Positions 1-64,000 of a DNA stretch of 64,000 nt are shown here, in pieces (position 1 is the first letter of the stretch; each line of letters starts with the position of its first letter). The notes below the pieces were generated by a model. It saw nothing but the letters and a program-made list of their open reading frames with translations, was not told where the DNA came from and ran no database searches. Where the stretch lies: contig JACDUA010000010.1 in assembly GCA_013519935.1 (NCBI GenBank), positions 1 to 64,000 of the forward strand. The letters are read 5' to 3'. The stretch is from Ectothiorhodospiraceae bacterium WFHF3C12. Lineage in GTDB: Bacteria; Pseudomonadota; Gammaproteobacteria; Nitrococcales; Nitrococcaceae. The translations under genes and the position numbers were made by a program.

Positions 1-597
1 TCATCCGCACGGCAGCCGCGGGCTGAGCAGGCCCACTCGCCCCAGCCCGCGCGGCCGCGGCCGGCAAGCGAGAACTCGACCGCGGGGAATGGCACGGTCC
101 CTTCCGCCGCGGTGGAGGAACCGCGTGTCGGGCCGGTCGAGGCCGAGCCCGAGCAGCAGTCCGAGGTCGCCGTGGCGGAGGAGCCGTTTCCCCCGCAAGC
201 CGCCGACGCTGACGAGAGCGGCCAGTGGTGGGCGGAGGTCGCCGCCGCACTGCCGCTGTCCGGCATGGCCCACGCGCTCGCTCTGCATTGCCAGTGGCTG
301 GAGCGCAACGGCGATCGTGTGCGGCTGCGGATCGGGCCGGGTCATGATCATCTGCTCAACCGCAGCATGAGCCAGCGGCTGGAGGCGGCGCTCAGCGAGC
401 ACATGGGGCAGAAGCTGGAGCTGGAACTGGAGGTGGCGGAGGTCAGCGCGCCGACGCCGGCGGATATCATGGCCGCCCAGGACGCCCGGCGCCGCCGCGA
501 CGCCGAGGAATCCATACATTCCGACCCCAATATCTCGGCGCTGCGCGACGCCTTCGACGCGGAGCTGCTGCCCGACTCCATTGAACCACTGAACTGA
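1..597 (+). CDS. dnaX: DNA polymerase III subunit gamma/tau, C-terminal part (partial at window edge)
   Basis: The reading frame is open from the first base to a TGA at 595-597, so the gene starts outside the window and only about 198 residues are seen. The first ~65 residues are a Pro/Ala/Glu-rich linker. Next comes a folded region beginning around W-W-A-E-V, with the motif [16 protein letters not shown], that resembles the tau domain V which contacts the polymerase alpha subunit in the clamp-loader/replisome complex. The AAA+ ATPase domain is not in view. Identity rests on this C-terminal domain and on the conserved order dnaX-ybaB-recR downstream. Whether a frameshifted gamma form exists cannot be judged here. 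Confidence 0.9.
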
Positions 598-653
598 AAC
601 CGGATATTGGTAATCCAATCCCCCGAACGGCCCAGTGCCAGGAGAGCGATGCG

Positions 654-974
654 ATGAAAGGCGGACTCGGCAACATGATGAAGCAGGCACAGAAGATGCA
701 GGAAAACCTGCAGAAGGCGCAGGAAGAGCTGGCGAACATGGAGATCACGGGGCAGGCCGGTGGCGGCATGGTCACGGTGGTCATGACCGGCCGTCACGAG
801 GTGCGGCGGGTATCCATCGACGAGAGCGTCTACGACGACCGCGAGATGGTCGAGGACCTGGTGGCGGCCGCCTTCAACGATGCCGCGCAGAAGCTCGAGA
901 AGGAGAGCCAGGAGCGCATGGAGTCCATGACCCAGGGCATGGGCCTGCCCCCGGGCATGAAGCTGCCGTTCTGA
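654..974 (+). CDS. ybaB: YbaB/EbfC family nucleoid-associated protein
   Basis: A 106-residue protein beginning [20 protein letters not shown], the typical amphipathic N-terminal helix of the YbaB/EbfC family. The middle contains the conserved [20 protein letters not shown] strand region and the end is the usual Met/Gly/Pro-rich tail ([12 protein letters not shown]). Family members are small dimers that bind DNA and coat the nucleoid. A GGAGAG ribosome site sits just upstream. The gene lies 56 bp after dnaX and 24 bp before recR, the classic dnaX-ybaB-recR operon, which supports both identity and start. Confidence 0.96.
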
Positions 975-998
975 TCCGTGGCCGCGGGGCACCGTTGA

Positions 999-1598
999 AT
1001 GGCGTTTTCACCGCTCATTGACGAGCTGATCGAGGCGTTGCGCTGCCTTCCGGGCGTCGGGCCAAAGTCGGCCCAGCGCATGGCTTTCCATCTGCTCCAA
1101 CGCGACCGCGATGGCGCCCGGCGGCTGGCGGGCGCTCTGGAGCAGGCGGCGGATCAGGTCAGTGCCTGCCGGGAGTGCCGGATCCTCACCGAGCAGGAGC
1201 GCTGCTCGATCTGCGCAAGCAGCCGCCGGGATCGCGGGATGCTGTGCATCGTGGAGAGCCCGGCCGATGTGCACGCCCTGGATGCGGCGACGGATTACGG
1301 CGGGGTCTACTTCGTTCTCAACGGCCGATTGTCGCCTCTGGACGGCGTCGGTCCCGCTGAGCTGGGCCTGGACCAGCTGGAGCGGCGATTCGAGAGCGGC
1401 GAGGTCAGGGAGATCATCCTGGCCACGAACCCGACCGTTGAGGGGGAAGCCACCGCCCACTATATCGCGGAGCTCGCCCGCGGTTTCGGCATTGGTGTGT
1501 CGCGCATCGCCCACGGGGTGCCGGTTGGCGGCGAGCTTGAGTACGTGGACAGCGGCACGCTGTCCCATGCCTTCGCCGGGCGCCGGGAGTACCAGTAA
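999..1598 (+). CDS. recR: Recombination mediator protein RecR
   Basis: A 199-residue protein, the normal RecR length. The N-terminal helix-hairpin-helix reads [21 protein letters not shown] four-cysteine zinc finger follows (ACRECR ... CSICAS). The Toprim domain contains [12 protein letters not shown] and the conserved [18 protein letters not shown]. RecR works with RecF and RecO to load RecA on SSB-coated single-stranded DNA during gap repair. It is third in the dnaX-ybaB-recR operon and a HIT-family gene follows 8 bp later, so the operon probably continues. Confidence 0.97.
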
Positions 1599-1606
1599 GG
1601 CGGGGA

Positions 1607-1957
1607 GTGACCGTGAGCGAATGTGTTTTCTGCCGAATCGCGGAAGGCCGGGCGAGTGCGACCATCCTGCATGAGGATGACCAGCTACTGGCCTTTCGGG
1701 ATATCAACCCCCAGGCGCCCACGCATATCCTGGTGATTCCCAGGGAACACGTGCGCACGCTCGACGACCTGGAGGACAGGCACGCGGAGATTGTCGGCCG
1801 CATGCATTTGGTCGCGCAGCAGGTCGCCCGGGAACTGGGCATCGCCGAGGACGGCTATCGCACGGTGTTCAATTGCAGGGCTGCCGCGGGGCAGTCGGTC
1901 TTCCACATCCACCTGCACCTGCTGGGCGGGCGCCGCATGCACTGGCCGCCGGGCTGA
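1607..1957 (+). CDS. HIT domain nucleotide hydrolase (HinT-like)
   Basis: A 116-residue histidine-triad protein. The N-terminal CVFCRIAEG carries the two cysteines common in bacterial HinT proteins, the middle has the substrate pocket PTHILVIPREH, and the signature HIHLHLL (HxHxHxx) lies near the C-terminus. HinT proteins hydrolyse purine nucleoside phosphoramidates and acyl-adenylates. The start is a GTG at 1607 behind AAGGCGGGG; an in-frame GTG at 1613 is the alternative. It follows recR by 8 bp and is probably cotranscribed. Confidence 0.93.
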   Translation: MTVSECVFCRIAEGRASATILHEDDQLLAFRDINPQAPTHILVIPREHVRTLDDLEDRHAEIVGRMHLVAQQVARELGIAEDGYRTVFNCRAAAGQSVFHIHLHLLGGRRMHWPPG

Positions 1958-2429
1958 CCCCGGGGATCGGCGCGGCTTGCAGGGCCACCGAGCCCCCGTG
2001 GCTTTGATGGCCGTCCCCGCGGGGACGCGCCTCCCACCACCCGTCCGGTGCCGCATTGGCTTGCCGACTGCCATGGGAGCGGCGGTCCCACCGGGATTCG
2101 AGGTTTGACCCTATCAGGAAATCGCGCCGGGGTCGGCGCTCCCACGGAGCCTTGATTGAGGGCGTGCCGGAATTTCCGGATAGGGGCGGTGCGAGCCGGA
2201 GTGCCTTCGAATGCCCTCGCCGCGAGGTTGGCCCCCCATAATTCAGCTGATTGCATCCGGGCTTGTGGTCTGTTGCGGGAGGCGCGTCCTCGCGGCGACA
2301 CGCGAGCGGGTAGGGTGCGAGTGCGAAGCGCACTCCACCGCCTGGATCCCCGATCGGAACGGTGGATCACGACTGACGCCCAATCCAGCCTGCGGGGGCG
2401 ATTGGATGCCGCCAGCTGCGTGGGCCGCG
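1958..2429. repeat. Gene-free spacer with degenerate REP-like repeats
   Basis: No convincing gene lies in this 470 bp. It contains diverged copies of the family that forms an array near 9.1-9.4 kb: CCCCGCGGGGACGCGCCTCCCAC near 2017-2039, a GGGAGCGGCGGTCCCACC piece near 2074-2091, and the opposite orientation GGGAGGCGCGTCCTCGCGGCGAC near 2278-2300. The copies are imperfect and partly inverted. Both neighbours (HIT gene and rsgA) end here, so the spacer is a convergent 3' junction. Confidence 0.6.
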
Positions 2430-3338
2430 CTACCCGGGTCGGACCTCGGCCAGCAGTTTCTGGAAGCTCGCGAGGCGCTCCGGCAGTATCTCGCCCTTGG
2501 CCAGGGCCTGCTTTACCGCGCAACCCGGTTCCGCGTCGTGCCGGCAGTTGGCAAAGCGACAGGCATTGAGGTAGGGCGTGAGGTCCGGGAAGGCCGCCAG
2601 CAGCGTTTCCCGGTCCATGTGATCCAGCCGGAAATTGCGGATGCCGGGGGAGTCGATGAGCTGCCCGCCGCCGGGCAGATGGAAGAGCGTCGTCGCCGTC
2701 GTGGTATGGCGGCCGTGTCCGCTGGCCTCGGAGAGCGCGTTGATGCGAACCTCCAGGTCCGGAATGAGCGTCTCCAGCAGCGATGACTTGCCCACCCCGG
2801 AATGGCCCACCAGGATGGCGGTCTCGTCGGCGAGCTTCCCCCGCAGCCAGTCCAGGTTGGTACCGTGTTTGACGCTGCCGGCCCTGCCGGGCATGCCGAG
2901 GCCGGCGTAGCGACGGAGCAGGGCGTCCGGATCGGGGAGCTCCGGGTGCGGCAGCAGATCCGCTTTGTTGACCCACAACACAGCGCGGGCATGGAGATGC
3001 GTGGCCAGGACGAGGTAGCGGTCGATGAGCCCCGTGTCGATACCGGGCTCCGGCGCCACCACCAAGACGAGCAGGGTGACATTGGCGGCCAGCGGCCGCG
3101 GCCGTCCCCGGAAGTCCGGTCGTTCGAGAAGCGAGCGCCGTGGCCGGATGGATTCAACGACGCCGCCGGAGTCGCTGACCCACCGCCACCGGACGCGGTC
3201 GCCGCACACGGGCCGCGGCTGGTTGCGTCGATGATGGCAGAGCACCAGGGCGCCGTCGGTTGTCTCCACGAGACTGGCGTTGCCGTGGCTGACGGTGACC
3301 AGGCCATCCCGGGGCTTGTCGGGGGGTGGGGCGTTCAT
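2430..3338 (-). CDS. rsgA: Ribosome small-subunit-dependent GTPase RsgA
   Basis: A 302-residue protein with the circularly permuted GTPase order typical of RsgA/YjeQ: NKAD (residues 124-127, G4) comes before GHSGVGKS (178-185, G1) and DSPG (229-232, G3). An N-terminal OB-fold region precedes them. The C-terminal zinc-binding site has C260, C265, H267 and C273. RsgA binds the 30S subunit late in maturation and releases RbfA. The gene is divergent from orn, 106 bp apart; the rsgA-orn neighbourhood is common in Gammaproteobacteria. Confidence 0.96.
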
Positions 3339-3444
3339 GTGCCCGCAAGCTTATCCGCCGAGCGGCCGGCGCTCAACGGAGGCCGGCGAGCATGCGGCGT
3401 CTGGTAGAATTCGGGTTTTGCGTCTAAAGCCTGCAGGAGCCCCA

Positions 3445-3993
3445 ATGGCCCAAGCCGCGAGCAATCTTGTCTGGATCGACCTGGAAATGACCGGTCTAGA
3501 TACCGATAACGACCAGATCATAGAGATCGCCACCATCGTCACCGATGCCGAGCTCAACGTCCTCGCCGAGGGGCCGGTCCTCGCCATCCACCAGAGCGAT
3601 CCCGTCCTGGCCGGGATGGACGAGTGGAATACCACCCAGCACGGCAAGTCCGGGTTGATCGAGCGCGTCCGCCACAGCGAAATCGACGAGGCGGAGGCCG
3701 AGCGCCGGACGCTGGCGTTCCTGCGGGAATGGGTGCCCGAACGCGCGTCGCCCATGTGCGGTAACAGCATCTGCCAGGACCGCCGGTTCCTGCACCGCTG
3801 CATGCCCGAGCTGGAACAGTACTTCCACTACCGCAACCTGGATGTCAGCACGCTGAAGGAGCTGGCCAAGCGCTGGGCGCCGGACATCCTGCCCGGCTTC
3901 GCGAAGGCGGCCACCCACCGCGCCCTCGACGATATCCGCGAATCCATCGCCGAGCTGCAGTTCTACCGGGAGAATTTCCTGGCCGTGCCTTGA
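3445..3993 (+). CDS. orn: Oligoribonuclease
   Basis: A 182-residue DEDDh exonuclease, full length for the family. The motifs are [10 protein letters not shown] (first Asp and Glu), [11 protein letters not shown] (second Asp), and [11 protein letters not shown] carrying the catalytic His and last Asp. Orn degrades two- to five-nucleotide RNA ends. In bacteria using c-di-GMP it also clears pGpG, which may matter here because this window also holds a pel operon and a diguanylate cyclase. The ATG at 3445 is chosen over upstream in-frame starts because AGGAG lies 6 bp before it and homologues begin here. Confidence 0.97.
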
Positions 3994-3995
3994 TG

Positions 3996-4291
3996 GCCTC
4001 ACGCCAAGGCGCGAAGGCGCTAAGGTGTTGTGTAGAGATCGTCCGGGGAACTGAATGCGTTGGGGCTGCCAGCTGATCTCCCCGGTATGGCTGCTTCGCC
4101 AACGGTACGACCGGCAACCTGTAGGAGCGCCGCAAGGCGCGATCCGCACGGTGCCGGTGCCAGGTCGATCGCGCCTTGCGGCGCTCCTACAGGTGCATTC
4201 TCGTCACGAAGGCGCTTGCCGATCCCGACTGGCGACGTCATGACGTGGTTCCGCGCCAACAACCTGCCGCCTTCGCGCCTTGGCGTGAGGC
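3996..4291. repeat. Nested inverted repeats between orn and the glc operon
   Basis: This gene-free 310 bp spacer holds two nested perfect inverted repeats. The outer arms are 24 bp (3996-4019, GCCTCACGCCAAGGCGCGAA..., and 4268-4291). The inner arms are 27 bp (4118-4144, CCTGTAGGAGCGCCGCAAGG..., and 4167-4193) around a 22 bp loop. The core words resemble intergenic repeats of many GC-rich proteobacteria. orn and the sulfurtransferase gene converge on this spacer, so the inner hairpin could act as a bidirectional transcription barrier; no U-tract follows it. Confidence 0.7.
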
Positions 4292-4304
4292 TGTCGAACC
4301 CGAG

Positions 4305-5129
4305 TCAGTCAGTCTCCACCGGCAGGTCTTCGTCATTGCCCCATTCGGACCAGGAACCGGCATAACCGCGCACCCGCTCGAAGCCCAGGTGCTTGAGCAT
4401 GATGTAGGTGTGCGCCGAGCGGTGATGGGTCTGGCAGTGGGTGATGACTTCCTTGTCCGGTGTAATGCCAAGGTCGGCGAGCATGGCCTGGAGCTTGTCG
4501 TCGGGCAGGAATCGCAGGTTCCGGCCCCGGTCCATGGTCTGCAGCCATTCCAGATTCACCGCGCCCGGGATGTGGCCGCCGCGCTGGGCGCGGACATCCT
4601 CGCCGCGGTATTCGGCCGGCGAGCGCGCATCCAGAATCGCGACGCCCTCGTCGCCGAGATGTTGGAGGACGTAATCGCGGTCCGCGAGTACCTCGTCGTT
4701 GCGGATCTTCGCCTGATATTTGGAGGGCGTGGGTTCCACGTCGCCGGCCTCCAGCGGGTGATCCTCCTCGGCCCAGCTGTGCAGCCCCCCGTTGAGCAGG
4801 GAAAGGCCCTCGTGGCCGAGTGCGTCCAGCGTCCAGAGCAACCGTGAGGCGCGGCCGTTGCCTTCGTCGTCATAGGCGACCACGTGGTTCTCGGGTGTGA
4901 GGCCGATGCCGGACAGCACCGCGCTGAGAGTCTCTTCGTCCGGCAGCATGCCCATGGCGGGGGGATCCTTTTGGATGATCCGCGCATAAGGCAGGTTTAC
5001 CGCGCCGGGGACGTGCATCTGCAGGAAGGTCTCACGCTGGGAGAGATCGACGATGAGTAGACGGCTGTCGCCCAGATGTCTGACCAGTTCCTCGGGTTCC
5101 ACAAGCAACGGCAGCAACGGCTCGGTCAT
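4305..5129 (-). CDS. Sulfurtransferase with two rhodanese domains
   Basis: A 274-residue tandem rhodanese. The C-terminal domain carries the active-site loop THCQTHHRSAH with the catalytic cysteine; the N-terminal domain has YDDEGNGRASR at the same place and so is the usual inactive half. RGGHIPGAVNLEW is the CH2A-like motif. Such enzymes move sulfane sulfur from thiosulfate or mercaptopyruvate to acceptors such as cyanide or thiols. It begins 3 bp after glcF ends and shares its strand, making it the last gene of the glcDEF operon. The loop does not match CG[S/T]GVT of mercaptopyruvate-specific SseA, so substrate is left open. Confidence 0.88.
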   Translation of the reverse strand: MTEPLLPLLVEPEELVRHLGDSRLLIVDLSQRETFLQMHVPGAVNLPYARIIQKDPPAMGMLPDEETLSAVLSGIGLTPENHVVAYDDEGNGRASRLLWTLDALGHEGLSLLNGGLHSWAEEDHPLEAGDVEPTPSKYQAKIRNDEVLADRDYVLQHLGDEGVAILDARSPAEYRGEDVRAQRGGHIPGAVNLEWLQTMDRGRNLRFLPDDKLQAMLADLGITPDKEVITHCQTHHRSAHTYIMLKHLGFERVRGYAGSWSEWGNDEDLPVETD

Positions 5130-5132
5130 CGT

Positions 5133-6371
5133 CTATTCCTGTTCCTCGTTCGCGGGTAGGGGCCGGGCCGAGACCAGCTCCAGCCAGTGGCGGACCGGTA
5201 TGCTCGCCCCTTCGCTGAGATGGGTCAAGCAGCCGATGTTGGCCGTCGCGATGACCTCCGGCTCGTGGGCCTGGAGGTTACGCAGTTTGTCCGTCTTGAG
5301 CCGCTGCGCCATTTCCGGCTGCAGGATGGAATAGGTGCCGGCCGAGCCACAGCAGATGTGCGGGTCGGCCACCGGCACCACCTCGAAGCCGATCTCCCGC
5401 AGCAGTGCTTCCACGCGACCGCCCAGTCCCAGGCCGTGCTGCAGGGTGCACGGGCTCTGAAACGCCACCCGAAGGGGGGCATCCGGCGCGGGCGCCAGAC
5501 GGTCGGCGCCGTTGGCCAGGAACTCCACCGGGTCCATGCAAAGGGCGCTGATGCGCTCGGCGCGTTCGGCATAGGCGGCATCGTCGCGAAGCAGCCGGCC
5601 ATAATCCTTGACCTGGGTGCCGCAGCCGCTGGCGTTGACGATGATGGCGTCGACCCCCTGCTCCACGTGGGGCCACCACGCGTCGATGTTGCGCCGGATC
5701 AATTCCCGTGCCTCGGCCGGCGCCCCCAGATGCTGACTGACGGCGCCGCAGCAGACCGATGCCGGTGTCCGGATCACCTGGATGCCCAGCTCGTCGAGCA
5801 AGCGTGCCGTCGCCGGGTTGATGGGCGGAGACAGGCTTGGCTGTACGCAGCCTTCGAGCATCAGAACCTTGCGGTCGTGGGAGCGGTCCGGCCAGGCCGG
5901 CGCCTTCCGGCGAGGCGGCACCTTGCCGCGCAGATTCGCGGGCAGGATGCCGCGGACCACCCGCCCGGCGCCGAGCAGGGTGGCGAACAGCCGCCGCCGG
6001 GGCATCAGGTAGCGTAGACCCGTCCTCAGGAATCGCCCGCGCCAGCTGCGGCGCACGCGGGCTTCCACCAGCTCGCGGCCGATGTCCGCCAGCCGTCCGT
6101 ACTCGACGCCCGAGGGGCAGGTCGTTTCGCAGGCGCGGCAGGTCAGGCATCGGTCGAGATGGAGCTGGATGCTCTCGGTCGGTTCCGCGCCTTCCAGGAC
6201 CTGCTTGACCTGGTAGATCCTGCCCCGCGGGCTGTCCAGCTCGTCGCCCAGGATCCGGTAGGTGGGACAGTTGGCCAGGCAGAATCCGCAGTGCGTGCAC
6301 TTGCGCAGGATGCTGTCGGCCTCCCGTCCCTCGGGGGTCTCGCGGATGAAGTCGGCTAGGTTGGTCTGCAT
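5133..6371 (-). CDS. glcF: Glycolate oxidase iron-sulfur subunit GlcF
   Basis: A 412-residue protein with two N-terminal 4Fe-4S motifs (CTHCGFCLANCP and CLTCRACETTCP) and two C-terminal CCG-type domains (VCCGAVSQHLG and CCGSAGTYSILQ). This is the GlcF arrangement. It carries electrons from the FAD subunits GlcD/GlcE to the respiratory chain during oxidation of glycolate to glyoxylate. It lies 24 bp after glcE and 3 bp before the sulfurtransferase gene in a four-gene operon. Confidence 0.95.
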   Translation of the reverse strand: MQTNLADFIRETPEGREADSILRKCTHCGFCLANCPTYRILGDELDSPRGRIYQVKQVLEGAEPTESIQLHLDRCLTCRACETTCPSGVEYGRLADIGRELVEARVRRSWRGRFLRTGLRYLMPRRRLFATLLGAGRVVRGILPANLRGKVPPRRKAPAWPDRSHDRKVLMLEGCVQPSLSPPINPATARLLDELGIQVIRTPASVCCGAVSQHLGAPAEARELIRRNIDAWWPHVEQGVDAIIVNASGCGTQVKDYGRLLRDDAAYAERAERISALCMDPVEFLANGADRLAPAPDAPLRVAFQSPCTLQHGLGLGGRVEALLREIGFEVVPVADPHICCGSAGTYSILQPEMAQRLKTDKLRNLQAHEPEVIATANIGCLTHLSEGASIPVRHWLELVSARPLPANEEQE

Positions 6372-6395
6372 AATCGCGTGTCGTCCACCGGGCTG

Positions 6396-7463
6396 TCACA
6401 GCCCGGCATACATGCGTCCTGGGTTGAGAATGCCCCGCGGATCCATGGCGTCCTTGATCCGCCGGTGCAGGGCCATCCGTGCCGGCGGCAACGGATGAAA
6501 AACGTCGGCGTCCCGGTCGCCGCCGCGGAACAGGGTCGCATGTCCGCCCAGCTCGGCCGCCCGCTCGCGTACGACCGTGGCCGACGACGCCGTTCTCAGC
6601 CAGGCCAGGGTGCCGCTCCACTCCAGGAGCATCGACCCCTCTACGTCCGGAGGCGGCGAGCCGGGCGGCAGGGCAACACGCCACAGCGGTTCATCGCCTT
6701 CGGTGAAGAATGCCAGCCGGTGGTCCCGCAGGTCCTGCCAGAAGCCCGGGGCATCGTCGATGCGCTCGCCGCCGATAATCCTGCTGGCGTGCTCCACGGC
6801 GGTGGGCTGACCGGAGAGCCTCACGTAAAGCCGGCCATCCAGGGCCGCGGTGCCGGAGACGGGCAGGCCGCCCCGCCACCAGTCTTCCACGCGGTCGTAA
6901 ATGGCCCCGGCGTCGGATTCCAGCACCATTGTGTGGTCGGCGGGCGGCCGTGGCAGGACCTTGAGCGATACTTCCAGCAATACGCCGAGAGTGCCCAGGG
7001 CACCGGCCATCAGGCGGGAAAGGTCATAGCCGGCGACGTTCTTCATCACTTCACCGCCGAAGCGAAGGGCATCGCCGCGACCGTTGACGCAGCGCACGCC
7101 CAGAACCATGTCCCGCGCGGCGCCGTAGTAGGCGCGCCGCGGCCCGGACAGACCCGCGGCTATGCAGCCGCCGAGGGTGGCGTTACCGGCGAACCGCGGC
7201 GGCTCGAAGGCCAGCATCTGGCGGTTCTCCGCCAGGGCGGATTCGATGTCGGCCAGCGGCGTTCCCGCCCGGGCGGTGAGGACCAGTTCGGTGGGCTCGT
7301 AGCCGACGATGCCGCGGTGGTCGCCGATCTCCAGGGTCTCGCCCTCGGGTGTCCGCCCGTAAAAGGCCTTGCTGCCGCCACCGACGATCTGTAGGGCATG
7401 GCCGCTGCCGAAGGCTTCGGCCACGCGGTCGGCGATCTCCGTGGTGCGGTCCCGTTCCGCCAC
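6396..7463 (-). CDS. glcE: Glycolate oxidase subunit GlcE (FAD-binding)
   Basis: A 355-residue FAD_binding_4 protein, shorter than GlcD as expected. The FAD loop reads QIVGGGSKAFYG and the second flavin region is NATLGGCIAAGLSGPRR. The start is a GTG at 7463 whose first base is the last base of the glcD stop codon (TAGTG), indicating translational coupling. The frame stays open further upstream inside glcD, but that extension is out-of-frame glcD sequence and was not used. The C-terminal HRRIKDAMDPRGILNPGRM is the usual oxidase C-terminal signature. Confidence 0.94.
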   Translation of the reverse strand: MAERDRTTEIADRVAEAFGSGHALQIVGGGSKAFYGRTPEGETLEIGDHRGIVGYEPTELVLTARAGTPLADIESALAENRQMLAFEPPRFAGNATLGGCIAAGLSGPRRAYYGAARDMVLGVRCVNGRGDALRFGGEVMKNVAGYDLSRLMAGALGTLGVLLEVSLKVLPRPPADHTMVLESDAGAIYDRVEDWWRGGLPVSGTAALDGRLYVRLSGQPTAVEHASRIIGGERIDDAPGFWQDLRDHRLAFFTEGDEPLWRVALPPGSPPPDVEGSMLLEWSGTLAWLRTASSATVVRERAAELGGHATLFRGGDRDADVFHPLPPARMALHRRIKDAMDPRGILNPGRMYAGL

Positions 7464-8962
7464 TAGAACCGCTCCAGCTCGGGGTGGGGCAGCTCGCCAG
7501 CGTGGACGTGCATCTTGCCGAACTCCGCGCAGCGGTTGAGGGTCGGCACGCCTTTGCCGGGATTGAGCAGCCGTTCGGGATCGAAAGCTTCCTTGACGGC
7601 GTGGAACTGGCGCAGCTCCAGCGTCTGGAACTGTACGCACATCTGGTTGATCTTCTCCGAGCCGACGCCGTGTTCGCCCGTGATGGTGCCGCCGACGCGA
7701 ACACATAGCTCCAGGATTTCACCGCCGAGCTCCTCGGCGCGGTCCATCTCACCGGGGACATTGGCGTCGAACAGGATCAGGGGATGGAGGTTGCCGTCGC
7801 CGGCGTGGAATACGTTGACGACGCCGAGCCCGTACTGCTCGCCCAGCTCGGCGATGCGCGTGAGCACGTTGGCCAGCTCCCGGCGGGGGATGGTGCCGTC
7901 CATGCAATAGTAATCCGGGGAGATGCGGCCCACGGCCGGAAAGGCGGCCTTGCGCCCGGCCCAGAAACGCTGCCGCTCGGCGTCGTCATGGGCCACGCGA
8001 ATCTCGGTTGCACCCTGGCGGGTCAGGATGTCCCGGACCCGTTCGACCAGGTCGGCCACCTCGTCCTCCGCACCGTCAAGCTCGCAGATCAGTATGGCGG
8101 CCGCCTCGGTGGGGTAGCCGGCTCCCACGAAGTCCTCCGCCGCCTGAATGGCCGGACCGTCCATCATCTCCAGGCCCGCGGGCACGACCCCTTCGCCGAT
8201 GATCGAGGCCACGGCCCGGCCGCCGGCGCCCACGTCATCGAAGCTGGCCAGCAGCACCTCCTTGGCGATTGGCTGCGGCAGCAGCTGCAGGGTGGCTTCC
8301 ACGACCACGCCCAGCATGCCCTCCGAGCCGATCATCAGCGCCATTAGGTCGTAGCCGGGGCTGTCCGGCGTCGTGCCGCCGACCTCCACCAGCTCGCCCT
8401 CCACGGTGACCACCCTGGCCGAGAGCACGTTGTGCACCGTCAGGCCATATTTGAGGCAGTGCACGCCGCCGGCATTCTCGGCGATGTTGCCGCCGATGCT
8501 GCAGGCGATCTGCGAGGATGGGTCCGGGGCGTAGTAGAGCCCGTATGGCGCCGCGGCCTCCGATACGGCCAGGTTGCGCACGCCGGGCTGGACGCGGGCC
8601 GTTCGGCGGCGGTCGTCGATCTCAAGGATGCGATTGAACTTGGCGAGGCTCAACAGGACGCCCTGGGGATGGGGCAGGGCGCCGCCGGACAGGCTGGTGC
8701 CCGCGCCCCGGGCAACCACCGGCACCCGCAACTCGTTGCAGACCCGCATCACGGCCTGCAGCTGCTCAACGTTTTCCGGGATCGCCACGACCAGCGGCAG
8801 CTGCTTGTAGGCCGACAGGCCGTCGCACTCGTAGGGCCGCAGGCCGGACTCGTGGACGATCAGCGATTCGCCGTCCAGATGCTCCCGTAGCCGGCCGAAT
8901 AGCACGTCGGCGTCCACGTCATATTGCGTGTCTTCCGGGCGGTAGTAGCTATGCGTGGACAT
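7463..8962 (-). CDS. glcD: Glycolate oxidase subunit GlcD (FAD-linked)
   Basis: A 499-residue flavoprotein, the expected size. The PCMH-type FAD domain contains VVARGAGTSLSGGALPH and SIGGNIAENAGG; the C-terminal FAD-oxidase domain contains VFHAGDGNLHPL and GTITGEHGVGSEK. GlcD is the catalytic subunit of glycolate (or lactate-like 2-hydroxyacid) dehydrogenase. It is the first gene of glcD-glcE-glcF-sulfurtransferase. The ATG at 8962 (MSTHSYYRPEDTQ) is chosen because the open frame further upstream runs into intergenic repeats. No GlcC-type regulator is adjacent. Confidence 0.95.
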   Translation of the reverse strand: MSTHSYYRPEDTQYDVDADVLFGRLREHLDGESLIVHESGLRPYECDGLSAYKQLPLVVAIPENVEQLQAVMRVCNELRVPVVARGAGTSLSGGALPHPQGVLLSLAKFNRILEIDDRRRTARVQPGVRNLAVSEAAAPYGLYYAPDPSSQIACSIGGNIAENAGGVHCLKYGLTVHNVLSARVVTVEGELVEVGGTTPDSPGYDLMALMIGSEGMLGVVVEATLQLLPQPIAKEVLLASFDDVGAGGRAVASIIGEGVVPAGLEMMDGPAIQAAEDFVGAGYPTEAAAILICELDGAEDEVADLVERVRDILTRQGATEIRVAHDDAERQRFWAGRKAAFPAVGRISPDYYCMDGTIPRRELANVLTRIAELGEQYGLGVVNVFHAGDGNLHPLILFDANVPGEMDRAEELGGEILELCVRVGGTITGEHGVGSEKINQMCVQFQTLELRQFHAVKEAFDPERLLNPGKGVPTLNRCAEFGKMHVHAGELPHPELERF

Positions 8963-9071
8963 GGGTGGGTCGCCGCGTTGGGATAACGCTTCGAGGGTAG
9001 CAGAGCAGCGGGTGCGTACAAAGCGGGAGATCGCGGTGTCACGGTCCAGAGGCGTATGGTCACCGGAGTCC

Positions 9072-9400
9072 GTCGCCGCGGGGACGCGCCTCCCACAGGG
9101 TGGATTGTGCCGCGGGGCCGGGTATCGGTTGTGGGAGCGGCGTCCTCGCTGAGATGGGGCACCCGAAAGCCGTCGCCGCGGGGACGCGCCTCCCACGGGG
9201 TGGATTGTGCCGCATGGCCGGATCATCGGTTGTGGGAGCGGCGTCCTCGCCGCGAATGCGGCATCCGCGAGCCGTCGCCGCGGGGACGCGCCTCCCAGGG
9301 GGTGGATCGTGCCCCGGGGCCGGCTATCGGTTGTGGGAGCGGCGTCCTCGCCGCGAATGAGGCATCCGAGAGCCGTCGCCGCGGGGACGCGCCTCCCACA
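9072..9400. repeat. Tandem array of ~101 bp units made of paired REP-like elements
   Basis: The word GTCGCCGCGGGGACGCGCCT begins at 9072, 9172, 9274 and 9375, and GTGGGAGCGGCGTCCTCGC begins at 9131, 9232 and 9333. The period is therefore 100-102 bp over about 3.3 units. The two words are near reverse complements, so the array alternates oppositely oriented palindromic elements, like a BIME. It lies upstream of glcD and downstream of ppsA, with no gene in 8963-9568. Related diverged copies are at 2017-2300. Confidence 0.85.
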
Positions 9401-9433
9401 GCAGCAGGGTCGTGTCTCCCAGGGCCAGATGGC

Positions 9434-9519
9434 GTAGGTCGGATGGGCTTGCCATCCGACATCGGGCCCAAGGTCGCAGGGACCTGATTTCGTCGCCGCC
9501 TTTGGCGGTGCCGACCTTT
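9434..9519. repeat. Second intergenic repeat family, copy 1
   Basis: The sequence GTAGGTCGGATGGGCTTGCC followed by ATCCGAC, then after ~35 bp GTCGCCGCCTTTGGCGGTGC followed by CGACC, forms two short stems. Related copies with the same two-stem layout are at 33261-33350 and 59862-59932. It sits between the REP-like array and the 3' end of ppsA. Confidence 0.6.
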
Positions 9520-9568
9520 GGGGCGGCAGACTTGCCGTTCCGCCGGGCCGGCCCCCAAAGGGGCCGGG

Positions 9569-11953
9569 TCAGCCGCCCGGGGCCTCCTTGCCGGCGAGGA
9601 ACAGCCAGGTTTCGACGACGGTGTCCGGGTTCAGGGACACGCTCTCGATGCCTTCGTCCATGAGCCAGCGGGCCAGCTCCGGATGGTCCGACGGCCCCTG
9701 ACCGCAGATACCCACATACTTCCCGGCCTTTCGGCAGGCCCGGATGGCCATGGCCAGCATCTGCTTGACCGCCTCGTTGCGCTCATCGAAGAGCTCGGCC
9801 ACGAGACCGGAATCCCGGTCCAGTCCCAGGGTGAGCTGCGTCAGATCGTTGGAGCCGATGGAGAAGCCGTCGAAATGCTTGAGGAACTCATCTGCCAGCA
9901 CGGCGTTGGACGGCACCTCGCACATCATGATGACCTTCAGGTCGTTCTCGCCCTGCTTGAGGCCGTTGTCGGCCATGAGGTCGATGACCCCCTTGCCTTC
10001 CTCCGGCGTGCGCACGAACGGAATCATGACCCAGACGTTGTTCAGGCCCATGTCGTTGCGGACCTTTTTGAGGGCCTCGCACTCCAGTCGGAAACAGTCG
10101 GCGAACTCCTCGGACAGATACCTCGAGGCGCCGCGGAAGCCAATCATGGGGTTTTCTTCGTCGGGCTCGTACTGGGCGCCGCCGATGAGGTTGCCGTACT
10201 CGTTGGACTTGAAGTCCGAGGTGCGCACGATCACCGGTTTGGGCCAGAAGGCTGCCGCCAGGGTGGAGATGCCCTCGGCCAGCTTGTCGATGTAGAAATT
10301 GACCGGATCGGTGTAGCCCGCGGACTGTGTGTCGATGACGTTCTTCACGTCCTGGGCCTGCTTGTCGTATTCCAGCAGGGCCCGCGGGTGAATGCCGATC
10401 ATGCGGTTGATGATGAACTCCAGCCGAGCCAGGCCCACGCCCTCGTTGGGCAGGTGGGCGAAGTCGAAGGCCCGGTCCGGGTTGCCCACGTTCATCATGA
10501 TCTTGAAGGGCAGGGGCGGCATGTTCTCGAGGCTGATCTCGCGGACCTCGAAGTCCTGCTGGCCTTCGTAGATGTAGCCCGTGTCGCCCTCGGCGCAGGA
10601 GACAGTGCAGTCGATGCCGTCCTTGATGACCTCGGTGGCGTCGCCGGCGCCGACCACCGCCGGGATGCCCAGCTCGCGGGCGATGATGGCCGCGTGGCAG
10701 GTGCGCCCGCCGCGGTTGGTGACGATGGCCGAGGCCCGTTTCATGATCGGCTCCCAGTCGGGATCGGTCATGTCGGTCACCAGCACGTCGCCGGCCTCGA
10801 CGCGGTGCATCTGCTTGAGGTCGTCGATGACCCGGGCGCGGCCGGCGCCGATGCGCTGGCCGATGCTGCGCCCGGTGGTGATGACCTTGCCGCGCTTGTT
10901 GAGATGGTAGCGCTGCAGCACCTGGCCGGTGTCCTGGCTCTTAACGGTCTCCGGCCGGGCCTGGAGGATGTAGAGGCGGCCGGTCTCGCCGTCCTTGCCC
11001 CACTCGATGTCCATGGGCCGGTTGTAGTGCTTCTCGATGATCAGGGCCTGGCGGGCCAGGTCTTCCACCTCGGCGTCGGTCAGGGAGAACTTCAGCCGCT
11101 CGGCCTTGTCGACCTCAACCGTCTGCACCGTCTTGCCGTGGGCCTTGTCGTCGCTGTAGACCATCTTGATGGCCTTCTCGCCCAGGTTCCGGCGCAGGAC
11201 CGCGGGACGCTTTTCTTCCAGCGTCGGCTTATGGACATAGAACTCGTCCGGATTCACGGAGCCCTGCACGACGGTTTCGCCGAGGCCGTAGGAGGCCGTG
11301 ATGAACACCACGTCACGAAAGCCGGATTCGGTATCCATGGTGAACATGACGCCGCTGGCCCCGACGTCGGAGCGGACCATCTCCTGAATGCCGGCGGACA
11401 GCGCCACCTGGCCGTGATCGAAGCCTTTGTGCACGCGATAGGAGATGGCGCGGTCGTTGAACAGGGACGCGAAGACGTCCTTGATGGCCAGCAGCACGTT
11501 GTCCAGGCCGCGCACGTTGAGGAAGGTCTCCTGCTGCCCGGCGAAGGAGGCGTCGGGCAGATCCTCAGCGGTTGCGGAGGAGCGCACGGCGACGCTGAGG
11601 TCCGATTTGCCGGTGCGCTTGACCAGCTCCTCGTAGGCGCCGACGATCTGCTCGCGCAGACGCTCCGGGAAGGGCGTCTCGATGATCATGTTGCGCAGCT
11701 TCTCGCCGGTGACCGCCAGGGCTTCGACGTCGTCCACGTCGAGCTCCGCGAGCTCGGCGTTGATCCGCTCGCGCAGGCCGCTCTCGTCCAGGAAGTCCCA
11801 ATAGGCGTCGGCGGTAGTCGCGAAGCCGCCCGGGACCTGCACGCCCGCGGCGGCCAGGTGGCTGATCATTTCACCGAGCGAGGCGTTCTTGCCGCCGACC
11901 CGGTCGACATCACCCATGCCCAGGGAATCGAACCAAACGACGAAGTCTTGCAA
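9569..11953 (-). CDS. ppsA: Phosphoenolpyruvate synthase
   Basis: A 794-residue protein of normal length. The N-terminal PEP/pyruvate-binding ATP-grasp domain includes [11 protein letters not shown] and [20 protein letters not shown]. The swivelling domain carries the phosphorylated histidine in [15 protein letters not shown]. The C-terminal TIM barrel has the conserved [15 protein letters not shown] and [10 protein letters not shown]. It converts pyruvate and ATP to phosphoenolpyruvate, AMP and phosphate for gluconeogenesis. The start is a TTG at 11953 behind AGGGAG. It is divergent from ppsR, which encodes its regulatory kinase/phosphorylase. Confidence 0.97.
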
Positions 11954-12151
11954 TGTTCTATCTCCCTAATTTTTGACGAGAGGCTGGCCGGCGTGCGCAA
12001 AGCCTTCTGGGCTGCGTGCACGGTGCCGGCGGCGCGCTTTCCCACCGCTTCCGGATTCCGCTAGGATGATTCGTCATCCACTTGCCGGCGTCCGGGATGC
12101 CACGTCCCCGACGGGTGTGGCCCGCCGGACGTCGCCGCTTGCCAGGACGCC

Positions 12152-12973
12152 ATGAACGGAAAGCGCACGGTCTTTTTCGTCTCCGATCGAACCGGCATAA
12201 CGGCCGAGACCCTCGGCCACAGCCTGCTGACCCAGTTCGACGCGGAGTTTGAGCAGGTCACGTTACCTTTCACGGACAACCCGGATCGGGCCCGGGCCGT
12301 CCTGCAACAGATCCAGGGCGCGAACGAGGCCAACGGTTCGCGCTCCATCGTGTTCAGCACCATTATCGACGACGAGGTGCGCGAGATCATCCGCGGCGCG
12401 GATGCCGTCGTATTCGATTTCTTCGATACGTTCATCGCCCCGCTGGAGCGCGAGCTCGATGTGCGCTCCAGCCACACCATCGGCCGGTCTCACGGGCTGG
12501 TGGATAATACCATGTATGACGTGCGCATCGACGCGATGAACTACGCCCTCAATCACGACGACGGTGCCACCACGCGGCATTATCATCAGGCCGACATCAT
12601 CATGGTGGGGGTCTCGCGCTGCGGCAAGACACCCACCTGCATCTACCTGGCCCTGCAGTACGGCATTTACGCCGCCAATTACCCGCTGACCGACGAAGAC
12701 CTGTCCATGGGCGCCTTGCCCAAAGACCTTGAACCGCACGCGAACAAGCTCTATGGATTGACCATATTGCCGGAGCGGCTGGAGAAGATCCGTGCCGAGC
12801 GGCGGCCCAACAGTCGTTACGCCTCGCTGCGGCAATGCCAGTACGAGGTCGCGCGGGCGGAGGCGATCTTCCGTCGCGAGCGCATACCCTTCGTCAATAC
12901 GACCACGCGCTCCATCGAGGAAATCGCCACCACGATTCTTCACGAGACCCGATTGAAGCGGCGACTGTATTAA
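12152..12973 (+). CDS. ppsR: PEP synthase regulatory protein (bifunctional kinase/pyrophosphorylase)
   Basis: A 273-residue DUF299 protein. It starts KRTVFFVSDRTGITAETLGH, contains the P-loop-like GVSRCGKTPTCIYLA, and ends with the usual NTTTRSIEEIATTIL. The family inactivates PEP synthase by ADP-dependent phosphorylation of a threonine and reactivates it by phosphate-dependent removal. Divergent pairing with ppsA, with 198 bp between the starts, supports that partner. AGGA precedes the ATG. Confidence 0.96.
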   Translation: MNGKRTVFFVSDRTGITAETLGHSLLTQFDAEFEQVTLPFTDNPDRARAVLQQIQGANEANGSRSIVFSTIIDDEVREIIRGADAVVFDFFDTFIAPLERELDVRSSHTIGRSHGLVDNTMYDVRIDAMNYALNHDDGATTRHYHQADIIMVGVSRCGKTPTCIYLALQYGIYAANYPLTDEDLSMGALPKDLEPHANKLYGLTILPERLEKIRAERRPNSRYASLRQCQYEVARAEAIFRRERIPFVNTTTRSIEEIATTILHETRLKRRLY

Positions 12974-13074
12974 AATCCCCGCTGATTTTCCAGCGCCCCG
13001 GATGGGCGGCTGCTGGTCTGACGGGGCGAGAGGAAGGTCACAAACGGGCTGCGGCCCTATGCTATGATCGAGCC

Positions 13075-13539
13075 ATGCTTGCAGAACGAATCAGCCACCA
13101 ACTGGAGACCCTGCCGGCCCGCAGTTTCGCGAGTCTGATGGAGCTCTATGAGAACAACTACATCTACCTGAGGCGGCTGGCGCCCACCCTGCGCGATGGT
13201 GCCGACTACGCGGTCTCGCGGCTGGAACGCGGGGTGGATCTGCACATGACGGTGCTGGATCGCCATCGCTATACCACCAGCATCAGCCTGACGCACTTTT
13301 TCGCCACCGGAGAACGGCGCGAGGCGCTGCCGGATCTCGACGTGCGGGTCTACCACGATGCCCGGGTCGCGGAGGTGATGACCAGCTCCGACCTGGCCGC
13401 GTTCACCCCCTGGGGCCGGGATTCGGCGCCGGCGATCGGCTCCCTGGCGTGGCGGTGGGAGGTCAACCGCTTCCTCAACCGCTGGCTGCGTTACTGCCTC
13501 GGCGAAGGCCACGCGGTGCCGCCCGTGAGCCCCGCCTGA
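13075..13539 (+). CDS. DUF1249 family protein (YqiB-like)
   Basis: A 154-residue protein beginning MLAERISHQLETLPARSFAS, with MELYENNYIYLRRLAP and a C-terminal KR-rich-free segment EVNRFLNRWLRYCLGEGH typical of the DUF1249/YqiB family. The function of this family is not established. The ATG at 13075 is chosen because homologues start near this conserved motif and upstream codons lie in the ppsR 3' flank. It precedes iscR by 30 bp on the same strand. Confidence 0.82.
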   Translation: MLAERISHQLETLPARSFASLMELYENNYIYLRRLAPTLRDGADYAVSRLERGVDLHMTVLDRHRYTTSISLTHFFATGERREALPDLDVRVYHDARVAEVMTSSDLAAFTPWGRDSAPAIGSLAWRWEVNRFLNRWLRYCLGEGHAVPPVSPA

Positions 13540-13569
13540 GGCTCGCTCCGCCGGGAGGCACGTACCGAG

Positions 13570-14025
13570 ATGAAGCTCTCCACGAAAGGCCGATACGCGG
13601 TGACCGCCATGATGGACCTGGCGCTGCATGAGCAGCGCGGGCCCGTCACGCTGGCGGAGATCTCGCAGTGTCAGGGGATTTCCCTGTCCTATCTGGAACA
13701 GCTGTTCGCGCGGCTGCGCCGTCATGGCCTGGTCACGGGCGTGCGGGGCCCCGGGGGCGGCTATCGCCTGGCCCGCGAGGCCGGTGCGATCAGCGTCGCG
13801 GATATAATCGTCGCCGTGGACGAGAACGTGGATGCCACTCGCTGTGCCGGGCAACAGAACTGCCTGGGTGGGCACCAGTGCCTGACCCACGATCTATGGA
13901 CGGACCTCAGCAGGCAGATCTTCAGTTTCCTCGACGGCATCAACCTGGAGCAGCTCGCTCGCCGGCCCGGCATACGGCAGGTGGCGGAGCGCCAGGATCT
14001 TCATCACAATCGCGCGACGGGTTAA
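13570..14025 (+). CDS. iscR: Rrf2-family iron-sulfur regulator, IscR-type
   Basis: A 151-residue protein starting [20 protein letters not shown], with a winged helix-turn-helix ([32 protein letters not shown]). The three cysteines and histidine that hold the [2Fe-2S] cluster in E. coli IscR (C92, C98, C104, H107) are at exactly these positions ([16 protein letters not shown]). IscR represses the isc operon when holo and activates suf genes. Here iscS-iscU-iscA do not follow; a convergent glycerophosphodiesterase gene does. It may be an orphan second copy or the isc genes may be elsewhere. CGGGAGGC precedes the ATG. Confidence 0.9.
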
Positions 14026-14070
14026 CGAGACGCGCAAGCGCTCCAGCGGGCGGTCTCCACCCCGGGACAC

Positions 14071-14802
14071 TCACCGGCCCCAGATCATCGCCTCGACATC
14101 CGCCGTCTCGACGGCATCCACGCCGCGCTCCGCCAGTTCCGACGCCCGGCCGGGGTCGTTAACTTCGTAGACTACCCATTGCCACGGTCCCTGCCACAGT
14201 TTCTGCGGGGCGACCGGCAAACGGGCATGGTCGCAGAAAAGGTATTCCGGCTTGAGCGTGCCGGCGCGCTCCTGATGGGCGCGATCCCAGTCCCGCAAGG
14301 CCCAGCCCACCGGGACCCGTGCCAGCGAACGGGCCTCCTGCAGCAGCCGTTCCTCGAAACTGATGATGATGCGTTGCCCCGCAAGCGGTTCAGACGCCTC
14401 GAGAACCGCCTGGGTGACGTCCGGGATCTGGTGGCGGGGCGGTGTGTCCCATTTGATCTCGATGAAGACGGACAAATCCGGGAACCGTGCGAGGGCCGCT
14501 GCGGCGTCAGCCAGCGTCGGCAGTCGCTCGTCGGCGAAACGCTCGCCGAAACGTTCCGGCTCCCCGACGCGCACGCCGGCCAGCGCCTCGGCGTCCATCT
14601 CGAAGACGAAGCCCCGGCGTCCCGCGGTGCGGCTGAGATCGGGGTCGTGAATGACAATGGGCACGCCGTCGGCGCTGACCCGGATATCCAGCTCCACGCC
14701 GTCGGCGCCGGCCTCGGCGGCGGCTACCAGCCCGCTGACGGTGTTCTCGGGGTAGGCCGCCGGATAGCCGCGGTGGCCGATGATACCGGGATAGTGCGAC
14801 AT
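14071..14802 (-). CDS. Glycerophosphodiester phosphodiesterase
   Basis: A 243-residue TIM-barrel GDPD protein. The catalytic motifs are GHRGYPAAYPENT, GVELDIRVSADGVPIVIHD (metal-binding Glu and Asp and the second catalytic His) and FIEIKWDT. It hydrolyses deacylated phospholipids (glycerophosphodiesters) to glycerol-3-phosphate and an alcohol. The absence of a signal peptide suggests a cytoplasmic UgpQ-like enzyme. The ATG at 14802 follows GGGAG by 4 bp; the longer open frame upstream lacks homology features. It is convergent with iscR. Confidence 0.93.
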   Translation of the reverse strand: MSHYPGIIGHRGYPAAYPENTVSGLVAAAEAGADGVELDIRVSADGVPIVIHDPDLSRTAGRRGFVFEMDAEALAGVRVGEPERFGERFADERLPTLADAAAALARFPDLSVFIEIKWDTPPRHQIPDVTQAVLEASEPLAGQRIIISFEERLLQEARSLARVPVGWALRDWDRAHQERAGTLKPEYLFCDHARLPVAPQKLWQGPWQWVVYEVNDPGRASELAERGVDAVETADVEAMIWGR

Positions 14803-14924
14803 AGTGCTCCCGCCTGGTGGGTCCGACTGTTGCGGCCTATTACACGCCCGAGCCGGGCGTCGGGGCAACACGAGCCAGGGAAGCGCTGCTCGGCCGGAGT
14901 CAAGGGGAACTGTTCAGCGTACAC

Positions 14925-16892
14925 CTAGCGGGGACGAAACGCGGCAACACGCTGGCGAAGCTCCCGCTGCCAGTGGGGGTGCGAGGCACTGCCGTAGCGC
15001 AGGGCGACGTAGAGGTCGACGATATGCTGCAGTTCCGCACGCCATTCGGGGCGCTCACGGGTTATTCGGGCCAGGTAGTCCCGCGGGCCCTCGCTGGCCC
15101 TGGGCGGATAGCCGGCACGGGCAAGCTTTCGGCCCAGTAGCTGGTAACTGCGCGCGGCCGGGTCCCGTGGGCGGCGCTCCCGGCCGCCCAGGAGGATGAA
15201 GGCGATGACCGCCAGTACGACGCCCAGGACCGTCGCCATGGCCATTGCGGTGCGTTGCCACGAGGCCAGGCCCAGGTGGCTGAGCACCTCCTGCTGAAGC
15301 TCGGGCCCGTAACCCAGCACCCAGCGGTCCCACAGGGCGTTGACCCGATCCCACTGCAGGCGCAGGTCCTTGACCCAGCTTTCGCCAAGCCGGGCCATGG
15401 CCGGCACTGGCTCGTCCTGTGACACGGCGCCGCCGAGGCCGGACTCCACCCGCGCGGGGGAAACGGCTGCCGTGGGATCAAAGCGCTGCCAGCCGCCATC
15501 CGGCAACCAGACTTCCGCCCAGGCATGGGCGCTGGACTGGCGCACGATCATGTAGCCGGCGTCGGGGTGGCGCTCGCCCCCCTGATAGCCGGTCACGACG
15601 CGGGCGGGGATCCCCGCGGCGCGCATCAACACGGTGAAGGCCCCCGCGTAATGCTCGCAAAAACCCCGGCGGGTCTCGAACAGGAACTCGTCCATGGTGT
15701 CGGCACCCAGCCGGGGTGGCTGCAACGTGTAGACGAAGGGTTCCTCCCGGAAGTGGCGCAGCGCGCGTTGCACGACCCCGCGGTCGTCGGCGGCCTGTTC
15801 GCGCCACCGCCCTGCCAGCGCCCGCGTGCGCGGGTGTACACCCTCGGGCAGAGACGTCAGGCGGCGGCGCTGCGATTCGCCAAGCCGTGGCTCCAGGGTG
15901 TGTTCGGTGTACGAGCGCAACCGGTACCGGGTGGTTTCGTAGATGCGGCTATTGGCCTTTACCTCCGCGGCTGCGGTGAGCCGGGCGTCCTTCGGTGGCG
16001 CGCCGGGGAGGTCCAGCGCCAGGAGCCAGACCTGGTTATGCGGCTGAAGATAGACCGTGTAATCCGTGGGCGAGCCCCGCAGTATGCCCTCGGGCGGATC
16101 GCCGAAATCCTGGGCTTCACCGCGGGACCAGGTGCGGCCGTCGTAAGCGTCCAGCACGGGGCCGCGCCAGTAGCGCTGATCCGCAGCCGGCGGCTCGCCG
16201 TCGAACTCCACGCGAAAGGCCACGGCGTCCGACTGGCTGAGCTGGCTGATGCTGCCGGGGCTCATCGAATCGCTGAGGCCCGTCACGCCGCCGTGGGCGT
16301 CGTCAGGCAGCCCCCAAAGCGGTCCGGAGACCCGCGGCACGAGGATGAAGAGCACCACCATCACCGGCACTGCCTGCAGGAGCAGCTTCGCGGCAGTGCC
16401 CGCGTACCGCCAGGGGCGGCCGACCGCCGTCTGCCTGGAGACACTGATCAGCACCGCCGTGGTCAGCCACACCACGCCGAGGAGGTAGAGCAGGAACGGC
16501 AGGGACTGGTCGAACAGGAACTGGGTGGCGGCCAGGAAGTAGCACAGATACAGCGTGATCAGGGTGTCGCGCTTGTCCCGCAGCTCCAGAAGCTTGAGTG
16601 CCGTCATGAGGGCCAGCAGCGCCACACCGGCGTTGCGTCCGGTTATGCTCCCGAAGGTCAGGAGGACCCCGATGGTGGCGGCGACGGTCAGGGTGATGCG
16701 CAGCCAGCGTGGCGGCGGCAACCGGCCCTGGCGCGCCAGCAGGTATCGCCAGGCACAGAGAATGAAATAGGCGGCGGTCACCCACAGCGGCAGATGGAGC
16801 GTGTGCGGCAGCACGACGGCAATGACGGTGGTCATCAGCGCGGTGATTACCGGCAGCGAGAGCCACTGGGTTGAGGACTGGGCGCTGCTCAT
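14925..16892 (-). CDS. tgpA: DUF3488/transglutaminase-like membrane protein (TgpA)
   Basis: A 655-residue protein. About six membrane segments fill the first ~190 residues, followed by a periplasmic region with a transglutaminase core. The cysteine lies in RRGFCEHYAGAF, the histidine in SAHAWAEVWLPDGG, and the aspartate in RFDPTAAV. Another membrane segment near residue 560 (MAMATVLGVVLAVIAFILLG) precedes a cytoplasmic tail. This is the TgpA/YebA-type architecture. The ATG overlaps the DUF58 stop as ATGA, so the moxR-DUF58-tgpA genes form one coupled operon. Confidence 0.93.
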   Translation of the reverse strand: MSSAQSSTQWLSLPVITALMTTVIAVVLPHTLHLPLWVTAAYFILCAWRYLLARQGRLPPPRWLRITLTVAATIGVLLTFGSITGRNAGVALLALMTALKLLELRDKRDTLITLYLCYFLAATQFLFDQSLPFLLYLLGVVWLTTAVLISVSRQTAVGRPWRYAGTAAKLLLQAVPVMVVLFILVPRVSGPLWGLPDDAHGGVTGLSDSMSPGSISQLSQSDAVAFRVEFDGEPPAADQRYWRGPVLDAYDGRTWSRGEAQDFGDPPEGILRGSPTDYTVYLQPHNQVWLLALDLPGAPPKDARLTAAAEVKANSRIYETTRYRLRSYTEHTLEPRLGESQRRRLTSLPEGVHPRTRALAGRWREQAADDRGVVQRALRHFREEPFVYTLQPPRLGADTMDEFLFETRRGFCEHYAGAFTVLMRAAGIPARVVTGYQGGERHPDAGYMIVRQSSAHAWAEVWLPDGGWQRFDPTAAVSPARVESGLGGAVSQDEPVPAMARLGESWVKDLRLQWDRVNALWDRWVLGYGPELQQEVLSHLGLASWQRTAMAMATVLGVVLAVIAFILLGGRERRPRDPAARSYQLLGRKLARAGYPPRASEGPRDYLARITRERPEWRAELQHIVDLYVALRYGSASHPHWQRELRQRVAAFRPR

Positions 16893-17845
16893 GAGCCGAA
16901 CCGGGCCAGGGCCTCCAGGCAGCGGCGGCTGTGCCGGGGGCCGTGGTCGGGCGGGATCTCCAGGCCGGGCAGCCGCAGGCCGAAGGACTGTCCCTCGGAC
17001 TCGGCGTCCAGGATCCACCGGCAGAGCCTGGAGAGCCGGGCTTCCACGCCGTTAACCGCCGTCCGCTCGTAGTCCATCCACAGCCGGGAAGCGCCTTCCG
17101 CGGCGAAGCGCTTGGTCTGCAGCTCCCGGGCGTGGCCGGACTTCCAGGCTATGTGGCGTACCGGGTCACCCGGCCGGTAACGCCGCAGTCCGGCGAAGTC
17201 CTCGCTGCCCTCGGTGCGCAGATCGCCGGTTCCGGCTCCGGCCCCGCCGGACGGCGGCGGTACGGAGCCGGTCTCGGGGCGCGGGAATGCCAGCCCTTCG
17301 GCCGCGATCCATACCGGGGACCAGGCGACGAACAGCCCCAGCGGGAACGTGGTGAACACGTCGAAGCGGGTCAGACGCACAGGGCCGCGCCGCTGCGTTG
17401 GCCGTTCCACGTGCACGATGCCGTCGCCGTTGGGTGGCAGGTCCGTGAACCCCTGGGGTTCACGCGCCATGCGCAGGCCCACGGCGATCCGTGCTTTCGA
17501 TGATGGATTGTGCAGCCGTACCGGAAAGAACAGCGGGTCCCCGGCGAACACCGGCTCCACGCGGCCCATCGTGACGCTCACGTTCACCAGGTTTGCGAAG
17601 GTGTGGAGGATGGACACCACCGAGACGCCGACCAGGAGGAAAACCAGTATGAAGATCATGCTGTTGCTGTAGTTTACCGCGCCCAGCCACATTGCGGTGA
17701 GCAGCACGACGAACAGCCAGCCGTTGCGCGTGGGCAGGATGTAGACGCGGCGATAACGCAGGCGGATGGGCGGCGTGCTCTCGCGGCTGCGCCGGCGCAT
17801 CCATCCCTCCAGCAGCGTTTGCAGCCGGCCGTACACTGCCGTCAA
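16889..17845 (-). CDS. DUF58 domain protein
   Basis: A 318-residue protein with two N-terminal membrane helices (NGWLFVVLLTAMWLGAVNYS and MIFILVFLLVGVSVVSILH). The conserved DUF58 motif DFAGLRRYRPGDPVRHIAWK is in the second half. DUF58 proteins are encoded with MoxR ATPases and often with TgpA-like transglutaminases; the complex is thought to act on envelope or periplasmic targets, though its substrate is unclear. The start is a TTG at 17845 overlapping the moxR stop, or a GTG at 17836. It ends overlapping tgpA. Confidence 0.92.
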   Translation of the reverse strand: MTAVYGRLQTLLEGWMRRRSRESTPPIRLRYRRVYILPTRNGWLFVVLLTAMWLGAVNYSNSMIFILVFLLVGVSVVSILHTFANLVNVSVTMGRVEPVFAGDPLFFPVRLHNPSSKARIAVGLRMAREPQGFTDLPPNGDGIVHVERPTQRRGPVRLTRFDVFTTFPLGLFVAWSPVWIAAEGLAFPRPETGSVPPPSGGAGAGTGDLRTEGSEDFAGLRRYRPGDPVRHIAWKSGHARELQTKRFAAEGASRLWMDYERTAVNGVEARLSRLCRWILDAESEGQSFGLRLPGLEIPPDHGPRHSRRCLEALARFGS

Positions 17846-18804
17846 GGGATCGCCACCTCCTCGAGCATGGCGGCCAGGCGGTTTTCCATGGCGGCGCCGG
17901 CATGCTCGCCGGCCGGCTCCAGCCGATGCGCCGCGACGTTCACGAAGACCGCCTGGACGTCTTCGGGAAGAACGGCGCTGCGCCCGTGCAGCAGCGCCCA
18001 GGCCTGGGCGCCGCGCAGTAGCGCCAGTCCCGCCCGCGGCGAGAGACCCTGGCGAAAGGCCTCGTTGCGCCGGGTGAAGTCCAGCAATGCCTGGATGTAG
18101 TCGATCAGCGCGTCCGAGGCGTTGACGTTGGGCACGGCCGACTGGAGCAGGGCCAGCCCGTCGGGCGTCAGCGCCGGCTCGATGCCGCGCAGCAGCTCCC
18201 GGCGGTCGCGCCCGCGCAGCAGTTCGTGCTCCGCGCGGCGGTCTGGGTAGCCCATCTCCAGCCGCATGAGAAAACGATCCAGCTGGGACTCCGGCAACGG
18301 GAAGGTGCCTATCTGGGTGCCCGGGTTCTGGGTGGCGATGACGAAAAACGGCTGGGGCAGGTCCCGCGTTTCGCCTTCGACGGTGACCTGGCGCTCTTCC
18401 ATGGCCTCCAGCAGCGCGCTCTGGGTCTTCGGCGTTGCCCGGTTGACCTCGTCGGCCAGAATCAGCTGGGAGAAGATCGGGCCCGGATGGAAGGTGAACC
18501 GGCCGGTCTCGCGCTCGTACACCGCTGCCCCGACGATATCCGCTGGCAGCAGATCGCTGGTGAACTGCACGCGCTGGAAGCCCAGGCCGAGGAGTTGGGC
18601 AAGCAGATGGGCGAGGGTGGTCTTGCCCACCCCCGGCAGATCCTCGATGAGCAGGTGGCCGCGAGCCATGAGGCAGGTCAGCGCGAGGCGCAGCTGGTGG
18701 TCCTTGCCGAGGATGACCTGATTGGCCTGATCGATCAGGCCGTGCAGGGCCTTGCGTTGAACGGCCAGGCGGTCGGCATCGAGCGGAGCGGTGGCTTCGC
18801 GCAT
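17842..18804 (-). CDS. MoxR-family AAA+ ATPase
   Basis: A 320-residue AAA+ protein with Walker A EDLPGVGKTTLAH, Walker B LILADEVNRATPKTQ, sensor VIATQNPG and arginine-finger region FPLPESQLDRFLMR. MoxR ATPases act as chaperones, often with DUF58/VWA partners. It is the first gene of a three-gene operon (moxR, DUF58, tgpA), each overlapping the next by 4 bp. It is divergent from the alcohol dehydrogenase gene, with 114 bp between the starts. Confidence 0.95.
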   Translation of the reverse strand: MREATAPLDADRLAVQRKALHGLIDQANQVILGKDHQLRLALTCLMARGHLLIEDLPGVGKTTLAHLLAQLLGLGFQRVQFTSDLLPADIVGAAVYERETGRFTFHPGPIFSQLILADEVNRATPKTQSALLEAMEERQVTVEGETRDLPQPFFVIATQNPGTQIGTFPLPESQLDRFLMRLEMGYPDRRAEHELLRGRDRRELLRGIEPALTPDGLALLQSAVPNVNASDALIDYIQALLDFTRRNEAFRQGLSPRAGLALLRGAQAWALLHGRSAVLPEDVQAVFVNVAAHRLEPAGEHAGAAMENRLAAMLEEVAIP

Positions 18805-18918
18805 GTTGCGGGCTACCTTGTTTACTGGGGTGCCGGGGTCAGGAACTGTGTCATTCTGACAAGACTGTCAGGTTTGCATAGCGAACTATGCCGCAAACAA
18901 CGGGAAAACGAGGTGAGC

Positions 18919-19923
18919 ATGGTGAACACGGGCAGCATGCGCGCGATGGTCTTTCACGGCGCGGGCCGGCGACTGGCGCTCGAGACGGTTCCGGTGCCCG
19001 CGCCTTCGGACGACCAGGTGCTGATCAAGGTCGAGGCCTGTGCCGTATGCCGCACCGATCTGCACGTGGTGGATTCCGATCTCACCGAGCCCAAGCTGCC
19101 GCTGATCCCCGGCCATGAGGTGGTCGGGCGCGTCAGCGCAGTCGGTGGCAAAGTGGCGGGCTTCAGTGAGGGGGACCGGATCGGCGTTCCGTGGCTGGGC
19201 TACACCTGCGGCGAGTGCCGTTACTGCCGGGCCGGCCAGGAGAACCTCTGTGAGCGGGCCGGTTTCACCGGATATACCCTGGACGGCGGCTACGCGGAGT
19301 ACATGGTGGCCGACTCGCGCTTCTGCTTCCCCATCCCAGAGCGGTACGACTCGGTGGAGGCCGCACCGCTGCTTTGTGCGGGCCTCATCGGCTACCGCAG
19401 CTATCGCATGGCCGGCGAGCATGCCGAACACCTGGGGCTCTATGGTTTCGGTGCCGCGGCCCATATCCTCGCCCAGCTGGCGGCTCATCAGGGGCGGCGG
19501 ATCTACGCGTTCACCCGGCCCGGCGACACCGAGGGGCAGGCCTTCGCCAGGCGCCTGGGCGCCGAGTGGACGGGTGGTTCCGAACAGACGCCGCCGGTTT
19601 CCCTGGATGCGGCGGTGATCTTCGCGCCGGTGGGCGCGCTGGTGCCGGCGGCCCTGGCGGCTGTTCGCCCCGGCGGGGTCGTGGTCTGCGGAGGCATACA
19701 CATGAGCGACATTCCGACGTTTCCCTACAGTCTGCTCTGGCGGGAACGCGTCCTGCGCTCCGTGGCAAATCTCACCCGGCGGGATGGCGAGGAATTCATG
19801 GCGCTTGCCGCACGGGCACCACTGCGGGTGGAGACGCGCCGGTTCGACCTGGAGCAGGCTAACGAAGCCCTGGACGCGCTGCGCGCCGGGGCCCTGGAGG
19901 GTGCGGCGGTGTTGACGCCCTGA
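18919..19923 (+). CDS. Zinc-dependent alcohol dehydrogenase family protein
   Basis: A 334-residue medium-chain dehydrogenase. The catalytic zinc site is seen in AVCRTDLHVVD and IPGHEVVGRV; the structural zinc lobe is C-GEC-RYC-RAGQENLC. The Rossmann loop reads LYGFGAAAHILAQLA. It would interconvert alcohols and aldehydes using NAD(P). The ATG at 18919 follows GAGGTGAGC; an internal ATG at 18934 is a weaker alternative. Only 70 bp separate its stop from the end of the convergent acyltransferase gene. The physiological substrate cannot be told from sequence. Confidence 0.9.
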   Translation: MVNTGSMRAMVFHGAGRRLALETVPVPAPSDDQVLIKVEACAVCRTDLHVVDSDLTEPKLPLIPGHEVVGRVSAVGGKVAGFSEGDRIGVPWLGYTCGECRYCRAGQENLCERAGFTGYTLDGGYAEYMVADSRFCFPIPERYDSVEAAPLLCAGLIGYRSYRMAGEHAEHLGLYGFGAAAHILAQLAAHQGRRIYAFTRPGDTEGQAFARRLGAEWTGGSEQTPPVSLDAAVIFAPVGALVPAALAAVRPGGVVVCGGIHMSDIPTFPYSLLWRERVLRSVANLTRRDGEEFMALAARAPLRVETRRFDLEQANEALDALRAGALEGAAVLTP

Positions 19924-19993
19924 TCCCTGGGCTTGGGTCACCGGTGGAAGGCTCGATGAGGGCGGCGAGGCGCCGCGATTGTGCAGCGCCTCG

Positions 19994-20782
19994 CTAGGCG
20001 TAGCTTGCGGAGCGGACGTGGAGCTGGCGGCCGCGATTGGTGACGAAGTGGCGCACATACCGGGCCGATGCGCCACCCACGTCGACCAGGATGAAGACGT
20101 CCGCGACCCGGAAGTCCGGATCCCAGCAGGGCTCGCCGCAGATCCGCGCGCCCAGGGAGAGGTAGGCTTTGAGCAACGGCGGCATCTTGGGGATGACGTC
20201 AATGTGCCCCTGCGGCCGTGGCACTGCCAGCTTCGGCTCCACCTGCAGGTGATCGGGCGCCATGTACTTCTGCCGCAGCTTCTGCATGATCGCCTCGGCC
20301 TGCACGCCGCCGTCGGTCAGGCTGATGCTGGCACAGCCGAATAGGTAGTCCACGTCGTGGTCGATGATGTACTCGGCCAGCCCTGACCAGAGTACCCCGA
20401 TGGTCGAGCCGTTCCGATAGTCCGGGTGAACGCAGGTGCGGCCCACCTCCAGAACGTGGCCAGGAAGCCTCCGAATGTTTTCCATCCGGAATTCGTCCTG
20501 GCTGTAGAAGCCTCCCGCCTCGTGGGCGCGATCGCCGTCCATCAGGCGTGTGCAGCCGACGACCGATCCGCTGTCCCGGTCGCGGACCAGCATGTGTTTG
20601 CAATAGGGGTCGTAGTCGTCGGAGTCGACGCCTTCCTGGGCACTGTGCACATCGGCGCCGAGCTCCTCGGCGAATATTCGATACCGCAGTTGCTGAGCCT
20701 CGCGGACGGCGTCCTCGCCCTCCGCCAATTCCACGAAGATCCGTTTGCCCGGATCCATTTCCCTCGCAGCAGCCTCAGCCAT
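19994..20782 (-). CDS. GNAT-fold acyltransferase (OlsB/hemolysin-like)
   Basis: A 262-residue protein with an N-acyltransferase core: EAQQLRYRIFAEELGAD, the beta-strand GSVVGCTRLMDGD, and LEVGRTCVHPDYRNGSTIG carrying the acyl-CoA/ACP loop. This resembles the Acetyltransf_5 group that includes ornithine acyl-ACP N-acyltransferases (OlsB), which make lyso-ornithine lipid, and older 'hemolysin' annotations. No olsA partner is adjacent, so product is inferred. The ATG at 20782 has a strong AGGAGG 9 bp upstream and is preferred to a GTG at 20818. It is divergent from pelA. Confidence 0.75.
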   Translation of the reverse strand: MAEAAAREMDPGKRIFVELAEGEDAVREAQQLRYRIFAEELGADVHSAQEGVDSDDYDPYCKHMLVRDRDSGSVVGCTRLMDGDRAHEAGGFYSQDEFRMENIRRLPGHVLEVGRTCVHPDYRNGSTIGVLWSGLAEYIIDHDVDYLFGCASISLTDGGVQAEAIMQKLRQKYMAPDHLQVEPKLAVPRPQGHIDVIPKMPPLLKAYLSLGARICGEPCWDPDFRVADVFILVDVGGASARYVRHFVTNRGRQLHVRSASYA

Positions 20783-21046
20783 ACCGTCGACCTCCTGGGT
20801 GCCAATCCCTAAATTCACGCCACTCTAGGTCAGGCCATTGTCGGACTTATGACAGTTTGATTACTTTTCGGTTACAAAGGCAACCCGTTCGTCACCGTAT
20901 GCCGCGGCGACCCGGGCAACGCAGAAAACCTCGCCGTATTCCTTACTTAGGGATCAAACCCGCCTGTGACAATAGCCCCCGCCATTGGCGTCGCAGCCAC
21001 GCGCTTGTGATACGATTCCGCCGCTGGGTGGTGACCGACTGATGGG
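20783..21046. promoter_or_regulatory. Divergent spacer upstream of pelA
   Basis: A 264 bp spacer between the acyltransferase and pelA. It is the only sizeable non-coding region preceding the pel operon, so the pel promoter should lie here. It includes an AT-rich patch near 20835-20880 (TTGATTACTTTTCGGTTACA). I cannot assign a -35/-10 pair or FleQ-like sites with confidence. Confidence 0.45.
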
Positions 21047-23890
21047 GTGAGGGGCTCGCGCGCCCTCGTGACTCGTATGCCTGTTCTCCTGCTCCTGTCC
21101 CTGCTGGGTCTGGGCCTTGTATTGCCCGTGTCCGCGCTCGCGGCCGCGGGGGACGTCGCGCATCCCGCCGACGTGGCGTTTTTCTATGGTGCGAAGCCGC
21201 CGGTCGCCGTCCTGCGCCATCATGAACGCGTCGTCGTGGAACCCGGCAACATCGGGCCCGATGAGCTCGCGGCGCTGCAGGCGGGAACGCGCCCGATCGC
21301 CTACCTGGGCGTCGGCGAGACGCCCCTTGAAGAAGACCTGCCCGCCGACTGGGCCATGGGGACCAACCCGGCCTGGGAAAGCCGGGTGATGGACCTGACG
21401 CGGCCGGGCTGGCGGGAGCATCTGCTGGAACGCGCTTCCGCTCTGGCTGGCGCCGGGTACAGCGGCTTTTTCCTCGATACGCTCGACAGCTACCGGCTCG
21501 CGGTTACCTCGGAAGAAGGCCGGAAGGCCCAGCGCAAGGCGCTGGTTGCGTTCATACGCGAGCTGGCGCGACGTCATCCCGAGCTTGAACTATGGCTGAA
21601 CCGGGGTTTCGAGGTCCTCGACGCCGTGCACGCGGTGGCCAGCGGTGTGGTGGCCGAGTCACTGTTCCGGGGGTATCTGCCGCGCGAGGATCGCTATGAC
21701 GCCGTCAGCGAGGAGAATCGGCGCTGGCTCGCGGCCCGGCTCCGCGAGGTCCGCGAGCACCACGACCTGCCTGTGGTGGTGGTGGACTATGTCCCGGAGG
21801 CGAAGCGCGATCTGGCCAGGCAGACCGCCCGGAAGATCGTCGACGCCGGATTCAGCCCCTACGTCAGCGTCGGTTCTCTGGATATGCCCGGCGTCGGCCT
21901 GCGCGAGCCCGTGCCCCGGCGGCTACTGGTGGTCTACGATGGCGGAACCGAGGCCCTGGAGGTGGCGCCGGCCTTCGAGGAGGCGGCGCCGATCCTGGAG
22001 TACCTGGGCTACGCTATCGACTACGTCAACGCCAGTGCCGGGGAGTTCCCGGAGTTCCGTCTGGCCGGCCGCTACGCGGGCGTGGTCTCCTGGTTCGCCG
22101 AGGGCCTCGGCGCGGCGCAGCCGCGCTGGGAGCAGTGGCTGCGCCAGCGGGTCATCGGGCGGGTACCACTGGCATTGCTCGGCAATCCTTCGATCCAGAG
22201 CGAGGCGTTGTGGCGGGCGCTGGGTATGGCGGCCACGGCGCTGAGCCCGCCGGCCGAAGTCGCGATTACTCGTCGCGGTCCACTGGGGCGGGGATTCGAA
22301 GCCGAGCCACGGGCGCGGCGGCTGGGACTTCCGGGTCTGCACAGCGTCGGCACGGAGAACCGGGTTCAGATCGGCCTGGAAGGCGGCGGCGGCCGCTGGG
22401 ACCCGGTGGTGCTGGGGCCCTGGGGAGGGCTCGCGGCATCGCCGTACGTACTCGAGTCCGTCGGCACGGAGGGACGCACGCGCTGGCAGATCGATCCTTT
22501 CCGATTCTTCGAGCGCGCCCTGGGCGGGGTGGCCTTCCCGGCGCCGGACCCCACGACCGAGAACGGGCTGCGCATACTCACGGCCCACATCGACGGTGAC
22601 GCGTTCCCCTCTCGCGCGGCCATGCCCGGCAGACCGTACTCGGCCGAGGTCATCCGTGAGCGGATCCTCGAACGGAACAGGTTCCCGCACACGGTCTCCG
22701 TGGTGGAGGGCGAGATCGGACCGGAAGGGCTCTACCCGGAGCAGTCACCGGCCATGGAGGCCATCGCCCGGGCGATCTACCGCCTCCCGCACGTCGAGGC
22801 GGGCAGTCATTCCTTCAGCCACCCTTTCGACTGGTCGGCCGCGGCGGCCGAAGGCGAGGGCGTCGGCATCGAGAAAGGGGCACGCCCGGACTACGGTGAC
22901 GCGCTCAAGTATGGCGTGCATCTGCCCATCCCCGGCTACGACTACGACGTCCAACGCGAGGTGGCCGGGTCCAGCCGCTACATCGAGCGGGCGCTGCTGC
23001 CCGGCGACAAGCGGGTCCGGGTCTTTCACTGGACCGGTGACGCCTGGCCGGATGCCGAGGCCGTGTCGGCCGCGTACCGGGCCGGGCTCGGCAACATCAA
23101 TGGCGGCAATACGGCCATGACCGAGGCGTTTCCGTCGGTCACGGGCCTGTCCCCGATGATTCGCCCGACGACCGGCGGGCTGCAGTTCCTCGCCCCCATC
23201 GCCAACGAGAACGTCTTCACGGACGGCTGGCAGGGGCCGTTCTACGGCTACCGCCGCGTGCTGGAGACGTTCCGCCTGACGGGCAGCCCCCGGCGGCTAC
23301 GGCCGGTAAGCCTCTACTACCACTTCTACTCCGGCACGAACCCGGCCGGGGTCAAGGCCCTGGAGCGGGTCTATGCCTTCGTTCGCGAACGCGAGCTGCT
23401 GGCGCTGTGGATAAGCGAGTATCTGGACCGGCTGCGCGGGTTCCACGAAGCGACCTTGAGCCGCGAGCTCGACGGAAAACACTGGCGCGTTCGCGACCTC
23501 CACGGCCTTCGAACGCTGCGCCTGCCGCAGGAGATGCCCGCGCCAGGCGTACGACAGGGCAGCGGCGTGGTCGGGGTCCGGACGGCGGCCGTCGGTCGCT
23601 ACGCCAGCCTCTTCGGCGCAGAGGCCACGCTGGTCATGGACGGCAAGGGTCAAGCCTCCGGGCCCGGGCTGCATACGGCGAATGCGCCGTTGACGCACTG
23701 GGCGGTGCAGGGTGCCGACACGGTGACGCTTGGTTTCCGGACGCTCGGCCCGGTGAAGCTGGTCATCGACCGGCCCGGCTGCCTGGCACGCACCGGCGGT
23801 CTCGTCGTGCGCGGAGGCAGCGAGGCGGGCCGGACCCACATGACATTGCAGCCCGGGGCGGCGGAACGTGCGCGCATCGTTTGTCCGTAA
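21047..23890 (+). CDS. pelA: PelA: Pel polysaccharide glycoside hydrolase/deacetylase
   Basis: A 947-residue periplasmic protein, essentially the length of Pseudomonas aeruginosa PelA. A signal peptide (PVLLLLSLLGLGLVLPVSALA) precedes the GH114/GH166 hydrolase domain with acidic residues in GFFLDTLDSY and VVAESLFRGY. A central Rossmann-like domain follows, then the deacetylase domain. D516 (HIDGDAF) and H588/H592 (GSHSFSHPFDW) sit 12 positions before the known catalytic D528, H600 and H604, so the deacetylase site is intact. PelA partially de-N-acetylates and trims Pel polymer before export. Start is GTG 21047; GTG 21068 or ATG 21077 would also keep the signal peptide. It overlaps pelB by 23 bp. 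Confidence 0.96.
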   Translation: MRGSRALVTRMPVLLLLSLLGLGLVLPVSALAAAGDVAHPADVAFFYGAKPPVAVLRHHERVVVEPGNIGPDELAALQAGTRPIAYLGVGETPLEEDLPADWAMGTNPAWESRVMDLTRPGWREHLLERASALAGAGYSGFFLDTLDSYRLAVTSEEGRKAQRKALVAFIRELARRHPELELWLNRGFEVLDAVHAVASGVVAESLFRGYLPREDRYDAVSEENRRWLAARLREVREHHDLPVVVVDYVPEAKRDLARQTARKIVDAGFSPYVSVGSLDMPGVGLREPVPRRLLVVYDGGTEALEVAPAFEEAAPILEYLGYAIDYVNASAGEFPEFRLAGRYAGVVSWFAEGLGAAQPRWEQWLRQRVIGRVPLALLGNPSIQSEALWRALGMAATALSPPAEVAITRRGPLGRGFEAEPRARRLGLPGLHSVGTENRVQIGLEGGGGRWDPVVLGPWGGLAASPYVLESVGTEGRTRWQIDPFRFFERALGGVAFPAPDPTTENGLRILTAHIDGDAFPSRAAMPGRPYSAEVIRERILERNRFPHTVSVVEGEIGPEGLYPEQSPAMEAIARAIYRLPHVEAGSHSFSHPFDWSAAAAEGEGVGIEKGARPDYGDALKYGVHLPIPGYDYDVQREVAGSSRYIERALLPGDKRVRVFHWTGDAWPDAEAVSAAYRAGLGNINGGNTAMTEAFPSVTGLSPMIRPTTGGLQFLAPIANENVFTDGWQGPFYGYRRVLETFRLTGSPRRLRPVSLYYHFYSGTNPAGVKALERVYAFVRERELLALWISEYLDRLRGFHEATLSRELDGKHWRVRDLHGLRTLRLPQEMPAPGVRQGSGVVGVRTAAVGRYASLFGAEATLVMDGKGQASGPGLHTANAPLTHWAVQGADTVTLGFRTLGPVKLVIDRPGCLARTGGLVVRGGSEAGRTHMTLQPGAAERARIVCP

Positions 23891-26800
23891 TCGCCAGCGC
23901 GCGCGCCTGTTCGATCTGTGGACCTTCCTGGTGCTGGTCCTGTTGTTGCTGACGGCGCTGGTTCTGGTGTTTCCGCACCAGCTGTCACTACGCGCCGTGG
24001 ATTACATCGAAAGGCCCACGGCCGTCTCCCTCGCGTACCTCCAGGCCCTCGTGCGCGCCTACCCGGAAGACGACTGGCTGCGCCTGCAACTGGCGCGGCA
24101 GTATCGGGAAATAGGCCAGTTTCCCCAGGCCAACGTGGTCCTGCAGCCGCTGCTGGGCCCCGAGGCCGGCCTCGTGCCGGATCTGGCCGCGCAGGTTCGG
24201 TGGCTCAAGGCCCGGCTCGACCACGACCGCATGCTGACGCTGCCGGTGGGCAGTCCCCGGCGCGCAGAGCTGCAGCGCAGCCTGAGGCGGCAGCTCGAAA
24301 CCCTGGCATCAAGCGAGCGAGCGGACGCGCAGGATCTGCGCTGGCTGGCACAGACAGCGTTGACCCTGAACCGGCCCCGCCTGGCCGCGCAGGTGTACGA
24401 ACGTCTGGCGGAGATGCCGGAGGAGAATCGCGCTGATCGCCTCATGGCCGCAGGCCGGTGGTATCTTGCCGCGAATGCCTTCGAGCTGGCCGTCGATGCC
24501 TACCGCCGTGTCCTCAGCGGGGACGGCGCGGCCGACCGGCGGGTCGAGGCCGGCCTGGCACTGGTTCGGACGTGGCTGGCCGCCGGGCGGCCCGAGCGCG
24601 CCTGGCAGGAAGCCGAGTCCCTGCTGACGCGCTTCCCGGGCAATATCTCCCTGCTCGAGCTCGCGCAGCAGGCGGCTCTCCAGGCCGGGGATCCGCGGCG
24701 GGCCCTGGCTTTCGCGCAGCAGCACTGGCCCTCCCGCGCGGACATGGGCGTGCGGGCCCTGCGCGAGCGGCTGGATCTGGAGCTGGCGGCGGGGCGAACC
24801 TCCTGGGCGACGGAAACCGCCGGGATACTGGTGCAGCGGCGCCCCGACGATGGCGCCGCGCGGCGCGACCTTGCGAGATTGCTTGAATGGACCGGTCAGC
24901 CCTATCGCGCCCTGGAGGTCTGGCTCCGCGTCGCCGAGCGGGAGGGTTCAGGCGCGCGGGAGCCGCCAGTATGGCAGCTGGCACTGGACCTCTACGCGTT
25001 CGAGACGGCCCAGAGGCTCCTGCTGGATGTCCTGGCGTCGCGCCTCCTCGAAGCCGACGAGCTACGCGCGCTGAGCTGGGCGAGTGCCCAGGCCGGCGAG
25101 CCCGAGCGCGCCATCGAGGCGCTCACCAGGGTCGTGGACGGCCGCGGGGGCGACGAAGCCCATTGGCGGTATCTGCTGACGCTGTTGCGCGAGACCGATC
25201 AGCGCGCGGCCTGGCTGGCCCGAATCGAGCGCTTCGACCGGCGTTTCGGGGTGGACACGGCGCTGCGTCTGGTCTGGGCACGGCAGCTTATGGCCGAGCA
25301 GTCCTGGGAGAAGGCCCTGGCGGTTCTGGAAGCGGGTCGGCCCCCGGACCCCGGTCAGGCCCTGGCGTATTGGCAGGCGGTGGCGGGCGCGGCGCTGACA
25401 CTGCAGCGTCTGGAGCGGGCCGCGGAGGCCTATGAGGCGCTGGCGGGCGAGGGCGAACGGCTGGATGTGCCGGCGTCGCAGCAGTTGCTGGCGCTCGCCC
25501 TGTTTCTGGGGCGCGACGAGCAGGCCCTGTCCGTCGCCGATCGCCTCTGGCGCGATACCGGCGACCCCTATTACCTGGTGGTTGCCCTGCGCCGCGCCGA
25601 CGAACTGGGGCGGCAGCGCTACATAGAGCGGGTGACCGTGCCAACGCCGGTGCCGGCCGAACGCTATCCGGACTACTGGCGCTTCCTGGCCGAGTACCGC
25701 CAGCGAAGCGGCGCTTCGGCGACGGCGGGCAAGGCCTACCGGCGGGCGCTGGCACTGGCTCCGGGCGATGCTTCGCTGCGCGCGGGCTATCTCTGGCACC
25801 TGATCGACACGCGGCAGCGCGACACGCTGGCCGAGCGCCTGCGCGAATGGTCGCGGCCGGGAGCGGTCCCGGCCGTTCAGGCGGCGCTGGCGGCAGGGTA
25901 CCAGTTCCTCGGCCGGTATCGGGAGGCGCTGGTCTGGTATCGTCGCGAGGCGCCCCAACGCCGGCGCGAGTGGCTCTGGCTGCTTGGCTACGCTGATGCC
26001 CTCGATGAAGCGGGCCTTGAACCCGCGGCTTTCCGGCTAAGGCGCTATGTTCTGCATGGTCTGTGGCGCTCGGGCCGGGACCTGGCGCCGGCACAGGCCG
26101 TGGCCAGGGCGGATCTCGTGCGTGAGCTCTCAGGGCCGCCCGCCGCCTACGCGCTGGTTCCAAGCGGAGGACCCGATGGGGCCTGGTATCCGTTGCTGGC
26201 CGGCTGGTATCTCGACAGTGATCTGACAATGGCGGCGCGGCGCATCATGCTGGAAGCACATGCCCGGCGCCTGGAGCTGCCAGCCTGGCAACGTCTTGGG
26301 CTGGCGCTGGCGGACAACGACCTGCGCCGGGTCGAGCGGCTTCTCGCCAAGGCGCGTGGGCTCTCCAGGCTGGACAGAAGCGTCGCCGAGCAGCGCCTCG
26401 GCCGAGACGGCAAGGCCCTGGCGCTGGCTCAGGATGCAATCGACGGCGGCCGGGAGGACGGCACCGCCCGCGCGCTGGCGACGAGCCTGTCATCGGCCGT
26501 GGCTCCTGGGGCGCAGGGGATCATGCACTACGCGTGGAATGCCGATATCGGCGTCGCGCGGGCCGAGGCGCTACTTCGCCGGCCCGTGGGCGAGGGGCTG
26601 TTCGAGGTATCGGCTCGGACGCGGGAGAGTCGCGCGCCTGATCTGCTCTCCGGTGGCCCGCTGGGCTCGAACGCGCTCACTTTCGGGTGGGAAGGTGGCG
26701 GTTACCGGCAGCCCTGGTCCGTGTCGCTGGGTGTCGAAGGCCGCGATGGCCGCGCACGGCCCGTGGCGGGGGTTGCGCTGACACGGTCGCCGGCCCGCGA

Positions 26801-27431
26801 CATGACTGCCGGGCTGACGCTGAGCTGGAACGCCGAGCCCCAGGCATCGCTGCTGCTGGACTCGCTTACGGGCTACCGCGGCGCCGGGGCGAGCGCTCGA
26901 TGGGACCTGACGGGGCGAAGCACCGTGAGCGCCCGGATCCGATACGGCGAATACGTGGACTGGTGGACGGGCGAGGCAGCCGTGAGCGGCGCCGACGGCA
27001 ATCTTGGTTTGAGCGAGATGATCTCCACCGGTCCGGTGCGCTGGCGGCTCGGTCTTGGGGTCGACTGGCAGGCCTACCGGCGGGAAGACCAGGCGACGGG
27101 GGCATTCGGGGGGCGGCTTAATACCGGTGTCGAGGGTGACAGGCTGGCTCTCGAAACCGTTCAGGTCTACCGGATTGCCAGCCGCTGGCAGCACGGCCAG
27201 GCCGGGGAACTGGCCGGGCGAGGGTCGGCCCCGCGCTGGCATCTGGATGTTGGCGCGGGCTGGCAGTCGCCCCAGGACGAGCTCGTGCTGGGACTGGATG
27301 CGGCCCTGGGGTGGCCCGTCGTCGGTGGCGACGAGCTTGCCCTGCGGGTGAGTTATTCCGACAACGCCACGGCCGCCGAAGCGTTTCAGGCGGGTGCCGG
27401 CGTTACCTATACCTATTGGTTCGGTCGATGA
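23868..27431 (+). CDS. pelB: PelB: TPR-containing outer-membrane porin for Pel export
   Basis: A 1187-residue protein, close to the usual PelB size. One N-terminal membrane helix (FLVLVLLLLTALVLVF) is followed by a long periplasmic array of TPR-like helical repeats rich in Ala, Leu and Arg through about residue 870. The last ~300 residues alternate aromatic and polar residues in antiparallel beta-strand fashion and end YTYWFGR, consistent with a 16-strand barrel. The TPR region contacts PelA and guides the polymer. The GTG start lies inside pelA. Confidence 0.94.
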   Translation: MRASFVRNRQRARLFDLWTFLVLVLLLLTALVLVFPHQLSLRAVDYIERPTAVSLAYLQALVRAYPEDDWLRLQLARQYREIGQFPQANVVLQPLLGPEAGLVPDLAAQVRWLKARLDHDRMLTLPVGSPRRAELQRSLRRQLETLASSERADAQDLRWLAQTALTLNRPRLAAQVYERLAEMPEENRADRLMAAGRWYLAANAFELAVDAYRRVLSGDGAADRRVEAGLALVRTWLAAGRPERAWQEAESLLTRFPGNISLLELAQQAALQAGDPRRALAFAQQHWPSRADMGVRALRERLDLELAAGRTSWATETAGILVQRRPDDGAARRDLARLLEWTGQPYRALEVWLRVAEREGSGAREPPVWQLALDLYAFETAQRLLLDVLASRLLEADELRALSWASAQAGEPERAIEALTRVVDGRGGDEAHWRYLLTLLRETDQRAAWLARIERFDRRFGVDTALRLVWARQLMAEQSWEKALAVLEAGRPPDPGQALAYWQAVAGAALTLQRLERAAEAYEALAGEGERLDVPASQQLLALALFLGRDEQALSVADRLWRDTGDPYYLVVALRRADELGRQRYIERVTVPTPVPAERYPDYWRFLAEYRQRSGASATAGKAYRRALALAPGDASLRAGYLWHLIDTRQRDTLAERLREWSRPGAVPAVQAALAAGYQFLGRYREALVWYRREAPQRRREWLWLLGYADALDEAGLEPAAFRLRRYVLHGLWRSGRDLAPAQAVARADLVRELSGPPAAYALVPSGGPDGAWYPLLAGWYLDSDLTMAARRIMLEAHARRLELPAWQRLGLALADNDLRRVERLLAKARGLSRLDRSVAEQRLGRDGKALALAQDAIDGGREDGTARALATSLSSAVAPGAQGIMHYAWNADIGVARAEALLRRPVGEGLFEVSARTRESRAPDLLSGGPLGSNALTFGWEGGGYRQPWSVSLGVEGRDGRARPVAGVALTRSPARDMTAGLTLSWNAEPQASLLLDSLTGYRGAGASARWDLTGRSTVSARIRYGEYVDWWTGEAAVSGADGNLGLSEMISTGPVRWRLGLGVDWQAYRREDQATGAFGGRLNTGVEGDRLALETVQVYRIASRWQHGQAGELAGRGSAPRWHLDVGAGWQSPQDELVLGLDAALGWPVVGGDELALRVSYSDNATAAEAFQAGAGVTYTYWFGR

Positions 27432-27461
27432 TGCGTGATGGAACGCATCGAGGGAGGTGAG

Positions 27462-27989
27462 ATGAGAAAGGGGTTGACACGGCTTGGCCTGTCGCTGGGC
27501 GTCGCGGTGGTCCTCACTGCCTGCAGCGTGGCGAGGGTGACGGAAATGAACCCCCTGCCGCGGGAGGCGCGCTGGGCGATGCTGCCCATCGTCAATCAAT
27601 CCAGCACACCCCAGGCCGGCCAGCGGGCCGAGGCTATCGCGGCAACACTGCTGCGCGCCGAGGGTGTGACGCTGGTTGAGTACCCGCCGGCCGAGGATGC
27701 CGACAGCTTCCCCGTGCTGGAGGAGGGCAAGCGCCTGGTGGAAGCCCGCCAGTGGGCCCGGCGCGGCGGCTATCGCTACGGCGTCACCGGCACGGTGTCG
27801 GAGTGGCGGTACAAGAGCGGCCTGGATGGGGAGCCGGCCGTGGGGGTGACCCTGAAGATCATCGACCTGCAGAACGACACCGTTTTGTGGAGCGCCACCG
27901 GTGCCCGTTCCGGCTGGGGGCGCGAGAGCCTCGCGGGGACCGGTCATAAGGTCATCGCCGGGCTGATCGAAGGCATCGAGCTGCGCTAG
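27462..27989 (+). CDS. pelC: PelC: outer-membrane lipoprotein
   Basis: A 175-residue lipoprotein. The signal ends in VVLTAC with the lipid-attachment cysteine at position 21. The mature part has the alpha/beta fold pattern of PelC, with the conserved WARRGGYRYGVTGTVSEWRY and LQNDTVLWSATGARSGWG. In Pseudomonas, PelC forms a twelve-subunit ring under the PelB barrel and funnels cationic Pel. AGGGAGGTGA sits directly upstream of the ATG at 27462, which decides the start. Its stop overlaps the pelD start. Confidence 0.94.
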   Translation: MRKGLTRLGLSLGVAVVLTACSVARVTEMNPLPREARWAMLPIVNQSSTPQAGQRAEAIAATLLRAEGVTLVEYPPAEDADSFPVLEEGKRLVEARQWARRGGYRYGVTGTVSEWRYKSGLDGEPAVGVTLKIIDLQNDTVLWSATGARSGWGRESLAGTGHKVIAGLIEGIELR

Positions 27990-29326
27990 TGCCCATGGCC
28001 TTCGCGCGCACGGCAGTCCTGCGAACGCCGGCCCGGAGCTGGCTGGTCTGGGCTGAGGCCCTGGGGCTCGGTCTCCTTGCCGGATTCGGCGGGCTGTGGC
28101 TCAGGCCCGATGACCCGATGATGACCGGCGAGCCATTCCCCTGGATCGTGCTCCCCCCGTTGTTGGTGGCCTTGCGTTACGGCTTTGCCCGCGGGTTGGC
28201 CGCCGTGCTGACGCTAACGGCCGTGGTTCTGGCACTGTGGCCGGTCCCGGCCGACATGGACGACTATCTCGCATTCCTGGGCATGATGGCGCTGGTTCTC
28301 ATGGCCGGCGAGTTCCGGGACGCATGGGACCGCCACCGTAGCCAGACCCAACGACTGGCGGACTACAGCCGCGCCCGCCTGGATGAGTTCAGCCGCGCCC
28401 ACCATCTGCTGCGTATTTCTCACGACCGGCTGGAGCAGCGTCTTGCCGGCACCGCGCGCAGCATGCGCGAGGCACTGGTCGATCTGCGTCGCACATTTGC
28501 GGCGGTCGCCATCAGTGACGACCCGCTACTGGAGTCCGCAGAGCAGGTTCTGGCGCTGTTCGGCGATTACGGACGGCTGCAGGTAGCGTCCCTGCACAAG
28601 GTGGATGCCACCGGCCGGGCCATTGCGCGGGCGCTGGCGTCTCTGGGCGACATGCCCCGTGTCGATCCCCAGGATCCGCTCCTGCGCGCGGCCCTGCGCT
28701 CGCGCAAGCTGGTCAGCGTCGCTCCGGCCGATCTGCAGGCGCTGGAGGGCGAGACGGGCACAGATCTGGTGGCCGCGATTCCGCTGGAAGATACCGAGGG
28801 CCGGCTCATCGGTGTCGTCGCGGTCCGGCAGATGCCCTTCTTCGCGCTGACGGAGGAGAGCCTGCGTCTCCTTGCCGTGCTCGGCGGACATATCGCGGAT
28901 CTGCTCACGGCGGCAGCCCAGGCCCCGGAGCCGGATCCCGCGGCGCAGACGTTCTATCGTGAATTGTGGCGCGCCGAGGCCGATGCACGTTCGGTGGGCC
29001 TCGCGAGCACGGTGGTCCGGTTCAGTTTCGCGGACGCCGAGCTCGCCGAGGAGGTTATGCGCGTGCTGGAGGAAGCCCGGCGCGGCCTCGACAGCCTCTG
29101 GCGGGCGGAGACCGAGGGCGGGGCGCCATTGCTGCTGGCGCTGCTGCCCTGTACCGACGAGGCCGGTTACAGCGGCTACATCGATCGCATCAACGCTTTG
29201 ATGCGCGAGCGAACGGGACTTGACCCGGAACAGGCGGACTGGCGGGTCGACTACCTTGTGCTCGACAACGCCGCCTCCAGTGGCAGGCTTCACCGCTTTC
29301 TGGGGGATCTTGCCCGTGCGCGCTAG
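27989..29326 (+). CDS. pelD: PelD: inner-membrane c-di-GMP receptor
   Basis: A 445-residue protein with four N-terminal membrane helices (to about residue 108), a short coiled-coil (~115-165), a GAF domain and a degenerate GGDEF domain. The c-di-GMP site is preserved: R365-G-L-D368 and R400 lie two positions before R367, D370 and R402 of P. aeruginosa PelD. The active-site GGDEF motif is absent, so it senses rather than makes c-di-GMP. Binding switches on PelF-dependent polymer synthesis. The GTG start at 27989 shares its first base with the pelC stop. Confidence 0.95.
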   Translation: MPMAFARTAVLRTPARSWLVWAEALGLGLLAGFGGLWLRPDDPMMTGEPFPWIVLPPLLVALRYGFARGLAAVLTLTAVVLALWPVPADMDDYLAFLGMMALVLMAGEFRDAWDRHRSQTQRLADYSRARLDEFSRAHHLLRISHDRLEQRLAGTARSMREALVDLRRTFAAVAISDDPLLESAEQVLALFGDYGRLQVASLHKVDATGRAIARALASLGDMPRVDPQDPLLRAALRSRKLVSVAPADLQALEGETGTDLVAAIPLEDTEGRLIGVVAVRQMPFFALTEESLRLLAVLGGHIADLLTAAAQAPEPDPAAQTFYRELWRAEADARSVGLASTVVRFSFADAELAEEVMRVLEEARRGLDSLWRAETEGGAPLLLALLPCTDEAGYSGYIDRINALMRERTGLDPEQADWRVDYLVLDNAASSGRLHRFLGDLARAR

Positions 29327-30302
29327 CCTGGCGGTCCTGGTGGGGGCGTTTTCCGTGGCCCTGGCGCTGGCGGCGGCATACTGGGTCTATGCCGGGACCT
29401 GGGCCCTGGCGGCCGTCGCCCACGGTTTGTCGGCGGTTCTAGCAGGGGCCGCGGCGGTGGGTGGGCCCGACGCCGGCTATCAGAGGCGGGCGACGAGTGC
29501 GGCGTTGCTGGCCGGGGGAATGGCCTTGTTTCTGCCCCTGCTCGGCGTGCTCCTCATGGCGGTCCTGGCGGTGATGCTGCACTTCCCGCGCCGGCGGCGG
29601 CCGCAGGTCTGGCGGCGTACTCCCATCCCGGGTCTACCGGTACAGCCGGTAATGGTTAGCGGACGCCCGGCCTATGGCGAGGGGGGGCTGATGGATGTGC
29701 TGCGCCACGCCGAGCGCGACGAGAAGCGGATGAACGCCATCATGGCCGTGCGCCAGCTGCCCCGGCGGGAAGCCGTACCGATACTCAAACTCGCACTCAA
29801 GGACCGTTCCGACGACGTGCGGCTTTTCGCCTACGCCATGCTCGATCGCTTCGAAAGCGAGATCAACGGTGATATCAACGCCCAGCGCCAGCGGCTCAAG
29901 GGATTGGGCCGTCATCTCCGGGTCCATGCCCGGCTGGCGGCACTGTACTGGGAGCTCGCGTACCTGGGGCTGGCGCAGGGGGGCGTGCGCGCGCACGTCC
30001 TGGAGCAGGCCCGGGATCACGCCGACCGGGCGCTGGCCGCCGGCGACGATGCGGCGGTGCGCTTTCTGCTGGGGCGCGTGCTCCTGGAGCTCGGCGATCT
30101 GGACGGTGCGGAGCTCGCTATGCGCAATGCCGTCTATGCGGGGTTGGATCCTGGAGAGGTGGCGCCGTACCGGGCGGAGGTCGCGTTCCTGCAACGGCGT
30201 TTCGCGGACGTGCCCAGGGTGCTTGGGCAGGTTCCGGACGGCGGCCGGCGCGAGCCACTGCTGGCCCAGGTGGTTACCCTGTGGTGCGGAGGCACCTCAT
30301 GA
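29316..30302 (+). CDS. pelE: PelE: inner-membrane TPR protein
   Basis: A 328-residue protein, matching the length of PelE. Two N-terminal membrane segments (VLVGAFSVALALAAAYWVYA and the segment around MALFLPLLGVLLMAVLAVML) are followed by a cytoplasmic helical/TPR-like part (LLGRVLLELGDLDGAELAMRN). PelE joins PelD, PelF and PelG in the synthase complex. The start is taken as GTG 29316, 11 bp inside pelD, with GGGG upstream; this matches the family N-terminus. Confidence 0.9.
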   Translation: MRASLAVLVGAFSVALALAAAYWVYAGTWALAAVAHGLSAVLAGAAAVGGPDAGYQRRATSAALLAGGMALFLPLLGVLLMAVLAVMLHFPRRRRPQVWRRTPIPGLPVQPVMVSGRPAYGEGGLMDVLRHAERDEKRMNAIMAVRQLPRREAVPILKLALKDRSDDVRLFAYAMLDRFESEINGDINAQRQRLKGLGRHLRVHARLAALYWELAYLGLAQGGVRAHVLEQARDHADRALAAGDDAAVRFLLGRVLLELGDLDGAELAMRNAVYAGLDPGEVAPYRAEVAFLQRRFADVPRVLGQVPDGGRREPLLAQVVTLWCGGTS

Positions 30303-31804
30303 GCGCGCCGGTGGACGTCACCCTCCTGCTGGAGGGCACCTACCCCTACGTGCGTGGCGGCGTCTCCAGCTGGGTCCATCAGCTGGTGAGCGCGCTGCCG
30401 CAGTACCGGTTCGGCCTGTTGTTCATGGGCTCGCGGCGCAAGGATTACGGCCAGGCCCAGTACGCGCTTCCGGACAACGTGGCCTTTCTCCGCGAGATCT
30501 ACCTGATGGACCTGGGGCGGCGGCACAAGCCGCGTCCGCGCCGGGGCAACACGGCCGCTTTCGAGGCCAGCGCGCGGCTGCACGAGTACTTTCGCGGGGA
30601 CCAGCAGGCACCGGACGCGCTATTGGAGCGCGTTTTCGGCGACCTCGGCCGGCGCCAGGGCATCACCCGCGAGGATTTCCTGCATAGCGAGGCCGCGTGG
30701 CAGCAGGTGGCCGACGCCTACATGGACCACTGCACCGATCCTTCCTTCGTGGATTACTTCTGGACGGTGCGCAACATGCACGCGCCGCTGTTCGCGATCT
30801 CCCGCGAGGCACGGGACCTGCCCGAAACCCGCGCCGTGCACGCCATCTCCACGGGCTACGCGGGCCTGCTCGGCGCCATGCTGTCACGCCAGCGCGGTGT
30901 TCCCTTCGTCCTCACCGAGCACGGAATCTACACCAAGGAACGCCGGATCGACCTGACCCAGGCCACCTGGATTCAGGAGCCGGAGCACACGGTGGGCGGC
31001 AGTCTGGTGGAAGACGTGAGCTACATAAGGCGCCTGTGGATACGATTCTTCGAGGTGCTTGGGCGGATTGCGTATCAATCGGCCGAGCCCATCGTGACCC
31101 TGTACGAGGGCAACCGGCAGCGCCAGATCCGGGACGGGGCGCCGGCGCCTCGGACCCGGGTCATACCGAACGGCATTCCGGTCGAACGCTACGAGACGGC
31201 CTACCGCATCCGGCCCGGCGCGGATGCCACGCCGCCGGTGCTGGGGTTGGTGGGCCGGGTCGTGCCCATCAAGGACATCAAGACGTTCATTCGCGCCCTG
31301 CGCACTGTCTGCAACGAGATTCCCGAAGCCGAAGGCTGGATCATAGGGCCGGAAGAAGAGGATGCCGACTACGCTGCCGAATGCCGTTCGCTGGTGGAGA
31401 GCCTGGGGCTCGAGGGGCGGGTGCGGTTCCTGGGCTTTCGCGAGGTGCCGGAGATCCTGCCGCATCTGGGTCTGATGGTGCTGACGTCCATCAGCGAGGC
31501 CCATCCGCTGGTGGTCCTGGAAGCTTTCGCCGGGGGCGTGCCGGTGGTAGCCACCGACGTGGGTGCGTGTCGGGAGCTTGTCCAGGGCGGTGACGAGGCG
31601 GACCGTGCGCTGGGCGACGCCGGCGAGGTCACGCCGATCGCCGATCCGGCGGCGACCGCGCAGGCCTGTCTCCGGCTCCTCCGCGACCCGCAGCGTTGGC
31701 GAGAGGCCGCCGCGAGCGCCCGCACGCGGGTGCTGCGTTACTACACCGAGCAGCGGATGTTCGACGCCTACACCCGGATCTACGAGGAGGCGAGCGGCGG
31801 GTAA
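30299..31804 (+). CDS. pelF: PelF: cytosolic glycosyltransferase (GT4)
   Basis: A 501-residue GT-B glycosyltransferase. The N-terminal domain begins TLLLEGTYPYVRGGVSSWVH, typical of PelF. The C-terminal donor domain contains VIPNGIPVERY, GLVGRVVPIKDIKTFIRA and the E-x7-E region SISEAHPLVVLEAFAGG. It polymerises Pel from UDP-sugar precursors in the cytoplasm, in complex with PelDEG. ATGA overlap with pelE and a TAATG overlap with pelG show coupled translation. Confidence 0.96.
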   Translation: MSAPVDVTLLLEGTYPYVRGGVSSWVHQLVSALPQYRFGLLFMGSRRKDYGQAQYALPDNVAFLREIYLMDLGRRHKPRPRRGNTAAFEASARLHEYFRGDQQAPDALLERVFGDLGRRQGITREDFLHSEAAWQQVADAYMDHCTDPSFVDYFWTVRNMHAPLFAISREARDLPETRAVHAISTGYAGLLGAMLSRQRGVPFVLTEHGIYTKERRIDLTQATWIQEPEHTVGGSLVEDVSYIRRLWIRFFEVLGRIAYQSAEPIVTLYEGNRQRQIRDGAPAPRTRVIPNGIPVERYETAYRIRPGADATPPVLGLVGRVVPIKDIKTFIRALRTVCNEIPEAEGWIIGPEEEDADYAAECRSLVESLGLEGRVRFLGFREVPEILPHLGLMVLTSISEAHPLVVLEAFAGGVPVVATDVGACRELVQGGDEADRALGDAGEVTPIADPAATAQACLRLLRDPQRWREAAASARTRVLRYYTEQRMFDAYTRIYEEASGG

Positions 31805-33177
31805 TGGCGGGTATCGGATTCGAGCTCCGGCGCATTCTCGCCGAGGAGAGCTTCAGCTCCCTGCTGCGCGCCTACGGTTATGCGGGGCTGATCAGTTCCG
31901 GGCCATGGGTGCTGTCCATCATCGGCGTGATGGTGGTGGGCCTGATGAGCCTGGGCAGCGTCTACCCGGAACTGCTCATCAACCAGTTCCTGGTGTCGGT
32001 GACGTACCTCATGGCCGGGTCGTTGATCTTCACCGGCGGCCTTCAACTGCTGTTCACACGATTCGTGGCCGACCGGCTGTTCGAGAAGCGTGATGCGGTC
32101 ATTCTGCCCAACCTGCTGGGCGCGGCGACCGTCACCACCTGGAGCGCGGGCCTGCTGGGCCTCGGGACGGTTCTGAGCCTGTTCGCTGACACCAGCGTGG
32201 TTTACCGGGTGCTGCTGTTGGCCGGCTTCGTGGCCCTGTGCAACCTCTGGCTCGTGGTCATCTTTCTCACCGGCATGAAGCGATACAGGCAGATCCTGTT
32301 GGCCTTCGCCGTGGGCTACGGGGCAACGGTGGCGCTGGCGCTGGGGCTGCGTCCCTATGGCCTGGAAGGCCTGCTGGCGGGCTTCGTGACCGGGCAGCTG
32401 GTGCTGCTTGGGGTGCTGTTCGTGCTGGTCGTTCGGGAATACCCGGGACAGCGGCTGGTGGCTTTCGATTTCCTCGACCGTCACCAGGTGTTCGTGAGCC
32501 TGGCCTTTACGGGGCTGTTCTTCAACGCCGGCATCTGGGCCGACAAGTTCATTTTCTGGATGAACCCGGTGACCTCCGATGCGGTGATCGGGCCGCTTCG
32601 CGCCTCGGTCATCTACGATTTGCCGATCTTCATGGCTTATCTGGCCATCATTCCCGGCATGGCGGTGTTCCTGGTGCGGATCGAGACGGATTTCGCCGAA
32701 CACTACGACCAGTTCTACGATGCCGTGCGCTCGGGGGACACCCTTAGCCGGATCTTCTTTCTCAAGGACCAGATGGTCTTTTCGGTACGGCAGGGCGTCT
32801 ACGAGATCCTCAAGGTCCAGGGGGCCACGGTGGTGATCGTGGCCCTGAGCGCGGAGCACCTGCTGCGGGCCATCGGCATTTCGACCCTGTACCTGCCACT
32901 GTTCATCGTCGACCTCGTTGGTGTCAGCATCCAGGTGCTGGTGATGGCCCTGCTCAATGTGCTTTTCTACCTGGACGAGCGGCGCGTCGCACTGGCCCTG
33001 ACCGCGATACTGCTGATCGGCAACGTGGCACTGACCCTGCTCAGCCAGTGGCTGGGGCCGGTGTTCTACGGTTACGGCTTCACCCTGGCCATGGCGATTA
33101 CGGCATTGATCGGCATTGCCTGGCTGGGCCGGCGCATGGACCGGCTGGAATACGAGACGTTCATGCTGCAGGGATGA
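31804..33177 (+). CDS. pelG: PelG: polytopic membrane protein of Pel synthase
   Basis: A 457-residue protein with about twelve membrane helices, starting MAGIGFELRRILAEESFSS, the PelG signature. It resembles flippase-like transporters and is thought to move the growing Pel chain across the inner membrane together with PelD and PelE. It is the last gene of the seven-gene operon. The ATG at 31804 overlaps the pelF stop. Confidence 0.95.
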   Translation: MAGIGFELRRILAEESFSSLLRAYGYAGLISSGPWVLSIIGVMVVGLMSLGSVYPELLINQFLVSVTYLMAGSLIFTGGLQLLFTRFVADRLFEKRDAVILPNLLGAATVTTWSAGLLGLGTVLSLFADTSVVYRVLLLAGFVALCNLWLVVIFLTGMKRYRQILLAFAVGYGATVALALGLRPYGLEGLLAGFVTGQLVLLGVLFVLVVREYPGQRLVAFDFLDRHQVFVSLAFTGLFFNAGIWADKFIFWMNPVTSDAVIGPLRASVIYDLPIFMAYLAIIPGMAVFLVRIETDFAEHYDQFYDAVRSGDTLSRIFFLKDQMVFSVRQGVYEILKVQGATVVIVALSAEHLLRAIGISTLYLPLFIVDLVGVSIQVLVMALLNVLFYLDERRVALALTAILLIGNVALTLLSQWLGPVFYGYGFTLAMAITALIGIAWLGRRMDRLEYETFMLQG

Positions 33178-33260
33178 GCGCTATCGCGGCCGGAACGCCG
33201 CTATCACAACCGTCGGTCCGCCCCGGGGATGGGATGTGCCTTTTGGAAGACGCGGTGCCG

Positions 33261-33350
33261 CAGGCCGGACGGGCTTGGCATCCGACGTTTACACGGCAAT
33301 CGACGGCTGGCACCTGGTGTCGGCGCCGGCTTCGCCGGTGCCGACCTACA
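33261..33350. repeat. Second intergenic repeat family, copy 2
   Basis: CAGGCCGGACGGGCTTGGCA then TCCGAC, followed ~45 bp later by TGTCGGCGCCGGCTTCGCCG then GTGCCGACC, has the same two-stem plan as the copies at 9434 and 59862. It occupies the convergent spacer between pelG and the ABC exporter gene and may help terminate either unit. There is no gene in 33178-33403. Confidence 0.6.
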
Positions 33351-33403
33351 CTTCTGTGGGTATGAGCGCGCCCAGAGGATCGGATTCGCCCCCGGGCGGC
33401 GCT

Positions 33404-35302
33404 TCATCGCGGCTGGGATACCGCGCCCACGACGCGATCGCGGCCGTCGTCCCGGAACTGTAGCTCGGCGAGATGGGCGTAGAGCGGGTTCGAGACGACC
33501 AGCTGCTCATGGGTGCCTACCGCCTGGAGTTGGCCCTCGTCCATCACGGCGATACGGTCGGCCGAGCGGACCGTGGCCAGGCGATGGGCGATGACGAGGG
33601 TGGTTCGGCCTTGCATCAGACGCTCCAGGGCTTCCTGCACCACGGCCTCGCTCTGTGCATCCAGGGCACTGGTCGCTTCGTCGAGCAGCAGGATCGGCCG
33701 GTCCGCGAGCAGGGCCCGGGCGATGGTCAGGCGCTGCTTCTGGCCGCCCGACAGCCCCAGGCCCGCGTCGCCGAGACGCGTCGCATAGCCCTGGGGCAGG
33801 CCAGCGATGAAGTCATGGGCGTTGGCGGCGACTGCCGCGGCGCGCACCTGCGAGTCGCTGGCCTCGGGCCGTCCGTAGCGGATGTTGTCGTCAATGGTGC
33901 CGTGGAAGAGGGCCGGCGTCTGGGAGACCAGGGCGAACTGCCGGCGCAGATCCCTGGGGTCGAGCATGCGCAGGTCGTGCCCGGCAAGCTCTATCCGGCC
34001 CTGCTGGGGATCGAAAAAGCGCAGCAACAGGTCGAACAGGGTGGATTTTCCGGCCCCTGAAGGGCCCACCAGCGCCAGGGTCTCCCCGGGGCGCACGTCG
34101 AGGCTGAAGGCCTCCAGTGCGAGCACCTCCGGACGGCTGGGGTAGGCGAAGCTGACCTCCCGAATATGCACGCTGCCATCCACCCGTTCCGGTAGTGGTA
34201 CCGCACCGGACGGCGGCGCCTGGATCTCGCTGGTCGACTCCAGCAGCTCCACCAGCCGTTCCGCCGCCCCCGCGGCCCGCTGCAGCTCGCCGATGACCTC
34301 GCTGATGGAACCCACCGCCGCGCCCACCAGCACACTGTAGAAGACGAACGCCGCCAGCTCGCCGCCGCTGATGCGGCCCTGGATGACGTCCATGCCGCCC
34401 ACCCAGATCATGGCGCCGACGGCACCCAGCACGAGCAGGATCACCACCGCGATCAGGTACGCGCGTTGACGGATGCGCAGCCGAGAGACGTCGAACGCGG
34501 CCTCCACGGTGTCGGCGAACCGGGCCTTGTCGTGGGGCTGGTGGTTGTAGGCCTGAACGGTGCGGATCTGGCCCAGGTTCTCACCGATGTAGGCGCCCAC
34601 GTCGGCCACGCGGTCCTGGCTGCTGCGGGACAGCTGCCTCACGCGGCGGCCGAAGACGAGGATGGGCGCGACCACCAGTGGCACCGCCAGCAGCACGATC
34701 AGCGACAGTTTGACATTGGTGACGAACAGCAGGATCAGGCCGCCCACCAGCATTACGGCGTTGCGTAGCGCCACGGAGAGGGAAGAGCCGATCACGGACT
34801 GCAGCAGGGTCGTGTCGGTGGTCAGACGGGACTGTATTTCCAGACCCCGATTGGTATCGAAAAAACCTGGATGCAGCTCGATCAGGTGGTCGAAAACCCG
34901 CCGGCGGATGTCCGCCACCACCCGTTCGCCCAGCCAGGATACGGCGTAGAAGCGGAGGAAAGTGCCCACGGCCAGCGCCACGACCAGGGCCAGGAAGACC
35001 AGCACGGTCTGGGTGAGCAGTGCCGGGGAGCCTGTGGCAAGGCCCCGGTCGATGAGCAATCGAATGCCCTGGCCGATGGACAGGGTAATGCCCGCCGTGA
35101 ACAGCAGTGCCAGGGCCGCGACCAGGGCGGCGCGCTTATACGGCCAGATGAAGCCCGCCGCGATGCGCACGGAGTGCCAGCGCTCGTCACGGGTATTGTC
35201 GTCGTCTGCGGACAAGAGGACTCCGATAGTGTCGTCCGGTACCCGAAAGCGCGCCGGGACCGCCGAACCGGTCGGTACCCGCCGGGGCGTGAACGAGATC
35301 AC
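33404..35302 (-). CDS. ABC exporter, fused membrane and ATPase domains (MsbA/LapB-like family)
   Basis: A 632-residue half-transporter. Six membrane helices fill residues ~45-330. The ATPase has Walker A GPSGAGKSTLFDLLLRF, Q-loop FALVSQTPALFHG, signature LGLSGGQKQRLTIARALL, Walker B ILLLDEATSALD and H-loop VIAHRLAT. It should dimerise and export a lipid, peptide or drug; the substrate is not evident. The ATG at 35302 is used, but a TTG about 29 codons inside (behind GGAG) is an alternative start. It is convergent with pelG and divergent from the diguanylate cyclase gene. Confidence 0.9.
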   Translation of the reverse strand: MISFTPRRVPTGSAVPARFRVPDDTIGVLLSADDDNTRDERWHSVRIAAGFIWPYKRAALVAALALLFTAGITLSIGQGIRLLIDRGLATGSPALLTQTVLVFLALVVALAVGTFLRFYAVSWLGERVVADIRRRVFDHLIELHPGFFDTNRGLEIQSRLTTDTTLLQSVIGSSLSVALRNAVMLVGGLILLFVTNVKLSLIVLLAVPLVVAPILVFGRRVRQLSRSSQDRVADVGAYIGENLGQIRTVQAYNHQPHDKARFADTVEAAFDVSRLRIRQRAYLIAVVILLVLGAVGAMIWVGGMDVIQGRISGGELAAFVFYSVLVGAAVGSISEVIGELQRAAGAAERLVELLESTSEIQAPPSGAVPLPERVDGSVHIREVSFAYPSRPEVLALEAFSLDVRPGETLALVGPSGAGKSTLFDLLLRFFDPQQGRIELAGHDLRMLDPRDLRRQFALVSQTPALFHGTIDDNIRYGRPEASDSQVRAAAVAANAHDFIAGLPQGYATRLGDAGLGLSGGQKQRLTIARALLADRPILLLDEATSALDAQSEAVVQEALERLMQGRTTLVIAHRLATVRSADRIAVMDEGQLQAVGTHEQLVVSNPLYAHLAELQFRDDGRDRVVGAVSQPR

Positions 35303-35394
35303 GCGCCGGGGTGCACGTGCTCCCTGCCGGGACTTCTATCCGGCATTATGAACCGCCTGCCGAGGATGAAGATAGAGTGCCGCGAAGGCGCCTG

Positions 35395-36507
35395 ATGCAT
35401 ACGATTCTCGATTACTGCCGGGTCGGCCTGGGCTGGCTGCGCGCCGTCCACGCCCCCGAGCGACTGCGGGCGAAAGGCGCCGAGCTCGGACGTTTCGGGG
35501 CGCTTGCCTGCCTGATCACCGCCGTCTTCGTGGCCGGGACGCCGGTCTGGGACTACGCCATTGATCCGGAGGGCGCGTACCGCAGCGCGGGTCTGCGCAT
35601 GGCCGAAGCGTTGGCCATTCTCCTGCTTGCCGGCGCCATGTGGTGGCGTGCGCCGGACTGGATCTTGCGCGCGGGGCTTGTAGCGGTCCCGGTCTTCGTG
35701 CAGATCACGTTCATCGAGATCCTGGGGCGGCTCGAAGGCGGGCCGGCCTACGGCATGGGCGGGTTTCTCTACTTCTTCATATTCGTGCCCTTCATGGCCA
35801 TGGCGCAGGGGCTGGGCTTCACCGTGGCGTTGCTTGCCCTGATCGGCCTGCTCCCGAACCTGCTGGTGTTCGGCACGGGGTTCGGCGCGCACCTGGATCT
35901 GGGCGTGTACAACGCCTACGTATGGATGGTGTATCCACCGGTCGTGGGCATACTCTTGTTGCTGGAATCGCTGCAGCTGCAGATCTTTCGCCAACGCCTG
36001 CAGTTGGCGCGTTTCGCCCACACGGACTCGCTGACGGGGCTGCCCAACCGGCGCCACTTCATTGGCGAGTCGTCGAGCCTGTTGGCGGCCGAGTACGATG
36101 CCGGCCGCTCCGCGGCGGTGTTATTCGTGGACGCCGACCGCTTCAAGGCCATTAACGATGCCCACGGCCACCATGCAGGGGACCGCGTGCTGCAAGTGCT
36201 TGCCCGCACGATCGCAGGCGCCGTCCGCGATACCGACATGGTTGCCCGGTACGGCGGCGAGGAGTTCGTGGTCTTCATGCCGGCTACGGGGCTGGACGTC
36301 GCCGAGGAAGTAGCCGAGCGCATCCGCCGCCACGTGGCCGAGACATCGGTGGAGCTTGGCGGGACCAAGGTCAGCCTGCGGCTTACGGTGAGCATCGGGG
36401 TGGCCGCCACTGACCGCACCCGTGACCTCCACGCGCTGCTGGAGATGGCCGACGCCGCATTGCTTGACGCCAAGCGCGCGGGACGCAATCGTCTGGCCGT
36501 GGCCTGA
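35395..36507 (+). CDS. Membrane-bound diguanylate cyclase
   Basis: A 370-residue protein with about six membrane helices (residues ~33-190), a short helix and a GGDEF domain starting near DSLTGLPNRRHF. The active-site motif is GGEEF (287-291). An inhibitory RxxD site (R278-D-T-D281) lies five residues before it, so both activity and product feedback are expected. It makes c-di-GMP from two GTP. Its position next to the pel operon, whose PelD has a c-di-GMP site, suggests it could feed Pel production. The membrane part has no named sensor domain that I recognise. It starts at ATG 35395. Confidence 0.93.
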   Translation: MHTILDYCRVGLGWLRAVHAPERLRAKGAELGRFGALACLITAVFVAGTPVWDYAIDPEGAYRSAGLRMAEALAILLLAGAMWWRAPDWILRAGLVAVPVFVQITFIEILGRLEGGPAYGMGGFLYFFIFVPFMAMAQGLGFTVALLALIGLLPNLLVFGTGFGAHLDLGVYNAYVWMVYPPVVGILLLLESLQLQIFRQRLQLARFAHTDSLTGLPNRRHFIGESSSLLAAEYDAGRSAAVLFVDADRFKAINDAHGHHAGDRVLQVLARTIAGAVRDTDMVARYGGEEFVVFMPATGLDVAEEVAERIRRHVAETSVELGGTKVSLRLTVSIGVAATDRTRDLHALLEMADAALLDAKRAGRNRLAVA

Positions 36508-36546
36508 CCGGCAAGCAAGCGACGTCACGCGCGCGGAGGATCGTTC

Positions 36547-37746
36547 ATGGACTTTCAGGCCTACCAGCAAGCGCTGCGCCAACGCGTCGGTGTCACGGGG
36601 CTGGCGTTCACTACGGACGAATACGCCCGGCGCCAGGAGGCGGTCCTGGGCCGCATGGCGTCCGCAGGCCTGGATGCGCTGCTGGTCACCGATCCCTCCG
36701 ACATCCTCTACCTCACCGGCTACAGCACCTTCGAGGTGTCCGTGCATACCGCGCTGGCGTTGAGCAACGCGGGGGCCACACTTCAGGTGCCGTCCATCGA
36801 GACCGGTCCGGGCGTCACCGGGAGCGTCGCCGACCGGGTGGTCGGGTACCGGTGGGAGAGCGGCCGGACGGTGGTTTCGCAACTGCTCGGGGAGCTGCGC
36901 CGGCTCCTCGATACCCGACGCCCCAGCGTGGGCGTGGATCCATGGCAGCCCGGCTTGCGTCCGGGTGTCCTGGACGATCTGAGAGAGCAGGCGACGGACT
37001 GGCGCTTCGAGGATGGATCCGGAATCGTCGACCCGGTCCGCCTTGTGAAATCCGACGCGGAGCTCGACATGCTGCGGGCCAGCGCCAGGGTGACGGAGGC
37101 TGGCATTGAGGCCGCCTCGCGAACGGTTCGCGCCGGCGCGACGGACAACGACGTCGCCGCCGCTGCATCCCAGGCGATGCTCTCGGCCGGCGGCGAGTTC
37201 ATGAGCATGCAGCCCATCGTGGTCGCCGGCTGGCGCAGCAGCGTCATCCATACCAACCACCAGCGCCACCGCATCGAGGCTGGCGAGCCGGTGTTCATGG
37301 AGTTGGGCGCGGCCTGGAACCGCTACACCGCGCCGATGATGCGCACCGTCGTGGCGGGCGGGGCGTCGCCGGCCATGGGCGAGACCTTCGAGACCATCCG
37401 GGCGATCAGGGACGCGCTGTCGCGGCACATGATTCCTGGCGAGACCTTCGACCGTGCCGCCGCGGAGGCGGAGCGTGCGCTTGCGCCCCTGGCCGAGTCG
37501 GTGTTTTTCTCCGGCGTCTATGGCTACGCGGTCGGCGCCCAGTTCCCGCCCTCCTGGGTGGAGGGCACCGGCTTCATCGCCCGGGGCGAAGAGTCGGTGT
37601 TCCAGGAGAACATGGTGTTCCACCTGCCGCTATGCCTGCGCCGGCCCGGCGAGTGGGGTATCGGTTGCAGCGACACCGTGCGGGTCACGTATTCCGGCGC
37701 CGTGCCGATTACCCGGAACGAGTGGACATTGCCGGAGCGCGCTTGA
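36547..37746 (+). CDS. M24-fold hydrolase (creatinase/DoeA/Xaa-Pro peptidase family), metal site altered
   Basis: A 399-residue pita-bread protein: an N-terminal creatinase-type domain (LDALLVTDPSDILYLTGYST) and a C-terminal M24 domain. In metallopeptidases two aspartates lie in a D-x-G...S-D-x-T-R-T segment. Here the same region reads MELGAAWNRYTAPMMRT, with Glu and Ala/Pro in place of the aspartates. This loss is known in metal-independent members such as creatinase and ectoine hydrolase DoeA, whose length (about 400) also fits. No other ectoine-degradation gene is adjacent, so DoeA identity is only a suggestion. It has GGAGGAT upstream of the ATG. Confidence 0.75.
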   Translation: MDFQAYQQALRQRVGVTGLAFTTDEYARRQEAVLGRMASAGLDALLVTDPSDILYLTGYSTFEVSVHTALALSNAGATLQVPSIETGPGVTGSVADRVVGYRWESGRTVVSQLLGELRRLLDTRRPSVGVDPWQPGLRPGVLDDLREQATDWRFEDGSGIVDPVRLVKSDAELDMLRASARVTEAGIEAASRTVRAGATDNDVAAAASQAMLSAGGEFMSMQPIVVAGWRSSVIHTNHQRHRIEAGEPVFMELGAAWNRYTAPMMRTVVAGGASPAMGETFETIRAIRDALSRHMIPGETFDRAAAEAERALAPLAESVFFSGVYGYAVGAQFPPSWVEGTGFIARGEESVFQENMVFHLPLCLRRPGEWGIGCSDTVRVTYSGAVPITRNEWTLPERA

Positions 37747-37828
37747 GGGACGAGCTCGAACGGGGACGGGTCCGTCGCCGATACCGTACCCTGGCCGCGG
37801 CAGTCACTGCACCGGTAACGCGGAGGTT

Positions 37829-38878
37829 TCAGCGGTACTGGGTCTGGACTTCCTCCAGAACGGCCTGCTGGTTCCCGTGCACCCGCGCCTCCACCAGCGA
37901 GTCCGTCGCCGTGCGGTTGATGGCGTGCAGATCCCGGCCCTCCTCCTCGACGTAGAGCAGCCCGGTGACGATCTCCTCGGCCTCGCGGTGGCGTTCCAGG
38001 TAACCGATGGCCGCCGCTCGGTTGGTCGGGTCGTGATCCACATCCACCTTCCGCAGAACGATGGTGGAGCCGTCATGCAGCTCGATGGGCATGGTCTTGC
38101 CGCGCTCGTACTCGGCGCGGATTTCCGCCCTGGGTTCGATGAAGTCGGTGTGAATGGCCGGGTGATAGAACTGCCGCGTGTGGGCGTAGCTCTTGGTACT
38201 GCCTTCGTGGTTGTTGAACGCCACGCACGGGCTGATCACGTCGATCATGGCGAAGCCGCGATGCTGCAGTCCGGCCTTGATCAGGGGCACGAGCTGTTCC
38301 TTGTCGCCGGAGAAGCCGCGGGCGACGAAGGTGCAGCCCAGGGAGATGGCCGTGAGCACCGGGTCGATGGGCGGTTGCTCGTTGATATCGCCGCCCTTGC
38401 TGCGGCTGCCCACGTCCGCGCTGGCCGAGAACTGGCCCTTGGTCAGCCCGTACACACCGTTGTTCTCGATGAGATAGAGCATGTTCACGTTGCGGCGTAT
38501 GGCGTGGGCGAACTGGCCGAAGCCGATGGACAGGGAGTCCCCGTCGCCGGAGACGCCGATGTAATACAGGTTGCGGTTGGCGGCGTTGGCGCCGGTGGCG
38601 ATGGACGGCATGCGCCCGTGCACGGCGTTGATGCCGTGGGCCTCGCGCAGGAAGTACGCGGGCGTCTTGGAGGAGCAGCCGATGCCGCTCATCTTCGCTA
38701 CTTTGTGCGGCTCGATGTCGAGCCCCCAGCAGGCCTGGATGAGGGCCGCCGTGATCGAGTCGTGGCCGCAGCCGGCGCACAGGGTGGACATGCCGCCCTC
38801 GTAGTCGCGCTCGGTCAGGCCCAGCGCGTTCACCGGCAGGTTGGAATGGTGGGCCACGGGCTTTCTGATGTAGCTCAT
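37829..38878 (-). CDS. korB: 2-oxoacid:ferredoxin oxidoreductase beta subunit (TPP-binding)
   Basis: A 349-residue protein. The iron-sulfur/TPP start STLCAGCGHDSITAALIQA, the thiamine motif GVSGDGDSLSIGFGQFAHAI and IENNGVYGLTKGQFS define the beta subunit. With the alpha subunit it oxidatively decarboxylates a 2-oxoacid (2-oxoglutarate or pyruvate) to acyl-CoA and reduces ferredoxin, or runs in reverse. It overlaps korA by ATGA. Substrate is inferred from family resemblance, so the symbol is tentative. Confidence 0.88.
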   Translation of the reverse strand: MSYIRKPVAHHSNLPVNALGLTERDYEGGMSTLCAGCGHDSITAALIQACWGLDIEPHKVAKMSGIGCSSKTPAYFLREAHGINAVHGRMPSIATGANAANRNLYYIGVSGDGDSLSIGFGQFAHAIRRNVNMLYLIENNGVYGLTKGQFSASADVGSRSKGGDINEQPPIDPVLTAISLGCTFVARGFSGDKEQLVPLIKAGLQHRGFAMIDVISPCVAFNNHEGSTKSYAHTRQFYHPAIHTDFIEPRAEIRAEYERGKTMPIELHDGSTIVLRKVDVDHDPTNRAAAIGYLERHREAEEIVTGLLYVEEEGRDLHAINRTATDSLVEARVHGNQQAVLEEVQTQYR

Positions 38879-40719
38879 ATCGCCTCCTCCCGGTTCAGGT
38901 GGCCCAGCACCGCTTCCTCGATGTCGGTCGAGGCGATGGGCAGCCCATTGTAGTGCAGTATGGATACCAGCTTGTCGCGAGCGACGTCGGTCTCCATGAG
39001 GAGCATCCCCTTGCACTGGGCGTCGCGGTTCTGCTCGACCACGAACAGGGTCTCGTGCTCGGCGAGGAACCGCTCCACCTCGTCGGTGAAGGGAAATGCC
39101 CGGATCCGGCAGTAGTCGAGCTCGGTGCCGCCGGCCTTCAGCGCCTTGCGCGCCTCGCGCACCGCCAGGTCGCAGGAGCCCAGCGAGACGATGGCGCAGG
39201 CGGTGGGTCGGGGCCGTTGGCGGCCGTCGCCGCCCGAGGCGGCGTAGGCGTACTCGATTGCGGGGGGCGGCACGTGCGCGCGGGCGGTCTCGAACTTGCA
39301 GGCCAGGCGGTCCATCACCTCCTGGTACTCCGCGGCGTCCTCGGTGTAGGTGCCGTGTTTGGAGTGCCCGGACCCGCGGGTGAAGAAGGCGCCCGCCGGA
39401 TGCACGCCAGGCAGTGTGCGGAACGGAATGCCATCCCGGTCCGGGTCCATGTAGCGCTGGAAAGGGCCGGCTAGCCGGTCCAGCTCATCGGCATCCAGCA
39501 CCTTGCCGCGATCCGGGCGGTAGTTTGCGTCCCAGGACAGCTCCGGAACCATCCATTCGTTCATGCCGATATCCAGGTCCGAGACCACGAACACCGGGGT
39601 CTGGAAATGCTCCGCCAGGTCGAAGGCGCGGGCCGACAGCTCGAAGGCTTCCGCCGGGTCGGCCGGGTACAGGCAGATGTGACGCGTGTCACCGTGGCCG
39701 GCGTAAGCGCAGGCCATCAGGTCTCCCTGCTGCGTGCGGGTGGGCATGCCGGTGGACGGACCGACGCGCTGGACATCGAAGATCACGGCGGGGATCTCCG
39801 TGTAGTAACCGAAGCCGATGAACTCGTTCATCAGGCTGATGCCCGGCCCCGACGTGGGGGTGAAGGCGCGGGCGCCCATCCATCCCGCCCCCAGGACCAT
39901 GCCGATGGCGGCCAGCTCGTCCTCGGCCTGGATGACGGCGAACTCCCGCTCGCCCTGCTCGGTTGTCCGATACCGCTCGCAGAAGTCGGAGAACGCGTTC
40001 ATCAGGCTGGTGGACGGCGTCAGCGGGTACCATGCACCGACTGTGGCGCCGGCGAACATGGCGCCCAGCGCGGCGGTGGTGTTGCCGTCGATAATGATAT
40101 GGCCGTCGGTGAGGTCGCGCTCCTCGACGCGCAGGCCCAGCGGACATTCGAAGTGCTCGCGCACGTAGGCATGACCCAGTTCCACGGCCTGCATGTTCGC
40201 CGCCACGAGCTTCGCCTTGCTCTCGCCGAAGGTCTCCTGAAGCAGGCCCTCGATGACCGCCAGGTCCAGGTCCAGGAGGGCGGCCAGAGCGCCAACGTAG
40301 GCAACGTTCTTCATCAGGATGCGCGTGCGCGCGTCCGCGAAATGATGGTTGACCATGTCGGCCAGCGGGACGCCGATGATGTTGATGTCATCGCGGTTGA
40401 AGTCGCGCACGCGCGGCCAGGTGCTGTCGTAGAGCAGGTAGCCGCCGGGGGTGACCTCGGCGTGATCCTTGGCGAAGGTCTCCGGGTTCATGGCCACCAT
40501 CAGGTGGACGTGCCCCGAGCGGGTGAGGTGGCCGGGCTCGGTGACGCGGATCTCGTACCAGGTGGGCAGGCCCTGGATGTTGGAGGGAAAGTAGTTCTTG
40601 CCCATGACCGGCACGCCCATGCGGAACACGGCTTTCGTCAGCAGGGCGTTGGCGCTGGCCGAACCGGTGCCGTTGACCGTGGCGATCTTGAGTGTGAAGT
40701 CGTTGACGCGACCCGGCAT
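38875..40719 (-). CDS. korA: 2-oxoacid:ferredoxin oxidoreductase, fused gamma-alpha subunit
   Basis: A 614-residue protein. Residues ~10-185 are the gamma domain (FRMGVPVMGKNYFPSNIQGL), fused to the alpha pyrimidine-binding domain (GATVGAWYPLTPSTSLMNAF) and transketolase C-like domain. The conserved PTRTQQGDLMACAYAGHGD region is present. Gamma-alpha fusions are typical of 2-oxoglutarate-type enzymes in Proteobacteria. It is followed by korB with a 4 bp overlap and preceded, 165 bp upstream on the same strand, by the FAD/iron-sulfur oxidoreductase. GGGAGA precedes the ATG. Confidence 0.9.
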   Translation of the reverse strand: MPGRVNDFTLKIATVNGTGSASANALLTKAVFRMGVPVMGKNYFPSNIQGLPTWYEIRVTEPGHLTRSGHVHLMVAMNPETFAKDHAEVTPGGYLLYDSTWPRVRDFNRDDINIIGVPLADMVNHHFADARTRILMKNVAYVGALAALLDLDLAVIEGLLQETFGESKAKLVAANMQAVELGHAYVREHFECPLGLRVEERDLTDGHIIIDGNTTAALGAMFAGATVGAWYPLTPSTSLMNAFSDFCERYRTTEQGEREFAVIQAEDELAAIGMVLGAGWMGARAFTPTSGPGISLMNEFIGFGYYTEIPAVIFDVQRVGPSTGMPTRTQQGDLMACAYAGHGDTRHICLYPADPAEAFELSARAFDLAEHFQTPVFVVSDLDIGMNEWMVPELSWDANYRPDRGKVLDADELDRLAGPFQRYMDPDRDGIPFRTLPGVHPAGAFFTRGSGHSKHGTYTEDAAEYQEVMDRLACKFETARAHVPPPAIEYAYAASGGDGRQRPRPTACAIVSLGSCDLAVREARKALKAGGTELDYCRIRAFPFTDEVERFLAEHETLFVVEQNRDAQCKGMLLMETDVARDKLVSILHYNGLPIASTDIEEAVLGHLNREEAI

Positions 40720-40884
40720 TATTGTCTCCCGTTGCCCCGGGTTCCGGCGCGGAAACCGGGCGGTTGTGCCGGGCTCCGTTGGGGCCGCGGCCTGTGCCGG
40801 CGCCCGGGAGCCACAAGCGAATCAAGCATTACGCCAAGTCCGCTTTGGCGGTCACCCGTCGACCGGCGTCGGCCGAGAGTATTT

Positions 40885-42705
40885 TCATGCGCTTTCCTGC
40901 CGCTGCTGGGCGGCTGCCTCCTCGTCTTCGACGGTGGGCACGAATATCTGCGCGTGCTTCATGTCCCACGCCGCCGTGGGGCAACGCTCGGCGCACAGGC
41001 CGCAGTGGATGCACTGATCCTCGTCCTTGACCATGTGCCGCCGCGTCTGGGGCAGCTTCGCGGACACGAATACAGCCTGGTCCGGATTCTGCGCCGGAAC
41101 GCGAAGGCGCTGCCGCACCGATTCCTCCGGCTCCTCGTCATCGATCGGGATGATGGTCAGGCACTGGGTGGGACAGATGTCCATGCAGGCATCGCACTCG
41201 ATGCACTTCTCGGCGAAGAAGATGGTCTGGATGTCGCAGTTCAGACAGCGTTCCACCTCCACGCGCCAGTCGTCCTCGCGGAAGCCGAGCTCCACCTCGA
41301 TGTCGATGCCCTTGAAACGCTGCTGCACGTCCACGTGGGGCACGGCGCGCCGCTCGTGGGGGTCGTACTGGTTCGAGTAGCCCCACTCGTGGAGGCCCAT
41401 CTTGCTGGTGTGCACGTCCACGGCGTTGGGCAGCCGGTCGGCGACGTTCTCGCCGTGCACGTGCTTGTGAATCGAAATGGCCGCCTCGTGGCCGTGGCGC
41501 ACCGCCCAGATGATGTTCTCCGGACCGAACGCCGCGTCGCCGCCGAAGAACACGCCGGGCAGGGTGGACTGGTAGGTGGTCCGGGACACCACGGGCACGT
41601 CATGCTCGTCGAACTCGATGCCGATGTCCCGTTCGATCCACGGGAAGGCGTTCTCCTGGCCGATGGCCAGCACCACGTCGTCGGCGGGCATGAATACCTC
41701 GTCCAGCACTCGGCGCTTCTGGCGGCCGTCTTCCTCGAAGTACTCCAGTACCTCGAAGGTCATGCCCTTCAGGGCCCCGTCCTCCACCACGAAGGCCTTG
41801 GGCGAGTGGCAGGTGATCAGATCGACGTCCTCTTCCAGGGCGTCCTCCAGCTCCCATGGGGAGGCCTTGAGCTGGTCCCTGGGCTTGCGGGCGACCACCT
41901 TGACGTCCCGCGCGCCGAGCCGGAGCGAGGTGCGGCAGCAGTCCATGGCGGTGTTGCCGGCACCGATTATCAGCACGCGTTTGCCAATGCTCTCGGTATG
42001 GCCGAAGGCCACCGAGCCGAGCCAGTCAATGCCCACGTGCACGCGGCCGGTGGCGCCGGCCTCGTCCCGGCCAGCGCATCGCAGGTCCTTGCCACGGGGC
42101 GCGCCGGAGCCCACGAACACGGCATCGTAGCCCTCGTCCAGCAGGGCCTGCATGGACGTCACCGGGGTGTTGAGCCGCAGGTCCACGCCCATGTCCAGTA
42201 TGTTGTCGAACTCCTCGTCCAGCACCTCGGGCGGCAGGCGGAAACGCGGGATGTTGGAACGGATCAGGCCGCCGGTGACGTCCAGCTTCTCGAAAATGGT
42301 GACCTGGTAGCCAAGGGGCATGAGGTCGTTGGCCACCGTCAGCGAGGCGCAGCCGGCGCCCACGCAGGCGATGCGCTTGCCGTTCTTTTCCTCCGGGATG
42401 TTCGGTAGCCGGGCCGAGATGTCGTCCTTGTAGTCGTAGGTGACGCGCTTGAGGCGGCATATCGCCACGGGCTTCTGCTCGTCCACCCGGCCGCGACGGC
42501 AGGCCGGCTCGCAGGGCCGGTCGCAGACCCGCCCCAGGATGCCCGGGAAGACGTTGGACTCCCGGTTGAGCATGTAGGCGTCGGTGTAACGTTCCTGTGC
42601 GATCAGCCGTATGTAGCCGGGTACGTCCGTGTGTGCCGGGCAGGCCCATTGGCAGTCGACCACTTTGTGGAAGTAGTCGGGATGGTAGGTGTCAGTTGGC
42701 TTCAT
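40885..42705 (-). CDS. FAD/iron-sulfur NAD(P)H oxidoreductase (glutamate-synthase-beta-like) with two C-terminal 4Fe-4S motifs
   Basis: A 606-residue protein. The N-terminal Fer4_20 domain has its cysteines in CQWACPAHTDVP and RVCDRPCEPACRRG. The FAD fold starts GKRIACVGAGCASLTVANDL (Cys-Ala replaces the usual Pro-Ala), and the NAD(P) fold contains VLIIGAGNTAMDCCRT. The C-terminus has ferredoxin motifs CIECDACMDICPTQC and CIHCGLCAERCPTA. It sits upstream of korA-korB and likely links NAD(P)H with the ferredoxin-type electrons of the 2-oxoacid oxidoreductase. This partner role is inferred from gene order. Confidence 0.86.
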   Translation of the reverse strand: MKPTDTYHPDYFHKVVDCQWACPAHTDVPGYIRLIAQERYTDAYMLNRESNVFPGILGRVCDRPCEPACRRGRVDEQKPVAICRLKRVTYDYKDDISARLPNIPEEKNGKRIACVGAGCASLTVANDLMPLGYQVTIFEKLDVTGGLIRSNIPRFRLPPEVLDEEFDNILDMGVDLRLNTPVTSMQALLDEGYDAVFVGSGAPRGKDLRCAGRDEAGATGRVHVGIDWLGSVAFGHTESIGKRVLIIGAGNTAMDCCRTSLRLGARDVKVVARKPRDQLKASPWELEDALEEDVDLITCHSPKAFVVEDGALKGMTFEVLEYFEEDGRQKRRVLDEVFMPADDVVLAIGQENAFPWIERDIGIEFDEHDVPVVSRTTYQSTLPGVFFGGDAAFGPENIIWAVRHGHEAAISIHKHVHGENVADRLPNAVDVHTSKMGLHEWGYSNQYDPHERRAVPHVDVQQRFKGIDIEVELGFREDDWRVEVERCLNCDIQTIFFAEKCIECDACMDICPTQCLTIIPIDDEEPEESVRQRLRVPAQNPDQAVFVSAKLPQTRRHMVKDEDQCIHCGLCAERCPTAAWDMKHAQIFVPTVEDEEAAAQQRQESA

Positions 42706-42960
42706 TGGGTGTCGCCCCTGTCAGGGCTTACTTGGTATCTAGCCGTTGAGTTCAAAGCTAGCCCCGGCCGCGGGCCCGGTCAACTCGCTGACGCGCCGGG
42801 CTTTGACGCAGATCACGATTCCGTGAGTCCGCCGCCCCTGAACCGCCAACACTGCATGACGCTGCCCGTCGAGCGGGTGCTTGATCTGCGACAAAGCCTC
42901 CCGCAAGGTCCGCTGCTAACCTCGGTCTGGAAGGAATCGTCGGCGGTGAGGGGATTGGCC

Positions 42961-43506
42961 ATGGGTAATCTGATCAGGGACCTGCGGGCCGAGCACACGT
43001 ATATGTCGGAAGTGCTGGACCTCATCGAGGCGCAGCTGGATCGTATAGAGGCAGGGGAACCCCCGGACTACGAGCTGCTGCAGGACGCGGTGTATTTCAT
43101 GACCGAGTATCCGGATCTCTTTCACCACCCCCGGGAGAATCTCGTCTACCGCCGGATGATGCAGCGTCACCGCAAGCACCGCTCCTCCGTCCGGGCGTTG
43201 GAGAAGGACCATGCCCGACTGGGGGCGCTGGGCCTTGCCTTCCGCGAGGTCGTGGAGGATACCGTCGAGGACGTGCCCGTGGAGCGGAGTGCGCTGCTGG
43301 CCCGCGGCCGTGAATACCTGGACGCCCAGCGCGGGCACATCGCCGACGAGGAGACGCGGATCTTCCCCATGGTGGAGGAGGTCCTGAACGACGCGGACTG
43401 GCGGGCCATCGACTCCACGGTCTCCGGCGCGGGCCCGGTGGGGCTGCGGGAGATCACCCGTTCCCGCTTTCGGACGCTGCATGACGTGCTTCACGGCGAG
43501 GCGTGA
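42961..43506 (+). CDS. Hemerythrin-domain protein
   Basis: A 181-residue helical protein starting MGNLIRDLRAEHTYMSEVLD. Histidines and glutamates in DLRAEHTYM, YPDLFHHPRENLVY, LEKDHARLG and GHIADEETRIFPM follow the four-helix di-iron hemerythrin pattern. Such proteins bind oxygen, iron or NO; the exact role is unknown here. The ATG at 42961 is used; an in-frame GTG at 42946 would add five residues. The gene is divergent from the FAD/iron-sulfur oxidoreductase gene with 255 bp between, a region where I see no further gene. Confidence 0.85.
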   Translation: MGNLIRDLRAEHTYMSEVLDLIEAQLDRIEAGEPPDYELLQDAVYFMTEYPDLFHHPRENLVYRRMMQRHRKHRSSVRALEKDHARLGALGLAFREVVEDTVEDVPVERSALLARGREYLDAQRGHIADEETRIFPMVEEVLNDADWRAIDSTVSGAGPVGLREITRSRFRTLHDVLHGEA

Positions 43507-43616
43507 GCTACGTGCTGAAGCGATCTCGCCCGGTACAACCCTGGATGGTCAGGGCGTCGCCCACGCGCCTGCGCCGGACGGGCCGGTCCGCGACCGGACG
43601 TCATGCATCAACCCGC

Positions 43617-44345
43617 TCATTTGGACACGACGATCCCCACCGCGACAACGATGCCGGCCCCCATCGCGATCAGGCTGAATCTGCGCTGCTCCCGCTCGGC
43701 CTGGGGTAGCAGGTGGGTGGCGCCGACATAGACAAGCGCACCGGCCGAGAGCGATAGCAGCGCGCCCAGCAGGGGCCGATCGATCTCGCTTATGAACGGG
43801 TACGAGACCAGTGTGCCGAGCGGCGTGGACGCCGAGGCGGCCAGGAAGGCGAGAACAAGCGCCGTACGCTCGCCGAAACCGCCGCGGATCAGGAGCAGAT
43901 ACGTGATGATGCCTTCGGGAAACTCGTGCAGCACCATCCCGGCGGCTGCCAGGACGCCGGTGAAGGTGCTCACCGAGAAGGTTATGGAATAGATGACGCC
44001 GTCAATGAAGGAATGGAAGCCGATGCCGAACATGGGCACCAGGCCGATCCCGTAAGGGGCGTCCGGTCGGCGCTCGCACACGAAGGCGGTGACGAAGCGG
44101 TTGAACAGATGCATGAGCACGAAGCCGCCCAGCAGGTACGCCGGGGCCGTGGCGCTCATCGCGAAGGACCTGGGGATGATGTGCAGGAAAGACACGGATA
44201 TCAGGACACCGGCGGCGAAGCAGACGAAGTAGATGCTGTTGCGCCGGCCCCAGGCCTCGAAGTGGCGAATGACATAGATGCCGATTGCCGTGACCAGAGC
44301 CGCGAGGAGGCTCGCACCGAATGGCGTCCAGAAGCCCTGCGTCAT
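43617..44345 (-). CDS. ZIP-family metal transporter
   Basis: A 242-residue protein with eight predicted membrane helices. TM4 has GIGFHSFIDGVIYSITF and TM5 the ZIP signature VLHEFPEGIITYLLL with its metal-binding His and Glu. ZIP carriers bring zinc, iron or manganese into the cytoplasm. The ATG at 44345 lies 2 bp after the methyltransferase stop, so the two genes are cotranscribed. A histidine-rich loop between TM3 and TM4 is lacking, as in many bacterial ZIPs. Confidence 0.9.
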   Translation of the reverse strand: MTQGFWTPFGASLLAALVTAIGIYVIRHFEAWGRRNSIYFVCFAAGVLISVSFLHIIPRSFAMSATAPAYLLGGFVLMHLFNRFVTAFVCERRPDAPYGIGLVPMFGIGFHSFIDGVIYSITFSVSTFTGVLAAAGMVLHEFPEGIITYLLLIRGGFGERTALVLAFLAASASTPLGTLVSYPFISEIDRPLLGALLSLSAGALVYVGATHLLPQAEREQRRFSLIAMGAGIVVAVGIVVSK

Positions 44346-44347
44346 GG

Positions 44348-45031
44348 TTATCCGTCTCCCCCGGTCGAGGCCGCCCTCGGGCGGCACGCCCGTACCACCA
44401 TGAATCCGCCGAGGCCGTGTCCCGGCTGCAGGGGCTCGATAACCCGGACCCCGGACGCCGGCTGCGTTAGCGTCTGTGCCCACTGGAGCTCGACGAACCC
44501 GTTGTCGAGCAACAGCTTGTGCAACTCGCCGCCCGAGTAGAAGCGGGCCTCCCGGTAGAAGACGTTGTCCGGCTGCTTCGCCAGATACGTCTGCCCGAGC
44601 GGGCTGGCGCGGTCGATATCGGCGAGCACCAGGGCTCCGCCCGGCGCCAGCGCGCGGAATGCCTCGGCCAGCATGGCGGCGGCGTCGTCGACGAAGCAGA
44701 GCGTCGTCACGCTGAGGATGCGTGTAAAGCTGGCGTCCGCGAATGGCAACGCCTCGGCGATACCCCTGACCACGGAGATGCCTCGGGCCCTGGCGTAGCG
44801 GAGCATCTCGCGCGCTGGATCGAGACCTATTCCAATCCCAAGCGGCGCGGCGAAGCGACCGGTACCCACGCCGATTGACAGTGCTGGCCCCGACCAGGGC
44901 AGCAGGGCGCGCACGGCCAGCAGCTCGGACAGGTAATCATCGGGATGCCGATCGAACCAGGTGTCGTATTGGTGGTGGTGAAGGTCGAAAACGGCTGAAT
45001 TGGGCACGCTGAGTTCAAGCTCTGGCCACAT
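44348..45031 (-). CDS. Class I SAM-dependent methyltransferase
   Basis: A 227-residue Methyltransf_11-type protein. Motif I is ALSIGVGTGRFAAPLG, the acidic loop is GIGLDPAREML, and motif post-I GIAEALPFADASFTRI and RALAPGGALVLADID are as expected. An N-terminal FDLHHHQYDTWFDRHPDDY is common in small-molecule methyltransferases. The substrate is unknown. It is cotranscribed with the ZIP transporter. Its upstream side faces the old ssrA terminator and the left end of the island. Confidence 0.87.
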   Translation of the reverse strand: MWPELELSVPNSAVFDLHHHQYDTWFDRHPDDYLSELLAVRALLPWSGPALSIGVGTGRFAAPLGIGIGLDPAREMLRYARARGISVVRGIAEALPFADASFTRILSVTTLCFVDDAAAMLAEAFRALAPGGALVLADIDRASPLGQTYLAKQPDNVFYREARFYSGGELHKLLLDNGFVELQWAQTLTQPASGVRVIEPLQPGHGLGGFMVVRACRPRAASTGGDG

Positions 45032-45126
45032 TTAGCGAAGGTTAGCCTGTTCGGTGGGCGAGGGTAATGTCCAGTGACAAGTGGCCTGGGAGTTTCGCGG
45101 CCACGTCGTCGTGTTGCCGGTGGGCG

Positions 45127-45167
45127 AAAAAAGAAACCCGCAGGTCGTCACCGACCAGCGGGTTTTT
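45127..45167 (-). terminator. Rho-independent terminator, probably the original ssrA terminator
   Basis: The stem pairs AAACCCGC (45134-45141) with GCGGGTTT (45158-45165) and GGTCG with CGACC around a TCAC loop. Read on the minus strand it is followed by C and six T. It lies 6 bp beyond the copy of the tmRNA 3' end at 45174. This is where a terminator would follow ssrA before the island inserted. It also has a T5 run on the plus strand and may work both ways. Confidence 0.8.
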
Positions 45168-45173
45168 GATGTG

Positions 45174-45188
45174 TGGTGGAGGCGGCGG
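45174..45188. other. attL core (copy of tmRNA 3' end)
   Basis: TGGTGGAGGCGGCGG, the complement of the tmRNA terminus CCGCCGCCTCCACCA. It is followed by unrelated sequence (CCGCCTCTCTAAAATATC), unlike the intact copy at 55558. No gene occupies 45189-45451; that stretch presumably holds arm-type sites and the int promoter. Confidence 0.85.
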
Positions 45189-45451
45189 CCGCCTCTCTAA
45201 AATATCATCCTGTTTCAGGGAACTTCATAACCCACTGTCCTGAAAAGGCATATCCGCCTTCCCTTGTTTCAGACCGTATCACCGAGTATCGTTCAATAGC
45301 AACGTTTTTGTTGGACGGATGCGTGGACGCCATGCGGGCGCATAGGTTCGGTTCCCGCCCCGACAAGATCGTTGATGGAGGTTTTGGTGTTCTCCCTCGC
45401 AAGCTGCTGATAAGGCCCTGGGTTTGGCTGCGAGGTTATGTGGAGACTCGG

Positions 45452-46684
45452 ATGCCGAAGAAAGCGCCGGAGTTGTCGGCCCTGGCCGTGCGTCGCTTGG
45501 AAAAGCCTGGCCTTCACTCGGTCGGCGGCGTCGCCGGCCTGCTGCTGCGAATATCTGACACGGGCGCCCGGTACTGGGTGCTGCGAACGACTGTCGCCGG
45601 GAAGCGTCGCGACATAGGCATTGGGCCGTACCCGGAGATATCTCTGGCCAGGGCGCGAGAGAACGCCGCAGAGATGCGCGAACAGGCTCGCAGCGGCATT
45701 GATCCCGTGGCTCACCGAAACGCCGCACGCGCCGCCTTGCGCGATGCACAAGCGAGGGCGCTAACGTTCGAGCAAGCGGCCCGGCAGTGCCACAAGGCGA
45801 AGGAAACCGAGTTTCGCAATGCCAAGCACCGCAAGGACTGGATCAGCTCCCTTGAGCGCTATGTGATTCCCCGGCTCGGAACCATACCCGTGTCCGAAAT
45901 CGAGCTACCGCACGTCCTACAGGTGCTCGAACCGATCTGGCATGAGCGCACCGAGACCGCCACCAGAGTGCGCCAGCGCATGGAGGCGGTGCTTACCTGG
46001 GCGACCGTTTCGGGTTACCGCCAGGGAGAGAATCCCGCCAGGTGGACCGGCAATCTTGAGGTGGCCTTACCGGCGCCGCGGAAGATCCGCAAGGTGAAGC
46101 ACCAGCGGGCATTGCCGTGGCAGGAAGTGCCGGCGTTCATGGAGGCGCTGCGTCAGCGTGAGGGCATGGGGGCAAGGGCGCTTGAGTTCGCAATTCTAAC
46201 GGCAGCCCGAAGCGGCGAAGTGCGCTATGCGGTATGGAATGAAATCGACCTGGACGGCCGTGTGTGGACCGTGCCGGCCGACCGGATAAAGGCGGGGCGC
46301 GAGCACCGCGTGCCGCTGTCTGACGACGCTGTGAATCTGCTGAAGGGGCTTCCACGCATGGCTGAAAGCCCCTACGTGTTTCCGGCGCCACGCGGCGGCG
46401 CGCTCTCTGACATGACCGTATCGGCTGTGACCAAACGCATGGGCGTTGACGCCGTGCCCCATGGCTTTCGGTCGTCGTTCAAAGACTGGGCCCGCAACCG
46501 GACGGCGTTCGCTGACGAGGTGAGTGAATTGGCCCTCGCACACGTAAACAGCGACGCCACACGCGCGGCCTACGCGAGGGATGAGTTGTTGCCGCAGCGG
46601 GCACGTTTGATGAAACAGTGGGCGAATTTCTGTCGCGAAGGCGCGCCGGAAGGATCTGTGGTCAGCATCCGGGAGGGTAGGTGA
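45452..46684 (+). CDS. int: Tyrosine recombinase, P4-type integrase
   Basis: A 410-residue integrase, the usual size. An N-terminal arm-binding domain (DUF4102; RYWVLRTTVAGKRRDIGIGP) precedes a core-binding domain and the catalytic domain with R253 (TAARSGEV), H337-x2-R340 (HGFRSS), H364 and nucleophile Y374 (RAAYARDELL). All five key residues are present, so it should be active. Members of this family commonly target tRNA and tmRNA genes, and the direct repeat confirms ssrA as the site here. The frame is open further upstream, across attL, but the ATG at 45452 with GGAG upstream gives the normal N-terminus. Its TGA overlaps the next gene. Confidence 0.95.
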   Translation: MPKKAPELSALAVRRLEKPGLHSVGGVAGLLLRISDTGARYWVLRTTVAGKRRDIGIGPYPEISLARARENAAEMREQARSGIDPVAHRNAARAALRDAQARALTFEQAARQCHKAKETEFRNAKHRKDWISSLERYVIPRLGTIPVSEIELPHVLQVLEPIWHERTETATRVRQRMEAVLTWATVSGYRQGENPARWTGNLEVALPAPRKIRKVKHQRALPWQEVPAFMEALRQREGMGARALEFAILTAARSGEVRYAVWNEIDLDGRVWTVPADRIKAGREHRVPLSDDAVNLLKGLPRMAESPYVFPAPRGGALSDMTVSAVTKRMGVDAVPHGFRSSFKDWARNRTAFADEVSELALAHVNSDATRAAYARDELLPQRARLMKQWANFCREGAPEGSVVSIREGR

Positions 46685-47304
46685 TGCGCCTAGATCCTCC
46701 GCGAAAGCCTGGTGCTGGCCCGCTTCGCGAACCAGATCCGGATGAGGATGAGTTCTTCCTCATGCATCTTCAGGTGCTTGAGAGTTTGTATTTCAAGGAT
46801 GGCAGTCCAGTACATGCAATGGACGCCATAATTTTCGCCTACGATGCGGGTATTGTTCCTCCGACCTGGGCCATGGACTGGTTGGTGCCTGCCTTTCGAG
46901 AATATACGGACGCTGAAGGGCAGGTGGAGTTGCCGCACCTACTCGGGTTGGGTTCACAAGGGAAGGGCAGAGCGCCTCCCGTGCGCAAGTTCTTCGCGGA
47001 TGCACAGCGCCGCTACAAAGCGCAGCTCGTCCACATTCTGACTGTTGCGTTCAGCGTTCCCATACAAGACGCGGCAGTCATGGTGTGGGCGCGAGAGAAC
47101 GGCGTTGAGGATGATCCGGATGGTAGACGGGCGGGTTGGCTTGCTGAGCAATATAGTCGCAAATGGCGGAAGGAATTTGATAAGGAGGCCCGCGAAGGTA
47201 TTGATGTAACCGAAATGTACGTTGGGCACGAACGTTCTCCGGAATGGAGAAAAGAGTTCATAGAGTCATTCCCGTCCGAGCTCCTTCCGCCTGGGTTGAA
47301 ATGA
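46684..47304 (+). CDS. Hypothetical island protein
   Basis: A 206-residue protein of unknown function. It is acidic at its N-terminus (PDPDEDEFF), has a helical middle part (KKFFADAQRRYKAQLVHIL-like pattern of charged residues) and a charged C-terminal helix (WRKEFDKEAREG, EWRKEFIESF). No membrane or signal segment is seen. The ATG overlaps the integrase stop (TGATG), so the two are translationally coupled, suggesting a role tied to integration, excision or its control. Codon use is less GC-rich than in the core genome. Confidence 0.7.
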   Translation: MRLDPPRKPGAGPLREPDPDEDEFFLMHLQVLESLYFKDGSPVHAMDAIIFAYDAGIVPPTWAMDWLVPAFREYTDAEGQVELPHLLGLGSQGKGRAPPVRKFFADAQRRYKAQLVHILTVAFSVPIQDAAVMVWARENGVEDDPDGRRAGWLAEQYSRKWRKEFDKEAREGIDVTEMYVGHERSPEWRKEFIESFPSELLPPGLK

Positions 47305-47344
47305 TTATTTGAGCCCATTCTAGGCCAGGCTCCCCGCTGATGTA

Positions 47345-47380
47345 CTGCACCCGTACGCAAGCAAACGGCACAGGGTGCAG
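47345..47380. promoter_or_regulatory. Inverted repeat upstream of the AlpA-like gene
   Basis: CTGCACCC (47345-47352) and GGGTGCAG (47373-47380) form a perfect 8 bp inverted repeat with a 20 bp spacer, ending 4 bp before the ATG at 47385. The position fits an operator for a small DNA-binding protein or an RNA hairpin masking the ribosome site. No experimental parallel is claimed. Confidence 0.4.
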
Positions 47381-47384
47381 CAAC

Positions 47385-47603
47385 ATGAATTTTCCCCAAC
47401 CTCGCAAGATCGGCCACGCCACGTTGTGGCGGCTCCACGATCTCCAGCGCTACGAAGCGCTTTGTTCCGGTGAGGCCGAACCAGCCGACCCGTTGCCGGA
47501 GAGCGAACGCTTTCTAACCGTCAAGCAAGTAGCTGCTCGCTATGGGAAGTCGCCAGTGACGATCTGGCGATGGGCGCAGGCGTCCCGGACGGCTGCGGCG
47601 TAA
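47385..47603 (+). CDS. AlpA-like DNA-binding protein, rearranged or truncated
   Basis: A 72-residue protein. Its first half, FPQPRKIGHATLWRLHDLQR, matches the C-terminal half of AlpA-type excisionase/regulators. Its second half, RFLTVKQVAARYGKSPVTIW, matches their N-terminal helix-turn-helix. The order is therefore opposite to a normal AlpA, and the copy of the second motif stops at WRWAQASRTAAA. It could be the remains of two tandem AlpA domains or a real permuted form. AlpA proteins control excision in P4-like elements, and the location after int suits that. There is a longer in-frame start at 47340, but that would cross the inverted repeat. Confidence 0.6.
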   Translation: MNFPQPRKIGHATLWRLHDLQRYEALCSGEAEPADPLPESERFLTVKQVAARYGKSPVTIWRWAQASRTAAA

Positions 47604-47612
47604 GGAAACCCA

Positions 47613-48335
47613 ATGAGCGTTCGGGCCATGGCTGCCGCATGGGCGATCCAGGTCGCGCCGACCGAGAAGCTGGTGCTCCTCGCGCTGGCCGACCACGCCA
47701 ATGACGAGACTTGTGAGTGCTGGCCTTCCTTAACACACCTTTGCCGAAAAACCGGCTTAGCCCGGAGCACTGTGGCGAAAGCGCTGAAGGCGCTTGAGGC
47801 GCGATCCGTAATCACCCGAAAGCCACGGGGCACCACGACCACCGTCTACCGCTTGAACGTATCTCACTGGTCCGAGAGGCGAACTAGTCCGGGAGGCGAA
47901 CTAGTCCGAGAGCCGGACGGGGGTAGTCCGAGAGCCGGACCAGAGGTAGTCCGAGAGCCGGACGGGGGTAGTCCGAGAGCCGGACCCGGAACCATCAAGG
48001 AACCAGAAGTAGAACCATCAAGGAACCAGAAGGCGGGCTCCGACAAGCCAAGCAACCGCGAACGACGAGATGCCGCCCAGCGCGTTTTGGCATTTCTCAA
48101 CGAGCGAGCTGGCAAGAAGTTCCGCCATGTAGATACCCACCTGGTGCCAATCATGCAGCGCATGGACAGCGGAATCACCGAGCAGGACCTGCGCATGGTT
48201 GTGGCTCGCAAGTGCCGCCAATGGAAGGGCACGGATATGGATAGCTACCTGCGCCCCGCGACGCTCTTCAACAAAACCAAGTGCGAGCAATACGTGGGCG
48301 AGTTGGTGCCGCCGAAGGAGGCCGTGAATGAGTGA
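47613..48335 (+). CDS. Phage-type replication protein (HTH_36 plus conserved phage C-terminal domain)
   Basis: A 240-residue protein. Residues ~15-80 are a winged helix (APTEKLVLLALADHANDE and RKTGLARSTVAKALKALEAR). A proline- and glycine-rich linker of short repeats (VREPDGGSPRAGPE twice) follows. Residues ~150-232 match the conserved phage C-terminal domain found in phage replication initiators (LNERAGKKFRHVDTHL ... YLRPATLFNKTKCEQYV). The linker DNA forms iteron-like repeats. The protein likely binds the island origin and recruits host helicase, by analogy with lambda O. The start ATG has AAGGAAA upstream. Confidence 0.85.
   Translation: MSVRAMAAAWAIQVAPTEKLVLLALADHANDETCECWPSLTHLCRKTGLARSTVAKALKALEARSVITRKPRGTTTTVYRLNVSHWSERRTSPGGELVREPDGGSPRAGPEVVREPDGGSPRAGPGTIKEPEVEPSRNQKAGSDKPSNRERRDAAQRVLAFLNERAGKKFRHVDTHLVPIMQRMDSGITEQDLRMVVARKCRQWKGTDMDSYLRPATLFNKTKCEQYVGELVPPKEAVNE
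47868..48032 (+). repeat. Iteron-like repeats inside the replication gene; candidate origin
   Basis: Copies of T(A/G)GTCCG(A/G)GAG(G/C)CG start at 47868, 47885, 47902, 47924, 47947 and 47969. The last four share TAGTCCGAGAGCCGGAC with 22-23 bp spacing and a short inner palindrome (GTCCG...CGGAC). They are followed by a 21 bp direct repeat (GAACCATCAAGGAACCAGAA plus G) at 47989 and 48012, at the same ~23 bp spacing and lower GC. Four phased iterons then less GC-rich repeats inside an initiator gene recall the lambda origin in gene O. Confidence 0.7.
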
Positions 48336-48918
48336 CACCACCTGTCCCGACTGCGGCGACCGGATCTCTGCCGACGCCAGGGCCTGCGCCTGCGGGTGGA
48401 CGGCAGAAAGAGGCCACGGCCAGCCGGCAGGGGACGCTCAACGCCACCGCTGCGCCATGACCAGCTCCGCCGGCCGCTGCACGCAGCCCGGAACCGTTAG
48501 CAATTCAATCGGTGAGGACGCGCGCTACTACTGCCCGTGGCACTGGAAGTCGTTGGGCAACCCAACGTTGGCGGCGCGCCTGGTTGAGGACCTGCAGCGC
48601 GATCCGCCGCCGCGGGTGGGTGACTGGCGGGACCGTGCGGTGGATGAAGAGATGGTCACGCTGGACCTGTTCCGCCGGCAAGACGAGACGATGGAGGAAT
48701 ACCGGGAACGCGGCCGGGAGCTCTATCGACAGGCCCTGGAGCGGCGCGCGGCCAGGCAGGCCCAGTACTCAGGCCAAAAGCAGCGCAAGGCGGAAGCTAA
48801 CGCCGAGCTGGCGCTGGAGAAGTTCAGCGAGCACGCCGCGCGCCTCGAGGCGGACGGCTACCCACGGGACGAGGCCGAGCAGATTGCCATGGGGCAGTTG
48901 CTCGCGGACGCAAGCTGA
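48328..48918 (+). CDS. Zinc-ribbon island protein of unknown function
   Basis: A 196-residue protein. The N-terminus CPDCGDRISADARACACG holds four cysteines in a zinc-ribbon layout, and a second Cys/His set follows (HRCAMTSSAGRCTQPG ... YYCPWHW). The C-terminal half is a charged helix (EEYRERGRELYRQALERRAA) that may form a coiled coil. Such two-part proteins occur in phage replication regions, but no function is known to me. It overlaps the replication gene by 8 bp, so the two are coupled. Confidence 0.75.
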   Translation: MSDTTCPDCGDRISADARACACGWTAERGHGQPAGDAQRHRCAMTSSAGRCTQPGTVSNSIGEDARYYCPWHWKSLGNPTLAARLVEDLQRDPPPRVGDWRDRAVDEEMVTLDLFRRQDETMEEYRERGRELYRQALERRAARQAQYSGQKQRKAEANAELALEKFSEHAARLEADGYPRDEAEQIAMGQLLADAS

Positions 48919-48928
48919 GGCCACTGCC

Positions 48929-49183
48929 GTGCCCCAATACACCACACCCTCCGAACTGGCCGAAGAGCTGGCACCGATTCAGACGGACATCCAGGGCCTG
49001 GAGGAGGAGTGCACGGAGCTGCGCTCCCGGGTCGAAGACCTGGAAAGCCAGGTGCCAGACCTTGAGAAGGAGAACGAGGAGCTGCGCTCCCGTGTCGAGA
49101 GCCTGGAGCGGCGATTGGCAGACCTGGAAGACGACGTCACCGACGCCCGATCTGAGATTCGCCAGGTGCGGGAAGATGGGTGA
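48929..49183 (+). CDS. Small coiled-coil protein
   Basis: An 84-residue protein starting at GTG 48929, with GAGG 9 bp upstream. From residue ~15 to the end it is a continuous heptad pattern (LEEECTELRSRVEDLESQV, ENEELRSRVESLERRLADL), strongly acidic/basic and without Cys or Pro breaks. It probably forms a rod-like dimer or trimer. In phage islands such proteins may act as scaffolds or regulators; here its position a little before the capsid gene makes scaffolding a speculative option. Confidence 0.65.
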   Translation: MPQYTTPSELAEELAPIQTDIQGLEEECTELRSRVEDLESQVPDLEKENEELRSRVESLERRLADLEDDVTDARSEIRQVREDG

Positions 49184-49276
49184 GCGGGTCCTTCCTGGTA
49201 AGGCTGCGATACGGGGACGCAGCACCGCATTTTCTCTAGAGATTTGGCGGCCCATAAGGGGTTCCGGTTCCGGCGT

Positions 49277-49684
49277 ATGAGCACCCAGCACCTCCAACGG
49301 CTGCGGGACGAGATCCGAGATCCTGATCTACTGCGCTGGTTCGATCAGGCTGTCCAGCAATGGCGCGCCGGCGAATTACTCGAGCGTGCCATGGGACTCT
49401 CAGGGCCGCGCGCGGTGCAAACCAGGAACGCCGCGGTGCGTCGTGTCGCGGACCTAGTCGACGCGGCTGGTGAGCTCTCGCCTTGGCGCCGTGCGGAGGA
49501 AGTTAGGCGACACGTGTGCCACTTCGAGTCTGTGGTATGGCCTCGGCTACGCCAGCAAGCCGGTTCAGACGATCTGCCGCCGTTGAAGGCAACCCTCAGA
49601 ACCTGGCTAACCGTGGAGTCCTCCGAGGGGGTGCGTCCTATTCGCAACCGGCGCTCAATCTTCGAGGTAATCCGGACTGAATGA
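49277..49684 (+). CDS. Hypothetical island protein
   Basis: A 135-residue, arginine-rich helical protein (LQRLRDEIRDPDLLRWFDQA, VRRVADLVDAAGELSPWRRA). I recognise no domain. It could bind DNA or RNA given its charge, but this is not shown. The ATG at 49277 has AAGGGG 18 bp before it; an in-frame ATG at 49244 would add 11 residues. It lies between the coiled-coil and capsid genes on the same strand. Confidence 0.6.
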   Translation: MSTQHLQRLRDEIRDPDLLRWFDQAVQQWRAGELLERAMGLSGPRAVQTRNAAVRRVADLVDAAGELSPWRRAEEVRRHVCHFESVVWPRLRQQAGSDDLPPLKATLRTWLTVESSEGVRPIRNRRSIFEVIRTE

Positions 49685-49753
49685 ATTTCCCAACTCATTC
49701 AGTGGATGCCGTGGAAGATGGGACCGTCGATCACTCCAAGAGGCACAGCGACG

Positions 49754-50827
49754 ATGCTTGAACCGACAACGAACTGCACGGCGTTCACCCCGTCCGACAT
49801 CCGCGACGCCGGCGCAGACTTCCTCGCTAAGGCCATGGGCGCCAACCCGGTGCATCCGCACCCAGTCTCCGATCAGATGCGACTCCGCGAGCTCACGCTG
49901 GCCGAGGCGGCATACATCCTGGGCGAACCGGAACTGAAGCGGCGGGGCGCGAGCGGTAAGAGCGCTAGCTCCATCGTCGCTGCGGGCCTGACAACCGATG
50001 ATTTCGGTTCCATCCTGGAGGCGTCCGTGGCCCGGCTGGTGGCGCAAGCCTACCGAGCCGCCGCCGAGCATCGCGCCTTGCTCCATCCCTATCCGCTCCC
50101 GAACTACCATCCGGCCGAGATCGCCACCGTGGACGTGGATGTTGACGTGGGCGAGGTCACCGAGCTGCAAGAGCTGCCCTTGGTCCAGGTGGACGTGGGC
50201 GCCGGCAACGTCGCGCAGGTCCAGGCCTACGCCGCCAACCTGGTGGTCAGCTACAAGCTAGTGGTCAACGATGACCTGGACGCGCTTACCACGATGGCCC
50301 GCGCTATGGCGGTATCGGCGGCACGGCGTGAGGCCCGCGTCCTCTACGAGTTCCTGGAGGGCAATCCAACGATGGGCGATGGTCAGGCAATGTTCCATGC
50401 TGACCACGGCAACCTGCTCTCGGGCATTGGGGCGCTCGGACCGGCCACGCTCGGCACAGCCATGGCAGCGCTGCGGGACCAGCAGACACCGGGAGGCCAG
50501 TACGCCAACCACGGACTGGAGACGCTACTGGTCAACTCGGCCGATGAGCAGGTGGCTCGACAGGTGGTGCGTGACACAGGCAGTGAGGCCCGCGTGATCG
50601 CCGCGCCCTGGATTGGCTCCGGCAATTTCTATGCGATGGCCGCGCCGGCAACGGCCCCGACCATCGCCATGGTCTACCTGGGACCGCGTGGCGACACCGC
50701 AATGCAGACGGTACGCGTCAGCCGGCGACCGCCCGACCGGACCCACCGTCGTACCGGCGTAGAGATCGCCCACGACTTCGGCTTTGCCCCGGTCAGCCGG
50801 GTGGGCATCGTCAAGGCTACAAACTGA
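49754..50827 (+). CDS. Phage major capsid protein, HK97-fold, of the protease-fused (U35) type but lacking the protease
   Basis: A 357-residue protein. TSDFxxxL-like TTDDFGSILEASVARLVAQAY, then VSYKLVVNDDLDALTTMARA (~165-185), MGDGQAMFHADHGN (207-220) and the C-terminal VEIAHDFGFAPVSRVGIVKATN match the capsid half of ClpP/U35-protease-capsid fusion proteins of tailed phages. In those phages the protease is fused at the N-terminus and the total is over 600 residues; here the frame begins directly in the capsid part and no protease, portal or terminase is found nearby. The sequence shows no internal stop. It could supply a satellite's own capsid, or interfere with a helper's assembly. Confidence 0.85.
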   Translation: MLEPTTNCTAFTPSDIRDAGADFLAKAMGANPVHPHPVSDQMRLRELTLAEAAYILGEPELKRRGASGKSASSIVAAGLTTDDFGSILEASVARLVAQAYRAAAEHRALLHPYPLPNYHPAEIATVDVDVDVGEVTELQELPLVQVDVGAGNVAQVQAYAANLVVSYKLVVNDDLDALTTMARAMAVSAARREARVLYEFLEGNPTMGDGQAMFHADHGNLLSGIGALGPATLGTAMAALRDQQTPGGQYANHGLETLLVNSADEQVARQVVRDTGSEARVIAAPWIGSGNFYAMAAPATAPTIAMVYLGPRGDTAMQTVRVSRRPPDRTHRRTGVEIAHDFGFAPVSRVGIVKATN

Positions 50828-50838
50828 GAGGGCACACT

Positions 50839-51063
50839 ATGAGTAAGCGAGGCGACGAATCCCCGGACGAGGCCGTGGGCCGGTTGATGCTGGCAGCTGC
50901 CAAGAAGGCGGCCCCCGATATCCGCGCGGCCTTCGAGTTGGCCATTGCCGAGAACGGTCATACCGGCTCCGTCCTGGACCTGGTGGAAGACGTTTTCACG
51001 CCGGCCTTGGCCGAGCACTTCGGTAACGAATTCGTCACACGGAGCAAGCCGTTCTCGGCTTGA
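50839..51063 (+). CDS. Small hypothetical protein following the capsid gene
   Basis: A 74-residue acidic helical protein (EAVGRLMLAAAKKAAPDIRA, LDLVEDVFTPALAEHFG). It starts 12 bp after the capsid stop behind GAGAGGG, so it is probably cotranslated with the capsid protein. Its size and place fit a head-completion or decoration protein, but there is no recognisable motif, so this is inference. Confidence 0.6.
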   Translation: MSKRGDESPDEAVGRLMLAAAKKAAPDIRAAFELAIAENGHTGSVLDLVEDVFTPALAEHFGNEFVTRSKPFSA

Positions 51064-51359
51064 GGCATGTCGGCATTGCTCGGGGCAAGGATGAGCGGAT
51101 CAGTCGGCGAGTGCCGCGGCCCCGAAAAACCCCGACAACGAGCGGCGCTTGGTACTCCTCGTGGCGCGCGGCTCGACTGCGCCGGCCTCGGCCGGGATGC
51201 ACCTCGCAGCGCCGCCGCAACATCGGCGGGCAAAGCGGTTTCCGTTGGCGGCGGCACGGTGCAGACCTCCGGGTCCTTCATGCAGAAACGCTACACGGGT
51301 AATTCGGACCCCATTCGCGTCGGAGATTTGTCCCGCCATAGGGGGTTGTACTAGTAGCC
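51064..51359. other. Spacer without a convincing gene
   Basis: All plus-strand frames here are either interrupted or encode Arg/Pro/Ala-rich sequence typical of shadow frames (for example 51067-51354). No ribosome site precedes the available starts. It may be remains of a lost head-tail gene, but I cannot support one. Confidence 0.5.
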
Positions 51360-51704
51360 ATGCCTCGCTCTATCACCTGCCGACGCTGCGGCCGTGACCG
51401 GCCAGCCGATGAGTTTCAGCGCCAGCCGGACTGCCGGCACGGCTACCGCCCCACCTGCTCGCGTTGCCGCCAGGTTCTCTACCGCGAGCGTCACGGATTC
51501 TCCTGGACCGTATGTTGGCTGGAGAAGGCATGCACGATCTGCGGAGTTGTGCAGCCACTGGATCAGTTCTTCCGGCGGCCGGACGCCTATGACGGTCGCG
51601 ACGGCCGTTGTCGGTCGTGCAGCGCCACGCGCCATCGCAGCCGCCGACGTCGCGAAAAGGGCCTGGCCGACAGGGCCGAGCAGCAAATGGCGCTGGCATT
51701 CTGA
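51360..51704 (+). CDS. Protein with two zinc-finger modules of the HNH-associated type
   Basis: A 114-residue protein with two copies of a C-x2-C ... C-x2-C module: CRRCGRDRPADEF with CSRCRQ, and CTICGVVQPLDQFF with CRSCSATRH. This module often precedes HNH nuclease domains in phages (the 'KxCxxCG...F...C..C' pattern), yet no HNH domain follows; the chain ends in a basic helix (RHRSRRRREKG). It may bind DNA. Start ATG 51360. Confidence 0.7.
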   Translation: MPRSITCRRCGRDRPADEFQRQPDCRHGYRPTCSRCRQVLYRERHGFSWTVCWLEKACTICGVVQPLDQFFRRPDAYDGRDGRCRSCSATRHRSRRRREKGLADRAEQQMALAF

Positions 51705-51718
51705 GAGAGGTATAGCCC

Positions 51719-52096
51719 ATGACGACAGGAACGCGCTTTGTGGTCTCGGCGTTGGACGGCGAGGGGCGCTACTACGGGAACCGCGGTGATGGCACGACCG
51801 CGGAGCTGATAAGGCTAGGTATATCGACTGCCCAAGCTGACAGCTCGGTCTCCACGTTCGGCGCCGCGCAAGTGAACAAGCGCGCGATTACGGCACTCAA
51901 TGAGTCCGGGTCGGAGACGCTGTACGCGCGCAATCTGGGGTCGGGAAAAGCCGCGATATTTTATGCGCTGGGGTCACCGGCCGTGAAGATCGATGCGGGC
52001 GGAATCCTGGAGAATCGAGATCAACCCCGGGGAAGCCGAGATCGCCTGCAAGCCGGTTCAGCGGCAGAAGTCCTGGGGGTTGGTGCAATACGGTGA
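51719..52096 (+). CDS. Hypothetical protein, possibly the first half of a frameshifted gene
   Basis: A 125-residue reading frame from ATG 51719, with AGAGAGG upstream. It begins TGTRFVVSALDGEGRYYGNR and looks protein-like to about residue 92 (GSGKAAIFYALGSPAVKI). The tail after that (NRDQPRGSRDRLQ) looks like out-of-frame sequence, while in the +1 frame the same DNA reads WRIEINPGEAEIACKPVQ. The simplest view is one gene with a frameshift near 51985-52020. No function is known. Confidence 0.55.
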   Translation: MTTGTRFVVSALDGEGRYYGNRGDGTTAELIRLGISTAQADSSVSTFGAAQVNKRAITALNESGSETLYARNLGSGKAAIFYALGSPAVKIDAGGILENRDQPRGSRDRLQAGSAAEVLGVGAIR

Positions 52097-52415
52097 GCAG
52101 GAGACCGTCCACCGTCTCCTGCGCGGCTACTCAATTTCATTGCCGACTGTTCTCGCCCATTCCGGATTCAGCGCCATACAGCAACAGCAGATCGTGGGAA
52201 AGCTCGGCTACCTCACGATGCCGCTCGGCATTGAGAGCATGCCGATCCATGATGCGATACGCCTGGCCGAGCTGCTGGTGGAGGTGACGATTCGCTTCAC
52301 GGCGTTCCTGCCGGGCCAGGACACCATACTCGGTCCAATCGACATTGCGGCGATTACGCGGCACGAAGGCTTTCGGTGGGAGAGGCGGAAGCCGGAGTTC
52401 GGATTGACTGGCTAG
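51993..52415 (+). CDS. Hypothetical protein, possibly the second half of a frameshifted gene
   Basis: A 140-residue reading frame that overlaps the previous one by 104 bp in the +1 frame. It has good protein-like composition (RIEINPGEAEIACKPVQ, LLRGYSISLPTVLAHSGFS, DAIRLAELLVEVTIRFTAF, GPIDIAAITRHEGFRW). Without the frameshift the two would give a protein of about 230 residues. Alternatively it is a separate overlapping gene starting at ATG 51993. It is convergent with the minus-strand three-gene set at 52459. Confidence 0.5.
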   Translation: MRAESWRIEINPGEAEIACKPVQRQKSWGLVQYGEQETVHRLLRGYSISLPTVLAHSGFSAIQQQQIVGKLGYLTMPLGIESMPIHDAIRLAELLVEVTIRFTAFLPGQDTILGPIDIAAITRHEGFRWERRKPEFGLTG

Positions 52416-52458
52416 CGGTCAATTCACTGACTTGAAAACTTTGCCGGTGCGGGCGCGC

Positions 52459-52932
52459 TTAACTGCCCGGACTGTCTTCCCCTTGCTGATTCGGGTGCTG
52501 CTCGACGCGCAGTGCCCCCGCGGGAATAGTGCCATCCTCTGTGACCACTCGCACCCGAATGTGGCCCGGGCCCTCAAAATGAATCGGCGGGCTATGAAGG
52601 ATTATCTGCAATTTGGTGACACGATCAGGGCTGCCGTCGTTCGCTGCTTCCGCTTGCTCTGCCATCTGCGCTAGCTGTTCTTCTTTAAACTCGGTCGAAA
52701 CCAGTTCCTCGTCGTCCCTGAGGACCTGCAATCCGAGTTGCTTGAACGGCCTTGATACTGGTGTCACCACTGAAATGACGAAAGCTAAGCCACGGATATC
52801 GAACGGGAACGATTCCACGTACATCGCAGCGCCGTAAACCCCGATGAAAAGAAGTTTCCCGCTATCCTCTCGACGCACATCGTCGCAGAAGAAGGTATAA
52901 GCGTGTCGAGTAACCTCTAGAAGTTCGGTCAC
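52459..52932 (-). CDS. DUF6941-like protein coupled to a toxin-antitoxin pair
   Basis: A 157-residue beta-rich protein starting ELLEVTRHAYTFFCDDVRRE, with DSGKLLFIGVYGAAMYV and LAFVISVVTPVSRPF. The opening 'FFCDDVRxExxGKxxxIGVY' resembles DUF6941 proteins; this assignment is from memory and tentative. It has no signal or membrane segment. Its GTG start overlaps the antitoxin stop (GTGA), so it is the third gene of a toxin-antitoxin operon. Its role there is unknown. Confidence 0.6.
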   Translation of the reverse strand: MTELLEVTRHAYTFFCDDVRREDSGKLLFIGVYGAAMYVESFPFDIRGLAFVISVVTPVSRPFKQLGLQVLRDDEELVSTEFKEEQLAQMAEQAEAANDGSPDRVTKLQIILHSPPIHFEGPGHIRVRVVTEDGTIPAGALRVEQHPNQQGEDSPGS

Positions 52933-53405
52933 GACTCTCGCCTCTGATTCTCAATGGCGTCAGCTATGGTATTCAAATCGACGCCGAGAACTTCACTTAA
53001 CCGTCGGCAGGTCGAAAGCCAGACTTGGTTCACACCACGTTCGAGCCGCGCGATTTGAGGCTGGCTAGTCTGAGCGAGTTTCGCAAGCTCCCTCTGAGAG
53101 AGCCCCGCACGTAGACGAAGACCCTTGAGACTCATCGGAGCCTCCGAGAAGAAGTTCTCGGCTAGCCAATGTCGAGCATTGGACAGATGGTCGTTTGTCT
53201 CGGGATCTTCACTCCAGTCAGCGACTAAATCGTCGATATCCGTGAACTTGGCAGTGCCGTCATCCGTTGGCGTCTTGTAGTCCTGAAGATCAATAACGGC
53301 AGCGGCGCTACTGGTCCGGACGGACGCCTGGCCAGTATCGATGGCTTCATGGGAGGTCGTCGTACGCTGCGAGGATCCGCCTTGTGAGTTCGCTGTTTTC
53401 GTCAT
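52929..53405 (-). CDS. XRE-family antitoxin
   Basis: A 158-residue protein. The first ~60 residues are low-complexity and Ser/Thr-rich; residues ~95-150 form a helix-turn-helix (LRLRAGLSQRELAKLAQTSQ, QPQIARLERGVNQVWLST). The C-terminal position of the DNA-binding domain is typical for antitoxins encoded after a RelE/ParE toxin. The ATG at 53405 lies 59 bp inside the toxin gene; ATG 53468 is a longer alternative. It should repress the operon and neutralise the toxin. Confidence 0.82.
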   Translation of the reverse strand: MTKTANSQGGSSQRTTTSHEAIDTGQASVRTSSAAAVIDLQDYKTPTDDGTAKFTDIDDLVADWSEDPETNDHLSNARHWLAENFFSEAPMSLKGLRLRAGLSQRELAKLAQTSQPQIARLERGVNQVWLSTCRRLSEVLGVDLNTIADAIENQRRES

Positions 53406-53742
53406 AGTCAAAGCTCCGGTCGCAGACGCCGAGGACGTAGTACGTGCGATAGGTCGGGACGTACGCATAAACGATACGGTACTGGAGCTCCTTGTCCTCC
53501 AGATCCCAGATCTTCAGCCTCCAAAGATCACGCCCCCGGTTCCATTGCTGTAACCACTTGTTCACATGGAAGTCCGCCGTTCGGCTCGCGCCAAAATCGT
53601 GGTCAGTCAGCCTGTCCAGAAGGTCCTGGTCAGTCTTGATCTCCTGGAGTAGGGTCGCGATCTGTGTCGCGGCCTCCGGGAATTGGTCGCGGAGTGCCTG
53701 AAGGTCTGCGCGGGCATTGTGATGGACCTTAAGGCTGTACAC
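53347..53742 (-). CDS. RelE/ParE-superfamily toxin
   Basis: A 131-residue protein. The order helix-helix-beta sheet is visible: KVHHNARADLQALRDQFPEA, then WNRGRDLWRLKIWDLEDKEL and YRIVYAYVPTYRTYYVLGVCDR, as in RelE/ParE/HigB toxins. Basic and aromatic residues in the RLKIWDLE and YRIVYAYV strands suit mRNA cleavage or gyrase inhibition; which one is unclear. The start is GTG at 53742. It precedes the antitoxin gene, the HigBA-like order. The promoter should lie in 53743-53830. Confidence 0.83.
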   Translation of the reverse strand: MYSLKVHHNARADLQALRDQFPEAATQIATLLQEIKTDQDLLDRLTDHDFGASRTADFHVNKWLQQWNRGRDLWRLKIWDLEDKELQYRIVYAYVPTYRTYYVLGVCDRSFDYDENSELTRRILAAYDDLP

Positions 53743-54389
53743 GATATCGACCTAGATATATTGGGGCAAGCGTAGCCCAGCTTCAACGACTTTATTCACA
53801 CTGTAGCTCCGATCACCAATGCTATGCGATGTCATGCGACCCGGTCTCGGTAACAAGTCTTGAGGATTGGATGCCGACAAATTGCCAGGTCGTTGCGGGC
53901 CCCGAACGGAGTCTCCGGCCCGTTATCGGCAGGACGACGTCCTGCCTGCTACGCCCATCGGGACTCTGGTGCGTGACGCCGCCTACTGTAGTTGCAGGAA
54001 TCCCTACTGTCCCCTTGGATATGGCCCAGCCACGTGGTGTAGCGAAACTGCAGGTCGGGTCGACAGCTTCGAAATTCTTCGCTTTGCGCTGATTGCATGA
54101 TCGCCTCTATCATCTTCCCTATGGGCACGAATGCGCCAGCCCGTCGGTCTCTCACATTGGTATGTGGTCTGTCCACGGCCGTCCTTACCGTAGTAATCGA
54201 CGTTTCTGCAGAGTTCGCTGGCGACGATGTTCCCCTCGACGCGCGGACTAGCCAAACGAAGTTCGTATCGAGCGCGCGCGCCGCTCTCACTCACGGGGTT
54301 TCAGCGGCAGGTGTGATAGAAAAGGAACTCGATAGAGGCGAGTCGGCCGGCCTCCAAGTGGGGGACAGTAGTACAATGGGTGTTGCTGG
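53743..54389. other. 647 bp island segment without a supported gene
   Basis: Composition drops to roughly balanced GC, and every open frame (for example 53829-54092 plus, 53949-54290 minus, 54097-54393 plus) has an unlikely composition. The first ~90 bp must hold the toxin-antitoxin promoter. The rest may hold an RNA, binding sites or decayed coding sequence; I see no CRISPR-like or tRNA-like structure. Confidence 0.5.
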
Positions 54390-54872
54390 GTGAGCACGCG
54401 GGGGGTCTTCGATTTATCTACCCCCAACGACCTCCTGCGTAAGCTGGAATGGGAATTTCAGCAATTGAGGTCGGACCCGGCTAATGCGTTCGTAGCGTTC
54501 AACTTCTTCGTAACGGCTTGGCACTTGCTGGAGTGGCTGCATCCAGATCCCGACGGCAAAGGGACTCGCGCCGAGATTCGTAATGCGACTCCAATCTTGC
54601 AGGTTTGTGAACACATCGCGGTTGGCGCGAAACACTTTGAACCGACCAGTACGCGGCTTTCAGCAGTAAAGGACTACGGCAGGGGCAAGGTTTGGGCGAA
54701 AGGGGTCTGGGCGCCGCGTGTGTGGGCCGATGGTGTTTGGGCAACTTGGTTGGAGGTCGAACTGGATGGCCCGGCCAAACAGGGCTTGGGGGAGTCTGTC
54801 AGAGCGGATGCGCTAGCAAACCAAGTGTTGGATTTTTGGCGGCGCGAGCTCGGCTCGTCACAGCAGACATAA
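54390..54872 (+). CDS. Hypothetical protein
   Basis: A 160-residue, mostly helical protein with a convincing amphipathic pattern (DLLRKLEWEFQQLRSDPANA, FVAFNFFVTAWHLLEWLHPD, ILQVCEHIAVGAKHFEP). A tryptophan-rich stretch with short repeats (VWAKGVWAPRVWADGVWATW) lies near residue 105-125. No known domain is recognised. Start GTG 54390 has no clear ribosome site. It lies between the non-coding segment and the island's right end, in the cargo zone. Confidence 0.65.
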   Translation: MSTRGVFDLSTPNDLLRKLEWEFQQLRSDPANAFVAFNFFVTAWHLLEWLHPDPDGKGTRAEIRNATPILQVCEHIAVGAKHFEPTSTRLSAVKDYGRGKVWAKGVWAPRVWADGVWATWLEVELDGPAKQGLGESVRADALANQVLDFWRRELGSSQQT

Positions 54873-54950
54873 GCCGCGTGCTGTCGTCATGACCGTAACC
54901 TGACGCCTCTGGACGATGATGGGTAACGAAGCTGGGTTTGTTTATTGAGA

Positions 54951-54972
54951 AAGCCGGCGCTGAGGCCGGCTT
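54951..54972 (-). terminator. Hairpin terminator downstream of the minus-strand gene pair
   Basis: AAGCCGGC and GCCGGCTT pair around a 6-nt loop, 8 bp after the stop codon at 54980 on the minus strand, followed by TCTCAATAAAC. The U-tract is poor, so strength is uncertain. It ends the 55446-54980 operon. Confidence 0.55.
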
Positions 54973-54979
54973 GCTTCGT

Positions 54980-55138
54980 TCAGGCAACGGGGTTTGGCAA
55001 TCGTAATCGCCGCTCTCTGGCGTGGCGCTGGTGCTCGTCACAGAGTAGCGCTTCCCGGCCCTGGCCGAGCGGCCAATACGCCGACGCTTCCTTCCTGCAA
55101 CGCCCGCCACGGGTGGTGATGGCTTCACAGCGGTTCAT
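54980..55138 (-). CDS. 52-residue zinc-finger-like protein
   Basis: A small gene easily missed because of its length: MNRCEAITTRGGRCRKEASA, then YWPLGQGREALLCDEHQRH and a basic tail. The C-x10-C ... C-x2-H spacing is the zinc-binding 'CRxxTxxGRRCxxxA...CxxH' form frequent in phages and islands. The ATG overlaps the stop of the upstream gene (ATGA), strongly supporting translation. A hairpin follows the stop. Function unknown. Confidence 0.7.
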   Translation of the reverse strand: MNRCEAITTRGGRCRKEASAYWPLGQGREALLCDEHQRHARERRLRLPNPVA

Positions 55139-55446
55139 CGGCTTCCCTCCGAGTGGCGACGGGCGGCTTCGCTGAGGTCGGAGTGTGGGGAGTAGGGGTC
55201 AAGGCCGAACTCGTCGAGATACTCGATTGCCCGACGCTGGACCAGGTCACCCAGTAACTTCACGGCGTCCCCGAGCCCGCCGCGGACGTTCCCGGGTATC
55301 TCATCTTCCCCGAGTATGATTCCGATCGCGTACAGGCCATAGCCGGCGCTGTGGAGCTCCTGCAACTCTCTGGTGAGGGCCTCGATGGAGTGCTTCTCCT
55401 GGGCCTGCGTTACTGATGCGATGGTGTGTGCCTTTGGCGCAGACAT
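55135..55446 (-). CDS. Hypothetical protein at the island's right end
   Basis: A 103-residue protein with helical N-terminal half (TQAQEKHSIEALTRELQELH) and acidic C-terminal half (IEYLDEFGLDPYSPHSDL). A good ribosome site (AGGAG, 7 bp before) supports the ATG at 55446; the in-frame ATG at 55482 would add 12 residues. It is the first of a two-gene unit with the 52-residue zinc-finger gene, reading away from ssrA. No homologous family is recognised. Confidence 0.65.
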   Translation of the reverse strand: MSAPKAHTIASVTQAQEKHSIEALTRELQELHSAGYGLYAIGIILGEDEIPGNVRGGLGDAVKLLGDLVQRRAIEYLDEFGLDPYSPHSDLSEAARRHSEGSR

Positions 55447-55500
55447 AGCCTTTCTCCTGTTGTGGTGAACAGGGAAGGCCAAGCGTTTTCAGGTGGTGGG

Positions 55501-55540
55501 GTCAGTTGTTGGACGGCCTCGAAAGACCGTCCTAACTGAC
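55501..55540. promoter_or_regulatory. 40 bp imperfect palindrome beside the right attachment site
   Basis: GTCAGTT-gtt-GGACGG and CCGTCC-t-AACTGAC pair around CCTCGAAAGA. The palindrome begins 18 bp from the right core (55558). Being inside the island it may be a recombinase or excisionase arm site, or a hairpin that helps form the 3' end of ssrA transcripts now that the original terminator is far away. It lacks a U-tract. Confidence 0.5.
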
Positions 55541-55557
55541 TGATTTACAAAGATGAT

Positions 55558-55572
55558 TGGTGGAGGCGGCGG
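55558..55572. other. attR core within the ssrA 3' end
   Basis: TGGTGGAGGCGGCGG, the complement of the last 15 nt of tmRNA including CCA, followed by GAATCGAACCCGCG of the intact T-arm. It is identical to 45174-45188. Confidence 0.85.
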
Positions 55573-55915
55573 GAATCGAACCCGCGTCCGCAGGACCTCC
55601 GCCCTCGGATCTACATGCTTAGCCCGGTCTATTGTGTTTAACCGGTTACCGCCCGACGGGCAGGGCGATCAACCGGCGAGCCCGTTAAGGTTTCGCCTCA
55701 AAGGTCCGGGCAGCCAATGAGACTAGCCTGTGTGCTATGACCACCGCCAGGGACCACAGGCGATCGCCTGACTGGTGGCTCACGGGTTTTTAGGCCGCGA
55801 GAGCGTAGTTGTCGTCGTTGGCAACTATCTTTGGTGTCACATGATTTACGAGGGAAGTGACGTCCTCGGCATGCACCTCGGGTTTCGCGACCTGCGTCGA
55901 AGCCATGTCGCCCCC
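55558..55915 (-). ncRNA. ssrA: Transfer-messenger RNA (tmRNA)
   Basis: The 5' end GGGGGCGACATGGCTTCGAC (at 55915) and 3' end GGGTTCGATTCCCGCCGCCT then CCACCA form the tRNA-like domain; GGGGGCG pairs with CGCCTCC. The tag reading frame (55822-55790) is GCC AAC GAC GAC AAC TAC GCT CTC GCG GCC TAA, giving ANDDNYALAA, one residue different from the E. coli tag. With SmpB it rescues stalled ribosomes and marks proteins for proteolysis. The island inserted at its 3' end but restored a full CCA-encoding terminus, so it should be functional. smpB lies upstream. Confidence 0.95.
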
Positions 55916-56027
55916 GTTCTGTGTACTCGGACAGTGTAACCGAACTGAAAGTTCAGCGTGAGTCTGGTTAAGTACCGTCCGCAGCGGGGAATATTGGCGC
56001 GGCCTGCCGTGGATTCAAGGTGCCCGG

Positions 56028-56513
<486 letters not shown>

Positions 56514-56705
56514 GCGGCGTATTGTAGCGGGCCGGGTCAACAGGGCCAACGCGGATGCGCCCACCGGCGCCCGCCTTGCGGTGCCCGGACAAAGCCAAGA
56601 GAATGAAGCCACGCTGTACCGGGGATGCACCGCACGATTCCCGCGTCACGGTTTTTACGCCCTCCGGGGCCCACCGTGCCGTCAGAGCCGAGAAGGGGAG
56701 CCCGT

Positions 56706-58085
56706 TTGGTTTCGCCGCGCCATTCCGTACACGGCCAATGGTCCAGCCGGTTCATCTTCATCGTCGCGCTGATCGGTTCCGCCGTCGGGCTCGGCAATGT
56801 CTGGAAGTTTCCCTATCTGGCCGGCGAGAACGGCGGCGGCGCGTTCGTGCTGGTGTACCTGCTGTGCACGGCGTTCATCGGCTTGCCGCTGATGGCCGCG
56901 GAGATCCTCATCGGCCGGCGGGCCCGCCGCAGCCCCGTGCTGGCCATGCGTACCCTGGCGCTGGAGGAGGGCAGGAGCAGTCTTTGGGCCGGTGTGGGCT
57001 GGCTGGCCACGCTGGCGGCGGTGCTGATCCTGGCCGCTTACAGCGTGGTGGGCGGGTGGGCAATGGCCTATGTCTTCCGGGCGGCCTCCGGCGCGTTCGT
57101 CGGCGTGGACGCCTATCAGGCCTCCCAGTTGTTCCGCCAGCTCACGGGCGATCCCGAGCGTTTGCTGGCGTGGCACACGCTGTTCTTGGCCGTGACGGTC
57201 ATGGTGGTGGGCCGGGGCGTTCGGCATGGTCTGGAGGAGGCCGTGCGCTGGTTCATGCCCATCCTGATCGGGTTGCTGCTGTTGCTCGTCTGGTACGCGT
57301 GGCGTTACGGGGCGTTCGACCAGGCGGTGGATTTCCTCTTCCGGCCGAATTTCGCGGCGCTATCCGGCGGTGCGGTGCTGGCCGCTCTCGGGCATGCGTT
57401 TTTCACCCTGAGCCTGGGCATGGGCGCGGTCATGGCCTATGCCGCCTACGCCGGTGACCGGGTGCCCGTGTTGCAGGTGTCCCTGATGGTGGTGCTCGCC
57501 GATACGGCAGTCGCGCTGCTGGCGGGTCTCGCCACGTTCCCTCTGGTGTTCAGCAACGGCCTGGCCCCGGCCTCCGGTCCCGGGCTGGTCTTCGAGACGC
57601 TGCCGCTCGCTTTCGGGGCGATGGCGGACGGGGAGGTCTACGCCACGTTGTTCTTCGCCATGCTCATGTTCGCCGCGTGGACCTCCTCGATATCCCTGCT
57701 GGAGCCGGCGGTGGCCTATCTGGTGGAGCGCTGGCGGATCGAGCGGCCGCTGGCGACCAGCTACCTCGGCGTGGCGGTCTGGACCCTGGGACTCGTGCCG
57801 GTGTTCTCGTTTAACATCTGGGCCCATGTGCGCCCGCTGGACGGGTGGCCCCTGTTTCAGGGGAGAACGCTGTTCGATCTGATGAATTTCGTCTCCACCA
57901 ACCTCATGCTGCCTCTGGTGGGGCTGGCCGTGGCGGTTTTTGCCGGCTGGCGGCTCTCGCCGCAGACCAGCCGGCTGGAGATGGGTCGTACCCTCGGCTA
58001 TCGGCTGTGGCTGGGGGTGATACGTTTCATAACGCCCGTCGCGGTACTCATCGTGCTGCTGAACAGCGCGGGCATTCTGCAGTAG
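56706..58085 (+). CDS. Sodium-dependent transporter of the NSS/SNF family
   Basis: A 459-residue protein with about eleven to twelve membrane helices. TM1 contains FIFIVALIGSAVGLGNVWKF, the sodium- and substrate-binding unwound segment typical of LeuT-fold NSS symporters; GENGGGAFVLVYL follows. It should import an amino acid or related solute with sodium, which suits a salt-adapted bacterium. The start is TTG at 56706, with AAGGGGAG 5 bp before it, and is preferred to an ATG at 56625 whose extra residues are not family-like. Confidence 0.9.
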   Translation: MVSPRHSVHGQWSSRFIFIVALIGSAVGLGNVWKFPYLAGENGGGAFVLVYLLCTAFIGLPLMAAEILIGRRARRSPVLAMRTLALEEGRSSLWAGVGWLATLAAVLILAAYSVVGGWAMAYVFRAASGAFVGVDAYQASQLFRQLTGDPERLLAWHTLFLAVTVMVVGRGVRHGLEEAVRWFMPILIGLLLLLVWYAWRYGAFDQAVDFLFRPNFAALSGGAVLAALGHAFFTLSLGMGAVMAYAAYAGDRVPVLQVSLMVVLADTAVALLAGLATFPLVFSNGLAPASGPGLVFETLPLAFGAMADGEVYATLFFAMLMFAAWTSSISLLEPAVAYLVERWRIERPLATSYLGVAVWTLGLVPVFSFNIWAHVRPLDGWPLFQGRTLFDLMNFVSTNLMLPLVGLAVAVFAGWRLSPQTSRLEMGRTLGYRLWLGVIRFITPVAVLIVLLNSAGILQ

Positions 58086-58106
58086 ACAATAACCGAGTTG
58101 GGGTAT

Positions 58107-58538
58107 ATGACCACGGTTTCCCGCAGTGCCCTGGTGCCGTACTCGGCCCAGGCGATGTTCGATCTGGTCGATGACGTGGACAGCTACGACCGCTTCCTGC
58201 CCTGGTGCAAGGAGAGTCGCGTGCTCGAACGCACCGACGATGCCGTCAAGGGCACCATCATCTTCTCCAAGGGAGGCTTCGAGAAGGGCTTTACCACCCT
58301 GAACCGACGACAGCCGGGCAAGATGATCGAGATCCGCCTGGTCGAGGGGCCGTTTCGGCATCTGGAGGGATTCTGGCGCTTCCAGACGTTGCGCGAAGAC
58401 GCCAGCAAGGTGAGCCTGGACCTGGAGTTCGAGTTCAATAACCGCCTGGTGGCGATGGCGTTCGGCAAGGTCTTCACCCAGGTGGCGAACACTCTGGTGG
58501 ACGCGTTCGTTGGCCGGGCGCGGGAGGTCTATCGGTAG
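58107..58538 (+). CDS. ratA: RatA/COQ10-family START-domain protein
   Basis: A 143-residue Polyketide_cyc/START-like protein: SALVPYSAQAMFDLVDDVDSYD, FLPWCKESRVL and FEFNNRLVAMAFGKVF are typical of RatA (YfjG) and of mitochondrial COQ10. The family has been described as a toxin against ribosome association and as a ubiquinone-binding protein; the second is better supported for homologues. ATG 58107 is used. It overlaps rnfH by one base, the standard ratA-rnfH pair next to smpB/ssrA in Gammaproteobacteria. Confidence 0.93.
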   Translation: MTTVSRSALVPYSAQAMFDLVDDVDSYDRFLPWCKESRVLERTDDAVKGTIIFSKGGFEKGFTTLNRRQPGKMIEIRLVEGPFRHLEGFWRFQTLREDASKVSLDLEFEFNNRLVAMAFGKVFTQVANTLVDAFVGRAREVYR

Positions 58539-58837
58539 TGACGGAGCGGGGCATGTTGCAGGTGGAGGTGGCCTATGCCCGGCCCGAGGACCAGGTCATC
58601 CTGCCCATCGACGTGCCGGCCGGGACGACGGTGGAGCAGGCCATCCGCCAGTCCGGCATCCTGGAGCGCTTCCCGGAAATCGATCTCGCGTCGCAGAAGG
58701 TGGGCGTGTTCAGTCGCATCGTGGGGCTGGACGAAACGCTGCGCGAGCATGACCGTGTGGAGATATACCGTCCGTTGCAGGTGGATCCGAAGGAGATGCG
58801 ACGCAAACGGGCGCGGGAGCAGGGTCGCGGTTCGTGA
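58538..58837 (+). CDS. rnfH: RnfH family protein (UPF0125)
   Basis: A 99-residue ubiquitin-like-fold protein: VEVAYARPEDQVILPIDVPA, GTTVEQAIRQSGIL, VGVFSRIVGLDETLREHDRV and EIYRPLQVDPKEMRRKRA. The function is unclear. The GTG start shares its first base with the ratA stop (TAGTG). Confidence 0.93.
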   Translation: MTERGMLQVEVAYARPEDQVILPIDVPAGTTVEQAIRQSGILERFPEIDLASQKVGVFSRIVGLDETLREHDRVEIYRPLQVDPKEMRRKRAREQGRGS

Positions 58838-58882
58838 GGCGACATCCCGCCGGCGCAGGCGGGATCGGTGCGTTGCCCGGCG

Positions 58883-59239
58883 CTAGCTCTCGCCCGCGCC
58901 GGCGCCGAGGTTGGCCGGCGCCAGGTTGCCCTCGACGCGGGCCAGTCGGCCGTCCCGGAAATGCACGGTGAGCCGGTCCACGCGCATGGGCTCGTTTTCC
59001 ACGTCCAGTGAATAGACGTAGTCCCAACGGTCGGCGTGAAAAGGGTCTTCGATGGCTGGCGTGCCGAGCACGTAACGCACCTGTTCCTGCGTCATGCCGG
59101 GTCTGAGCTGTTCGACCATCGCCTCGGTGATGATGTTGCCCTGCTGGACGGGGACCTCGTAGGCGAACGGGATGTGGCCGGCACAGCCCGCCAGGAGGAG
59201 CGTGCTTATGTATACTGTCGTGAGTTTACGTATCGACAT
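58883..59239 (-). CDS. bamE: BamE outer-membrane assembly lipoprotein
   Basis: A 118-residue lipoprotein. Signal peptide with lipobox LLLAGC (cysteine near position 19); mature domain has VPVQQGNIITEAMVEQLRPG, MTQEQVRYVLGTPAIEDPF and RWDYVYSLD, the SmpA/OmlA fold. It belongs to the BAM complex inserting beta-barrel proteins such as PelB. The ATG at 59239 is chosen to start the signal peptide. It is divergent from fur with only 53 bp between the start codons, so the promoters overlap the coding ends. Confidence 0.95.
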   Translation of the reverse strand: MSIRKLTTVYISTLLLAGCAGHIPFAYEVPVQQGNIITEAMVEQLRPGMTQEQVRYVLGTPAIEDPFHADRWDYVYSLDVENEPMRVDRLTVHFRDGRLARVEGNLAPANLGAGAGES

Positions 59240-59292
59240 TGCGTGCGCATCATAGCGCAAGACCTGAGACGATAGCGAGAACGGGGGCGACA

Positions 59293-59733
59293 TTGGAATC
59301 CAAGGACCTTCGCAAAGCCGGTCTGAAGGTGACGCTGCCACGGGTGAAGATCCTCGAGATGCTCGAACGCAGCGAGAACCGCCATCTCTCCGCCGAAGAC
59401 GTCTACAAGGCGTTGCTGGATTCCGGAGAGGATATCGGGCTCGCCACCGTTTACCGCGTCCTGACGCAGTTCGAGGCGGCCGGTCTGGTGCAGCGCCACC
59501 ATTTCGAGGGCAACCAGGCCGTATTCGAGCTGGATGAGGGCAGCCACCACGATCACCTGATCTGCGTGACCTGCGGTGCCATCCGCGAGTTCTACGACGA
59601 GACCATCGAGAACCGCCAGAACGAGGTGGCCAAGCGGCTGGGCTTCGGCATCAGCGACCATTCGCTGATTCTCTACGGCAAGTGCAACACCTACGAGAAG
59701 ACCGGCACCTGCGAGTTCCTCACCGAGGAGTGA
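59293..59733 (+). CDS. fur: Ferric uptake regulator
   Basis: A 146-residue Fur protein. The winged helix includes RVKILEMLERSENRHLSAED and IGLATVYRVLTQFEAAGLV; the metal sites include HHDHLICVTCG (H85, H86, H88, C91, C94). With Fe(II) it represses iron uptake genes. The start is a TTG at 59293 (LESKDLRKAGLKVT) with GGGGG upstream; homologues begin with this sequence, and the frame further upstream lies in the bamE promoter area. Divergent from bamE, the usual arrangement. Confidence 0.95.
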   Translation: MESKDLRKAGLKVTLPRVKILEMLERSENRHLSAEDVYKALLDSGEDIGLATVYRVLTQFEAAGLVQRHHFEGNQAVFELDEGSHHDHLICVTCGAIREFYDETIENRQNEVAKRLGFGISDHSLILYGKCNTYEKTGTCEFLTEE

Positions 59734-59861
59734 GGGCCGCGCGCCGGTCCCTGCTGTGAAGACTGCGAAGATGTTCGTCGTCATGTCCACGATGGCGATG
59801 CGTCCGCGCAGATGAAACGCGCTTCGCCATCCAACCCGGGTCCGCGGCCGGACAGTAGCCG

Positions 59862-59932
59862 CAGGTCCGAGGGGCTTGTCATCCGATAGTCTGGCGGGGA
59901 ATGTCGGCGCCGGCTTCGCCGGTGCCGAACCA
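59862..59932. repeat. Second intergenic repeat family, copy 3
   Basis: CAGGTCCGAGGGGCTTGTCA then TCCGATAG, and TGTCGGCGCCGGCTTCGCCG then GTGCCGA, repeat the two-stem design of the copies at 9434 and 33261. The remainder of the fur-recN convergent spacer (59734-60035) has no gene that I can support. Confidence 0.6.
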
Positions 59933-60035
59933 CGTCCGCGGGCCCGGCGCCGTTTTTAATGCGATCGGGTGTCGCGGTGTGCGCTGCTTCACTCCACCGA
60001 TATGACCTGCGGCCGGACGGCAAACGTCGAAGAGC

Positions 60036-61703
60036 TCAGCCGGCCCTTTCGAGCATCTCCTGGGCATGGCGCAGGGTGTTTTCGGTGATCTCCACGCCGC
60101 CGAGCATGCGCGCCAGTTCTTCCGTGCGCTCTTTGCCTTCCAGCGGCCGCACATCGGTGCGGGTCGTACCGTCCACGGTGGCTTTGGTGACCTGGAGCTG
60201 ATGATGGGCCTGCGCGGCCACCTGGGGCAGGTGAGTGACGCAGAGCACCTGCCGCATCTCGCCGAGCTCGCGCAGCTTGCGGCCGACGACCTCCGCGACG
60301 GCGCCGCCGATGCCGGTGTCCGCCTCGTCGAAGATCAGCGTGGGAATGAGGGTGGCATGGGCGGACACCACCTCCAGCGCCAACCCGATCCGCGAGAGCT
60401 CGCCGCCCGAGGCGACGCGATTGAGCGGGCCGAAGGGGCGGTCGGGATTGGTGCGAACCTCGAACTGCACGTTATCCAGCCCGGTGGGACTGATCTTGCC
60501 GTCTTCGGCCATTTCGATGCGGATGTAGACCTCGCCGCCCGGCATGCCCAGCTGCTGGATGATCTCCGTGGCCCTGTCACCCAGGTCCGTGGCCGTGCGC
60601 TGGCGCGCGTAACTCAGCTCCACCGCCGCGGCGCGGTAGTCGTTCTCCCGCTCGCCAAGCTGCTGGCGCAATTCCAGGAGACGGCTCTCGGCGTTCTCCA
60701 GGCGTTCGAGCTCGTCCTTCAGTTCCTCCAGCCGCTGCGGCAGCGCTTCCGGGGCAACGCGATGCTTGCGGGCCAGGTCGTGCAGCGTGCCGATGCGATC
60801 CTCCACCCACTGCAGCCTCGCGGGGTCCACCTCGGTATTGTCGGCGTAGTGGCGCAGCGCGTTACAGCCTTCCTCCACGCGCACCAGCGACTCGTTGAAG
60901 AGCTGCAGCGCGTTGTCGAGGTTGGCGTCCAGCTCGGCGAAGTCTTCGAGCCTGCGCGTGGCCGCGCTCAGACCCGATTGTGCCGAGCTGTCGTCCTCGT
61001 AGAGCATCGACAGTATTTGCTGGCAGGCCTCCAGGGTTTCCCCCGCCGAGGCCAGGCGCCGCTGCTCGGCGTCCAGGGACTCGATCTCTTCGGCGGTCAT
61101 GTCCAGGGCATCGAGCTCGCCCACCTGAAAGCGAAGGAGGTCCAGCCGGTCCTGATAGTCCTCCTGGCCGCCTTCGAGCTCGCGGATCTCACGGCGGGTC
61201 TGCTGGCAGTCGCGATAGAGGCCGGCGACGCGTTGCAGCAGCCCTTCGTGGCGGCCGTAGCGGTCGATGATCTCGCGCTGGGCGTCGCGCTTCATCAGTG
61301 ACTGGTGGGCGTGCTGGCCGTGGATGTCCACCAGCAGCTCGCCCAGCTCGGACAGGGACTGCAGCGGCACCGGCCGGCCATTGATGAACGCCTGGGACCG
61401 GCCGTTACGCTGGACGACCCGCCGCAGCAGGCATTCGCCATCGGCGTCGAGGGCCTGCTCGGCGAGCCATTCGCCGGCCGCCGGGACGTCGCTGATGTCG
61501 AAACTGACGTTGATCTCGGAACGGTCTTCGGCGGGGCCCACGGCGTCGGAATCGGCGCGGTCGCCCAGGCACAGCCCGAGCGCATCCAGCAGAATCGACT
61601 TGCCGGCGCCGGTCTCGCCCGTCAGCGCGCCCATGCCGGCGCGCAGCTCCAGCTCCAGCTCGTCGACGATGGCGAAATTTCTTATGTGTATGTGCGACAG
61701 CAT
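60036..61703 (-). CDS. recN: DNA repair protein RecN
   Basis: A 555-residue SMC-like ATPase. N-terminal IRNFAIVDELELELRAGMGA and Walker A LTGETGAGKSILLDAL, a long central coiled coil (~170-360), the ABC signature NRVASGGELSRIGLALE and Walker B TLIFDEADTGIGG followed by VTHLPQVAAQA. RecN tethers ends in double-strand break repair. It is 6 bp downstream of nadK, an operon order found in many Gammaproteobacteria. It is convergent with fur. Confidence 0.96.
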   Translation of the reverse strand: MLSHIHIRNFAIVDELELELRAGMGALTGETGAGKSILLDALGLCLGDRADSDAVGPAEDRSEINVSFDISDVPAAGEWLAEQALDADGECLLRRVVQRNGRSQAFINGRPVPLQSLSELGELLVDIHGQHAHQSLMKRDAQREIIDRYGRHEGLLQRVAGLYRDCQQTRREIRELEGGQEDYQDRLDLLRFQVGELDALDMTAEEIESLDAEQRRLASAGETLEACQQILSMLYEDDSSAQSGLSAATRRLEDFAELDANLDNALQLFNESLVRVEEGCNALRHYADNTEVDPARLQWVEDRIGTLHDLARKHRVAPEALPQRLEELKDELERLENAESRLLELRQQLGERENDYRAAAVELSYARQRTATDLGDRATEIIQQLGMPGGEVYIRIEMAEDGKISPTGLDNVQFEVRTNPDRPFGPLNRVASGGELSRIGLALEVVSAHATLIPTLIFDEADTGIGGAVAEVVGRKLRELGEMRQVLCVTHLPQVAAQAHHQLQVTKATVDGTTRTDVRPLEGKERTEELARMLGGVEITENTLRHAQEMLERAG

Positions 61704-61709
61704 CCCGTG

Positions 61710-62582
61710 CTAACCGAGGTTGGTGTCCCCCCAGCGCAGCTTGGCCCGCAGGATCTCGAAATAGCGGTACTGCGGTGGGTGTACGAGCATGACCTTGTGA
61801 GGGCGCTTGCGGATGACGATACGACCGCCGTTGACCATGCCCAGGTCTTCCTGACCGTCACAGCTTAACCGAATATGCTCGAAGGCGTCCGGCGATACGG
61901 TGATCTCGACGGTGCTGTCAGCCGACAGCACCAGTGGGCGAATGCTCAGCGTGTGCGGGCAGATCGGTACCAGGGCGATGGCGTTGACGTCCGGGTGCAT
62001 GATCGGGCCGCCGCCGGCCATGGCGTAGGCGGTGGAGCCGGTGGGGGTCGAGATGATCAGCCCGTCGGAGCGGTGGCTGTTGAGCAGCTCGCCGTCCACG
62101 TAGATGTCGAACTCGATCATCCGCGCCGTATTCCATTTGTGCAGCACGACGTCATTCAGCGCGGTACCGCGGCTGACGATCTCCCCCTCCGCCTGGATCT
62201 CGGCGTCGAGCAGCATGCGGCTGTCCTCGATCAGCTCGCCGGCCAGAACCGCATCGATCTCGCTGAGATTGCCCGGCGAGACGTCGACCAGAAACCCCAG
62301 CCGGCCGCGGTTGACGCCCAGTATGGGTACGTCATGTTCCGCGAGCGAGCGCGCCGCGTGGAGCAGGGTGCCGTCCCCGCCCACGACGATGATCAGGTCC
62401 ATCTGCTCGGCGAGCTCTCCACGCGGCAGACGGGGCAGGTCCGCGGCGATCTCCACGACGTCGCTGCCCAGGGTGACGGTACGGCCGGAGCGAGCGAGGT
62501 GGTCGGCAATGCGGGTTATGGTTTCGGCGACTTCGGGGTCGTCGGGCTTGCCCAGAATGCCGATGCGGTGAAAGCGCTGCAT
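61710..62582 (-). CDS. nadK: NAD kinase
   Basis: A 290-residue protein with the signature VVGGDGTLLHAARSL, the catalytic loop LNDVVLHKWNTARMI, and GLIISTPTGSTAYAMAGGGP. It phosphorylates NAD to NADP. The ATG at 62582 (MQRFHRIGILGKPDD) is the family start. The divergent spacer to hrcA (62583-62980) holds a terminator-like hairpin and the CIRCE element, but no gene. Confidence 0.96.
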   Translation of the reverse strand: MQRFHRIGILGKPDDPEVAETITRIADHLARSGRTVTLGSDVVEIAADLPRLPRGELAEQMDLIIVVGGDGTLLHAARSLAEHDVPILGVNRGRLGFLVDVSPGNLSEIDAVLAGELIEDSRMLLDAEIQAEGEIVSRGTALNDVVLHKWNTARMIEFDIYVDGELLNSHRSDGLIISTPTGSTAYAMAGGGPIMHPDVNAIALVPICPHTLSIRPLVLSADSTVEITVSPDAFEHIRLSCDGQEDLGMVNGGRIVIRKRPHKVMLVHPPQYRYFEILRAKLRWGDTNLG

Positions 62583-62889
62583 GGGGGTACCGATTGGTCG
62601 TTGTGCGGCAAAGGTATCATCTTGTTCATGGAGCGCCAATTCACCAGCCGGGTTCTGGAGGCGCGCGGCGGACGCCGCGCGCGGTTGGCGGGACCGGTCG
62701 TAATGGCGCGGCGCCTGCGGTAGTGTCCGCAGCCTCGCCGGGTGACACGCGCCGGTGGCGACCCCGATGGTTGCCCATGGCCACTTTAACGGGCGGCGGA
62801 TCGCCACGATATCCATCCCCGGCGGTACCTTCCGGAAGCGGCGGCGCCGGGAAGCAGAAGTCGGTTTATAAAAACATCACAACCCAATG

Positions 62890-62916
62890 AAAAAAAAGCG
62901 CAAATGGGTTTTGCGC
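62890..62916 (-). terminator. Strong intrinsic terminator facing nadK
   Basis: On the minus strand GCGCAAA, loop ACCCA and TTTGCGC are followed directly by eight T (complement of A8 at 62890-62897). No minus-strand gene lies before it within the window; it would stop transcription running antisense to hrcA toward nadK. On the plus strand it has no U-tract. Confidence 0.75.
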
Positions 62917-62936
62917 CCTGCCACGGCACTTCACTT

Positions 62937-62963
62937 TTAGCACTCTACGCGGTAGAGTGCCAA
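62937..62963 (+). promoter_or_regulatory. CIRCE operator (HrcA-binding site)
   Basis: TTAGCACTC-N9-GAGTGCCAA matches the CIRCE consensus TTAGCACTC-N9-GAGTGCTAA with one change. It lies 18 bp before the first hrcA ATG. HrcA binds CIRCE to repress heat-shock genes, so hrcA (and perhaps the grpE/dnaK genes that usually follow) is probably autoregulated. Confidence 0.93.
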
Positions 62964-62980
62964 TCATTCTGGCCAACCGT

Positions 62981-64000
62981 ATGGAATCCATGAGCGAGAG
63001 GTCCGTACCGCCGATTCTGAACGAACGCGCCCAGCACCTGCTGAAGGTGCTTGTTCAGCGTTTCATTCGCGACGGTCAGCCAGTGGGTTCCCGGGCCCTG
63101 AGCCGGGCGTCGGGCATGGATCTCAGCTCAGCGACGGTGCGCAACGTCATGGCCGACCTGGAGGAAGGCGGCTTCATAAGGGCGCCGCACACGTCTGCCG
63201 GGCGCATCCCCACGGACAAGGGCTACCGGTTCTTCGTGGACAGCCTGCTGACCGTCAATCCGCTGAATCCCAGCGAGATCGACCGGCTCAAGGTCCGGCT
63301 GGATGACGAGGCCGGCACGGAGGGCCTGGTGGAGACGGCCTCGACACTGCTCTCGGGCGTGACCCACCTCGCCGGCGTGGTTACCCTGCCGCGGCGCAAC
63401 CATTCCCGGCTGCGGCACGTGGAGTTTCTGCCGCTGTCCGACCGGCGGGTGCTGGCCATTCTGGTGGTCAACGAGAAGGAAGTGCAGAACCGCGTCATTC
63501 ACACAGACCGGGAGTACAGCCGGGACCAGCTCCAGGCCGTGGCCAACTACCTCAACGCCCAGTTTTCGGGGCGGGACGTCACCACCGTGCGGGAGACCCT
63601 GTTGGAGGAGATGGCCGCCCACCGGGACGACATGAACGAGCTGATGGACAGCGTCATTTCCGTGGCCAGTCAGGTATTCGGGGAGCAGGAGCAGTGCGAG
63701 GACTACGTGCTCGCCGGAGAGACCAACCTGATGACCTTCACGGAGCTCTCAGACGTGGAGAAGCTGCGGGAGCTGTTCCAGGCGTTCAACGAGAAGCGCG
63801 ACATTCTCCATCTGCTCGACCGGTGCCTGGCGGCGGACGGCATCCAGATATTCATTGGTCAGGAGTCCGGCTACCGCGCCTTTGACGGCGTCAGCCTCGT
63901 GACCTCCACCTACAGCGTGGAGAAGGACGTGGTCGGCGTACTCGGGGTCATCGGGCCGACGCGCATGGCCTACGACCGTGTCATTCCCATCGTCGATGTC
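62981..64000 (+). CDS. hrcA: Heat-inducible transcription repressor HrcA (partial, runs off the window)
   Basis: An open frame of 340 codons to the window's last base, without stop. The N-terminal winged helix contains NERAQHLLKVLVQRFIRDGQ, PVGSRALSRASGMDLSSATV and RNVMADLEEGGFIRAPHTSA-GRIPT, the HrcA signature; the GAF-like and dimerisation parts (FVVxPLSDRR-like EFLPLSDRRVLAILVVNE) follow. It represses groESL/dnaK-type operons through CIRCE, one of which sits in its own promoter. The start is ATG 62981 or ATG 62990. HrcA proteins are about 340-350 residues, so almost all is present. Confidence 0.95.
   Translation, partial: MESMSERSVPPILNERAQHLLKVLVQRFIRDGQPVGSRALSRASGMDLSSATVRNVMADLEEGGFIRAPHTSAGRIPTDKGYRFFVDSLLTVNPLNPSEIDRLKVRLDDEAGTEGLVETASTLLSGVTHLAGVVTLPRRNHSRLRHVEFLPLSDRRVLAILVVNEKEVQNRVIHTDREYSRDQLQAVANYLNAQFSGRDVTTVRETLLEEMAAHRDDMNELMDSVISVASQVFGEQEQCEDYVLAGETNLMTFTELSDVEKLRELFQAFNEKRDILHLLDRCLAADGIQIFIGQESGYRAFDGVSLVTSTYSVEKDVVGVLGVIGPTRMAYDRVIPIVDV

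Follow-up and report, generated by a model that had tools for sequence, protein, structure and literature searches.

An island at the ssrA gene

In the window (the whole 64-kb stretch of DNA analysed here), TGGTGGAGGCGGCGG occurs exactly twice, at 45174-45188 and 55558-55572, with the right copy forming the 3' end of a tmRNA gene that is intact (ssrA; 55558-55915, minus strand). The two 15-bp copies enclose an island of 10,384 bp (about 10.4 kb), and the first-pass annotation was right in reporting a perfect repeat of the tmRNA 3' end at both edges. The features are the following.

45125..45165, minus strand: terminator-like hairpin and U-run, some 10 nt beyond the core of attL
45174..45188: attL, exact 15-bp copy of the ssrA 3' end
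45452..46684, plus strand: P4-type tyrosine integrase, 410 aa (Pfam; catalytic residues present)
46684..47304, plus strand: conserved gene of about 200 aa (207 aa) between int and alpA, with a homologue in island L009
47340..47603, plus strand: AlpA/excisionase-like HTH protein (phrog_1553, 5e-8)
47613..48335, plus strand: replication initiator (HTH_36 and Phg_2220_C)
47868..47985: six iterons, TAGTCCGAGAGCCGGAC-like, inside rep (sequence repeats)
49277..49684, plus strand: X, 135-aa all-helical protein common to many related islands
49754..50827, plus strand: lone HK97-fold capsid protein, 357 aa (Phage_capsid_4; AlphaFold), without the protease half of its phage relatives
50839..51063, plus strand: Y, 74-aa protein, 73-76% identical in islands L009/L010
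51271..51313, plus strand: putative cos-like packaging site, GGGTCCTTC...CGGGTAATTCGGACCCC (motif, position, contig ends)
51360..51704, plus strand: double zinc-finger protein (phrog_1035, endonuclease VII, 3e-15, zinc-binding part only)
52459..52932, minus strand: cargo, DUF6941 protein (family match)
52929..53468, minus strand: cargo, HTH_3 regulator or possible antitoxin (HTH_3, E = 2e-11)
53347..53742, minus strand: cargo, possible toxin (weak ParE/RelE-like match, Pfam E = 0.053)
54390..54872, plus strand: cargo gene without family match in Pfam, PHROG and PADLOC scans
54980..55138, minus strand: 52-aa protein, 59% identical to a protein at the distal end of island L012
55558..55572: attR, 15 bp, the 3' end of the intact tmRNA gene

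X, Y, the putative cos site and the apparent ssrA-type terminator displaced to the left flank were absent from the first-pass annotation. The left-flank hairpin, which was missed by a terminator scan and found by direct folding (-23.4 kcal/mol, z -4.3), has the strand and spacing expected for the ssrA terminator, and is probably the original one, cut off by the island. Most likely, then, the insertion separated ssrA from its terminator. A search for the empty site through the methyltransferase gene of the left flank was without result, because this gene is not syntenic in the relatives.

On the plus strand the order is int - 207-aa gene - AlpA-like - Rep with its six iterons - two small genes - X - capsid - Y - cos - zinc-finger protein, and past the zinc-finger gene come cargo genes, most of them in minus orientation, as far as ssrA. 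The integrase, whose start is best placed at 45452, has its three expected Pfam domains and all of R253, H337, R340, H364 and Y374, in agreement with its earlier description as an intact P4-type enzyme inside the left edge, and is 60% identical to that of island L012. The product of the following gene is 34% identical to that of the L009 gene in the same place, and the AlpA-like protein, short but conserved, is 48% identical to its L012 homologue. The phage replication protein with internal iterons was likewise correctly recognised; it is an O-like initiator, where phage-inducible chromosomal islands (PICIs) usually have a primase, and the iterons are likely to be the replication origin.

In the right half, the zinc-finger gene directly follows the putative cos site, in the place of terS in L009 and L010. 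Toxin-antitoxin cargo had been proposed; at 52929-53742 the support for this pair is weak, with HTH_3 matched at E = 2e-11 and ParE at E = 0.053. PADLOC returned generic HTH matches only for the cargo genes. Throughout 45174-55572 the capsid gene is the only structural gene found, and no lysis genes were detected by Pfam and PHROG scans. Profiles of the portal and of the large terminase (TerL) found nothing in this island or in the syntenic islands described below, which upholds the earlier statement that neither gene is recognisable; the capsid also comes without a protease. The terS and tape-measure genes carried by its nearest relatives are missing as well.

The capsid gene, its neighbours and the cos-like site

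The capsid protein aligns only with the C-terminal half of phage protease-capsid fusions (Pfam and PHROG). Its AlphaFold model (pLDDT 88.6) matches HK97-fold capsids in the PDB with a best E-value of 5e-10 and a probability of 1.00, at modest TM-scores of about 0.33-0.63, and has a long helix (175-202) in the expected place of the spine helix; together with the Phage_capsid_4 match, this confirms the lone HK97-fold capsid gene first recognised from the open reading frame. A scan of the genome contigs with the single capsid sequence found no relative, a scan with the capsid alignment found two relatives only, both also recovered by the other genome search, and the only capsids that tblastn recovered from phages and plasmids were distant fused ones. 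The capsid is the descendant of a protease-capsid fusion minus its protease half, and in this form it is a new feature.

Encapsulins are found besides phage capsids among the structural matches. Since the HK97-fold gene stands alone, one might speculate that it is a domesticated capsid on an immobile island, forming an encapsulin-like compartment or a decoy that blocks incoming phages. Sequence matches, though, are to phage capsid families only, so that the nearest kin are phage capsids and not encapsulins, and no cargo enzyme of the encapsulin kind was seen in the island. The same island has a replicon and a putative cos site, and a terminal repeat of 141 bp marks its relative L065, an IMG/VR contig of order int - AlpA-like - cos - X-like - protease-capsid, as probably a circle of 10,351 bp. 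We consider domestication extremely unlikely.

The helical protein X is also a new feature here, being common to many such islands, in which it is usually encoded just upstream of the capsid gene. Its fold model (pLDDT 89.4) matched no known fold in a search of the PDB, and tblastn against phages gave no match. The most likely role of X, and of Y with it, is that of a partner of the capsid in assembly or packaging.

The motif GGTAATTCGGACC, found in the window at 51298, was reached through a 76-nt repeat that surrounds X-capsid in L011 and L012; the paired cos sites that flank X-capsid in these two islands are another new feature. The longer cos pattern has a single occurrence in the 4.6-Mb genome, within the island. 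The motif is present in at least 120 IMG/VR stretches, 22 of which start exactly at GGTAATTCGGACCC, suggesting physical DNA ends. Among the IMG/VR matches listed, a GGGTCC-like element lies upstream of the motif in 67 of the 92 with enough upstream sequence, and TerS was detectable with a two-sequence profile within 1.8 kb downstream in 28 of 109. Phage contigs with the motif are ordered cos - TerS - TerL - portal - protease/capsid, and L009 and L010 have the variant CGGGTCATTCGAGG directly before terS. Position and contig ends thus point to a cos role for 51271-51313. When named phages were queried with an 85-nt phage cos sequence, the single match was at chance level, and a guessed sequence pattern scanned over the window gave nothing.

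Related islands and the origin of the lone capsid

Relatives were sought with the capsid in the host order, and with X in the class, order and phylum. To judge by those relatives that bear names, the host is a gammaproteobacterium whose order has Ectothiorhodospiraceae MAGs among its members. Their common order is int - AlpA - replication - X - capsid - cos/TerS - often a tape-measure-like gene. X is accompanied by a lone capsid in L009, L010, L011, L013, L147, L148 and L153, syntenic islands of 9.4-12.9 kb with intact att repeats of 25-102 bp; by a protease-capsid fusion in L012 and L014; and by a lambda-type capsid, protease, decoration and tape-measure genes in L149. In L151, L249, L250 and L251, X is present and no capsid of the window's family was seen. 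The att repeats measure 49 bp in L009, L148 and L153, 102 in L010, 47 in L011, 58 in L013 and L151, 16 in L012, 25 in L147, 48 in L149, 44 in L249 and 20 in L250, and, L147 excepted, they are located at tRNA genes: tRNA-Lys and tRNA-Val for L009 and L010, which share genome G038, tRNA-Met for L011 and tRNA-Gln for L013. TerS was matched in L009, L013, L148, L151, L250 and L231, and by profile also in L010; tape-measure matches were obtained in L009, L010, L011, L147, L149 and L231. The first-pass annotation had proposed a search of related genomes for the same gene order, and held that its satellite reading would fall if no related islands shared that order or if close relatives had a full prophage here. 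The syntenic islands at tRNA genes answer the first point, and no full prophage with this capsid was found in close relatives.

Between L009 and L010, the capsid has a dN/dS of 0.07, X one of 0.06 and TerS one of 0.10, and these low values indicate that all three are being kept by selection. A quick tree search with 94 capsids placed the eight X-linked lone capsids, which are on long branches, together in a single group outside the phage capsids (SH-aLRT 93). The capsids of L012/L014/L065, L231, L253 and L254 fall outside this group, and at least five label changes are required, from which we infer that satellites acquired capsids several times. The tree also suggests that the satellite lineage of the window is old.

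These data bear on whether the island is what is left of a full prophage, now decaying after the loss of portal, terminase and tail genes. The capsid does come from a phage protease-capsid family, terS and the tape measure are missing from the window island, and the tape-measure gene is shortened in the capsid-carrying L009. The reduced plan recurs, however, at different sites in several bacterial families, with purifying selection on capsid, X and TerS, and the lone capsids cluster together instead of being scattered among phages; nor do close relatives offer the full prophage. A remnant is thus very unlikely, and we regard this reading as largely refuted.

Another reading brings the island close to the cfPICIs, which make their own capsids and are expected to carry their own capsid and portal, packaging and further head genes. 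It would build the whole capsid itself and depend on a helper for tails and, in this case, for portal and terminase too. The complete protease-capsid fusions of L012, L014 and L065 and the capsid, protease and decoration genes of L149 are in line with this, but the window capsid lacks a protease and, although own capsids are common to both, the portal and TerL of cfPICIs were not found when this island and the syntenic ones were searched with profiles. We judge this reading unlikely.

The helper phage, which the first-pass annotation had suggested looking for in the same genomes, was not found. In the genome of the window there is no resident phage with this capsid type, which was not found elsewhere in that genome, and none with the TerL of this cos family. 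The exact cos variant of L009 and L010, searched in their genome, is present only in the two islands, and the TerL loci of G038 and G011 have no capsid of the island's family.

A probable capsid-carrying branch of the PICIs

Taken together, the sequence data indicate that the island is probably a cos-type PICI-like satellite. It has an intact integrase with a specific 15-bp att site at ssrA, an AlpA-type regulator after int (47340-47603), its own replication module of Rep and six iterons, and a putative cos-like site, with terS in relatives, and it lacks a full structural and lysis set. A precedent studied by experiment is EcCICFT073, the Gram-negative PICI of E. coli CFT073, an element of about 11 kb (int - AlpA - primase - SSB - lone capsid) that is packaged by lambda-like helpers (PMC6092414). 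It shares the plan of the window island, including the lone capsid and the lack of portal and TerL, but differs in its head decoration gene, in its primase where the window has the O-like Rep, and in its unrelated capsid; of the window's integrase, X, capsid, Y and rep, the integrase alone has a detectable homologue in it.

Two other PICIs can be compared by description. The Ccm protein of SaPIbov5 is a lone capsid homologue of 355 aa with the HK97 fold, homologous to the capsid protein of phi12 (24% identical), which sits in the pentamers and makes the helper's shell small and isometric instead of prolate (PMC8569155). SaPIbov5 is, like the window island, cos-type with a lone HK97-fold capsid of about the same length and without its own protease, but has a Gram-positive host and Stl-type control. 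PmCI172 of Pasteurella multocida also encodes a capsid homologue and makes small capsids (PMC6893505), with a Mu-like myovirus as helper. The first-pass annotation had described the island as looking like an undescribed phage satellite, with a gene set that matched no type known to it. Syntenic att-bounded islands, purifying selection on the capsid, the putative cos site and the lack of portal and TerL support a satellite, but these three precedents speak against an undescribed type: the island would be an element of the PICI kind, a new branch and not a new kind.

Outside these PICIs the likeness is partial. The PLE satellites of Vibrio cholerae bring a tape-measure protein of their own and form chimeric tails, and some cfPICIs have putative tmp (tape-measure) genes (PMC12987554). 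Several relatives of the island resemble PLE in their tape-measure-like genes, which the window island lacks; PLE remodels the helper's coat proteins (PMC10945586), whereas the window island brings a capsid gene instead. Among the proteins of the island there was no family match to the P4-like satellite genes Psu, Delta and Sid or to the alpha primase.

If the island is a PICI-like satellite, infection by a helper phage of the GGTAATTCGGACC cos family would lead AlpA to switch it on, after which it would excise and replicate from the iterons. The helper's large terminase, portal and tail would package it from its own cos site, and the lone capsid protein would co-assemble with or replace that of the helper to give a shell sized for a genome of about 10 kb, as Ccm does for SaPIbov5. 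Alternatively, its DNA may go into shells of full size, which is apparently the case for EcCICFT073. The cargo genes at the ssrA end may serve the host or exclude phages.

One might further speculate, quite tentatively, on an old satellite lineage with a dedicated protease-less capsid and its partner X, and in many members its own tape measure, which would dictate head size and tail length and leave the portal, the large terminase and the rest of the tail to the helper. X-capsid cassettes would be exchanged at cos sites, leaving the paired cos of some islands. The PICI-like reading itself would widen the range of capsid-carrying PICIs to include environmental Gammaproteobacteria and a different family of capsids. 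X and the cos motif offer markers for finding many more such islands and their helpers, and the natural series from protease-capsid fusion to lone capsid to capsid with tape measure provides a test of how satellites take over virion size.

Virion genes in related islands

One relative (L065, IMG/VR contig IMGVR_UViG_3300028430_000815) is a probably circular, 10.35-kb, satellite-like genome with an integrase, cos, a gene resembling that of the 135-aa helical protein X, and a protease-capsid fusion. Two X-type islands from other genomes (L149 and L151) and the related island L009 carry the following virion-related regions.

L149, 3016-10259 (-): lambda-type capsid E, S49 protease, decoration protein D and tape measure
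L151, 5402-7924 (-): tail-tip-like protein (Phage-tail_3 + fn3)
L009, 13328-16480: shortened tape-measure gene, then a reverse-transcriptase-like ORF (14831-16231, assigned by eye only)

No portal or TerL match was found in the L149 island, and no capsid of the window island's family in that of L151. The L149 island follows the plan of X-type islands, but its capsid is from a different, lambda-type family. The reverse-transcriptase-like ORF region may explain the larger size of L009.

Overlapping frames at window 51719-52415

Neither of the two overlapping frames here has a clear family, the second (51993-52415) matching phrog_5990 weakly; they may be one frameshifted gene.

The putative cos core and its paired copies

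A large group of tailed phages (IMG/VR contigs L015-L134) apparently has GGTAATTCGGACC(CC) as its cos core, with an exact start at GGTAATTCGGACCC in 22 of at least 120 stretches, among the matches listed; the named phages searched gave no strong match. Two islands hold paired copies in the same orientation, either side of the X-capsid cassette, 2.1-2.6 kb apart.

L011, 10220 and 12364 (-): cos copies
L012, 3396 and 5966 (-): cos copies

At the position of GGGTCC in the downstream copies, the upstream copies carry GGTACT. The GGTACT variant is present in L010, L011, L012 and L014, and in 1 of 92 IMG/VR cos copies among the matches listed. The GGTACT/GGGTCC pairs may be a trace of cassette exchange at cos.
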